A DNA stretch of 47,762 bases, from the NCBI GenBank assembly GCA_947450165.1, contig CANFUJ010000004.1:1-47762 (forward strand), in the 5' to 3' direction. Each line of letters starts with the position of its first letter. The stretch's first letter is position 1. Position numbers and translations under genes: made by a program. The stretch comes from Chitinophagaceae bacterium. Lineage in GTDB: Bacteria; Bacteroidota; Bacteroidia; Chitinophagales; Chitinophagaceae. Shown one piece after another: positions 1-47,762 of this stretch. Below the pieces are notes generated by a model, which had not been told where the DNA came from, did no database searches, and saw only the letters and a list, made by a program, of their open reading frames with translations.

Positions 1-179
1 ATTTTCTCAAATGCCCTGTGGATATAGCCTACAGTGGAAGTAGCTTTCATGATGCGTTCTCCATCTAACTCCAGAATGTTTTGAAAAACGCCGTGCGTTG
101 CCGGGTGCGTAGGCCCCAAATTCAACGTGGTTGTTTGCTTTTCAATACTCCCTTCTGGTAATAAAATATGGTCGCTCAT
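1..179 (-). CDS. nuoD: NADH-quinone oxidoreductase subunit D, N-terminal fragment (cut by window edge)
   Basis: My reverse-complement reading from the CAT at 177-179 gives [59 protein letters not shown], with the NuoD-type [10 protein letters not shown]...LELDGE motif. It lies next to nuoCBA and is absent from the ORF track because it is truncated. Confidence 0.93.
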
Positions 180-228
180 TTTTTTTATTAATTGAATTTA
201 TTTCAATTGTTATTTTTATTTTTTTCAA

Positions 229-303
229 CACGAAGGCACAAAGGCACAAAGAATACAGTTTTGTGTATACTTTTTTTCGTTACAAAGTCGTTAAGGCACA
301 AAG
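229..303. repeat. Short intergenic repeat of the 'AAGGCACAAAG' type
   Basis: CACGAAGGCACAAAGGCACAAAG (229-251) and TTAAGGCACAAAG (291-303), in the nuoD-nuoC spacer. Confidence 0.6.
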
Positions 304-314
304 TGGAAAATGAT

Positions 315-360
315 TTCAACCTTTTGAACCAATTGAACTCATTGAACCTTTTAAACCTTC
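315..360. repeat. Short iterated TTGAAC-type intergenic repeat, copy 1
   Basis: TTTTGAACCAATTGAACTCATTGAACCTTTTAAACC. A related iteration occurs in the nuoC-nuoB spacer. Confidence 0.55.
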
Positions 361-363
361 TTC

Positions 364-867
364 CTACCCCCTTCCAAACATTTCATCATCCTTATCAATA
401 CGAGTTTGATCTTCCAAAGGAAACTCTTTTCTCAATGGGAAATAATCCATTTCATCTACATTTAATATTCTGATTAAATTGGGATGACCGATAAAATTCA
501 CACCAAAGAAATCATAAGTTTCGCGCTCCATAAAATTAGCCGATTGATATAATGCGGTTGCACTAAAAACATCCGGTTGATTTATGTCTGCAAAAACTTT
601 AAAGCGAATTCTGATATTGTCTACCCAATTATGTAAATGATATACTACAGCCAATTCAGCACCTTTATTATCAGGATAATGCACGGCTTGCAAATCCGTT
701 AAAAAATTAAATTTCAAATCTGCGTCATCATACAAAAACTGCAATACTTTCAAATTCAATTCATTTGGCGCGGTGAATGTAAGCATACCATAAGGTACAT
801 GCCAATCGGTAAGCACGTCGCCGAATTTATCCGTAAGTTTTTGTTGTATGATTTCGTTTGTTAACAT
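364..867 (-). CDS. nuoC: NADH-quinone oxidoreductase subunit C
   Basis: 167 aa ORF with the 30 kDa subunit signature (ERETYDFFGVNFIGHPNLIRIL). Operon position between nuoB and nuoD. Confidence 0.95.
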   Translation of the reverse strand: MLTNEIIQQKLTDKFGDVLTDWHVPYGMLTFTAPNELNLKVLQFLYDDADLKFNFLTDLQAVHYPDNKGAELAVVYHLHNWVDNIRIRFKVFADINQPDVFSATALYQSANFMERETYDFFGVNFIGHPNLIRILNVDEMDYFPLRKEFPLEDQTRIDKDDEMFGRG

Positions 868-914
868 AAATAATTTAAAGTTTCTGATGTTTCAGAAGTT
901 TAAGATGTTTGATT

Positions 915-958
915 AATGAACGTTTTTAACTCATTGAACCTATTGAACATTTTAAACA
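915..958. repeat. Short iterated TTGAAC-type intergenic repeat, copy 2
   Basis: TAATGAACGTTTTTAACTCATTGAACCTATTGAACATTTTAAACA. Shares TCATTGAACCT with copy 1, in the same orientation. Confidence 0.5.
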
Positions 959-961
959 ATG

Positions 962-1525
962 TTATTGTATTCCATAACTCCCCAACAACTCTTTATATTG
1001 ATCGCTATGTCTTCTTCTTAAACCTTCTGCATGCACCAATTCCTGAATTTTCATAAACCCATCTAAAATAGCTTCAGGTCTTGGGGGGCATCCAGGTACA
1101 TACACATCTACAGGAATAACTTGATCAATTCCTTGAAGTACAGAGTATGTGTCAAAAATACCACCGCTACTCGCACAAGCACCAACAGCAATCACCCAAC
1201 GAGGTTCGGCCATTTGTAAATATACTTGCTTAAGTACTGGACCCATTTTTTTGGAGATGGTGCCCATTACCATCAGTAAATCGCATTGACGAGGAGAGAA
1301 ACCAACACGTTCAGAACCAAAACGTGCTAAATCGTAATGGCTTGCCATTGTAGCCATAAATTCAATGCCACAACAACTGGTAGCAAATGGTAAAGGCCAA
1401 ATGGAATTTTTACGCGCTAAACTCACAACTTTCTCAAAGTTGGTAGCCATAAATCCCTCGCCCATATATCCTTCGGGAATTCCTTCGAATTTTATTGTGT
1501 TATTAAATTGTACAGGACGAGCCAT
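962..1525 (-). CDS. nuoB: NADH-quinone oxidoreductase subunit B
   Basis: 187 aa with cluster N2 cysteine motifs ATSCCGIEFMA, GACASSGG and VPGCPPRPEA. Confidence 0.97.
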   Translation of the reverse strand: MARPVQFNNTIKFEGIPEGYMGEGFMATNFEKVVSLARKNSIWPLPFATSCCGIEFMATMASHYDLARFGSERVGFSPRQCDLLMVMGTISKKMGPVLKQVYLQMAEPRWVIAVGACASSGGIFDTYSVLQGIDQVIPVDVYVPGCPPRPEAILDGFMKIQELVHAEGLRRRHSDQYKELLGSYGIQ

Positions 1526-1596
1526 TTTTTTTTATTTAAAAGTTTAACATCAAACGCTGAAAAATTGTATTAACAACGAAAGAAATTGAACATGAA

Positions 1597-1989
1597 TTAT
1601 TCTTCCCACTTCATTGCACCTTTTTTGAAAATATAAATAAATCCAGCAATGAATGAGGTTACAAACAATACAACTGCAATAAATCCATCCCAACCTAACG
1701 CACGAAAGTTAACTGCATAAGGATAGAAAAATATTACTTCTACATCAAACAAAACGAACAAAATAGCCACTAAGAAATACTTAATCGCCATTGGCTGACG
1801 AGCATTTCCTTTGATTTCAATACCGCTTTCGAAATTTTGTAGTTTATCTGAAGTTTTTCTTTTTGGACCTAGTTTATCTGAGCCCCATATCATGATGAAA
1901 ACCAATCCTATAGCAAAAAATACCTGAATTAATATAGGTAGATAATTGGCCGCATTATTTACATTCGTTTCAAGTAAGAAGAAAGGCAT
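1597..1989 (-). CDS. nuoA: NADH-quinone oxidoreductase subunit A
   Basis: 130 aa, three predicted TM segments, FESGIEIKGNARQPMAIKYFLVAILFVLFDVEVIFFYPYAV signature. Confidence 0.96.
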   Translation of the reverse strand: MPFFLLETNVNNAANYLPILIQVFFAIGLVFIMIWGSDKLGPKRKTSDKLQNFESGIEIKGNARQPMAIKYFLVAILFVLFDVEVIFFYPYAVNFRALGWDGFIAVVLFVTSFIAGFIYIFKKGAMKWEE

Positions 1990-2213
1990 GGTTTATAATT
2001 ATGAATTTTCGACGCAAAAATAAGACAGCAAGGTTAATATTCAACATTCAAACTAAATTAATTCTAAATTGATTTTTTATTTTAACACTTGAATTGCCAT
2101 ATTGTTCTTAATATTTTTATTAATAATTAAAAAATGATGCGGTTATTTAGACTAAAAAATGATTTAAAAACAGATAATTAATTTCCATTTTTATTTATGC
2201 TTAATTTCGTTTT

Positions 2214-2873
2214 ATGAATAAAAAGGTAATTGCCTTACTTTTAAAAGATTTGTTGCTCGAATTTCGTCAAAAGCATAGTTTTTACGGCATTTTGTTATAT
2301 ATCGCAGCTACAATTTTTGTATTATACCTTTCCATGCCTGACACCCCAGAATCAACTGTTTGGAATAGCTTGTTTTGGGTAATACAATTGTTTGTTTGTG
2401 TAAATGCCGTGGCTAAAAGTTTTTTACAAGAAAACAGAGGGAGAATGCTCTATTTCTACAGCATTTCCTCACCTGTTCAGTTTATTGCAGCTAAATTAAT
2501 CTTCAATGTGCTCTTAATGCTCATTATGAGTTTAATTAGCTTGGGTTTATTTTTTACATTTTTGGGTAGTCCCGTTGCCGATTTTCAACTTTTTATTGGC
2601 ATTACCATTTTAGGCGGTATAGGAATCAGTTTGGTTTTTTCCTTAATGAGCGCCATTGCCGCAAAGGCCCAACAAAATGCGGCTTTAATTGCCATTTTAG
2701 GTTTTCCTGTTATTTTACCCCAACTCCTTATTTTGATAAAACTCAGCAAATCTGCATTTGGAGAGGTTTTTAGAGATGGCGCTGTATTACAATTAGCTGG
2801 CTTAACTATTTTAATGGATCTTTTGGTAGTCGTATTGTCTGTTATTTTATTCCCATATCTGTGGAAAGATTAA
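2214..2873 (+). CDS. ccmB: Heme exporter protein CcmB (cytochrome c maturation ABC permease)
   Basis: 219 aa membrane protein starting LLLKDLLLEFRQK, followed by ccmC. Confidence 0.88.
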   Translation: MNKKVIALLLKDLLLEFRQKHSFYGILLYIAATIFVLYLSMPDTPESTVWNSLFWVIQLFVCVNAVAKSFLQENRGRMLYFYSISSPVQFIAAKLIFNVLLMLIMSLISLGLFFTFLGSPVADFQLFIGITILGGIGISLVFSLMSAIAAKAQQNAALIAILGFPVILPQLLILIKLSKSAFGEVFRDGAVLQLAGLTILMDLLVVVLSVILFPYLWKD

Positions 2874-2919
2874 CCTTTTTTATTTCTTTTTTTATATGCA
2901 AATGTGAATACGTTTACCC

Positions 2920-2927
2920 TAACTTTG
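2920..2927 (+). promoter_or_regulatory. Putative Bacteroidota -7 element (TAACTTTG) upstream of ccmC
   Basis: Exact match to TAnnTTTG about 25 nt before the GTG start. No convincing TTTG -33 box seen. Confidence 0.35.
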
Positions 2928-2952
2928 TCCCACAAAAAAAATCTCCGGATTA

Positions 2953-3663
2953 GTGAATAAAATTTGGTGGAAAATATTATCCTTTGTCCTTTTAGTTTAT
3001 ACCATCGTATGTGGTTTCCTATTGGATGTTCCGCGTCTTTTCATTTTAAATGAAACAATCAGAAATTTATATTTTCATGTATGCATGTGGTTTGGCATGA
3101 TGATTCTTTTTGGAACAAGCTTTTACTACAGTATAAAATACCTACGTGACTTTGATTATCGCAATGATATTTTTGCCAGACATTTCGCTGGAGTGGGTAG
3201 CTTTTTTGGCATACTAGGGTATTTAACAGGAATTATTTGGGTAAATGTAACTTGGGTAACGGATCAAGGGCAATCTTTAGGAAGTGTATTAAAAGAACCT
3301 AAATTAATAGGCGCTGCAATTGCACTTTTAATTTATGGTGCATACTTTGTGTTGAGGGGCTCATTTACGGATATCGATAAACGCGCAAGGATTAGTGCGG
3401 TGTACAACATTTTTGCATTCGCTATGCTATTTCCAAGCATCTGGATTATTCCAAGATTGGTGGGAAGCTTGCATCCTGGAGCACCTGGTTCTGATAGTGG
3501 GAATCCTGCATTAGATAAAAATGATATGGACGCCACAATGAGAATGGTATTTTATCCTGCCGTAATTGGATGGACACTTTTGGGTGTTTGGATAGCTACT
3601 TTAAAAATCAGGCTTTCATTAATAACAGAGAAAAATATTCTTGAAGTTAAAAAATCGGATTAA
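2953..3663 (+). CDS. ccmC: Cytochrome c biogenesis protein CcmC (GTG start)
   Basis: 236 aa; the heme-binding WGxxWxxWxW-like region is represented by IIWVNVTWVTDQGQ. Conserved periplasmic histidines (NLYFHVCMWFGMM, SLHPGAPG). Confidence 0.9.
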   Translation: MNKIWWKILSFVLLVYTIVCGFLLDVPRLFILNETIRNLYFHVCMWFGMMILFGTSFYYSIKYLRDFDYRNDIFARHFAGVGSFFGILGYLTGIIWVNVTWVTDQGQSLGSVLKEPKLIGAAIALLIYGAYFVLRGSFTDIDKRARISAVYNIFAFAMLFPSIWIIPRLVGSLHPGAPGSDSGNPALDKNDMDATMRMVFYPAVIGWTLLGVWIATLKIRLSLITEKNILEVKKSD

Positions 3664-3673
3664 ATCTAAACTT

Positions 3674-3877
3674 ATGAAAAAATTGATTTTAATAGTTTTT
3701 GTTAGTTTTTTTTCTACTTTAGCTAATGCACAGGATAAGCCAGAGATGGCAGATTTAATGCGTAAAGACGGGAAAATATATGATGTAGTTGCCGTTTGTT
3801 TAACAATATTAATCGGACTTTTTTTGTATGTTTTTGTTTTGGACAGAAAAATATCAAAAATTGAAAAAAATAAATAG
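3674..3877 (+). CDS. CcmD family small membrane protein
   Basis: 67 aa (MKKLILIVFVSFFSTLANAQ...YDVVAVCLTILIGLFLYVFVLDRKISKIEKNK). Signal peptide, one TM segment and a basic tail, directly after ccmC. I start it at the ATG at 3674 rather than the track start at 3641. Confidence 0.75.
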   Translation: MKKLILIVFVSFFSTLANAQDKPEMADLMRKDGKIYDVVAVCLTILIGLFLYVFVLDRKISKIEKNK

Positions 3878-3914
3878 TTTAAAAAATAATAATTAGAAAA
3901 TAAAAACCTACAAT

Positions 3915-5336
3915 ATGTCATCAAATCAACCGTATAGTTTTTTTCAGAGTGTTGAAAAAAGCTTCGACAAAGCAGCCAAGTACACCAAATGGGACTTGGG
4001 AATTTTAGAGCAAATTAAAGCTTGTAACAGTGTTTATCAAATGCGTTTCCCGGTTAAAATGGATAATGGGGATATCGAAGTTATTGAAGCTTATCGTGTA
4101 CAACATAGTCAGCACAAATCTCCTTGTAAAGGTGGAATCCGTTTCAGCGATGAAGTAAATCAGGATGAGGTGATGGCATTAGCGTCTTTAATGACATACA
4201 AATGTGCGATTGTAAATGTGCCATTTGGTGGTGGTAAAGGTGGAATCAAAATCAATCCACGTAAGTATTCTGTTTATGAATTAGAAAAAATTACCCGTAG
4301 ATATACTGCAGAATTGGTAAAGAAAAATTTCATTGGACCTGGTATTGATGTACCCGCTCCGGATTATGGAACTGGTCCTAGAGAAATGGCTTGGATTGTG
4401 GACACATACGCTTCATTAAAACCAGGAGAAATAGATGCTGCTGGTTGCGTAACAGGAAAGCCAATCACACAAGGTGGTGTTCGCGGAAGAACGGAAGCTA
4501 CTGGACTTGGTGTTTTCTTTGGTATTCGTGAAGTATGTAACATGCCAGATGTAATGCAAAAACTTGGATTAACCACTGGAGTAGCCGACAAAACGGTTAT
4601 TGTACAAGGGTTAGGAAATGTAGGATATCATTCTGCGAAATTCTTCCGTGAAAGTGGTGCAAAAATTATTGCATTGGCTGAATACGAAGGAGCAATCTTT
4701 AATGCAGATGGTTTAAATGAAGATGAAGTATTTCAACATAGAAAAGCGACTGGTTCAATTTTGAATTTCCCAGGTGCTACAAATTTGGCTAAAAACTCTG
4801 ATGCTTTAGAATTGGCTTGCGATATCTTAATTCCTGCCGCATTGGAAAATGTAATCAACGGAGAAAATGCACCGCGCGTTAAAGCAAAAATAATTGGTGA
4901 AGCTGCCAATGGCCCTTGTACGCCAGAAGCAGATGAAATATTTACACAAAAAGGTATTCTTTGCGTACCTGATATGTACTTGAATGCAGGTGGTGTAACC
5001 GTTAGTTATTTTGAGTGGTTGAAAAACCTTAGCCATGTACGTTATGGTCGTATGGAAAAACGTTTTACTGAAAATTTGAACACCAAAATACTTGGACAAA
5101 TTGAAGAGCTTTCTGGCAAAAGAGTTTCTGATGCAAACAGAGAATTCATCATGCACGGACCAGAAGAGCAAGATTTGGTACATAGTGGCTTGGAAGAAAC
5201 CATGATATCTGCAACACGTGAAATCATGGACATCTGGAAATCAAATCCTGAAATTCCTGATATGCGTACTGCTGCTTATGTAAGTGCCATTAATAAAGTA
5301 GCAACCAGCTATTTAGAATTGGGCATTTTCCCATAA
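3915..5336 (+). CDS. Glu/Leu/Phe/Val dehydrogenase (glutamate dehydrogenase)
   Basis: 473 aa; KGGIRFS..., PFGGGKGGI, VQGLGNVGYHSAKF (Rossmann) and ADEIFTQKGILCVPDMYLNAGGVTVSYFEW motifs. Confidence 0.95.
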   Translation: MSSNQPYSFFQSVEKSFDKAAKYTKWDLGILEQIKACNSVYQMRFPVKMDNGDIEVIEAYRVQHSQHKSPCKGGIRFSDEVNQDEVMALASLMTYKCAIVNVPFGGGKGGIKINPRKYSVYELEKITRRYTAELVKKNFIGPGIDVPAPDYGTGPREMAWIVDTYASLKPGEIDAAGCVTGKPITQGGVRGRTEATGLGVFFGIREVCNMPDVMQKLGLTTGVADKTVIVQGLGNVGYHSAKFFRESGAKIIALAEYEGAIFNADGLNEDEVFQHRKATGSILNFPGATNLAKNSDALELACDILIPAALENVINGENAPRVKAKIIGEAANGPCTPEADEIFTQKGILCVPDMYLNAGGVTVSYFEWLKNLSHVRYGRMEKRFTENLNTKILGQIEELSGKRVSDANREFIMHGPEEQDLVHSGLEETMISATREIMDIWKSNPEIPDMRTAAYVSAINKVATSYLELGIFP

Positions 5337-5358
5337 TAAATAATCATTCAAATATTTT

Positions 5359-5390
5359 AAAACCGCTCTACATAAGGGCGGTTTTTTATT
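5359..5390 (+). terminator. Rho-independent terminator downstream of glutamate dehydrogenase
   Basis: AAAACCGC-tctacataagg-GCGGTTTT followed by a T-rich run, starting 22 nt after the stop codon. Confidence 0.85.
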
Positions 5391-5424
5391 TTTATACAAT
5401 CAAAACCCACAATATTGGCGTACA

Positions 5425-5432
5425 TTTGACAA
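5425..5432 (+). promoter_or_regulatory. Putative -7 element (TACATTTG) upstream of the RluB-type gene
   Basis: Exact TAnnTTTG match about 37 nt before the start codon. No clear -33 box. Confidence 0.3.
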
Positions 5433-5468
5433 AACCCTGTTGTAAAAACAGTATTAACTTCAACCATT

Positions 5469-6482
5469 ATGAGCCAATCGCCATTCCAGAAATTTACGAA
5501 CAAGAAAAAAAATAGTGCCGTAAAAGAAGCATTCAGACAAGAGAAAAAGAAAGCAAAAAAAGAAAGAGCCGCATACTTCGATAAAGTTAAGGAGGAGAAA
5601 TATCAGGCAAGAATGGCTGCTAAGAATCCAGCATTAGCCGCTAAAAGAAATGATGAAAAGGCGAAAGCTGTTTCTAAAGAAAAAGTAACTATAAATAAAG
5701 ACGGTAAGCTCGCAGCAAAATCTACAAAAGGAAATCCGCCTACAGGCATAATGCCTTTGAATAAATATTTAGCACATTGTGGTGTTTGCTCACGTAGAGA
5801 TGCGGTTACCATTATTGCAGAGGGTAATGTAAAAGTAAATGGTACAATTGCAAAAGAGCCAGGGTATAAAGTATTGGACACAGACGAAGTGATTTACAAT
5901 GGTAAAAAATTGTTTGTTACCAAAAACCTTCAATACATTTTATTAAACAAACCTAAGGACTACATTACTACAACCGATGATCCTCAAGGGAGAAAAACAG
6001 TTTTGCAATTAATCAAAAGTGCTACAGAAGAAAGGGTTTATCCAATTGGACGTTTGGATAGAAATACATCAGGCGTGTTGTTGTTAACCAATGATGGTGA
6101 TCTTACGCAAAAGCTTTCTCATCCAAGTTTTGAAATTAAAAAAGTGTACGAAGTAAAACTCGACAAACTATTAACGAAAAACGATTTCGAAAAAATATTA
6201 ACAGGTTTGGTTTTAGAAGATGGTCCAGTATTGGTGGATAGTTTGGCTTACGCTGATTCGAAAGATAAGTCTATAATTGGTATTGAAATTCATAGTGGTA
6301 GAAATAGAATTGTGCGTCGTATTTTCGAACATTTGGGATACGATGTAAAAGGTCTAGATAGAGTAATGTATGCTGGATTAACCAAAAAAAATGTAGAGCG
6401 TGGCAAATGGAGATACTTAAGCGAAAAAGAAATCCGTTTGCTTAAATATATGAATGCATCTAAAGTAAAGGAAAAAAAATAG
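5469..6482 (+). CDS. RsuA/RluB-family pseudouridine synthase with long basic N-terminal extension
   Basis: 337 aa; S4 domain (LNKYLAHCGVCSRRDAVTIIAEGNVKVNG) and catalytic GRLDRNTSGVLLLTNDGDL. About 95 Lys/Ala-rich residues precede the S4 domain. Confidence 0.93.
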   Translation: MSQSPFQKFTNKKKNSAVKEAFRQEKKKAKKERAAYFDKVKEEKYQARMAAKNPALAAKRNDEKAKAVSKEKVTINKDGKLAAKSTKGNPPTGIMPLNKYLAHCGVCSRRDAVTIIAEGNVKVNGTIAKEPGYKVLDTDEVIYNGKKLFVTKNLQYILLNKPKDYITTTDDPQGRKTVLQLIKSATEERVYPIGRLDRNTSGVLLLTNDGDLTQKLSHPSFEIKKVYEVKLDKLLTKNDFEKILTGLVLEDGPVLVDSLAYADSKDKSIIGIEIHSGRNRIVRRIFEHLGYDVKGLDRVMYAGLTKKNVERGKWRYLSEKEIRLLKYMNASKVKEKK

Positions 6483-6488
6483 TTTGTT

Positions 6489-7211
6489 TTGAATAATCAA
6501 ATCCTGAATATCATTTATGAAGATGATAACTTCATAGCAATAAACAAGCCTGCAGGGTTGCTTTCTATTCCTGATAGAATGCAATCTGAACCTTCATTGA
6601 AAGATTTATTATTAAAAAAATATGGTTCGATATTTACGGTTCATCGTTTAGATAAAGATACCAGCGGCATAATCATTTTTGCAAAAAATGAACAAACCCA
6701 TAAATATTTTTCTCAACTTTTTGAAGGCCGAAATATTGAGAAATATTATGTTGGTGTAGTAATAGGCATGCCTACTGAAAGCTCAGGCTTAATAGAGGCG
6801 CCAATTTCGGAGCATCCGCTTCAAAAGGGCACAATGTGCATTCATAGAAATGGAAAGCCCTCTTCAACCTCCTATGAGGTTATGGAAGCCAATAAATATT
6901 TTTCGTTAGTATCTTTTCAATTACATACTGGAAGAACGCATCAAATACGTGTTCACTCAAAAAGCATTGGACATCCTTTAGCTTGTGATCCAATTTATGG
7001 AGATGGCAAGCCTGTTTTACTTTCCAGTGTAAAAAAGAACTTCAAACTCAGTAAACATGAAGATGAAGAAAGACCAATGATAAATAGATTAGCACTTCAT
7101 TCTTACAAATTGATATTTAATGATGAAAATGGCAAGCCATTTGAGTTGATTGCAGAGATTCCAAAACAATTCACCGCGCTGATGAAGCAGATAAAGAAAT
7201 TCAATACATAA
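6489..7211 (+). CDS. RluA-family pseudouridine synthase (TTG start)
   Basis: 240 aa; INKPAGLLS and the catalytic region VHRLDKDTSGIIIFAKN; LHTGRTHQIRVH. Begins 6 nt after the upstream gene. Confidence 0.92.
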   Translation: MNNQILNIIYEDDNFIAINKPAGLLSIPDRMQSEPSLKDLLLKKYGSIFTVHRLDKDTSGIIIFAKNEQTHKYFSQLFEGRNIEKYYVGVVIGMPTESSGLIEAPISEHPLQKGTMCIHRNGKPSSTSYEVMEANKYFSLVSFQLHTGRTHQIRVHSKSIGHPLACDPIYGDGKPVLLSSVKKNFKLSKHEDEERPMINRLALHSYKLIFNDENGKPFELIAEIPKQFTALMKQIKKFNT

Positions 7212-7262
7212 CCTTAGGCAACATTTTTAAAATTTAAAAGGTCTATTAAAAAAATTATTGTT

Positions 7263-7928
7263 ATGAAAAATTGGCTTTTATTTATTGTAGTAATTGGCTT
7301 TTACATGATAGTTACTCCAGCGTTTCATTGTGGGGGTTATAATCCACGTGAAAATTGTACAAACTACACAACTGATACGGTTTTGCTTCCAATGGAAATA
7401 TCTAACCATTTAAACGGCATCAATATTTACGATACCATAAAATTCTCATCCTCTGTTAATGATACCATTCAACCTAGGAACTCAAACAAATTTGTTTATC
7501 CCTTTACCGCATTAAATTCAAATATTCAAGCTTACAAAGTTGTCAATAATGGGTCGGGGCCAACTTTAAACTATGCCAACATCGAATTCAATCCTTTGGT
7601 GTTTGAGGGTCAATTTCAATATTATTCAAATCAAGGATTTGGTTTTTTATACAATAGAAATGAACCTTTTAATTATTTGAAAGGTGGACTTGTGGCAGGA
7701 AGAAGTGGATTGTATTTATGCACGGTTAATATCAACAATTACTATGAAGGATTTTCTATTTACCAATCATGTAGCGAGTATAAATTAGTCAATTATGTAA
7801 ATCCTATCCAACAACAAAAACAATATTGGGATAGCTTGGGTGTAAGTGTGCTAAGGTTAAACGGCAATTATAATCAAGACATTGCCAAGAAATCAGATTT
7901 GAATTATTTCTTTGTACGGATAAATTAA
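7263..7928 (+). CDS. Hypothetical secreted or membrane-anchored protein
   Basis: 221 aa ORF with a hydrophobic N-terminus (MKNWLLFIVVIGFYMIVTPAFHCGG). No family recognised. Confidence 0.7.
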   Translation: MKNWLLFIVVIGFYMIVTPAFHCGGYNPRENCTNYTTDTVLLPMEISNHLNGINIYDTIKFSSSVNDTIQPRNSNKFVYPFTALNSNIQAYKVVNNGSGPTLNYANIEFNPLVFEGQFQYYSNQGFGFLYNRNEPFNYLKGGLVAGRSGLYLCTVNINNYYEGFSIYQSCSEYKLVNYVNPIQQQKQYWDSLGVSVLRLNGNYNQDIAKKSDLNYFFVRIN

Positions 7929-7946
7929 ATTGAGACTGATTTAATT

Positions 7947-8903
7947 TTATTTACCACCTTTAAGCATTCTTGATTTGATAAATAAACTATTGATGCTTTT
8001 GTTTTCGTAAGCATTTCTCAAAGCAATAGCAAATAGCTCATCCGTAGAGAGTACTTTAATTTTGGGGGTTTGTTTCTTTAGCGGAATGGTATCACAAACA
8101 ACCAATTCTTCTAAAACACTATTTTCTATATTTTCGTATGCATTGCCACTTAACACTGGATGTGTACAAAAAGCACGGACACTTTTAGCTCCTTTTTCCT
8201 TCATTAATGCTGCACTTTTAGCCAAGGTGCCGCCGGTGTCACAAATGTCATCAATCAATACAATGTTTCTATCTTTTACATCACCAATCACCACCATACT
8301 TGAAATTTCATTCGCGCGTTTTCTGTGTTTGTCGCAAATGACCATATCTACTTCAAAAAACGAAGCTACTTCTCTGATTCTATTTGCACTACCAACATCC
8401 GGAGCGGCAAAAGTTAAGTTTTCTAATTGTAAACTTTCTATGTAAGGAATGAATATTGCTGACGAATCCAAATGATCTACAGGGATATCAAAATAGCCTT
8501 GAATTTGTGGAGCATGTAAATCCATTGTTACCACTCGATCAGCACCAGCTGCAACAAGCATGTTCGCTACTAATTTAGAACCAATAGCCACACGAGGCTT
8601 ATCTTTTCTATCTTGACGCGCATAACCGTAATAAGGGATTACAGCAATCACTTTATAAGCTGAGGCTCTTTTAGCAGCATCAATCATTAAAAGCAATTCC
8701 ATTAAATTATCTGTAGGCGCGAAAGTGCTTTGTACTAAAAAAACGAATTTACCTCTGATACTTTCTTCAAATTCTACCCCAATCTCACCATCACTAAATT
8801 GTTGAATTTTAACGCTTCCAATTTTTTCTCCAAATTTTTTTGCAATTTTTTCTGCTAAATAACTAGACCCTCTACCGGAAAATATTTTTGCGTTTGATTC
8901 CAT
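7947..8903 (-). CDS. prs: Ribose-phosphate pyrophosphokinase
   Basis: 318 aa; FSDGEIGVEFEESIRG, YYGYARQDRKDKPR and the PRPP loop NIVLIDDICDTGGTL. Confidence 0.96.
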   Translation of the reverse strand: MESNAKIFSGRGSSYLAEKIAKKFGEKIGSVKIQQFSDGEIGVEFEESIRGKFVFLVQSTFAPTDNLMELLLMIDAAKRASAYKVIAVIPYYGYARQDRKDKPRVAIGSKLVANMLVAAGADRVVTMDLHAPQIQGYFDIPVDHLDSSAIFIPYIESLQLENLTFAAPDVGSANRIREVASFFEVDMVICDKHRKRANEISSMVVIGDVKDRNIVLIDDICDTGGTLAKSAALMKEKGAKSVRAFCTHPVLSGNAYENIENSVLEELVVCDTIPLKKQTPKIKVLSTDELFAIALRNAYENKSINSLFIKSRMLKGGK

Positions 8904-8936
8904 TTTGAAATTTTATATGAGGTAAAATTAATTAAG

Positions 8937-8944
8937 CAAAAGTA
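8937..8944 (-). promoter_or_regulatory. Putative -7 element (TACTTTTG, minus strand) for prs
   Basis: Exact TAnnTTTG match about 33 nt upstream of the prs start. The nearest TTG is about 14 nt further upstream, shorter than the usual spacing. Confidence 0.4.
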
Positions 8945-8977
8945 TGTTTAGTTTGCTGCAATAAATATTAAATTCTC

Positions 8978-9679
8978 ATGAAAAATATTAACAACACTTC
9001 CACATCAATAAAAAATTGGAGTAAGGATGATCAACCCTATGAAAAAATTAAAAATTATGGCCCAATGCAATTGAGCAATTCTGAGTTGTTGGCTATTTTA
9101 ATTAAAAATGGGAATAAAAATAATTCTGCAATTGATTTAGCAAAAGCAATCATGATGCGATGCAACAATTGTTTAAACGAATTGGGGAAGTTGTCTTTAA
9201 TTGATTTTCAAAAGATAAATGGAATAGGCGAAACAAAATCCATTACAATTATGGCTGCTTTAGAAATGGGTCGAAGAAGATTGAATTCAGAATCGGTTTT
9301 AAAACAATCAATAAAAGGAAGCCATGAAGTAGCTCAGTATTTAAATGAAAAATTTAAAGACTTAACTTATGAAGTATTTGCTGTTTTGTTTTTAAATCAA
9401 GCCAATAAAATCATTCATTTTGAAGTGATCAGTAAAGGTGGAATTACAGGGACAGTTGCGGATCCTAGAATAATATTAAGATTGGCCATTGGGTTTGGTG
9501 CTGTAGGCATAATCCTTTGTCACAATCATCCTTCTGGAAATTTAAATCCAAGTAATGCTGATAAAGCCATTACAAAAAAGATAGGTGAAGCCGCTTCCTT
9601 AATGGATATAAAATTATTAGACCACATCATTGTGAGTGATGAAGGGTACTATAGTTTTATGGAAGAAGGTTTGATTTAA
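8978..9679 (+). CDS. radC: RadC family protein (UPF0758, JAB/MPN+ domain)
   Basis: 233 aa; N-terminal HhH (INGIGETKSITIMAALEMG) and the JAB metal site LCHNHPSGNLNPSNAD. Confidence 0.95.
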   Translation: MKNINNTSTSIKNWSKDDQPYEKIKNYGPMQLSNSELLAILIKNGNKNNSAIDLAKAIMMRCNNCLNELGKLSLIDFQKINGIGETKSITIMAALEMGRRRLNSESVLKQSIKGSHEVAQYLNEKFKDLTYEVFAVLFLNQANKIIHFEVISKGGITGTVADPRIILRLAIGFGAVGIILCHNHPSGNLNPSNADKAITKKIGEAASLMDIKLLDHIIVSDEGYYSFMEEGLI

Positions 9680-9683
9680 TTGA

Positions 9684-9998
9684 TTAAGCCATTCCTGTAG
9701 GACCGCCAAAATTGAATGGAATTTCAACAGACTCCATATCTTGAATGGTACCATTAGCTGCCTCGAATTTTTTTACATTATCAATCATCGCTTTCATGAA
9801 TCTTTTTGCATGGAAAGGTGTAAGAATGATTCTGTTTTTTACTTTGCTTTTGGGAGATCCAGGCATTACGTTTACAAAATCAACTACGAATTCTGCATGG
9901 CTATGGGTAATGATGGCTAAATTAGCATAAGTACCTTCTGCAATTTCTTCTGAAATTTCAATGTTTAGTTGATTTTCTACTGGTTTATTATCAGACAT
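9684..9998 (-). CDS. DUF3467 domain-containing protein
   Basis: MSDNKPVENQLNIEISEEIAEGTYANLAIITHSHAEFVVDFVNVMPGSPKSKVKNRIILTPFHAKRFMKAMIDNV is the typical DUF3467 pattern. The start is placed at the internal ATG (9998), not at 10031, because the upstream stretch overlaps a terminator hairpin. Confidence 0.88.
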   Translation of the reverse strand: MSDNKPVENQLNIEISEEIAEGTYANLAIITHSHAEFVVDFVNVMPGSPKSKVKNRIILTPFHAKRFMKAMIDNVKKFEAANGTIQDMESVEIPFNFGGPTGMA

Positions 9999-10021
9999 TT
10001 TTGTAAAGTTTAATTTATAAA

Positions 10022-10049
10022 AAAAGACCATCGAAACCGATGGTCTTTT
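10022..10049 (-). terminator. Rho-independent terminator at the end of the SusCD operon (hairpin symmetric, could act on both strands)
   Basis: AAAAGACCATCG-aaac-CGATGGTCTTTT: 12-bp perfect stem with T-rich flanks, 19 nt after the stop of the DUF1735 gene. Confidence 0.85.
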
Positions 10050-10067
10050 ATATTATTTAAGATTGAA

Positions 10068-10991
10068 TTAGTTCAATTTAATGATCTCCTCAGTTACTCT
10101 GTAGATTTGACCACTAGCACCGCCAGCATATCCGTATCTAACTCTAAATTCTTTATTAATTGGGTCATAAACATTAGTGCATTGAGCAGCATTTGGCCAA
10201 GCTGAAGCATATCCTGTTGCTGTTCCATCTAAATTTTGTGCTGGTAAACCACTTGTGAAAATAGCTAAAGGAACACTTCCTGGAGCTTGAGTGATCGTCA
10301 AAGCACCAGTTCCTGGATCAACAGTGAAAATAGCAAAATAACCGCTACCACCTAAATCACCTAATTCAGCTTCTACTGAGTTAGGACCAGTTGTAGTTAA
10401 AGTTTTAGCTCTGTTGGTAATTGCTCTAGCTGCAGTTGGGTGATAAAACCATCCATTAGCAGTATAATTACCATCATAGATATTTTTAACTGTGATTCTG
10501 ATTAAAACTTCTTTCATATTGCTAGCAACTTGAAAACCATTGCTTGCGCTAACCAATTCAAGACCTAAACCGTAAGTTAAGTTTGGATCTAAATCAGATG
10601 ATCTTGGAATAGTAATATCAAGTGTATCTAATAATTGACCTGCTTTAATAGTAGCAGTTAAATTAGTAGTATAAGCACTAGCTGGTAACAAAGTTAAGTT
10701 TGGATCTGCTGCAACCAATTCTGGTTTCAAAGCAAATTGAACCGTTACATCAGAAGATTGAGCACCAACTGTTTCTAAAGCTACAATTGGAGAAGCTAGT
10801 AATTGTGGAGCATCTGATGATAACAATCCATAATCAACAGAACCAGCAATTGATTGAGGTAAAGAAACCCCTTTCTTTTCGATAACTTGGATTCCGTAAT
10901 CTCCATTATCAAAACCTTTGTCTTTAAGACAACTAGAGAATGCAACAGTCATTGCAACTCCGAAGAAACTTAGTTTAAAAATATTTTTCAT
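10068..10991 (-). CDS. DUF1735-type surface lipoprotein, third gene of the SusCD operon
   Basis: 307 aa; lipoprotein-like signal (FFGVAMTVAFSSCLKD). DUF1735-like segment with ...GLGLELVSASNG...VLIRITVKNIYDGNYTANGWFYHP. Confidence 0.8.
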   Translation of the reverse strand: MKNIFKLSFFGVAMTVAFSSCLKDKGFDNGDYGIQVIEKKGVSLPQSIAGSVDYGLLSSDAPQLLASPIVALETVGAQSSDVTVQFALKPELVAADPNLTLLPASAYTTNLTATIKAGQLLDTLDITIPRSSDLDPNLTYGLGLELVSASNGFQVASNMKEVLIRITVKNIYDGNYTANGWFYHPTAARAITNRAKTLTTTGPNSVEAELGDLGGSGYFAIFTVDPGTGALTITQAPGSVPLAIFTSGLPAQNLDGTATGYASAWPNAAQCTNVYDPINKEFRVRYGYAGGASGQIYRVTEEIIKLN

Positions 10992-11024
10992 TTTATTTAA
11001 TTTATTTTTTTTTGGTAATGGAAA

Positions 11025-12716
11025 TTATTGAAGATCCCAGAATACTTTAGAAGTAAATACGCTAATAGAACCTTGTGTGTTTACGTTAGCTTCATTGAAA
11101 CTATATTCTGATTGTGGGTAAAACAATCTAACAGGAATTGAAGAAGCAGCTCCTGATAAAATTGACAATTGATTAGCCCAAACACCAGTATTTGTTTGAT
11201 CGTATGAAACAGCTTCACCATAAACGATATCAGTTCTTCTGTAATCAGACCATACTTCAAATGGAGCGATACCATTTAAAGCGAACCATTTTTGAGCGAT
11301 GATGGTATATAAACCACCGTCCACTAAATTACCAATTGTAGGATCAGCAACAGCTGTATAATCAACGTCAGCATATCCAGCATTTCCATTGATGTAAGTT
11401 GTTGCATTAGCAGCAGTTAAACCTAATGAAATAAATGATTCTTTTACCGCGTTCGTTAAAGCTGTTTGAGGATTAACTCCAGGTAACAAACCTCTTTCAG
11501 CAGCTTCTGCTTGTAAGAATAAACTTTCAACACTTGTCATTAACCATGCATCAGACGCAGCTCCGTTTGGAGATAATCCAGTTGCAGGAGAAGTTGAATT
11601 AACTTGGTTAATTGGAGATAATGAATCACCAGTGTATCCAGGTGCAAAACCAGAAACAGCACCGTAAGGAATGCCTTTGTGGTAAGTTCTAGCAGTATAA
11701 ACTGAAGCACTAGAATTGATATCTGGTTTTACATATAATTTGTTTTCTCTTGGATCAGCATTATATCTGTAATATCCAGGAGTAGTTCTTGTACCTAAAC
11801 CAACCGCGAAAGCATTTGCTTTTGTGAAATCTGCTAAACTAGCCAATGTACCATTTTCATTGATAGCAAAATATCTGTAGAATGGAGATGGTTTAGAAGA
11901 AGAAAAACCAGGGTTAATTTTAGCCGTTTCACCAGACATTAAGAAACCTGTTCCTTCTGCGTTAATACCTGCCATGATTGCTGAATAATCAATACCCGTT
12001 ACAGAAGTTGAAGATGCTGCATCAATACCATTTTGGCAATGAATTACCATACGCAATTTTAAAGTATTTGCATATTTAATCCATAAAGTTGCATTTCCTT
12101 TAAATACTAAATCATTTTTTGCAATGTTAGCGTTTGCTGAAGCCGCAGCTGCTGGACTTTTCAATAATAAAATAGCAGTATCTAATTGTTTGAACAAATC
12201 TTTGTAGATATCAATCCCTTTATCGTATTTAGGATTTCTAATATCATTTCCTTGTAATGCTTGGAAATAAGGAATATTTCCGTAAACGTCAGTTAACATT
12301 TGGAAATTTTGAGCTTTCATGATTCTGCAAATTGCTTCGTAGAATCCATCTCCAGAAGCTTTAGCTTTCTGTTGAACGTAATTGTATGAAGAAGCATTGT
12401 AATACAAATCGTTCCAAGGATTTCCACCTGAAGTTGGAAAAGTATTGGTGAAATTGTAAGTTTCTTCTTCATTATCATTTTGATAGCTACCGCTACGAGC
12501 CCAATAGCCCATCCAATTTTGTAAGAATTTCCAATCAGCAGCAACAATCTTCGCAGAAGTTGCAATTGATGAAGGAAGCACGTCTCTGTAATTTAATGAA
12601 CCTGCTGACAAGTTCTCTTGAGATGCATTGATATCGAAATCAGTTTTACATCCGGTAAGTAGAGCCACCGCTGTAGTAGCTATCAAACCTAATTTTTTAA
12701 TATTAAAAAGTTTCAT
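11025..12716 (-). CDS. SusD/RagB family nutrient-binding outer membrane lipoprotein
   Basis: 563 aa; lipobox TAVALLTGCKT. SusD-like segments ADWKFLQNWMGYWARSGSY, YEAICRIMKAQNFQMLTDVYGNIPYFQAL, FLQAEAAERG. Adjacent to SusC. Confidence 0.93.
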   Translation of the reverse strand: MKLFNIKKLGLIATTAVALLTGCKTDFDINASQENLSAGSLNYRDVLPSSIATSAKIVAADWKFLQNWMGYWARSGSYQNDNEEETYNFTNTFPTSGGNPWNDLYYNASSYNYVQQKAKASGDGFYEAICRIMKAQNFQMLTDVYGNIPYFQALQGNDIRNPKYDKGIDIYKDLFKQLDTAILLLKSPAAAASANANIAKNDLVFKGNATLWIKYANTLKLRMVIHCQNGIDAASSTSVTGIDYSAIMAGINAEGTGFLMSGETAKINPGFSSSKPSPFYRYFAINENGTLASLADFTKANAFAVGLGTRTTPGYYRYNADPRENKLYVKPDINSSASVYTARTYHKGIPYGAVSGFAPGYTGDSLSPINQVNSTSPATGLSPNGAASDAWLMTSVESLFLQAEAAERGLLPGVNPQTALTNAVKESFISLGLTAANATTYINGNAGYADVDYTAVADPTIGNLVDGGLYTIIAQKWFALNGIAPFEVWSDYRRTDIVYGEAVSYDQTNTGVWANQLSILSGAASSIPVRLFYPQSEYSFNEANVNTQGSISVFTSKVFWDLQ

Positions 12717-12738
12717 GTTTATGTTTTATTAAATTTTA

Positions 12739-15700
12739 TTAAAATTGGAATACTACGTTTGCACCGAAAATTCTTGTTGGAGGCAAGTTATATGCAGTAC
12801 TACGACCTTGAGCGTTTCCTGTATAAGAAGCGTTTCCATTAGAAGAAAACTCTGGATCAGTCCATTGGTTTGTTTTTGGTAACCAAGTTAATAAGTTTCT
12901 ACCAGTAATACCAACTGTTACACCTTTCAATGTATTGCCTTTAAATAATTTTGCAGGGAATTCATAAGTTAATGAAACTTCTCTTAATTTCCAGAAAGCA
13001 CCACTTACTAAATAGTTAGAAATAGCAGTAGTATTTAAATCACTGTTCCAAAATTCACGGTTGTATTGTTGTGTGTAAATGTTTGTATTTTCTACATATT
13101 TAGTTCCATTGTAGTAAACTGAGTTAGGCCAAACGAATGCACGACGACCGTATTGTGCACTACGTGCAGAAATACCATTGTCATCCATAAATCCACCTAA
13201 TTGATCAGCTACGATTTGGTTTCCACCACGATATTCAGCAACTACTGACAAACTGAAAGATTTGTAGTTTGCAGATAATGTTAAACCAAAGATATTGTCT
13301 GGAGTTGTTTTTCCAAAAGTGGTTAAATTAGGATTTACAGTTGGCATACCATCAGCTCCAACAATAACTTTACCAGTTGCGCTATCTCTTACATAGTCAT
13401 AAACTCTGAACTTGTAAACGGGTTGACCTACGATAACCCAGTTGTAGTTTCCAATTCCAATTTGATTTAAACCATCAACCAATTTGATCACTTTACTTGT
13501 TTGATGTGTGTAGTTCATTTTCAAATCTACATTCAAATCACCTACTTTAACCAATGGAGTTAATTTTAAATCCATTTCTAAACCACTGTTTTTAAATTCA
13601 GCAGCATTTAATTTACTTGTAGTATAACCAGTACTATTTGCTAATTGCAAATCCAATACTTGGTTTGTATTCTTTTGAGTGTAATAAGTTGCTTCAAAAT
13701 TGATTCTGTTTTTCAAGAAACCAACTTCAAGACCGATCTCTTTGTTATATACAAACTCAGGATCGAATTGTCTTCTGTAAATTGAAGTAGGAATGTTATA
13801 TCCTAATGTAGAACCATAAGGGAAGAAAGTTCCAGTTGTGAAAGCTGGATCATCTTGTGCTGCTAAAGGAACGTTACCTGTTTTAGATACAGCTCCACGG
13901 ATTTTCAAGAAGTTAACCACTTTTTGTTTGTCAAATCCAGGAATTACTTTGTGTAATAAAATTGAAGAGTTTACACCTGGATAGAAATAAGAGATATCAC
14001 TATTTGAAAAAGCACTTCCGTCTCTTGGTGCATTTTTACTGTCTCTATCATAAGATCCAGTTCCTTCTAAATAAGCCCAACCATCATAGTTAACACTTAC
14101 ATTACCAAATAATCTTGATAATCTTGAAATAGTAGAACCTGCAGAAACTGTTGGTTCACCTACTCTATTTTGGATACTCAAGAAAGTTGATTGACCAAGA
14201 TTTCCACTGCTAATTCCCCAATTGTTTGTATTTGACTGACGGAATGATTGTCCAAATTGACCAGTAAACGCAAATTTCTTGTACTTAGCATTCATGTTAG
14301 CAAAAAACTCAGAAGTTACTCTGCTGCTAGATGAAGATGCGTAAGCAACCGCTGCACTGATTGTTGTTGATGATGCATCAACTAAAGTCAAATGGTAAGC
14401 ACTTGGAGTGTAAGCTTCTGTTGAAGATTTAGCATCTCCAAAAGTTGCTGATCCACCCAAACGGTAAACAAAATTCAACCAATTTGTTGCTTTATACGTT
14501 AATTCTGCATTACCCAAAACATCATTCGTTTTTCCTCTTTGTCTGTTGATGTCTTTAGCCATGTATGGAGTTCTGTAGAAATTAGTCAAATATGGCGTGA
14601 AATATCCGTTTGGACTAGAGAAATAATCAGTTCTCCAGTTTTTGAAACGAGACAAATCATATTGTCCTGGAGCACCAGTAACATCATAATAAGTTTGAGC
14701 ATTCGCAGTAGTTACATCATATTTTGAATTTGTAACACGTGCATTGAAAGATGCTGCAAATCTGTTATATTCTTTGCGTGCATTTAATGCAATTGTTTTA
14801 CGATCATTTTTATCCCCTGGCATTGTACCACGGATTGATACGTTCTGTGCGCTTAAATAAAAATCTCCAGTTGAATAAGAAACATCAGTTTGATTTGTTG
14901 TTCCTGTTTCAAAGAAATTTTTTCTTCCGTTTGCTACATTACTATATGGCAACAACAATTGTTCGCCATTTGGACCAGTTTGTCCCATTTGTCTGATTGA
15001 ACCATCAAACGCATCTCCCCAAGATTGTTGCTCATAAGGTGTAAAAGTTCCTTGACCAGTATTTGGGTCTTGGTTGTAACCAGAACCAAATCTTGATTGA
15101 AACTGAGGCATGTAAGCAACTTTCTCGAATTGAGTTGATTGAGAAACACTAATCATTGGTTTCATTTTAGTACCTTTTTTGGTAGTAACCATGATTGCAC
15201 CATTAACCCCATCAGGACCATAAGCCACTGTAGCTGAAGCTGATTTCAAAATACTTACATCAGCGATATCATTTGGGTTTAATGAATTTAAATATCCTAA
15301 AGGTGTTGGTACCCCGTCAATAACCAACATTGGTTGGTTGTTTCCAGTTAATGAACGAATACCACGTAATGTGATACGCGTTGTACCTAATACACCACTA
15401 TTGGTTGTAGCTACGTTCAAACCTGAAACTTTAGCTGTCAAACCATTTTGAAGATTTACAGGATTTGCTTGAGTTAATTCTTTTGTTTTAACTGAAGCTG
15501 TAGAATAACCCAAAGATGACTTTTGACGTACTTGACCTAAAGAGGTAACAACTACAGCTGTCATTTCTTGAGTGTTTCTAGCCATATTTGCAATTACCAC
15601 ATTTCCTGAAGGAATAATTGTAACTGCATCATAACCAACTGCAGTAACAGTTAATTTTGATGATGGCCCAGACACTTTAATAGAAAAATTTCCATTAGCA

Positions 15701-15861
15701 TCTGTTTGAACTGCATTTTTAGTTCCAGTTTCGGTTACTGTTGCAAATTTTACAGGTTCACCAGGAATGTCTCTAACTTGTCCAGAGAGCACCTTTGATT
15801 GTGCAAAAGCAAGCATTCCGCTTAGCATTAGCACGGCAAATAATGTTAAAAATCTTCTCAT
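12739..15861 (-). CDS. SusC/RagA family TonB-linked outer membrane protein
   Basis: 1040 aa; signal peptide, CarboxypepD_reg-like domain, plug with GLNVATTNSGVLGTTRITLRGIRSLTGNNQPMLVIDGVP and SVLKSASATVAYGPDGVNGAIMVTTKKG, C-terminal VVFQF. Confidence 0.96.
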   Translation of the reverse strand: MRRFLTLFAVLMLSGMLAFAQSKVLSGQVRDIPGEPVKFATVTETGTKNAVQTDANGNFSIKVSGPSSKLTVTAVGYDAVTIIPSGNVVIANMARNTQEMTAVVVTSLGQVRQKSSLGYSTASVKTKELTQANPVNLQNGLTAKVSGLNVATTNSGVLGTTRITLRGIRSLTGNNQPMLVIDGVPTPLGYLNSLNPNDIADVSILKSASATVAYGPDGVNGAIMVTTKKGTKMKPMISVSQSTQFEKVAYMPQFQSRFGSGYNQDPNTGQGTFTPYEQQSWGDAFDGSIRQMGQTGPNGEQLLLPYSNVANGRKNFFETGTTNQTDVSYSTGDFYLSAQNVSIRGTMPGDKNDRKTIALNARKEYNRFAASFNARVTNSKYDVTTANAQTYYDVTGAPGQYDLSRFKNWRTDYFSSPNGYFTPYLTNFYRTPYMAKDINRQRGKTNDVLGNAELTYKATNWLNFVYRLGGSATFGDAKSSTEAYTPSAYHLTLVDASSTTISAAVAYASSSSSRVTSEFFANMNAKYKKFAFTGQFGQSFRQSNTNNWGISSGNLGQSTFLSIQNRVGEPTVSAGSTISRLSRLFGNVSVNYDGWAYLEGTGSYDRDSKNAPRDGSAFSNSDISYFYPGVNSSILLHKVIPGFDKQKVVNFLKIRGAVSKTGNVPLAAQDDPAFTTGTFFPYGSTLGYNIPTSIYRRQFDPEFVYNKEIGLEVGFLKNRINFEATYYTQKNTNQVLDLQLANSTGYTTSKLNAAEFKNSGLEMDLKLTPLVKVGDLNVDLKMNYTHQTSKVIKLVDGLNQIGIGNYNWVIVGQPVYKFRVYDYVRDSATGKVIVGADGMPTVNPNLTTFGKTTPDNIFGLTLSANYKSFSLSVVAEYRGGNQIVADQLGGFMDDNGISARSAQYGRRAFVWPNSVYYNGTKYVENTNIYTQQYNREFWNSDLNTTAISNYLVSGAFWKLREVSLTYEFPAKLFKGNTLKGVTVGITGRNLLTWLPKTNQWTDPEFSSNGNASYTGNAQGRSTAYNLPPTRIFGANVVFQF

Positions 15862-16204
15862 GTTCGTTAATTGTTAGTTTAATGAAAGGTAAAAATAAGG
15901 ATATTGTTATTAACAACAATAAAATGTTAATTTTTTTTTGTTGAAAACTATCCGTAAGTTAAGACATCAACAAAATAAGAAATGTTGCGTGTTTGTAATA
16001 TTTTAATTCATGATATGATTTTCAATACAATGCAAATTGAATCAAATGCATATTTTATCAGTACTTCAGATATTTTAAAAAAATAAATTTTGGGCCACAC
16101 TCATTTTTTTTGAATAAAAAATCAATATGCTACCCATTAATTTTATTTTTTTAGATTTTGTATGATTTTTTACCATTTTTATGCTCTAAACTCAAAAAAT
16201 AAAA

Positions 16205-18277
16205 TTACCATGAAAAAATAGTTTCAAACCCAATTTGCGTTTTTTTGCTTCCTTTTATCAAATCATAACCAGTGCCAATGTCTTTTTTGTTCGGATAGAA
16301 GTTTTGACTGAATTTCAAACGGCAATGTATTTTTTTACTCAATGCATACTGAACATTAAAAAAATATCTAAAACCATTGTCGTAAAATGCAGGTAAAGCA
16401 TAACTATTAGAAAGATCATTCTCAAAAGCATAAATCCTACTATCATAATTCGTAGATTCAAAATAGGTAATTCTTACATTTGATGAAATACGCTTCATTA
16501 AAGGCTTATATAATATCTCTGTAAAAAACAAAAAACCTTCGCTTCTTGTCAATGTAGATGTTTTTATGATTTGGAATTCCATTCTACTTCTCAGTGAAAT
16601 GCTTGTGCTTAGCAATTTACTCAAATGACATCTTAAGCTATTTCTTTCAATCTCACCCAATGGCTTTAAGACATAATCATTGTTTTCGCTTGATGAAATT
16701 TGGGAAACTTGGTGTTTAAAGGTGAAAATTGCAGATAACTTTTTGTTCGGTGTGTGCGTTATGCGAATCAAAAAACTCATGCCCGAACTTGGTGCATTGA
16801 TTTGATATTGTAACCATGGCATAGAATAAAAATCTGCTGACATATTTAACTCCCAACGATTTTGTCGTTTTAATGATATCCCAAAATACAACCCTTTTTC
16901 ATTGTTTACACTTGAGTTTTCTGTAAAAGCATTGGCATTTATTGACTGAAATGATTTTGAAATGTTTCGATATAAAATCGATATGTCGGCTTTCCCTGAA
17001 ATCGCAGAAAATAATCCATTAGTCGTTGCAAAACCATTGTAGCTAAATGCGGTTTCTCCAAAAAAATGGGTGTTTAATTTTGTAAAAGAATATCCAATGC
17101 TATAAGATGTTAATCTATTGCCTTTTAATGCATATAAATTGTAAGAAAGATTTTGCTTTTGAAATGGATATTTAAATTCGTAGTGTAAGACACTTGCTGA
17201 AATTAAAATGTTTTTAAAATTACTATTGACATTTATTCCTAAAAGTTGTTGATTTAAATTTTTTTTATTGGCAATTTCATTTTCAGTTCGATGCAAACCG
17301 AGATAATTTAAGCTCGAAACGATAATATCGTTTGAAGAATCTATTGATTTATTTGCATCTAAGTTTCTATTTGAATAAAAAAACACTGCATTGGTTTGAA
17401 ACTTTTTCACACCAATGCAAACCCCTCGATGAAAATTAATTTCATTAAATGATTGATATGGTTTTATGATTTCAGATTCATGCTTAATACTGTTTACTTC
17501 TGTGCTTTTTTTAACCCCCAACGATTGCCACTGAATCAAACCTTGTGCAATATTTACAGTGTAATCTCCGATACAAAGCATTTGTAAAAAACCATTGTTT
17601 TTTTTATATAAATGTGCAGAAATAAAATCAAATCCTTTTGTATTTCTATTAAATGTAAATCTTTCACCAGCATCATTTTCCATTAAAATACCTAGTTTAA
17701 AATCTTGCTTAAATTTTAATTGATATTTCATGGAAATACTTGCTGGAATTCCAGCATATTTTTTTGATTTTGTAGTTGTATCATAAACATAGCCAATTGA
17801 TTTTTCTAAAACTGTTCTTGTTCTTAATAACAATATTTGATTGCCCTCTTTAATTGCCATTGGAAGAGAATTAAAAAATTCATTTTTATTTTTTATACAT
17901 ACAAATTGCTTTATTTTTTTAATCAATTCAATGTCCCAATTTGGAATAGATTGTAATTCATATTTTGAAATAAATTTCCCAAACGATTTACGATAACTCA
18001 AAAAAGATTCAATCTGTGATGACGTAAATTCTCCCAATATTTGAAGGCCTTCTTTCGTTATCTCATTAATATTTAAAAGTCGAATTTCTCTTTCATTATT
18101 TTTTAGATTCAATGTGTTATTGTCAATGTCTATTTCCTCTTCAGTATTTATATTGGTTTCCAAAAGAGTTTCATTCAAATTATTATTTACTTCAGTTTCA
18201 ACCTGACAAAAAACCTTTGTTGTAAATAAAATAGCCACCCCAATTGTAAAAATTATTTTCTGCATTTTATTAATCAT
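16205..18277 (-). CDS. Helix-hairpin-helix domain protein fused to a predicted outer-membrane beta-barrel
   Basis: 690 aa; signal peptide (MQKIIFTIGVAILFTTKVFCQ). ComEA-like HHH segment LLNINEITKEGLQILGEFTSSQIESFLSYRKSFGKFISKYELQSIPNWDIELIKKIKQFV, then a long beta-rich region ending in IGFETIFSW. Confidence 0.8.
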   Translation of the reverse strand: MINKMQKIIFTIGVAILFTTKVFCQVETEVNNNLNETLLETNINTEEEIDIDNNTLNLKNNEREIRLLNINEITKEGLQILGEFTSSQIESFLSYRKSFGKFISKYELQSIPNWDIELIKKIKQFVCIKNKNEFFNSLPMAIKEGNQILLLRTRTVLEKSIGYVYDTTTKSKKYAGIPASISMKYQLKFKQDFKLGILMENDAGERFTFNRNTKGFDFISAHLYKKNNGFLQMLCIGDYTVNIAQGLIQWQSLGVKKSTEVNSIKHESEIIKPYQSFNEINFHRGVCIGVKKFQTNAVFFYSNRNLDANKSIDSSNDIIVSSLNYLGLHRTENEIANKKNLNQQLLGINVNSNFKNILISASVLHYEFKYPFQKQNLSYNLYALKGNRLTSYSIGYSFTKLNTHFFGETAFSYNGFATTNGLFSAISGKADISILYRNISKSFQSINANAFTENSSVNNEKGLYFGISLKRQNRWELNMSADFYSMPWLQYQINAPSSGMSFLIRITHTPNKKLSAIFTFKHQVSQISSSENNDYVLKPLGEIERNSLRCHLSKLLSTSISLRSRMEFQIIKTSTLTRSEGFLFFTEILYKPLMKRISSNVRITYFESTNYDSRIYAFENDLSNSYALPAFYDNGFRYFFNVQYALSKKIHCRLKFSQNFYPNKKDIGTGYDLIKGSKKTQIGFETIFSW

Positions 18278-19127
18278 TAACAGTAGAAATTGAAGTTGCA
18301 GACGTCATACCCAATATTGGATGAAATATCATATTTAATTCCAAATTCATTTTTTTACCAGAATATAAAATCTCAATATTTACCGCATTTGTATTCGATG
18401 TAAACCCTGATTTTAATGCAATTTTTTTATGCACTTGATAGATCATATTTCCAGAAAAAAAAGCAGGTTCATTTGATGTTTTGAAAGAGTTTAAATTCAT
18501 CGAAAATTGTTTTGAAACTTGATAAAATATTCCTGTTCGGATATTTATTAAATAAGCATTGTCTGAACTTGTTTGTTTATCGAAAGACATGTAATGCTCA
18601 GCCTTAATTCCCAATCTTACAACTTTTGATAAATTTGTCACAAGGCCAATTTCTGCAGAAATATATTTTTGATTTAGATGCTTCGAAATATTACTTCGCA
18701 ACAATTTGCTTTGAATGGCCAATGAAGTATTGTCCCCAATTTTTTTTGATAAACAAACGCCTAAAGAAAGCTGATTAAATTTTGTTGAACCTGATTGTTG
18801 TACCATTAAACCCATTTTAATTCTTCCCAATGAAAAGCCTGAAACAATAAGATGATTGCTCAATTCTATTAGATTGAATTTTCTTTCACTATAAATTCCG
18901 ATATTGAATTTTTTAAGCACGTTGAGATTGGCAGGATTAGAGACAATGTGAAAAATATTGAACCCATTTATTTCTCCTGCTATATTGTTCATTAATTTAG
19001 GCGTGTTGAACAATGTGATATTTTGTGCGCATAATTTATTTTTAGGTAGAGCAACTATTGAAAACAACAATATTAAGAGTATATCTCTCGGATTTATTTT
19101 GGATTGATATGGTTTTACAAACTTCAT
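18270..19127 (-). CDS. Predicted outer membrane beta-barrel protein, PorV/PorQ/FadL-like
   Basis: 285 aa; hydrophobic N-terminus. SNPANLN...-type NPA motif followed by repeated amphipathic beta-strand pattern. Overlaps the HHH gene by 8 nt. Confidence 0.55.
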   Translation of the reverse strand: MKFVKPYQSKINPRDILLILLFSIVALPKNKLCAQNITLFNTPKLMNNIAGEINGFNIFHIVSNPANLNVLKKFNIGIYSERKFNLIELSNHLIVSGFSLGRIKMGLMVQQSGSTKFNQLSLGVCLSKKIGDNTSLAIQSKLLRSNISKHLNQKYISAEIGLVTNLSKVVRLGIKAEHYMSFDKQTSSDNAYLINIRTGIFYQVSKQFSMNLNSFKTSNEPAFFSGNMIYQVHKKIALKSGFTSNTNAVNIEILYSGKKMNLELNMIFHPILGMTSATSISTVND

Positions 19128-19228
19128 ATTTTAAACTTTTAATCGACTGCAAATTAGAGCCACAAAAAACTTTTATATTGTTGATTTAACCTGTACTGCA
19201 TCGTTTTTTTCTTTTTAAATTTTGTTGT

Positions 19229-19262
19229 TTTGGGTTTAAAATCATTTATAGTAGTACTTTTA
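19229..19262 (+). promoter_or_regulatory. Putative promoter of folD (TTTG-N22-TACTTTTA)
   Basis: TTTG at 19229-19232 and near-consensus TACTTTTA at 19255-19262, with the ATG 5 nt further on. Confidence 0.35.
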
Positions 19263-19266
19263 CAAC

Positions 19267-20148
19267 ATGGAAATTTTAAATGGAAAAATTGTTTCGCAAC
19301 ACATAAAAAATGAATTAAAATCATTTGTTGATAACCTTATTATAGAAGGAAAACGTGCTCCACATTTAGCTGCAATTCTTGTAGGCAATAATGGCGCTAG
19401 TGAAACTTACATAGCCAGCAAAATAAAAAACTGTGAGGAAATTGGATTTAAAAGCAGTTTAATTAGACTTAATGAAAATATTGCAGAACAAGAACTTATT
19501 GACGCCATAAATCAATTAAATCAAAATGATTTAGTAGATGGAATATTAGTTCAATTGCCATTACCTTCTCATTTTGATGAACAAAAAATAATCAATCTAA
19601 TCAACCCAGATAAAGATGTTGACGGATTTAGTCCAGTTAGCATTGGCAAAATGGTGCTCGGTATGCCCAGTTTTATTCCTGCAACTCCTTATGGAATTAT
19701 GCTTATGCTGGAGCATTACAATATCGAAACCAGTGGTAAACATGCTGTAGTTATTGGCAGAAGTAACATTGTAGGAAGACCAATGAGTATACTTCTAAAC
19801 CAAAGTGGAAAATTTGGAAATTGTACAGTAACGGTATGTCATAGCCGAACTAAAAACATTAAAGAAATTTGTTTAAATGCCGATATCATTGTTGCAGCAA
19901 TTGGTATCCCTGAATTCGTTAAATCTGATATGGTGAAAGATGGTGCTGTAGTTATTGATGTAGGTATAACAAGGGTAAAAGACGAAACCAAAAAATCAGG
20001 ATTTAGCATAAAGGGCGATGTAGAATTTGATAGCGTTTCACCAAAATGTAGTTTCATTTCCCCTGTTCCGGGTGGCGTTGGAATGATGACTATTGCTGCA
20101 TTACTAAAAAATACTTTGAACGCGTATAATCAACAAAATAAAGCATGA
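19267..20148 (+). CDS. folD: Bifunctional methylenetetrahydrofolate dehydrogenase/cyclohydrolase FolD
   Basis: 293 aa; VDGILVQLPLP, DKDVDGFSPVSIGKM, VIGRSNIVGRPMSILL, PVPGGVGMMTIAALLKNT. Confidence 0.97.
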   Translation: MEILNGKIVSQHIKNELKSFVDNLIIEGKRAPHLAAILVGNNGASETYIASKIKNCEEIGFKSSLIRLNENIAEQELIDAINQLNQNDLVDGILVQLPLPSHFDEQKIINLINPDKDVDGFSPVSIGKMVLGMPSFIPATPYGIMLMLEHYNIETSGKHAVVIGRSNIVGRPMSILLNQSGKFGNCTVTVCHSRTKNIKEICLNADIIVAAIGIPEFVKSDMVKDGAVVIDVGITRVKDETKKSGFSIKGDVEFDSVSPKCSFISPVPGGVGMMTIAALLKNTLNAYNQQNKA

Positions 20149-20765
20149 TAAATCCTATCCAATCAATTTCACTTCCAGTAATGGAACATTTTTATACCAT
20201 TCAAGGTGAAGGGTTTCATCAAGGACGTGCGGCCTATTTTGTTCGAATAGGTGGCTGTGATGTTGGATGCGTTTGGTGCGATGTAAAAGATAGTTGGGAT
20301 AAAGATGCTCATCCAAAATTTACTATTGATCAAATTGTTTTAGAAATAAAAAAGCATACAACAAGTGGTTTAGTAGTGATAACTGGTGGCGAACCATTAA
20401 TGCATCAATTGGATGAACTTACAGCTAAATTACAATCAGAAGGTTTTGAAACAAATATAGAAACTTCTGGTGCGCATGCTTTGAGTGGTCATTGGAACTG
20501 GATTTGTTTATCTCCTAAAAAATTCAAAGCCCCTTTAGAAGAAATATTACCTGTAGCCAATGAATTAAAAATTGTGATTTTTAATAAGCACGATTTCGAA
20601 TGGGCCGAATACTATGCTGCTAAAGTAAACTCCAATTGTAAATTATATCTCCAACCCGAATGGGATAAAGCTTCACTTGTCACCCCGATTATTATTGATT
20701 ATATCAAATCAAATCCTCAATGGGAATTGTCTTTACAAATTCACAAGTATATCAATGTTCCTTAA
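20145..20765 (+). CDS. queE: 7-carboxy-7-deazaguanine synthase QueE (radical SAM)
   Basis: 206 aa; FYTIQGEGFHQGRAAYFVRIGGCDVGCVWCDVKDSW with CxxxCxxC; VVITGGEPLMH. Overlaps folD by 4 nt. Confidence 0.93.
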   Translation: MINPIQSISLPVMEHFYTIQGEGFHQGRAAYFVRIGGCDVGCVWCDVKDSWDKDAHPKFTIDQIVLEIKKHTTSGLVVITGGEPLMHQLDELTAKLQSEGFETNIETSGAHALSGHWNWICLSPKKFKAPLEEILPVANELKIVIFNKHDFEWAEYYAAKVNSNCKLYLQPEWDKASLVTPIIIDYIKSNPQWELSLQIHKYINVP

Positions 20766-20837
20766 TCATTGTTATACAAATCTAAAAATATAATATCCCA
20801 ATTAAAGTTTCCATACCTTCAAGACTTAAATTTTTTT

Positions 20838-22775
20838 ATGAAAAATTGGAAAACAATTACTAGGTTAGTTTTATTAAACGTTGCGTTTTTTATAATGATT
20901 CCTTTTACATCAAAATCGCAATGGTATAGCCCAGAAAAAGTAAGTAAAAAAGCAAAAGTTATTTATTTTGAAGCTTACGACCTTGCTTCTGAAGGAGCAT
21001 ATACAAAATCATTGAAAAAACTAGAACAAGCCATTAAAATATACCCCAATTATGTTGAAGCATTTCTATCACGGGCTGGCATATACGCTGATTTAAAAAA
21101 TTATGATTCTTCTGTGCGCAATTTTGAAATTGCATTTTCGCTAGATAGTGTTTTCTGTTCAGAATATCTTTTACCTTATTCAATTTCACTTGCAGGAATT
21201 GGCAAGTTTGAAGAAGCATTGATAAAAGCAAATCATTTCTTAAAAAATGAAGACCTTAACGAACAAAGTAAAAAATCCGCTAATTACAGAATAAGCACCT
21301 ATTTGTTTGCACTAGATTATAAAAAAACACACCCTGTAAATAACTATAATTTCGAATTAATCAATTTAGGAGACAGTATAAACTCTAATGCCCTTGAATA
21401 CTATCCTTCATTAACAATTGATGGAAAGAAAATGATTTTTACACGACGCATTGAAGATGATGAAGATTTTTATGAAAGCGAGTGGATCGATAATAAATGG
21501 ACTAAAGCGATTTCGGCTCCAGGCAAAATAAATACGAACTTAAATGAAGGGGCTCAAAATATTTCTCAAGATGGAAATTGGCTCATTTTTACTGGATGTA
21601 ATTATCCAGAAGGTTTTGGAAGTTGTGATTTATATATTTCTTACAAAACAAAAAATGGAGGCTGGTCGGAAGCTGAAAATTTAGGAAGTACCATAAACAC
21701 TAGCGCTTGGGAATCAGCACCATCATTATCTCCAGACAAAAAAGATTTGTATTTTTCAAGTACTCGAAGTGGAGGATATGGTGCAAGAGACATTTGGGTC
21801 ACGCATCGTTTACAAAATGGAAAATGGTCGGCACCCGAAAATCTTGGACCTGAAGTAAATACTCCAGGCGATGAATCTTGTCCATTTATTCACAGCGATA
21901 ACCAAACGATTTATTTTAATAGCAATGGCCATAAAGGGTATGGAATGACAGATTTGTTTTTGAGTAGAAAAGATACGTCTAACCATTGGAGTGAGCCTGA
22001 AAATTTAGGATATCCAATAAACACAATTGACGATGAAGGATCTGTAATCGTTGCTGCAGATGGCGTTAATGCTTATTATGCAAGTGATAGAAAAGAAAAA
22101 AATGCAGGATTAGATTTATATACGTTTAAACTTCGAAAAGACATTCAAGCATCTAGAACATTATGGGTTAATGGAAATGTTTTCGACATCAACACAAAAC
22201 AAGGTTTGCCATGCACCATCACGCTTACAGAACTGAATAGTGCTAAACAAATTTCAAATATCCAAACGGATGAATCAGGAAATTTTTTAGTTACGCTTCC
22301 CATAAATAAAAATTATAGTTTGAATATTAACCGAAAAGGATACTTGTTTTATTCTGAAAATTTTACATTAATAGACAATAAATTAGATAGCTTTTTTAAT
22401 TTAAAAATACCATTGCAACCTATAGAAAAAGGTGCTGCAGTAATATTGAAAAACATTTTTTTCGACAGCAATTCTGATTTGCTAAAAAAGGAATCCGAAA
22501 TTGAATTGAATAAATTTGTTTCATTGTTAAATGAAAATCCCAATTTGAAAATTCAGATAAATGGACATACTGACAATGTTGGGAAAAAAGAAGACAATCA
22601 AAAACTAAGTTTAAACAGAGCCAATGCCGTAGTAAAATATTTTGTTTCTAAAGGGATAAAAGCGATACGCTTATCCGCGGTTGGATTTGGCGATACAAAA
22701 CCTATAGCAGATAACCATACCGAACAAGGGAAAAACAACAACAGAAGAACAGAAATAAACGTCATTTCCAATTAA
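20838..22775 (+). CDS. OmpA-family protein with TPR, PD40 propeller and carboxypeptidase regulatory-like domains (PorE-like architecture)
   Basis: Start at the ATG at 20838 (MKNWKTITRLVLLNVAFF..., signal peptide). TPR (YTKSLKKLEQAIKIYPNYVEAFLSRAGIYADLKNYDSSVRNFEIAF), PD40 repeats (YFSSTRSGGYGARDIWV, IYFNSNGHKGYGMTDLFLS, YYASDRKEKNAGLDLYTF), CarboxypepD_reg (VNGNVFDINTKQGLPCTITL), OmpA_C (IQINGHTDNVGKKEDNQKLSLNRANAVVKYF). Confidence 0.88.
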   Translation: MKNWKTITRLVLLNVAFFIMIPFTSKSQWYSPEKVSKKAKVIYFEAYDLASEGAYTKSLKKLEQAIKIYPNYVEAFLSRAGIYADLKNYDSSVRNFEIAFSLDSVFCSEYLLPYSISLAGIGKFEEALIKANHFLKNEDLNEQSKKSANYRISTYLFALDYKKTHPVNNYNFELINLGDSINSNALEYYPSLTIDGKKMIFTRRIEDDEDFYESEWIDNKWTKAISAPGKINTNLNEGAQNISQDGNWLIFTGCNYPEGFGSCDLYISYKTKNGGWSEAENLGSTINTSAWESAPSLSPDKKDLYFSSTRSGGYGARDIWVTHRLQNGKWSAPENLGPEVNTPGDESCPFIHSDNQTIYFNSNGHKGYGMTDLFLSRKDTSNHWSEPENLGYPINTIDDEGSVIVAADGVNAYYASDRKEKNAGLDLYTFKLRKDIQASRTLWVNGNVFDINTKQGLPCTITLTELNSAKQISNIQTDESGNFLVTLPINKNYSLNINRKGYLFYSENFTLIDNKLDSFFNLKIPLQPIEKGAAVILKNIFFDSNSDLLKKESEIELNKFVSLLNENPNLKIQINGHTDNVGKKEDNQKLSLNRANAVVKYFVSKGIKAIRLSAVGFGDTKPIADNHTEQGKNNNRRTEINVISN

Positions 22776-22802
22776 AATTAATTCTATCATTGTCTGTATA
22801 TT

Positions 22803-23906
22803 ATGGACAATGAATTAATTTATAAAATTGCACTTACTAAAATTCCCAACATTGGAAATGTACATGCAAAATCATTAATGCAAGTTTTCAAAGAGCCGGC
22901 TCAAATTTTCAAAGCCTCGAAATCTCATCTTGAAAAAATAGAAGGAATTGGTTCTGTAAGAGCAAATTCAATTAAAGCATTTAAAGACTTTGAGGTTTGT
23001 AAAAAAGAAATGGATTTTATACAAAAACATGCTATTGACGCTTTGTTTTTTACAGATGAAAATTATCCAAAAAGATTATTGAATTGTTATGATTCGCCCA
23101 TCTTACTTTACCACAAGGGCAACAGCAATTTGAATGCATCAAAAATCATTTCAATTGTAGGCACCAGAAACAATTCGGAATATGGCAAACAAATTTGCGA
23201 AAAATTCATCGGTGAACTAAAATTAAAAGATGCCATTATAGTAAGTGGATTGGCATACGGAATAGACACCATAGCACATAGAGCTTCATTGAATAATGAT
23301 ATTGAAACAATTGGCATTCTGGCACATGGCTTAGACAGAATTTATCCTTCAGCAAACAAGCAACTGGCTAAAGAAATGATTTTTAAAGGTGGTCTACTCA
23401 CTGAATTTACAAGTGGTACAAATCCAGACAAACAAAATTTTCCAAATAGAAATAGAATTACGGCAGGCATTTGTGATGCTTTGGTTGTTATAGAAACCAG
23501 TAAAAAAGGTGGATCATTAATAACTGCAGAAATTGCAAATGATTACAATAAAGATGTATTTGCATTTCCTGGAAAAGTAACTGATATTAAAAGCGAGGGT
23601 TGTAATAAATTGATACAATTAAACAAAGCCCATTTAATTAATCAAGCCAACGATTTGTTGGAAATGATGCAATGGAATGAGGCGAAAACAATTTCAAAAA
23701 AAAGAAGTCCACAATTATTTTATGATTTCAATGTAGAAGAATTGGAAATCCTCGAGTTTTTTAAACAAAAAGTAGATTGGCAGATAGATGAACTTTGCAT
23801 GCACTCAAAAATGAACAACAGTAAAATAGCAACAATTTTACTTTCATTAGAGATGAATGGTATTATTATTTCTCTACCTGGAAAAATATACAGGTGTTTG
23901 GGTTAA
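22803..23906 (+). CDS. dprA: DNA-processing protein DprA/Smf
   Basis: 367 aa; N-terminal HhH (IEGIGSVRANSIKAF). Rossmann-like core IVGTRNNSEYGK, VSGLAYGIDTIAHRAS, FPNRNRITAGICDALVVIETSKKGGSLITAEIA; C-terminal winged-helix-like region. Confidence 0.96.
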   Translation: MDNELIYKIALTKIPNIGNVHAKSLMQVFKEPAQIFKASKSHLEKIEGIGSVRANSIKAFKDFEVCKKEMDFIQKHAIDALFFTDENYPKRLLNCYDSPILLYHKGNSNLNASKIISIVGTRNNSEYGKQICEKFIGELKLKDAIIVSGLAYGIDTIAHRASLNNDIETIGILAHGLDRIYPSANKQLAKEMIFKGGLLTEFTSGTNPDKQNFPNRNRITAGICDALVVIETSKKGGSLITAEIANDYNKDVFAFPGKVTDIKSEGCNKLIQLNKAHLINQANDLLEMMQWNEAKTISKKRSPQLFYDFNVEELEILEFFKQKVDWQIDELCMHSKMNNSKIATILLSLEMNGIIISLPGKIYRCLG

Positions 23907-23970
23907 CTTGATTTTTTATACCATGAAAAACCACTGAATTCAATTAGAAGTATTTAACCCAATAAAATAT

Positions 23971-24000
23971 TTTGAAATTAAGGATTTCAACTTATTTTTG
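23971..24000 (+). promoter_or_regulatory. Bacteroidota-type promoter for guaB (TTTG-N18-TATTTTTG)
   Basis: TTTG at 23971-23974 and an exact TAnnTTTG at 23993-24000, 3 nt before the ATG at 24004. Confidence 0.65.
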
Positions 24001-24003
24001 CCT

Positions 24004-25497
24004 ATGGCAACCAATAATAAAATCTCCACACAAAAAAATTACGGTAAAATAATTCATGAAGGTTTAACCTTTGATGATGTGTTATTGATACCTGCATATT
24101 CAGAAATCCTTCCGCGTGAAGTTGATACTCGATCGACTTTAACCCAAAAAATTCAATTGAATATTCCTATTCTTAGCGCTGCTATGGATACGGTTACCGA
24201 AGCATCTTTGGCTATTGCAATGGCCAGAGAAGGAGGGTTGGGTGTTCTACATAAAAACATGAGTATTCAACAGCAAGCAGATCAAGTGCGAAAAGTAAAA
24301 AGAAGTGAAAGTGGTTTAATTTTAGACCCAATTACTTTAAGCCCTGATTCAAGCATTGGTGAAGCATTGATGCTCATGCGGGAAAATAAAATTGGTGGCA
24401 TTCCAGTTGTTGATGCAAAGAAAAAATTAGTGGGGATTTTAACCAATAGAGATTTGCGATTTGAAAATAATCCCAATCATAAAATTAGCACAGTGATGAC
24501 GAAGGAAAACCTCATCACTGCACCAGAAGGAACAGATCTTAAAAAAGCTGAACTTATTTTTAAACAAAATAAAATTGAAAAACTACCCGTTGTAAATAAA
24601 TCAGGAACATTAATTGGCCTAATTACTTTTGGAGATATTTTAAAATTAAAAAGCAATCCAAATGCAGTAAAAGATGAATTTGGTAGATTGCTTGTAGGCG
24701 CTGGCGTTGGGATTACTTCTGATATTTTGGATAGAGTGGCTGCATTACATCATGTTGGTGTTGATGCCATTTGTTTGGATAGCGCACACGGACATACAAA
24801 AGGCGTAATAGACGCACTTAAAAAAATAAAAAAATCATTCAAAAATTTATCTGTTATCGCTGGAAACGTTGGTACTGGGGCTGGGGCACTTGCATTGGCA
24901 AATGCTGGGGCAGATGCCATTAAAGTTGGGATAGGACCGGGTTCTATTTGCACCACACGAATTGTTGCTGGTACAGGTGTGCCTCAAATTACAGCCGTAA
25001 TGGAAGTTGTAGCTGCTTTGAAAAATAAAAAAGTCGGCATCATTAGTGATGGTGGAATTCGATATACAGGAGATATGGTTAAAGCTTTAGCCGCTGGTGC
25101 TACTTGCGTTATGATGGGAAATATGTTTGCTGGTACAGAAGAAAGTCCGGGCGAAACCATTATATATGAAGGACGTAAATTTAAGCAGTATCGTGGTATG
25201 GGATCGTTGGGCGCAATGGCTCAAGGCAGTAGCGATCGATATTTCCAAGATGCTGAAGCTGATGTAAAAAAATTCGTTCCCGAAGGAATTGAAGGCAGGG
25301 TTGCATTTAAAGGAAGTCTTAAAGAAGTTGTGCATCAATTTACTGGTGGATTGAGAGCTGGCATGGGCTATTGCGGCGCTTCAAATATCAAAGCATTACA
25401 ACAGGCACAATTTGTAAAAATAACCAATGCAGGTATGAGCGAAAGTCATGCGCATGATATTTTCATCACCAAAGAGGCACCAAATTATAGTCGATAA
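24004..25497 (+). CDS. guaB: Inosine-5'-monophosphate dehydrogenase
   Basis: [10 protein letters not shown]...; [15 protein letters not shown], two CBS domains, catalytic loop [33 protein letters not shown]. The ATG at 24004 is preferred over the TTG at 23998. Confidence 0.96.
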
Positions 25498-25522
25498 TTT
25501 CACCTTTTGACTATAGTGAATT

Positions 25523-26683
25523 ATGAAAAAGTTTATTCGATTTTTTATTTTATTGACCTTTGCTTTTTTGCTAAAAGCCAGTGCACAAGATTCGTCTAGA
25601 TTGCGCATTTCTTTACTCACGTGCACTCCTGGAAATGAGTTGTATTCTATATTTGGCCATAGTGCCATCAGAATTATTGACAGCAATAATGTTAACGATC
25701 TTGTTTTTAATTATGGCACCTTCAACTTTAACGACGAGGAATTTTACATCAAGTTCATTAAAGGGAAACTAAAGTATTTTGTAAGTGTTCAGCAAACAGA
25801 AGATTTTATTTATAGCTACACTGAAGAAGGACGTGGTATTACCGAACAAATTTTAAATCTATCCGAACAAGAAAAAAACAACATCAAGCATGCTTTAATT
25901 GAAAATTTAAAAGAGGAAAACAAATATTATCAATACGATTTTTTCTACGACAATTGCACCACAAGATTAAGGGATATCATTTCTAAAAACAAACAACCAA
26001 ACCCAATACTGCCTTATGTTATGCCTGAAAAAACCAGATTCAGGCAGGCTATTTATATGTACTTAAATAAAAGCGAACAACATTGGAGCAAATTAGGAAT
26101 TGACTTATTACTTGGTGCAAAAACAGATAAAATTATGTCTGCTGAAGAACAAGAATTTCTTCCCGAAAATCTGATGAACGCATTAGATCATTGTACTAAC
26201 CAAAAACTAGTTTCCGAAAAAGTTCAACTTACCCCTCCTACTTTCGTCAATCAAATTTCAAAATCTTTATTTACGCCTAACTTCTGTTTCTGGATATTTT
26301 TTGCAGTTATGTTCTCATTATCTTTTGTAAAAAACAAATTTGTTTCCATAATAACAACTGGCTTAGATTTTACAATTTTATTTTTTACAGGCGCACTGGG
26401 CATTTTATTTATTTTCATGTGGTTTGGCACAGATCATATCATGACAAAAAACAACTACAATCTATTATGGGCATTACCCACCAATTTTATAGCAGCATTT
26501 TTCATAAAAAGTAAACTGAAGATCATTCGAAATTACTTTGTGTTTTTAGCTTTTTTTCTTTCATTAGTATTACTCTGTTGGAATTTTTTACCACAACAGT
26601 TGAATGTTTCATTGATACCAATAATACTTGCCATAATTGTTAGGCTGTATCGCGTTACTTCTCAAAAACTGAATTTAACATGA
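25523..26683 (+). CDS. DUF4105 / Lnb N-terminal domain protein (lipoprotein N-acylation transacylase family)
   Basis: 386 aa; signal peptide. RISLLTCTPGNELYSIFGHSAIRIID, FNYGTFNF, YQYDFFYDNCTTRLRDII (DUF4105 motifs), then C-terminal TM segments. Confidence 0.87.
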   Translation: MKKFIRFFILLTFAFLLKASAQDSSRLRISLLTCTPGNELYSIFGHSAIRIIDSNNVNDLVFNYGTFNFNDEEFYIKFIKGKLKYFVSVQQTEDFIYSYTEEGRGITEQILNLSEQEKNNIKHALIENLKEENKYYQYDFFYDNCTTRLRDIISKNKQPNPILPYVMPEKTRFRQAIYMYLNKSEQHWSKLGIDLLLGAKTDKIMSAEEQEFLPENLMNALDHCTNQKLVSEKVQLTPPTFVNQISKSLFTPNFCFWIFFAVMFSLSFVKNKFVSIITTGLDFTILFFTGALGILFIFMWFGTDHIMTKNNYNLLWALPTNFIAAFFIKSKLKIIRNYFVFLAFFLSLVLLCWNFLPQQLNVSLIPIILAIIVRLYRVTSQKLNLT

Positions 26684-27483
26684 TTAGTAAAAAAGTACTT
26701 TTCAAAAATTCAGTTTTACATTATAAAATTTATGGGACGGGCAAATACTTGATGCTTATACATGGGTTTGGTGAAGATTGGCGTGTATGGAAATATCAAA
26801 TAGAAGCACTCAGCAAATATTATACTTTAATTCTACCGGATATTTTTGGTTCGGGAGATTCAGAAAATCTAAAAGGTGAAAATATTACAATAGATGATTA
26901 TGCAAAAGGGTTAAGAGAAATTATTTTAGCTGAAAAAATACAGCAATTTTCAATATTTGGGCATAGCATGGGCGGATATATCGCATTGGCTTATTTAGCT
27001 CAATTCCCAGAAGATCTTTCATCAATTGGCCTCATTCATTCAACAGCCTTTGCAGATGATGAAAATAAAATTCAACAAAGAAGTAAATCCATTCAGTTTA
27101 TACATGAATTTGGTAGCTTAGCTTTTTTAAAAACTACAGTTCCCAAATTATTTTCAGCTAATAAAAGCAATAAATTAATGATTGATTCGTTTCTGCAAAT
27201 GGGAATTAATATTTCTAAAAATACACTAATACAATATTATTATGCTATCAAAAACAGGCCAGACAGAATTGATTTGCTAAAAAATGCTACAATTCCAGTT
27301 TTATTTATTTCTGGTATGGAAGACACATTGGTTAAATATACTGATAATATACGTCAGTCAATTTTACCAAGTACATCAGAAATAAAACTTTTAACCAATA
27401 CCGCACATATTGGTTTCTATGAAAACCCTAGCTTGTCAAATAATGTTATTTTGTTATTTTTGCAAAATCATATTGCGGTATAA
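26680..27483 (+). CDS. Alpha/beta hydrolase
   Basis: 267 aa; LIHGFGEDWRVWKYQ, nucleophile elbow FGHSMGGY, acid region LFISGMEDTLV, catalytic His region TAHIGFYENP. Overlaps the upstream gene by 4 nt. Confidence 0.92.
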   Translation: MISKKVLFKNSVLHYKIYGTGKYLMLIHGFGEDWRVWKYQIEALSKYYTLILPDIFGSGDSENLKGENITIDDYAKGLREIILAEKIQQFSIFGHSMGGYIALAYLAQFPEDLSSIGLIHSTAFADDENKIQQRSKSIQFIHEFGSLAFLKTTVPKLFSANKSNKLMIDSFLQMGINISKNTLIQYYYAIKNRPDRIDLLKNATIPVLFISGMEDTLVKYTDNIRQSILPSTSEIKLLTNTAHIGFYENPSLSNNVILLFLQNHIAV

Positions 27484-27545
27484 CTTGCATCTGTATTTTT
27501 TAAGTATTAACTTTCGATCTTTAATACTATAGCTTAGAATACGTC

Positions 27546-30188
27546 ATGAGAATCACCTTATTGTCTTTTATTTTTTTAATTACTACTTTATGTGGCTATG
27601 CAAGACACATTACAGGAGGAGAGATGAGGTATGAATTGATTTCTAGCACTCCTTCAACAAGGACATTCAGGATTACATTAGTTTTATTTAGAGATGAAAA
27701 TTGTACTGGAAATTGTGCAGCAATGCCAGCTACTGTAAGGATTGGTATTTTTAATAATGATAATAATGAACCTTATGATGGACCGGGAACATTGCCAACA
27801 TTGGATGCTGGATTAAGCAGAATCGAAGTGCTTCCCATTACAAATGTTCCAAGATGTATTGTTGGTGCACCCAATTTAAATTACACAGCTGGATATTATT
27901 CTATTGTAGTTACATTGAATAATAACACAAAAGGCTTTACAGCTACTTATCAAACTTGTTGCAGAATTGAAAATATTAATAACATCACCATAAATCCAGC
28001 CACAAATGGCGCAGGTGCTACTTATTCAACAGTTATCCCTGGCTCTGATTTTAATAATGTACCAATTTTAGATAATTGCCCTAAGTTTGAAAAAGGCATT
28101 TCTATACTTTGTTTTAATAAAGAATTCACACTAGACTTTAGTGCTACAGACCAAGATGGAGATCAATTGGTATATTCTTTTATTGGTGCTTATGATGGAG
28201 GAGCAGCCCAAAATGCAGGCAATATTACACCAAGCCTACCACCCTATGACTATTTAAATTATTCAAATGGTTATACAGGAATCAGACCTTTAGGAAATAA
28301 TGCGGTTATCAACCCTCAAACGGGTATAATTACAGGAGTTGCTCCTGAAGCCGGAAGATACGTTGTTTCCGTTTGTGTAAAATCATACCGAAATAATGTA
28401 TTGTTAACAACGCATCGAAAAGACTTTATTATTACCGTTGCAGAATGTGATTTTGCAAGTGCCAATTTAAACTCAAGCTATATAAATTGCGATAATTATA
28501 CTGTAGACTTTACAAACATTACGCCATCTCCATTGAATGAAACTTTTTCATGGAACTTTGGAGACCCTGCTTCTGGAATTTCAAATATTTCAAATATTGA
28601 AAACCCTACGCATATTTATTCTGGCGCTGGAACTTACAACGTAATTTATATTGTAAATCCAGGAACCGGTTGTTCAGACACTGTAAGTACCGTAGTTAAA
28701 GTATACCCAGGATTCTATGCAGAAATTGCTTCAAACAACCCCTCATGTAAAGGCAAGCCAGTTCTTTTCAGAGACCTTACACGAACAAATTTTGGTGTAG
28801 TGAACAACTGGCATTGGGATTTTGGTTTAAATAATGCCACAAATGACACAAGTAATATTCAAAATCCACAATTTGTTTTTCAGGATACAGGGACTTTCTC
28901 AACAACCTTAATTGTTGGGACTAATTTAGGATGTATAGATACTGTTTACAAAACAATAAAAATTGTTCCAAAACCAACACTTAAAGCAACCAATGATACA
29001 TTGATGTGCTCAAGTGATTTTCTTCAATTAAATGCTACTTCTAATATTCCTGGAAATTTCACGTGGACTCCCAATTATAATATCAACAACACATCAATTT
29101 CAAATCCAATTATACACCCCTCAGTAAATACCATTTATTATTTAAGTTTTGTTGATCCTGTAGGATGTGTTGCATTGGATACAGTTCGCGTTAATGTTGT
29201 TGATTTTGTAAGTTTAAATGCAGCTAATGACACCACGATTTGTTTAAAAGATACAATCAATTTAAAAGTTGAAAGCAATGGACTGCTTTATCATTGGAGC
29301 CCATCAAACTTAATAGTAAACCCCAATATTAAAAATCCATTGGCAATTCCTAGTGCAAATCTGACTACTTTTTATGTGCAAAGTAATGTTGGGTCTTGTT
29401 TTGCCAAGGATTCTATTAAGGTGAAAACAGTACCTTACCCAACTCCCAATGCAGGAAATGACACATCAATATGTTGGGGAACTAACGCATTATTACATGC
29501 AACAGGCGGCGTTTTCTACAGTTGGTCTCCAGTAAATTTTTTATCTGATTCTACATCACCAAACCCTATTGTAATTAACCCAAAAGCTGACTTTATAGAT
29601 TTTGTAGTAACTGTTAGAGATATACGCGGATGTCCAAAACCTGTTAAAGATATTGTTCGATTAAACATCAATAAAATAATTGCAGATGCAGGACCAAGAG
29701 ACACCGCTATTGCACAAAATCAGCCCTTATACTTACATGCTACTGGAAGTACAAATTATTTATGGACACCCGTAACACAATGGCTAAGTAACCCATTTAT
29801 TGCAGACCCTGTCTCTACTCCACAAGACAACATCGAATACGTGGTTAGGGTAAGCAATAGTATTGGTTGTTTTGATACGGATACGATTAAAGTTCGTTAT
29901 TATAAAGTTGAGCCGGATTTTTATATTCCAAATGCTTTTACGCCCAATAATGATGGATTAAATGATGTAATAAAACCAATTGCGATAGGAATGAAAACAA
30001 TTGACAAATTCATGGTACTAAATCGCTGGGGGCAACTTATGTTTTCTACAACAAGAACTGGTAACGGCTGGGATGGAAAAATAAATGGCATCACGCAATC
30101 AGCAGGAACCTATATTTATTATATTGAAGGAAAGAAATTTAACAACCAAGCCATCACTACTAAAGGTACCTTCCTATTGATAAAATAA
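27546..30188 (+). CDS. PKD-domain gliding motility-associated C-terminal (CHU_C) protein, T9SS type B cargo
   Basis: 880 aa; signal peptide, N-terminal HITGGEMRYELIS. PKD-like (FSWNFGDPASGISN..., WHWDFGLNNATNDTSN); C-terminal IPNAFTPNNDGLNDVIKP...VLNRWGQLMF...GNGWDGKINGITQSAGTYIYYIEGK. Confidence 0.92.
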   Translation: MRITLLSFIFLITTLCGYARHITGGEMRYELISSTPSTRTFRITLVLFRDENCTGNCAAMPATVRIGIFNNDNNEPYDGPGTLPTLDAGLSRIEVLPITNVPRCIVGAPNLNYTAGYYSIVVTLNNNTKGFTATYQTCCRIENINNITINPATNGAGATYSTVIPGSDFNNVPILDNCPKFEKGISILCFNKEFTLDFSATDQDGDQLVYSFIGAYDGGAAQNAGNITPSLPPYDYLNYSNGYTGIRPLGNNAVINPQTGIITGVAPEAGRYVVSVCVKSYRNNVLLTTHRKDFIITVAECDFASANLNSSYINCDNYTVDFTNITPSPLNETFSWNFGDPASGISNISNIENPTHIYSGAGTYNVIYIVNPGTGCSDTVSTVVKVYPGFYAEIASNNPSCKGKPVLFRDLTRTNFGVVNNWHWDFGLNNATNDTSNIQNPQFVFQDTGTFSTTLIVGTNLGCIDTVYKTIKIVPKPTLKATNDTLMCSSDFLQLNATSNIPGNFTWTPNYNINNTSISNPIIHPSVNTIYYLSFVDPVGCVALDTVRVNVVDFVSLNAANDTTICLKDTINLKVESNGLLYHWSPSNLIVNPNIKNPLAIPSANLTTFYVQSNVGSCFAKDSIKVKTVPYPTPNAGNDTSICWGTNALLHATGGVFYSWSPVNFLSDSTSPNPIVINPKADFIDFVVTVRDIRGCPKPVKDIVRLNINKIIADAGPRDTAIAQNQPLYLHATGSTNYLWTPVTQWLSNPFIADPVSTPQDNIEYVVRVSNSIGCFDTDTIKVRYYKVEPDFYIPNAFTPNNDGLNDVIKPIAIGMKTIDKFMVLNRWGQLMFSTTRTGNGWDGKINGITQSAGTYIYYIEGKKFNNQAITTKGTFLLIK

Positions 30189-30315
30189 GCTTCAGAATTT
30201 ACTTTTAACCCACCTATTTTCCGCGATTATTAATTTTTTAATAAAACCCGTTGAAATCAATGTAGGCTTATTTTAGTTTTTTATTTGGTGTGACCTAGTA
30301 CTGAAAACAGGAGAT

Positions 30316-30339
30316 GTAATTTTTATTGAGAAAAATTAC
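30316..30339. repeat. Inverted repeat (9-bp stem, 6-nt loop) in long intergenic region
   Basis: GTAATTTTT-attgag-AAAAATTAC. Confidence 0.55.
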
Positions 30340-30389
30340 TTGCGTATTTTATTTGAGGTGGTTATTAATCGGAAATTTTGCTTATTTAC

Positions 30390-30411
30390 AATATTGCAAT
30401 ATTGCAATATT
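30390..30411. repeat. 22-bp perfect palindrome built from overlapping ATTGCAAT units
   Basis: AATATTGCAATATTGCAATATT equals its own reverse complement. Confidence 0.7.
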
Positions 30412-30639
30412 ACGTGAACCCAACTCAAATAGCCAAATATTTTCTCTAAAGTTTATTCATGAAAATTTACTCACTAAGAAATTCTCTTTTTGTGTTTTTT
30501 TGTTATTAAAATGTTTATCGGTTTAATCCAGATTTTGGTTAATTTTTCCAAATCAAAAAACTATTTTTATTATACTATTTTTGAAAACAATCAACATTTT
30601 GCAAAAAAAATTGTTAGCATTATTTATTAAAAAAACGAA

Positions 30640-31395
30640 ATGAACAAAACCATATTTATTACTGGCGCAACATCTGGAATAGGAGAAGCTTGTGCAGAAA
30701 AATTTGCAGCAGCCAAATGTAGAATAATCATTTCTGGACGAAGAGCAGATCGTTTAAGTAAAATAAAATCACACTTAGAATCTAAATTCAATGCAGATAT
30801 TTTGGATTTGTGTTTTGATGTTCAGGATAAAAATGCAGTTTTTGATGCTATAAAAAAATTGCCAGAAGATTGGAAAAAGATTGATGTACTAATCAATAAT
30901 GCTGGCCTTTCTTTAGGCAGAGACAATTTTACTGATTGCGATATCGCTGATTGGGAAACGATGCTTCAAACAAATGTAAATGGCTTGCTTTATGTTTCAA
31001 AAGCTGTTTTAGATTTATTAATTCCTAATGAAAGTGTTGTTATCAATATTGGTTCAATTGCTGGAAAAGAAGTTTATGAAAATGGCAATGTGTATTGCGC
31101 CTCAAAGTTTGCAGTTGATGCTATTACAAAATCTATGCGAATTGATTTATTAAAAAAAGGAATTCGCGTTACCGCTATTCACCCTGGTGCAGTTGAAACA
31201 GAATTTTCGCTTGTACGATTTAAAGGCGATGCTTCAAAAGCTTCACAAGTGTATAAAGGATTTAAACCATTAACTCCTGAAGACGTAGCTGATACTATAT
31301 TTTATGCAGCAAATTTACCCTCACATGTATGCATAAACGAACTTACCATTATGCCAAAACAACAAGCGAGTGCTAATCATTTCCACAAAGATTAA
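30640..31395 (+). CDS. SDR family NAD(P)-dependent oxidoreductase
   Basis: 251 aa; GATSGIGEACAEKF, LINNAGLSLG, NIGSIAGKEVYENGNVYCASKFAVDAI. Confidence 0.95.
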   Translation: MNKTIFITGATSGIGEACAEKFAAAKCRIIISGRRADRLSKIKSHLESKFNADILDLCFDVQDKNAVFDAIKKLPEDWKKIDVLINNAGLSLGRDNFTDCDIADWETMLQTNVNGLLYVSKAVLDLLIPNESVVINIGSIAGKEVYENGNVYCASKFAVDAITKSMRIDLLKKGIRVTAIHPGAVETEFSLVRFKGDASKASQVYKGFKPLTPEDVADTIFYAANLPSHVCINELTIMPKQQASANHFHKD

Positions 31396-31407
31396 TCAAT
31401 GCGATTT

Positions 31408-34400
31408 CTATTGAGATAATGAAATTCTTATTTGAATGCCAGCCCTTGTATTTGTAGTTGGCGCACTTGAAGATATGTATGGTTTAACCCTTCTTTGGTC
31501 AAAGTAAAGTTTTAAATTGATTTTACTATTTAAGAAATAATCTATTGTTGGACTAAACGAAGTTTCTTTGCTTCCTGAAGTTGCAAAGTTATTGTCCTGA
31601 TCTAATCTACTGTTTGCTGTTACATTATCCCTCACCCTAAAATCTACACGGAAGCTTATTTCATTATCAAGCTTTCCACTTTTTTCTTTACTTAAAAAAG
31701 AGGGCAACTTTAACCCGCCAAATAATTTCAATCCTTTTTTACGATAACCAGCACCAATTGTAAATTCGGTACTTCTCACCTCACTTAATTGATAATCATT
31801 TAAACTTAAACTCAATTGACGGGTTTTTGAATATTCAAACTTAGCCTGGAATTGATTTACAAACATCATATCAACCCCCACTAATGGTGAAAATTGCTCT
31901 TGAATGCTAACATTTGGTACTAAGAAAAACGGTATAAAATTCTTTGAACCTGTATCATAAAATGAAGGATAGCCATATTTAGATACGTCTTGATATAGTA
32001 ATGCGGAAGTAAATCCATTCATACTTAAATTACCTGTATAACCATGCGTAAGCGTAAAGCTTGTAAACAATTTATCTAATGGTTTTATTTTAGATAATCC
32101 ATTATAATCTATCTTCCAATTGGGTCGTGGAATAATCGCTCTAAATGGATTTGATCTGATGTTTTTGTTTTCCTGTTTTATCAACCCTACCGATTTAGGA
32201 TCCTGCCCTGTATAAGCTGCAATAAAAGAAGGAATCAACACATCAATGGCGTATTTTCCATAACCATAATAATACCCATCAGAACCAACTGCATTATTGG
32301 TATACGGATTCAATTTCCCCAAACGCTCTGAAAGAATTATCCTATTATTTTCAAAAGTTTTGAATGTAGAAGAAACCCTATTTGGATCAAACTTTCCAAA
32401 CAATGTTTTAAACGCTACATAAGAAACATCAAAACTACCACCAGCATAAGGATTTAAATGTTGGAATGTAGGATTAGTGCCATTAAAATTCGTATCGATA
32501 TATCTGAAAGTTTCACTGTACGTTTTTGAAAATGATTTACTGATGTTAATGGCAACATTCACCTCTTTAAATGGTTCTAATTGAGCTGTCAGTGTTAGCT
32601 TTTGATCTAAATTTTGCTGAATCAAAGAATTGAAACTACTGTCTTTAGACAATAAACCTCTTCGAGCTTGTTGATTGAGCCAATTGGTATCTGGTTGCCA
32701 ACCCATTATGAAATTATAACCAGGCGCCATGCTTTTTACATTCTGGCCAAAAAAACGTGTGCTGTCCATATAACCTGGCAATCGTGTACCAGCATTTTCT
32801 GAGGCGGTAAAATTAACTTGCTTTATACTTGTAAGTAATTTTCCAAAAACTTTCATTCCATTACTAACATAAGGCATTGCAGTTTTGTCTACAATCCGTT
32901 TTGTTTTCAATACTTTCTTTCCTGATTTTGTAAGCACAGAATCTCTAACTTTTGTGATCCTGTTTCTCCATTTTTGTTGATCTTCTTTATTAGACGGCTG
33001 ATCCAATTGACGCATCCATTTTGAATATTGATACAACTTTGTAAAATCCAACTGTACTGTTGCTTCTTTCTGCAAAGTGTTTTCTAATAAATTTCCAAGA
33101 TTTACTGCTAATCTAGAAGCACCTATCCATTTGTATGTAGTTTGATAACGTATGTTGGCTGTTGTCCAATCCAACAATGGAAACTTTGAAGTTGGTAATA
33201 CATAAGACATATTTACGGCCTGATTAAAAATGGTATTTCTACCGCCTTTAAAGAAGTTTTGCCAAACTGTATCTTTCTTTTGTTTTGTATTAATTCTGCC
33301 CGCTGGTTCATCTACTCTTGAATTGTTGGTTGCTGTATAATCAAAGTTTATTGACTTTGTAAAGTTCCAACGCAGTATGTAATCACGCTGCATCGTAAAA
33401 TACTTATCGTAAGTTTCAGGAATGGCGTATTTTGTTTCACCTACACTTCTTGGTTTTATGGCACCAAACTGACGACTGATATCTGCTCTAAAACTCAATT
33501 GATTTGGTAAATAATTAAAGTTTATTTCTTTAATGATATCTAACCATTTTGTTTTTACTTTTTTAAACGAATTTTTAAACGGCTCAAATGGCTTGGGTTG
33601 TGGAGAAAAATTATATCCAAGTGCACCTCGATGTTTTGTAACCTCATTATTTTCAATCAATGGATTATGCGTTTCTGTTTTTATGTACGAATAACTTACA
33701 TCCACATTTTCTATATCATAAATTTTAGGTGATTTGCCATTAGTTTTGGTTTTCTTTACATTGGTAAAATTCACTGTTTTTACCGATGTAAAGTCAATGG
33801 CATTATTTCTAATAGAATCTCTTTTTGATTTTGGAGATGAACTCAGCTTTTCTTTTAATTTGATATCTAAATCGTAAGGGTCGTATTGAGGTGTGCTGGT
33901 TGTTTGTGAATAGCTCGCATAAACAGGAATTGAAATACCCATTTTTTTAGGCAATAGTTTTCCCAATTCTAAATTTGAAGAAACATCAAACTGCATAAAA
34001 TCATCACGGTATCTTTCAACTACACGTTGTTCTAAAGTACCAAACCCGCGACTATGAACATTCGCTGAAAGAGATACCGTTCCTAAATCGGCTAAGTTAG
34101 CATCTACCCTACCAATTGCGGCCCAACCACCTTGTTCATTTATTGATGACAACCTCAATTCGTTTACCCATACCTGTCCGCATGCACTATTTGATGTTGT
34201 ATTTTCTACACCTAATAAAATGCCGCGCACCTCTCCTAAATTGGGATTTCCAATTACTGAGTATGTTTGTCCGTTTTCTTGAAGTTGTTTAAATATCGTT
34301 CCTAATGGTGTTGATGATAAATTTCTGGCCTGTTTTATTTTTGTCAACACATCCAAATCTACATCTAATGAATTTGAAGGAAACCACAAAGAATCATTAT

Positions 34401-37400
34401 ATGCGTCTGTGTTTGGATTTAATCCTGCAGTTAATGGTGTTAAGGTTAATGGAATTCTTATCTCATAATAATTGCTTACAAAATCAGTTCCTAATCTAAC
34501 CACTGCTGTTAGGTCTTTATCCTGAATAGTGTTTGCCGGATTTTGTGCTTGCTCAGCGTGTATATACATAGATAGTTTCCTGAATTGACGAATATCTCTA
34601 TTCGCAAATGTTTGGAAAACACCTTTGGCATCACCTTTTCTAAGGTTGCAAAAAGTCATACTTAATGCTTGTTCATTTTGTAATAGATTCACACCATTGT
34701 TACTTAATGTTTGCACACGTTGGATTTCTTTTGGCGTACGATAAGGGAGTGGTGTACGTTTGTCATTCTCTTCAATATTTACGGCCTCTACATTGAAAGG
34801 TGTAATGCTTGTTGGTGAATACAAACCTGTGGAGTCTATTTTATATTTAAACTTACGCCAAACGTTTCTGGTTAACTGCATCAAGCCAAAGCGCATTACA
34901 ACACTATCTTCAAAACCAGTTAAAAACATACGCATAAAACGTATCGATTTAAAATCTGGTATGTTTCCAATTTTTCGGTCGTAACTTCCAATAGGTATTC
35001 TAAACTGATACCAAGTTTCGTTTCTTGTGGTACCATTTACCAAGCTCACAGGAACTTCTTTTTTATCAACGATAAAGTTATTTCCAATAAGCATTTCTGT
35101 AGCATTCTTCGGCTTTATATCTACGATATATTGGAAGTACTCTTCTGTTTCATTCAACGTATTATCTTTGTTCAAATCCTCTGCATCTGGATATAATGTT
35201 GCTGCAGATGAAAATTGACCGCCATTTGAAATGGGCGAATTACCATCTGGACTATTATAATTTTTATAGCGCTTTAAAATCCCATCATTAGCGTTAAAAG
35301 AACCATCTCTATAGTTTTTATAATTGTCAATAGAAGGATCCTTAATGGCATTTAAATAAATTGGAGAAGTTGATCCAAATGTAGATTCTAATGATGATAA
35401 ATATTCAGCACGTACCCTTAATTCTGCAGTATCCGAAAGTCCATCAAATCCAACATCTTGGTATTTTCTATCATCGGGATTGTTGCTAAATGCGTTGGTT
35501 ACTTGAATTGGGTTTCTTGGTACTTTCCCCCAAATCGTTGTATCTACTGGAGATGGCACATTTGGTGTTGTTAATCCATTTTCATAGAAACGTTTTCCAT
35601 CTTTTAAAACATCTTCTGAAATGTTGCCTAAATTAAAATACAATTTACCACCAGTTGAGTTGCTGTATTGAGGCAAGATAAAAGGGTCTTGTAACCAAAA
35701 TTCAATAAACTCAACATTACTCGTTTCAAAATCGGATTGATCAATGTTTCTCATCAATCCGCCAAACTTTGTGGTTGGGTCGATGAATTTTCCTGTAGCA
35801 TTTACTTTTGTGTTATCCGCCTCATAATTGTACGGACCTTTTTCTTTTGGATAATATGCCAAATCAAATGTTACCAACTGGCTTTCACCAAAACTGGTAG
35901 TACGTTGAGGAAATATTTCTTTCTGATAAACTTGCCTTACCCTAGGATCACTCAATTCATTTCGATCACTAATGGGGTTGTTAGTTGCTTCAAGTTGCTG
36001 TAAAGTTTGTTCGATTTGATACCAAGCAATTTTCGCCCTACTTTTTCCGTATGTCAGATTATTATTTTGTGTCGCCTCTGGAAACAATTCGATTCCGTTT
36101 CTATCCGTAGCATGTGCAGGTGTTGAAGCCAAAGACCAACTTACCAATGGAAACCTCAAATCAATGCCCGATTTACTGCCTTCAAAATCATCGATGTAAA
36201 CCAACCCATTATTGCCTCTTCCAATTTGAGGCGCATGACCTGGCTTTAAATATGCACCTTCAAAATAGGCATTCATACTTGACGGTGCAGTTGTGCTGTA
36301 AAACGGAATCTTGTCTATGATTTTAGTTAAACGAGGTAAATCTTTTCTGTAATTAACATCTAACCCATACATTGTATTTCTAATCGGCTCTTCGTTATAA
36401 TTTACTTTTGTAAAAAATGGTCTTTCACCCAAACGCACAATAGTGCTACCAAAAGAAAGCTGCTCTTTTAAGGTATTTTTCGCCATATAATCAAATCGCA
36501 ACCCCATGTAATTTCTTTGCTGTAAGCCAAACGTAGCATTGTTTTCAAAGTTTACTTGCACTGGAAGTCCAGCATTTAAAATGGCTTGGTTGGTCATTTT
36601 GATGGTTCCCAAATCGTAGTTGATATCATAATCAATTCCTTCTTGTAAGGTTCTTCCACCTGCAGTTACAATTACCGAACCTGGTGGGATGTTGTATCCA
36701 ATGCTAATTTCAGAAGAACCAGAAGTTTTAGCTGTACCCTTTAATACAAATCTATTTAGATTAGGATATTGCTGAGCTACTGCTTTTATTGAATCATAAA
36801 GCGCATAAAAAAGTGTATCTGTTACACTTGCAGGTATCGTTGAATAAATTTGCTTGGCCAAATCTCTACCAAATGGTTCCAATACTGGAAAAACAACTCG
36901 GCTATAATTTGACACTACAGTAAATCCTTCTACATAATCAAATACCCCATCTGGTTGTGGATCCAGCTGACTATTTAATCTATCGAGGTTAATCAAAGAA
37001 ATCATTGGAGAACCTAGATTAATATCACCATATGGAACATATCTTTTTGCGCCAAGACCAGGTTGTTGATACAACACATCTAATTTAAAATCAGAAGCAG
37101 ATAAAGAACCATAACCAACCGTGTACACATTTTTCATCATCAAACTCCAAATGGGCAATGAAGGTCTTTGTGATGTAGCCTTTAATAATTTTAAAAAAAG
37201 GATTTTTTGATTTGCTGAAGAGCTGTCTGGTGGCACATCTTGTGAGAACTCTCCTACTTGGAAAATCCTTCCATTGTATGTGTATTGAAAAGCAACCCCC
37301 AAAACTTCATCTGTTTGAAGCGGCTGACTTAACGATAACATCCCCAATTGCCTATTAAATGTATATTGAGTAGAATCCAGTTTTCTTGCAAATGTTTTTT

Positions 37401-38697
37401 CGAAATCCTGAACTGGACTCAATCCTACCGATTGTAGGTTGTTAAAAATCAATGAGGTATTTCTTGCGTTTGGTTGATTTAGAATTTTGGAGAGCAAATC
37501 ATTTGAACCATTAAACGGAACCGAAAGTCCGGTTAACACATTAATGGTTGGTGCGGGCAAATAAGGGTGAGCTTCTGCAAGATCCGCAAGTCCAACAATA
37601 TCGCGTGTATCCGTAGTAGTTCCATTTTTGTTGGTTACCCATACTTCAATCCTCAATACCTGAATTGGCGCAGTAATGGCAGGCAAATTCGACATTACTT
37701 TGTTGTAATTGTCTTTAAAATATTGACTGATTAAAAAATGTCTATTTTCCTCATATTCATCTGCTTTAATTTCGAATGGAGTTGCAGCTGTTCCTCCTTG
37801 AAGATTTACATTTTGTCTTTGTGATTTCTGATTCGCCAAAACCCCTGTGATAAATAATTTCCCAAATTGTAAAGATGTTTTCAATCCAAACAATTGTTGT
37901 GCACCTGGAATTAGTGTCCCTTTCGCAGGAAACGCCACATTTCCGGCTTCAAATCTTTTTAAAATCTCATCATCTTTACCAGAATAATCCAATTTTAATT
38001 GATTGTCTAAATCAAAATTGGCGAGTGTATTGTAATTAATAGGAAACTTTAATTTATCTCCAATGCTAGCGTTCACATTCAGTTGTGTGTTCATCTGAAA
38101 ATCAAGTCCGCCATTCTTTCTAGCCGATTCCGGTAATGTAGGATTATCTATCTTCTGTCCTTGATATCCCGCCGTAACATCCACATTTCCTTGAGGTGAA
38201 ATTTCAATTTTTCCATTACCAAACAAACGATTAAATAAACCGTCAGTTAATGAAAGTCGTGGTTTTGAAAACTTCCCTCTGTTTAAAATATTGGTGGTGT
38301 TGGAACGCTTTTGAAAATAATCTATTTCTGCCTGACGATTTTTTAAACTCCAATACTCATTGAAAGAATAACTCAGTGGAGTGCGAATGTAACGATTGCC
38401 AATTTTTTCGTAAACGATATATCTTTTGGAGTCATAATCGTAAACAATTGAATCTTTTTGATTGGATGGTTGAAAGTAGTTGAAGCTATTGTAATTGCTT
38501 GTAGATAAATTATCGCCTCTTCTATCGGTGAGTGGATAGGGCAAATTAGTAGAAGCAGCAGGCGTAGTAGTATCTGCTTTAAATAATATTTCTAGTGGCA
38601 AATTTTTACCAAATCCATCTGCGACAAAAACGGTAAACAAAGCCAAGCACAACATTACTTTTAATAATGGTTGTGATAAATTTCTATTAATTGACAT
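31408..38697 (-). CDS. sprA: SprA/Sov, T9SS outer-membrane translocon protein
   Basis: 2429 aa giant exported protein. SprA-like segments such as LTDGLFNRLFGNGKIEISPQGNVDVTAGYQGQKIDNPTLPESARKNGGLDFQMNTQLNVNASIGDKLKFPINYNT and GLVYIDDFEGSKSGIDLRFPLVSWSLAS. Follows ruvA. Confidence 0.95.
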   Translation of the reverse strand: MSINRNLSQPLLKVMLCLALFTVFVADGFGKNLPLEILFKADTTTPAASTNLPYPLTDRRGDNLSTSNYNSFNYFQPSNQKDSIVYDYDSKRYIVYEKIGNRYIRTPLSYSFNEYWSLKNRQAEIDYFQKRSNTTNILNRGKFSKPRLSLTDGLFNRLFGNGKIEISPQGNVDVTAGYQGQKIDNPTLPESARKNGGLDFQMNTQLNVNASIGDKLKFPINYNTLANFDLDNQLKLDYSGKDDEILKRFEAGNVAFPAKGTLIPGAQQLFGLKTSLQFGKLFITGVLANQKSQRQNVNLQGGTAATPFEIKADEYEENRHFLISQYFKDNYNKVMSNLPAITAPIQVLRIEVWVTNKNGTTTDTRDIVGLADLAEAHPYLPAPTINVLTGLSVPFNGSNDLLSKILNQPNARNTSLIFNNLQSVGLSPVQDFEKTFARKLDSTQYTFNRQLGMLSLSQPLQTDEVLGVAFQYTYNGRIFQVGEFSQDVPPDSSSANQKILFLKLLKATSQRPSLPIWSLMMKNVYTVGYGSLSASDFKLDVLYQQPGLGAKRYVPYGDINLGSPMISLINLDRLNSQLDPQPDGVFDYVEGFTVVSNYSRVVFPVLEPFGRDLAKQIYSTIPASVTDTLFYALYDSIKAVAQQYPNLNRFVLKGTAKTSGSSEISIGYNIPPGSVIVTAGGRTLQEGIDYDINYDLGTIKMTNQAILNAGLPVQVNFENNATFGLQQRNYMGLRFDYMAKNTLKEQLSFGSTIVRLGERPFFTKVNYNEEPIRNTMYGLDVNYRKDLPRLTKIIDKIPFYSTTAPSSMNAYFEGAYLKPGHAPQIGRGNNGLVYIDDFEGSKSGIDLRFPLVSWSLASTPAHATDRNGIELFPEATQNNNLTYGKSRAKIAWYQIEQTLQQLEATNNPISDRNELSDPRVRQVYQKEIFPQRTTSFGESQLVTFDLAYYPKEKGPYNYEADNTKVNATGKFIDPTTKFGGLMRNIDQSDFETSNVEFIEFWLQDPFILPQYSNSTGGKLYFNLGNISEDVLKDGKRFYENGLTTPNVPSPVDTTIWGKVPRNPIQVTNAFSNNPDDRKYQDVGFDGLSDTAELRVRAEYLSSLESTFGSTSPIYLNAIKDPSIDNYKNYRDGSFNANDGILKRYKNYNSPDGNSPISNGGQFSSAATLYPDAEDLNKDNTLNETEEYFQYIVDIKPKNATEMLIGNNFIVDKKEVPVSLVNGTTRNETWYQFRIPIGSYDRKIGNIPDFKSIRFMRMFLTGFEDSVVMRFGLMQLTRNVWRKFKYKIDSTGLYSPTSITPFNVEAVNIEENDKRTPLPYRTPKEIQRVQTLSNNGVNLLQNEQALSMTFCNLRKGDAKGVFQTFANRDIRQFRKLSMYIHAEQAQNPANTIQDKDLTAVVRLGTDFVSNYYEIRIPLTLTPLTAGLNPNTDAYNDSLWFPSNSLDVDLDVLTKIKQARNLSSTPLGTIFKQLQENGQTYSVIGNPNLGEVRGILLGVENTTSNSACGQVWVNELRLSSINEQGGWAAIGRVDANLADLGTVSLSANVHSRGFGTLEQRVVERYRDDFMQFDVSSNLELGKLLPKKMGISIPVYASYSQTTSTPQYDPYDLDIKLKEKLSSSPKSKRDSIRNNAIDFTSVKTVNFTNVKKTKTNGKSPKIYDIENVDVSYSYIKTETHNPLIENNEVTKHRGALGYNFSPQPKPFEPFKNSFKKVKTKWLDIIKEINFNYLPNQLSFRADISRQFGAIKPRSVGETKYAIPETYDKYFTMQRDYILRWNFTKSINFDYTATNNSRVDEPAGRINTKQKKDTVWQNFFKGGRNTIFNQAVNMSYVLPTSKFPLLDWTTANIRYQTTYKWIGASRLAVNLGNLLENTLQKEATVQLDFTKLYQYSKWMRQLDQPSNKEDQQKWRNRITKVRDSVLTKSGKKVLKTKRIVDKTAMPYVSNGMKVFGKLLTSIKQVNFTASENAGTRLPGYMDSTRFFGQNVKSMAPGYNFIMGWQPDTNWLNQQARRGLLSKDSSFNSLIQQNLDQKLTLTAQLEPFKEVNVAINISKSFSKTYSETFRYIDTNFNGTNPTFQHLNPYAGGSFDVSYVAFKTLFGKFDPNRVSSTFKTFENNRIILSERLGKLNPYTNNAVGSDGYYYGYGKYAIDVLIPSFIAAYTGQDPKSVGLIKQENKNIRSNPFRAIIPRPNWKIDYNGLSKIKPLDKLFTSFTLTHGYTGNLSMNGFTSALLYQDVSKYGYPSFYDTGSKNFIPFFLVPNVSIQEQFSPLVGVDMMFVNQFQAKFEYSKTRQLSLSLNDYQLSEVRSTEFTIGAGYRKKGLKLFGGLKLPSFLSKEKSGKLDNEISFRVDFRVRDNVTANSRLDQDNNFATSGSKETSFSPTIDYFLNSKINLKLYFDQRRVKPYISSSAPTTNTRAGIQIRISLSQ

Positions 38698-38725
38698 TCC
38701 GTAAATCAGTTAATGTAGTTTTTTA

Positions 38726-39316
38726 TCAAATGGCTTTTAATGCTTTTTTTATTAATTCTTCCAATTTAGAAATGTCAGGTTCGGTACGCATTATCTTTTG
38801 AATAGATTGTTCCGCTTGAATCCTGCTTATTCCTAAAGCTGTTAATGCAATAAGGGCGTCTTGTTCAATTGTATTTGATATTGGAACAGAAACACCACCT
38901 AAAGAACCCGAAGTTTGTTTTCCTACTTTATCTTTAAGCTCCAACACCAAACGCTCCGCTGTTTTTTTACCAATTCCCTTCACACGTTCAAGCAATTTCA
39001 CATCTCCTAGTTGAATGGCTTTCGTAATTTCATCTGGACGTGTCGACGACAACATCATTCTTGCTGTTGAAGCACCGACACCTGAAACACTGATTAACAA
39101 TAAAAAAATATCTTTTTCTTCTTTGTCAAAAAATCCAAATAATGAATGCCCATCTTCTTTTACTTGCATGTGAATAAACAATCTTCCTTCTGCAATATTT
39201 TGAATAGCCGAATAAGTATGTAAACTGATGTTTACTTCAAATCCAATTCCATTTACATCAATATAAATTTGAGCTGGACTTTTATATGTAAATTTTCCCT
39301 GTAAATATGCGTACAT
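38726..39316 (-). CDS. ruvA: Holliday junction branch migration protein RuvA
   Basis: 196 aa; MYAYLQGKFTYKSPAQIYIDVNGIGFEVNIS, HMQVKEDGHSLFGFFDKEEKDIFLLLISVSGVGASTARMMLS, VKGIGKKTAERLVLELKDKV. Confidence 0.97.
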   Translation of the reverse strand: MYAYLQGKFTYKSPAQIYIDVNGIGFEVNISLHTYSAIQNIAEGRLFIHMQVKEDGHSLFGFFDKEEKDIFLLLISVSGVGASTARMMLSSTRPDEITKAIQLGDVKLLERVKGIGKKTAERLVLELKDKVGKQTSGSLGGVSVPISNTIEQDALIALTALGISRIQAEQSIQKIMRTEPDISKLEELIKKALKAI

Positions 39317-39435
39317 AAGTTAAATCGGTAAGTGGCGAAAATAAGAATAAATTACGAGCATACATAGTGAAAAATAAGTAAAGATTTTTTGCATTACTTT
39401 TACACCCATTATTAAAGTTTAAAAAACAGTCCAAT

Positions 39436-40437
39436 ATGGAAAAAATTTATGCTGCTATTACTGCAGTTGGTGCGCATGTTCCTGAGTTTAGATTAACCAA
39501 CAAAATCCTCGAAACTATGGTAGATACTAATGATGAGTGGATTTTAACCAGAACTGGCATTAGTGAAAGAAGAATTTTAAAAGGTGAAGGATTAGGTAGC
39601 AGCGATATGGCTGTTATTGCCGTAAATGAATTGTTAAAAAAGCGAGGAATTGATCCATTAGAAATTGATTGTGTGATTTGTGCTACAGTAACTCCAGACA
39701 TGGTTTTTCCAGCAACAGCGAATATCCTTAGTGATAAAGTAGGCATGAAAAATGCATTTGGCTTTGATTTAAGTGCAGCATGTTCAGGATTTCTATATGC
39801 TTTAACTGTTGGTACGAGTATGATTGAAAGCAGCAGATATAAAAAAGTAATTGTAGTAGGGGTTGATAAAATGAGTGCTATTGTAGATTACACCGATAGA
39901 ACTACTTGTGTAATATTTGGAGATGGAGCTGGAGCTGTATTGCTTGAGCCAACAACCGAAAAAATTGGTGTAATGGATAGCCTTTTAAAAAGCGATGGTA
40001 GTGGAAGGAATTTCCTACATATGAAAGCGGGTGGTAGCGTTAAACCATCTTCAATTGAAACTGTAAATGCAAAAGAACATTTCGTACATCAAGAAGGACA
40101 GTCTGTTTTTAAATTTGCTGTAAAAGGAATGGCAGATGTGAGTTACGAATTGATGGAAAGAAACAACCTAACTGGAGATGATATCGCTTGGTTGGTTCCT
40201 CATCAAGCAAACTTAAGAATCATTGATGCTACTGCAAATAGAATGGGTTTGTCAAAAGAAAAAGTAATGATCAACATCCAAAAATATGGCAACACAACTG
40301 CCGCTACAATTCCATTATGCTTGTGGGAGTGGGAAAATCAATTGAAAAAAGGCGACAATATTATTTTGGCTGCTTTTGGCGGTGGCTTTACTTGGGGTGC
40401 CACTTGGATTAAATGGGCTTATGATGGCAACGCTTAA
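39436..40437 (+). CDS. fabH: Beta-ketoacyl-ACP synthase III
   Basis: 333 aa; catalytic Cys ([12 protein letters not shown]), His (VPHQANLRI), Asn ([11 protein letters not shown]); C-terminal [17 protein letters not shown]. Confidence 0.96.
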
Positions 40438-40483
40438 TTAAAAGTCAATAACATATTCGAACACTTTTATCAACTTGTTTTTT

Positions 40484-42442
40484 ATGAACAAACTTCTGAT
40501 TTGTATTTTTTTGTTGACAAATATTTTTGTTTCAAAAGCACAGCTTAACAGATATCTTGTAACATTCAAAAACAAAAACTTTAGCCCTTATTCTATTTCT
40601 AATCCAATTGGGTTTTTATCTCAAAGATCTATTGACAGAAGATTGAGATACAACATCAATATTGACAGTACGGATTTGCCGATAAATAATAATTATGTTG
40701 AAGCTGTTCGTTTATCTGGCACCGTTACCATTTTGAACCAATCCAAATGGATGAACCAAATTTCAATAGAAACCAGAGATGCAAATGCTTTAATAGCAAT
40801 TTCAAATTTACCTTTTGTTGATAATTTACGTGCCATTGCTTCAAGAGTTTCAGTTAATCCATTATCAAAATTTGCTGATGATACTTTAACGGCTTTGCCT
40901 TTAAACAATAATGTTTATAAAGCACAACAAGAAAATGTTTACCAATATGGTGCTTCAAATGCACAAATAAAAATCCATCAAGGGGATTTTTTACATAACC
41001 ATGGTTTTAATGGAAAAGGCATGCAAATGGCAATCATCGATGCAGGATTTTATCATTATAATCTACTTCCCACTTTTGACAGTTTAAACAGAAATGGACA
41101 AATATTGGGCACTTGGGATTTCGTAAGTAATCAGCAGAGTGTTTCAGAAGATGATGCACACGGAATGCATTGTTTAAGTGCAATTGGTGCAAATCTTCCT
41201 GGTGTGTTTATGGGGACTGCACCGAAAACTTCTTTCTATTTGTTTCGGACAGAAGATGTGCGTAGTGAATATCCCATTGAAGAACATAATTTTTGTGTTG
41301 CTGCAGAAAGAGCAGATAGTTTAGGTGTAGATGTATGCTCGGTTTCACTAGGATATAATACATTCAGTGATCCACAGTTTGATTACAATTATTCTATTAT
41401 GAATGGTAGTACTACCATCAGCGCAAAAGCCACAAACATTGCTGCTAGAAAGGGTTTGCTTATGGTTATTGCTAATGGTAATGAAGGAAATAGTTCTTGG
41501 CGATATGTAATTACACCAGCTGATGCAGACAGTTGTATGGCGGTGGGTGCTGTAGATAGTTTAGGAGTTGTAGCCAACTTTAGTAGTTATGGACCAAATA
41601 GCAATGGTCAAATAAAGCCTGATGTTGCTGCAATAGGTAGAAACGCAATTGTTGCAAATAACAATACTGGAATGCCCAATTTTGGAAGCGGCACATCTTA
41701 TGCTTGTCCCAATATGGCTGGAATTTCAACTTGTTTATGGCAAGCATTTCCTGAAGCATCTAACATGAAAATCAGAAATGTGTTAAAACAAAGTGCGTCA
41801 AATTTTAGCAATCCTGATAATCGAATTGGTTTTGGTATCCCCAATGCTAAAAAAGCATTTGTTATGCTTCAAAAAAATTATGCAACGTATAATGCTCGAT
41901 TTTTTCAGTGTACATCTATTTTAAATCTATCCATAAAAACAGATACTTCCATGTACATTTCTGTTGAAAGAAAATTTGCTACACAAACAGAATACACGGA
42001 AATAGCCACCCTTCACAATGACAGTCCATTTGGTATACATGATTTTGAATACATCGACAACTTAGATCAAACAAACTATGGAAGTGTTCAATATCGATAT
42101 AAAATGAGCATTGGAACAGACACTACTTTTTATCTTGATTCCAGCATTGTTAATTATTTGAATCCTTGCATTTTCATTCCACCTTCTGCAAATACAATTT
42201 TAATTAGTCCAAATCCTGTTAATAATGAATTATTTATAAAAATGGATAGGGTTGTAAACACAAAAGTTGATGTAATCATTCATAATATTTCTGGACAGAA
42301 AATATTAGCAACTACATACGAACAAGCTATTGGTACAGGTACAAAAAGCATAAACTTCCGAAACTTTACTAGAGGCGTTTATTTTGTAACGGTCTATTTA
42401 AATGATAAAAAAGAAGTTGTACAACGTATTTTAAAACAATAA
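40484..42442 (+). CDS. S8 family serine peptidase (subtilisin-like) with T9SS type A sorting domain
   Basis: Catalytic triad motifs AIIDAGFYHYN (Asp), DDAHGMHCLSAIG (His), SGTSYACPNMAG (Ser). C-terminal ISPNPVNNELFIKM...IHNISGQKIL...GVYFVTVYLNDKKEVVQRILKQ. Confidence 0.93.
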   Translation: MNKLLICIFLLTNIFVSKAQLNRYLVTFKNKNFSPYSISNPIGFLSQRSIDRRLRYNINIDSTDLPINNNYVEAVRLSGTVTILNQSKWMNQISIETRDANALIAISNLPFVDNLRAIASRVSVNPLSKFADDTLTALPLNNNVYKAQQENVYQYGASNAQIKIHQGDFLHNHGFNGKGMQMAIIDAGFYHYNLLPTFDSLNRNGQILGTWDFVSNQQSVSEDDAHGMHCLSAIGANLPGVFMGTAPKTSFYLFRTEDVRSEYPIEEHNFCVAAERADSLGVDVCSVSLGYNTFSDPQFDYNYSIMNGSTTISAKATNIAARKGLLMVIANGNEGNSSWRYVITPADADSCMAVGAVDSLGVVANFSSYGPNSNGQIKPDVAAIGRNAIVANNNTGMPNFGSGTSYACPNMAGISTCLWQAFPEASNMKIRNVLKQSASNFSNPDNRIGFGIPNAKKAFVMLQKNYATYNARFFQCTSILNLSIKTDTSMYISVERKFATQTEYTEIATLHNDSPFGIHDFEYIDNLDQTNYGSVQYRYKMSIGTDTTFYLDSSIVNYLNPCIFIPPSANTILISPNPVNNELFIKMDRVVNTKVDVIIHNISGQKILATTYEQAIGTGTKSINFRNFTRGVYFVTVYLNDKKEVVQRILKQ

Positions 42443-42443
42443 T

Positions 42444-43607
42444 TTAATTTTTAAAATAGGCAACGAATAAACTATCTGCATTTTTATCAAACCCTTTGAG
42501 GTATTTCATTTCAAGCAATTGATAAGAAAAATGCTGCTGGATAAAATCAACCATATCTTCATTTTCTGCTTTAAATACAGAGCAAGTAATGTATACAAAC
42601 CAACCTTCTTTTGCCAAATGAGGCAATGTATTTAAGACAATATTTTTTTGCTTTTCAACAAATTGTTGAAGTTGAATTTTATTAAAACTATAATATTGTT
42701 CGGGTGTTCTACTCCATGTTCCACTACCACTACAAGGTGCATCACAAATGATTATCGAAAATTTATCATCCAACAACAATCCTGATTTTTGTGATAAATC
42801 TTGTACAAATTTTCTTTGAAGATTAATACCTGCGTCTTTAAAACGAAGTTGCAAATTGGTTAAAATATTTTCGCGTATATCACTTACAGTTAGCTTTATT
42901 TTTCCGGAAAACAAATCAAATAATAAAATAGATTTTCCACCGCTTGCCGCACAGCAATCCCACACTGATTCTGATTTTTCTTCGGCTTTTTCTTTTTTTA
43001 AAAAATCAAAAACTTTCTGTGAATTCAAATCCTGAATAACAACATCTTTATTGATTTCCAAACAATTTTCTATTGAAGTTCCGTTTGTAAGCTTTAACGT
43101 ATCAGGCTCAATTATTTCAAATGGAATATCTGCATTTTTTAACTTGGCTAAAACTTGATCCTTTCTTTTGGGCCTGATTCTCAAAAAAAGCTCGGGCTGT
43201 TGTAATAACGATAATGAGAATTTGTATTTATCAATAAAATCGGAAATCTCATCAGAAAATAAAAACAATTTTTCCGAATTAATATTTAAGTATGCTAATT
43301 TTTCCGTTGTAGAAAATGATACAAATTCATTGAATTCGGCTGAAACATTTTTTAAAAATTCAGTCTCGCTATTTTCACATAAAAAACCAGCTGCGATGAT
43401 TTTATTTTCAGTTGTTTCCGTTTCATTGAATAAAAACGAACATCTGTAATAATGGTAACATAGCGTCGATATTGACTTTCTATCTTTTGAGCCGAATTTT
43501 TTATCCGTCTGGAAAAATGATTTTAAATGATGCGTTAGCGGCGTTCCTTTGGTATAAGAATCAATAACCGTAACAGCTGAATTTAAATAAGAGTGGTATC
43601 TGCTCAT
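42444..43607 (-). CDS. RsmB/NOP family class I SAM-dependent RNA (cytosine-5) methyltransferase
   Basis: DCCAASGGKSILLFDL, SDIRENILTNLQLRF, CDAPCSGSGTWSRTPEQ, YITCSVFKAENEDMV. Start placed at the second Met (43607), because the track start at 43622 lies inside the upstream terminator hairpin. Confidence 0.9.
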   Translation of the reverse strand: MSRYHSYLNSAVTVIDSYTKGTPLTHHLKSFFQTDKKFGSKDRKSISTLCYHYYRCSFLFNETETTENKIIAAGFLCENSETEFLKNVSAEFNEFVSFSTTEKLAYLNINSEKLFLFSDEISDFIDKYKFSLSLLQQPELFLRIRPKRKDQVLAKLKNADIPFEIIEPDTLKLTNGTSIENCLEINKDVVIQDLNSQKVFDFLKKEKAEEKSESVWDCCAASGGKSILLFDLFSGKIKLTVSDIRENILTNLQLRFKDAGINLQRKFVQDLSQKSGLLLDDKFSIIICDAPCSGSGTWSRTPEQYYSFNKIQLQQFVEKQKNIVLNTLPHLAKEGWFVYITCSVFKAENEDMVDFIQQHFSYQLLEMKYLKGFDKNADSLFVAYFKN

Positions 43608-43631
43608 AAAAAAATCCCGCATTTAGCGGGA
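43608..43631 (-). terminator. Rho-independent terminator downstream of the E2 (odhB/sucB-like) gene
   Basis: Minus strand: TCCCGC-taaat-GCGGGA followed by TTTTTTT. Confidence 0.8.
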
Positions 43632-43647
43632 AAAATATCGTTTACAA

Positions 43648-44853
43648 TCATAATTCAAGAAGTGCTTCTACAGGATCTTTACCAAACAACAAGAGCGATG
43701 GATTTTCTAATAATTGTTTTACGGTAACTAAAAATCCAACAGACTCTCTACCATCAATGATGCGGTGATCATAGCTCAAAGCCAAATACATCATCGGTTT
43801 AATAACCACCTGACCATTTACAGCCATTGGTCTTTCTACGATATTGTGCATGCCCAAAATAGCACTCTGAGGAATATTAATAATCGGTGTACTCATCATT
43901 GAACCAAAAATTCCGCCATTTGTAATGGTAAACGTACCTCCCGTCATTTCTTCAATGGTAAGTTTGTTGTTTTTTGCTTTCGTTGCCAATTCAACAACCA
44001 TTGCTTCAATTTCCGCCATACTCAAGCTTTCTGCATTGCGAATTACTGGAACCACCAAACCTTTTGGCGCACTAACGGCAATGGATACATCGCAGTAATC
44101 ATGAAAAATAATTTGATCCGCATCAATGTACGCATTTACAGAAGGGAATTTTTGCAAAGCATAACAACAAGCTTTTGTGAAAAAGCTCATGAAACCCAGG
44201 TTTACGCCGTGAAGCTCTTTGAATTTATCTTTATGTTTTTTTCTGATCTCCATGATTGGCCCCATGTCTACTTCATTGAATGTAGTCAACATGGCGGTTG
44301 TATTTTTTGCTTCAACCAATCTGCGACTAATTGTTTTACGAAGATTGCTCATTTTTTCAGGGCGATCAGTTCGGCTAAACATTTCTGCTCCTGGCTTTCT
44401 ACCTGGATTTGATAAAGCTTCTAATACATCTTGTTTTATAATCTTTCCATTTGAGCCCGATGGCATTATTTTTTTACTGTCAATTTTTTTATCTGCAATA
44501 ATTGCTGCTGCTACTGGTGTTGCTTTTACATCAGAAGTAGTTGCTTCTTTTGATGGTGTAGCAACAACTTCAGCTGTTTTGGGCGCTTCTTGTTTTGGCG
44601 CTTCTGCAGGACGAACAGCATCAGTATCGATGGTACAAACTAAGTCTCCGATTGAAAGTGTATCCCCTTCTTTAGCAATTTGTGTAATTGCACCAGCTTG
44701 CTCGGCATTTATTTCGAAAGTTGCTTTTTCACTTTCAAGCTCAGCTATCACTTCATCACGATCTGCCCAAGCGCCTGTTTCCTTTAACCATTTTACAAGC
44801 GTTACTTCACTAATACTTTCACCTACTGTAGGTACTTTTATTTCAATAGACAT
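43648..44853 (-). CDS. sucB: 2-oxoglutarate dehydrogenase E2 component, dihydrolipoyllysine-residue succinyltransferase
   Basis: 401 aa; lipoyl domain ([18 protein letters not shown]...[11 protein letters not shown]), Ala/Pro/Thr-rich linker, catalytic [18 protein letters not shown]. Confidence 0.93.
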
Positions 44854-44940
44854 GTAATTATTTATTTTGGGCGAATTTCGGTTAAAATGATGATTTTTTA
44901 AAGTTTTATTCGCGTTAATCTTTTGGATTTGAAATTTTAT

Positions 44941-44969
44941 TTAAAAAAAATCCCGGAATTTATCCGGGA
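44941..44969 (-). terminator. Rho-independent terminator downstream of the sigma factor gene
   Basis: Minus strand: TCCCGGA-taaat-TCCGGGA followed by TTTTTTTT, about 19 nt past the stop codon. Confidence 0.85.
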
Positions 44970-44987
44970 AGGTTATTTATTTTTTGT

Positions 44988-45857
44988 TTAAGCACCGAGG
45001 AATCCCCTCAGTAAATTATTTTGCGAAGTTTCTCGAAGTCTGTCTAATGCTTTGTCTTTTATTTGACGCACCCGCTCTCTTGTTAAATTGTATCTTTCTC
45101 CAATATCCTCCAAACTTAACGGATGATCAATCCCAAGTCCGAAAAAATAAACAAGTACCTCTTTTTGCCGATGCGTTAAAATATTCAAGGTGCGCTCTAT
45201 TTCAGTATTTAAAGAATCGGTTAAAACCATTTGTTGGTCTGTTTTCTCGGCATTTTTATTTTCCATCAAATCAATCAATGTTCCATCTTCTCCTGCAGAT
45301 ATTTGCTGATCCATGCTTACATGTCGTCCACCAACCCCAATTGTGGCGGCCACTTCCTCAATACTTACGTCTAATAATTCTGCAATTTCTTCTGCTGAAG
45401 GTTCTCGTTCAAACTCTTGTTCCAATTGGCTATAAGCTTTACTTATTCTATTGGTTAATCCAACTTTATTCAGTGGTAAACGAACGATTCTTGATTGCTC
45501 AGCCAATGCTTGTAAAATGGATTGACGTATCCACCAAACGGCATAAGATATAAATTTAAAACCCCTCGTCTCATCAAATTTTTGAGCGGCTTTAATTAAA
45601 CCTAAGTTTCCTTCATTTATTAAATCAGACAAGGTTAAACCTTGATTTTGATACTGTTTAGCAACTGAAACCACAAACCTCAAATTGGCCTTTGTTAACC
45701 GATCTAAAGCTTGTTGATCGCCTTGCTTTATTAATTTAGCCAATTTTACTTCTTCCTCTGGCCTTATTAATTCTACCCTTCCAATTTCTTGTAAGTATTT
45801 TTCAAGGCTTTCGCTTTCGCGATTTGTAATTGATTTTGAAATTTTTAATTGACGCAT
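44988..45857 (-). CDS. rpoD: RNA polymerase sigma factor RpoD/SigA (primary sigma-70, short form without region 1.1)
   Basis: 289 aa; [114 protein letters not shown]. Confidence 0.95.
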
Positions 45858-46083
45858 ATGGAAAATATTAATTTTTGGAGATTTAAATTGAATTTCTCAA
45901 TTAACATAACGCACATTTTAACTTTTATTGTATGTAATCGAACAAATTTTTTATTACAATTGGAATAAAAAAACCATATTTAAAAAAGAAATAACTACAA
46001 TTGGTCAAAAAAAAAACAGATATTATACTATTGCGTTGATAATTTTTCTATTATTGCAAGAAAGAAGGTAATTTCAAATTAAG

Positions 46084-46464
46084 ATGAGTAAAAAACAATT
46101 ATATACACTAGAATATCCAATACGATGCTCCCCAAGTATCTTGTATGAATTCCTAACTAGTCCAGCTGCAATGCAGGAATGGTTTGCTGATAAAGTTGAT
46201 GAACGTGATGGCGTGTATAGCTTTTCATGGAATGGTGCGGAAGAAAAAGCAGTGATGTTGGAAAAAGAACAAGATAAATTTATTCGTTTCCGTTGGAGCT
46301 ATATGAGCAAAGACGAATATTTTGAATTTGCAATTGATAGGTCTGAAGTAACCAACCAAACTATACTAATCATAAAAGATTTTGCAGAGAAAAAAGATAT
46401 AAAAGATCAAAGTCAACTATGGGAATACCAAGTAAAAGATTTATTCCACCGTTTGGGAAGTTAA
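46084..46464 (+). CDS. START-like / SRPBCC domain protein
   Basis: 126 aa; YPIRCSPSILYEFLTSPAAMQEWFADKVDERDGVYSFSWNGAEEKA, with an AHSA1/START-like fold pattern. Confidence 0.85.
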   Translation: MSKKQLYTLEYPIRCSPSILYEFLTSPAAMQEWFADKVDERDGVYSFSWNGAEEKAVMLEKEQDKFIRFRWSYMSKDEYFEFAIDRSEVTNQTILIIKDFAEKKDIKDQSQLWEYQVKDLFHRLGS

Positions 46465-46486
46465 CTTTTTCAAAAATAATAATAAG

Positions 46487-46512
46487 AACCATCAATAATT
46501 GATGGTTTTTTA
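46487..46512 (+). terminator. Rho-independent-like terminator after the START-like gene
   Basis: AACCATCAA-taa-TTGATGGTT followed by TTTT. Confidence 0.75.
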
Positions 46513-46620
46513 ATTTATAATAACTTACAATTGTATAGTTATTGGTTGTGCTTTTATTAATACACTATTTTTGGGTTCATAAATTTCAGAATTGCAACAT
46601 ACCGCAGCCGAACTGTAAAC

Positions 46621-47762
46621 ATGATAAAGAAATTAGACAAGCTTATACTGAAATCATTTATTGGCCCTTTCATCATTACTTTTTTCATTGGATTTTTTGT
46701 GTTGATGATGCAGAGTTTGTGGAAATATATTGATGATTTGGTTGGAAAAGGACTTGATTTTATTACAATTGCACAGTTTATTTGGTACGCAAGCGCATCG
46801 TTATTAATGCTTGCTATGCCAATTGCCATCTTGATTTCATCTATAATGACCTTTGGAAACTTGAGCGAAAGTTTTGAATTGGTTGCTATTAAATCTTCTG
46901 GTATTTCCCTATTGAGATTTATGCGTCCGCTGATGTTTTTAACCATCTTATTATGCAGCATTACTTTTTTGTTTGCCAATTATGTTATCCCTTATGCAAA
47001 CTTGAAGTTCATTACTTTATACAGTGATATTTATGTAAAGAAACCCGCATTCGATTTAAAGGAAGGTGTTTTCTTTACCCATATTCCAAACTATGCCATT
47101 AAAATAAGTAAGAAAGATCCTGATGGAAAAACCATTCATAATGTTATTATTTTCGAACAAAATAATTCGCTACAAGATAATTGTATAGTAGCCAAAAAAG
47201 GGGAAATGAAAATTTCTGAAGATGGAAATTACCTCGAGTTTAATTTAGAAGATGGTTGCAGATATCAAGAGAATGGAAACATCATGGATAGTGCTACAGA
47301 ATTCACCAGATTGAGTTTTAAAAAATTTAAAAAATTATTCGACCTCAGTGTTTTAAGAAAACAAGAAACCAATGACAGTTTATTTAGTAAAAATTTTAAA
47401 ATGCTTAGCGCAAACCAGCTGAGCAAAAACATAGATTCTTTAGAAAAATCGAAACAAAATCAGCGTTTGTTCTTTGACCAACAATTAAATTCAATGTTGG
47501 CTTATAGCAATCTTTCAGACAGCATTTGGAACTCATCAAATCGAATAAAGTCAGAAAGAACTTATGCAAAACTGATTCCGGATAGTTTAAGTTTAAGGAT
47601 TAATCAATATGCCATTAATAAAGCTGTTGCCATCAAAGGTGCTTTACAACAACAGATATTTGATGCAGAATCAAAAGATAAAGAATTGAGGTTTCATGAA
47701 ATAGAATGGCATAGAAAATATTCGATTTCTTTGGCTTGTTTGGTTTTGTTTTTTATTGGTGC
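46621..47762 (+). CDS. LptF/LptG family permease (YjgP/YjgQ), N-terminal part, cut by window edge
   Basis: My reading from the ATG at 46621: MIKKLDKLILKSFIGPFIITFFIGFFVLMMQSLWKYIDDLVGKGLDFITIAQFIWYASASLLMLAMPIAILISSIMTFGNLSESFELVAIKSSGISLLRFMRPLM. Absent from the ORF track because no stop is reached. Confidence 0.92.
   Translation, partial: MIKKLDKLILKSFIGPFIITFFIGFFVLMMQSLWKYIDDLVGKGLDFITIAQFIWYASASLLMLAMPIAILISSIMTFGNLSESFELVAIKSSGISLLRFMRPLMFLTILLCSITFLFANYVIPYANLKFITLYSDIYVKKPAFDLKEGVFFTHIPNYAIKISKKDPDGKTIHNVIIFEQNNSLQDNCIVAKKGEMKISEDGNYLEFNLEDGCRYQENGNIMDSATEFTRLSFKKFKKLFDLSVLRKQETNDSLFSKNFKMLSANQLSKNIDSLEKSKQNQRLFFDQQLNSMLAYSNLSDSIWNSSNRIKSERTYAKLIPDSLSLRINQYAINKAVAIKGALQQQIFDAESKDKELRFHEIEWHRKYSISLACLVLFFIG

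Follow-up and report, generated by a model that had tools for sequence, protein, structure and literature searches.

The window, by which we mean the whole stretch of DNA analyzed (47,762 nt from a Chitinophagaceae bacterium), carries on its reverse strand two overlapping genes for predicted outer-membrane proteins of 285 and 690 aa. The features of the pair are given below with the basis of each assignment.

18270-19127, − strand: first gene of the pair (the partner), PorV/FadL-type 14-strand outer-membrane protein, 285 aa (ORF, AlphaFold2, Foldseek, PorV_fam matches among relatives)
18282-18905, − strand: predicted 14-strand barrel of the partner, residues 75-282 (AlphaFold2)
18270-18277, − strand: 8-nt overlap of the two genes, ATGATTAA (sequence)
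16205-18277, − strand: second gene, helix-hairpin-helix (HHH) barrel outer-membrane protein, 690 aa (ORF, AlphaFold2, family alignment)
18206-18277, − strand: N-terminal signal peptide of the 690-aa protein, approximate (sequence; hydrophobic helix 2-19 in the model)
17900-18079, − strand: degenerate ComEA-type (HhH)2 module, residues 67-126, predicted periplasmic (PF12836; model helices 75-123)
16208-17842, − strand: predicted transmembrane barrel of ∼24 strands, residues 146-690 (AlphaFold2; Foldseek)

Both ORFs and their 8-nt overlap are present as the preliminary description had them. If the 690-aa gene starts at the in-frame Met5 instead, the overlap gives way to a 4-nt gap; the commonest junction among relatives of the pair is a 4-nt overlap. 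The overlap suggests translational coupling, and we infer that the two genes share one transcript.

Predicted structures of the two proteins

The 690-aa protein has the layout proposed for it earlier: a signal peptide and an acidic/Asn-rich linker, then a ComEA-type HHH module and a beta-rich remainder, with the match to PF12836 (HHH_3) staying below the Pfam cut-off (17.9 bits vs 27). The AlphaFold2 model, built from a 78-sequence alignment (pLDDT 88.7, pTM 0.86), places four helices within residues 75-123 and about 24 strands, counting those of nine or more residues, within residues 146-689, so that the expected outer-membrane barrel does appear. Foldseek matched this barrel to MtrB, FimD ushers and TonB-dependent receptors with low TM-scores (0.3-0.4); such matches would identify it only as a large outer-membrane barrel. 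A sequence search of the PDB gave a marginal match to ComEA (E 0.34). An even number of strands, together with the signal peptide, would place the HHH module on the periplasmic side.

The preliminary description had also noted that the GIG of DNA-binding hairpins is lost in this protein and that DNA binding might be lost with it. The first part stands, and the loss is no quirk of the window protein, since none of the 78 Bacteroidia members of the alignment keeps GhG in either hairpin; hairpin 1 is mostly [LIF]-L-[TSN] and hairpin 2 mostly x-[WF]-D. For the same reason DNA binding by the module of the window protein seems doubtful. The second part needs qualification for the family as a whole: eight further relatives, of which seven belong to other classes or lineages, reach 34-68 bits against HHH_3, and hairpin 2 still reads GLG or GIG in four distant-class members. 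(A PF12836 search across the phylum matches mostly other HHH proteins.) As distant classes retain a Pfam-positive HHH, in some cases with GhG, the simplest reading is that the module descends from a DNA-binding ComEA-like module and that the canonical contact was later lost in Bacteroidia. With ComEA itself (TIGR00426, TIGR01259, PF12836; PDB 8dfk) the 690-aa protein shares an (HhH)2 module located outside the cytoplasm, and the resemblance is closer in the distant-class homologues that exceed the HHH_3 cut-off. It differs in that the module is fused to a barrel of ∼24 strands and has, in Bacteroidia, lost GhG from both hairpins; its scores against the two ComEA models are 13.6 bits (TIGR00426, cut-off 53.1) and 16.9 bits (TIGR01259, cut-off 152.35).

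Across the 78 Bacteroidia sequences, conservation is 2.55 bits per column in the HHH module vs 2.31 in the strands. The loops after strands 3, 15 and 21, extracellular in the model, exceed the strands as well (3.18, 3.24 and 3.06 bits), which is unusual for surface loops and would be consistent with an arrangement in which they fold into the lumen.

For the partner, AlphaFold2 predicted a 14-strand barrel (pLDDT 88.7), the FadL-like fold of the PorV/PorQ family, in agreement with the earlier assignment. The best Foldseek match was chain F of the type IX secretion system (T9SS) complex 8gl6 (E 3.3e-9), which we take to be PorV, followed by OmpG and FadL; a sequence search of the PDB with the partner matched none. 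PorV_fam is matched by 51 of 63 partner relatives (best E 1.7e-22), and the window partner scores 20 bits, below the cut-offs of NF033709/NF033710 (90 for PorV_fam, 250 for PorV). Judged by sequence, the partner is thus related to the PorV family at a level below the cut-offs of that family. Its likeness to PorV of the SprA translocon (8gl6) extends to the arrangement of a 14-strand FadL-like barrel beside a much larger barrel; the sequence match is weak and, unlike PorV, the partner belongs to a pair that is not tied to SprA (see below). The BamG model was weakly matched by three of the 63 relatives (best E 1.8e-5).

Spread of the pair and independence from SprA

In a draw of 238 genomes across Bacteroidota, the barrel profile has matches in 201, some of them weak and confined to the HHH. 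We read 80 named loci (Chitinophagaceae, Saprospiraceae, Sphingobacterium, Crocinitomicaceae and Bacteroidales); the partner is directly upstream on the same strand in 63, and every partner match in these loci sits at that position. In the distant classes the genes are adjacent in most loci, and in the two Chlorobiaceae loci read the partner is not next to the barrel. The genes are therefore regular neighbours elsewhere, and the pair is real and old: its neighbours vary by lineage, while the pair itself is constant. The coupled two-gene outer-membrane unit that had been suggested is widespread and kept as a pair, and neither the pair nor the 690-aa protein is described in the open-access literature searched. 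The barrel is missing from all 25 Flavobacteriaceae that were drawn, as well as from several genera of Chitinophagales.

Several neighbours recur. In the window the pair is followed by genes for SusC, a SusD-type protein and a BT_3987-like lipoprotein (10068-15861, − strand), and the SusC/SusD order after the pair is found again in about 24 of the 80 relatives, so there may be a functional tie between the pair and a dedicated SusCD. At one Saprospiraceae locus (L095:4321-6456) a TonB-dependent receptor gene takes the place of the partner and overlaps the barrel gene by 4 nt. In Chitinophagaceae-type genomes (loci L061-L140), genes for DUF3467 and RadC-like proteins are found repeatedly downstream of either the pair or the SusCD genes. 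In distant classes a divergent DUF4835 gene stands beside the pair (typed at L174 and L177, assigned by size and place at L175); DUF4835 is annotated as PorD of the T9SS.

The SusC/SusD genes and the TonB-dependent receptor of L095 would fit a porin or general transport unit in the outer membrane that handles another polymer or a nutrient, possibly DNA or nucleotides taken up as food, with the HHH module structural or used for docking and any link to comEC incidental. Near-universal presence in the phylum, as for a housekeeping role, and the loss of GhG in all 78 Bacteroidia members point the same way. Relatives in distant classes that are HHH_3-positive and have GhG count against this reading, as do the gene order and the complementarity described in the next section, and we regard it as unlikely.

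The wide distribution could also belong to a factor for outer-membrane biogenesis, comparable to the additional BAM subunits of Bacteroidota or to another assembly machine, and the BamG matches and strongly conserved extracellular loops agree with that. A core assembly factor should not be absent from all drawn Flavobacteriaceae and several Chitinophagales genera, however, and the comEC gene order described below is a further argument against such a role, which we hold to be highly improbable.

A comparison with T9SS and gliding had been proposed in the preliminary description. The window contains a full-length sprA (31408-38697, − strand; TIGR04189, 2390 bits) ∼12 kb from the pair; the organism therefore has a type IX secretion system. 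SprA is present in 184 of the 238 genomes, and its distribution departs from that of the barrel in both directions. All 52 genomes of one family, identified as Chlorobiaceae by the FMO protein (five of five tested), have the barrel and lack SprA. Conversely, SprA is present and the barrel absent in all 25 genomes of the family that we take for Flavobacteriaceae, given the close match between the SprA of its member G118 and that of F. johnsoniae. Alignment of the barrel profile with SprA by hhalign revealed no homology. On distribution and hhalign the pair was rejected as a part of T9SS, and the 690-aa protein is neither ComEA nor a T9SS component. A reading in which the pair forms a second SprA/PorV-like translocon accessory to secretion or gliding could draw on the PorV-like fold and weak sequence likeness of the partner, the proximity of sprA in the window and the DUF4835 genes of some distant classes; in view of the same two families and the hhalign result we consider it very unlikely. 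In Chlorobaculum tepidum natural transformation is established (PMC5473272).

Linkage to comEC and complementarity with the Riemerella transformation genes

Competence genes were the other comparison proposed. ComEC is present in 235 of the 238 genomes, so that its co-occurrence with the barrel cannot test a link. In four of the named loci, two of them from Sphingobacterium, comEC follows the barrel (PF03772 was confirmed in two). A targeted search of the Sphingobacterium-type family that contains the genome of one of the named loci, L098, found comEC as the next gene after the barrel in 29 of 30 loci, at a distance of −19 to +62 nt, and the partner upstream of the barrel in 25. In wide windows from 20 genomes of this family, partner, barrel and comEC occupy positions −1, 0 and +1 in 18, 20 and 19 genomes, respectively, whereas the same gene is retained in at most nine genomes at −2, at most seven at +2 and not more than nine at any other position. 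Around the three genes, some of these genomes carry the flanking block in inverted orientation. With the flanks scrambled and the three genes staying together, retention of comEC beside the barrel is well above background gene order, which counts against a general transport unit. Still, comEC was seen beside the barrel in none of the other lineages read; being confined to one family, the order may reflect a single event, and this restriction favours the transport reading.

A second competence gene, dprA, lies near the pair:

22803-23906, + strand: dprA, context gene outside the pair, at the end of a divergent folD-queE-OmpA/PD40-dprA cluster

Many Chitinophagaceae-type loci, the window among them, have this cluster next to the pair, and dprA is in conserved synteny with the pair in 20 of the 80 loci. 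Its proximity may be incidental. No genome of the 238 scored above the cut-off for PilQ (TIGR02515), a strict cut-off passed by one of six matching control genomes, and the genome from which the window comes gave no match at all. We know of no outer-membrane DNA channel of natural transformation in Bacteroidota.

In Riemerella anatipestifer, a transposon screen found an outer-membrane barrel, RA0C_RS04915, and a DUF5689 protein, RA0C_RS04920, to be essential for transformation, along with ComEC, DprA, ComF, RecA and a separate HHH protein (PMC8459023). The first two resemble the present pair in being two adjacent envelope genes of Bacteroidota proposed for the outer-membrane step. They differ in composition (a CarboxypepD_reg barrel with a DUF5689 protein vs an HHH barrel with a PorV-like protein) and in that their role rests on mutants, while a competence role for the present pair is predicted from genomes. 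The HHH barrel is not a relative of the RS04915 barrel (hhalign probability 0.5%). The HHH protein of the screen, RA0C_RS02645 (PMC8459023), is likewise an HHH envelope protein; its HHH, at 236-301, is predicted to be periplasmic, whereas that of the 690-aa protein is borne on a barrel, and with so different a layout it was rejected as an orthologue. Genomes that have the barrel also contain HHH-bearing frames of ∼300-330 aa, which may be relatives of RA0C_RS02645.

The two outer-membrane pairs tend to replace each other. Strong DUF5689 matches lie, in nine loci checked, mostly directly after a barrel-type gene of 850-960 aa, and lineages that lack the HHH barrel mostly have a pair of the RS04915/RS04920 type. 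Among 59 genomes of class Bacteroidia, 20 have the HHH barrel only, 31 DUF5689 only, five both and three neither. A sample of Chitinophagales by genus (genomes at least 90% complete, partly overlapping the 59) gave 29 genera with the HHH barrel only, 10 with DUF5689 only, 10 with both and one with neither. Strong DUF5689 was thus found in 10 of 11 barrel-less vs 10 of 39 barrel-bearing genera (Fisher p 1.5e-4). Under within-family permutation p is 0.026; the complementarity survives control for family and is then moderate. It speaks against a general transport unit and, together with the comEC order, points to competence.

Proposed role in DNA uptake

On the role of the pair, the evidence leans to natural competence over type IX secretion. 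We give slightly better than an even chance to the pair serving natural competence as a unit for DNA uptake across the outer membrane, a reading based on the comEC order, the decoupling from SprA, the complementarity with DUF5689, the GhG of distant relatives, the lack of PilQ matches above the cut-off and the dprA synteny. Against it weigh the confinement of the comEC order to one family, the loss of GhG in the lineage of the window, the moderate strength of the complementarity, the presence of both outer-membrane pairs in the window's genome and of neither in two ComEC-bearing genomes (G192 and G301), the separated partner in Chlorobiaceae and the DUF4835 neighbour in some distant classes. 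Topology, DNA passage and the division of labour between the two barrels we infer as follows. Extracellular DNA would enter the periplasm through the large barrel of ∼24 strands, where the HHH module could guide it or dock the next component; in Bacteroidia, as GhG is lost, the module would probably act by protein contact or by an altered DNA contact. The PorV/FadL-like barrel would be produced from the same transcript as a dedicated partner and might cap or stabilize the large barrel, much as PorV acts on SprA. The DNA would then be handed to ComEC.

A broader proposal, plausible to us if somewhat short of probable, is that most Bacteroidota use a pilus-free importer, the ComEA-derived HHH barrel with its PorV-like partner, that delivers DNA to ComEC, and that Flavobacteriaceae and several other lineages have swapped in the RS04915/RS04920 pair. 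The pair is a concrete candidate, for a whole phylum, for the entry of DNA across the outer membrane of transformable Bacteroidota and Chlorobi, where no recognizable PilQ-type secretin was found. If the proposal is true, it could account for the Riemerella transformation genes being restricted, in the main, to some lineages, and a barrel-based DNA route would be added to the secretin-based one.

Three genomes, G192 and G301 (both from the Sphingobacterium-type family) and G225, have ComEC and neither the HHH barrel nor strong DUF5689; they are either non-competent or use a third outer-membrane route. In the genome of the window itself, a DUF5689 gene lies on another contig (C30, L201:7195-10864) beside a large gene that is truncated where the contig ends. 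This locus is likely related to the Riemerella transformation pair, and with both outer-membrane pairs in one genome the two are not mutually exclusive.
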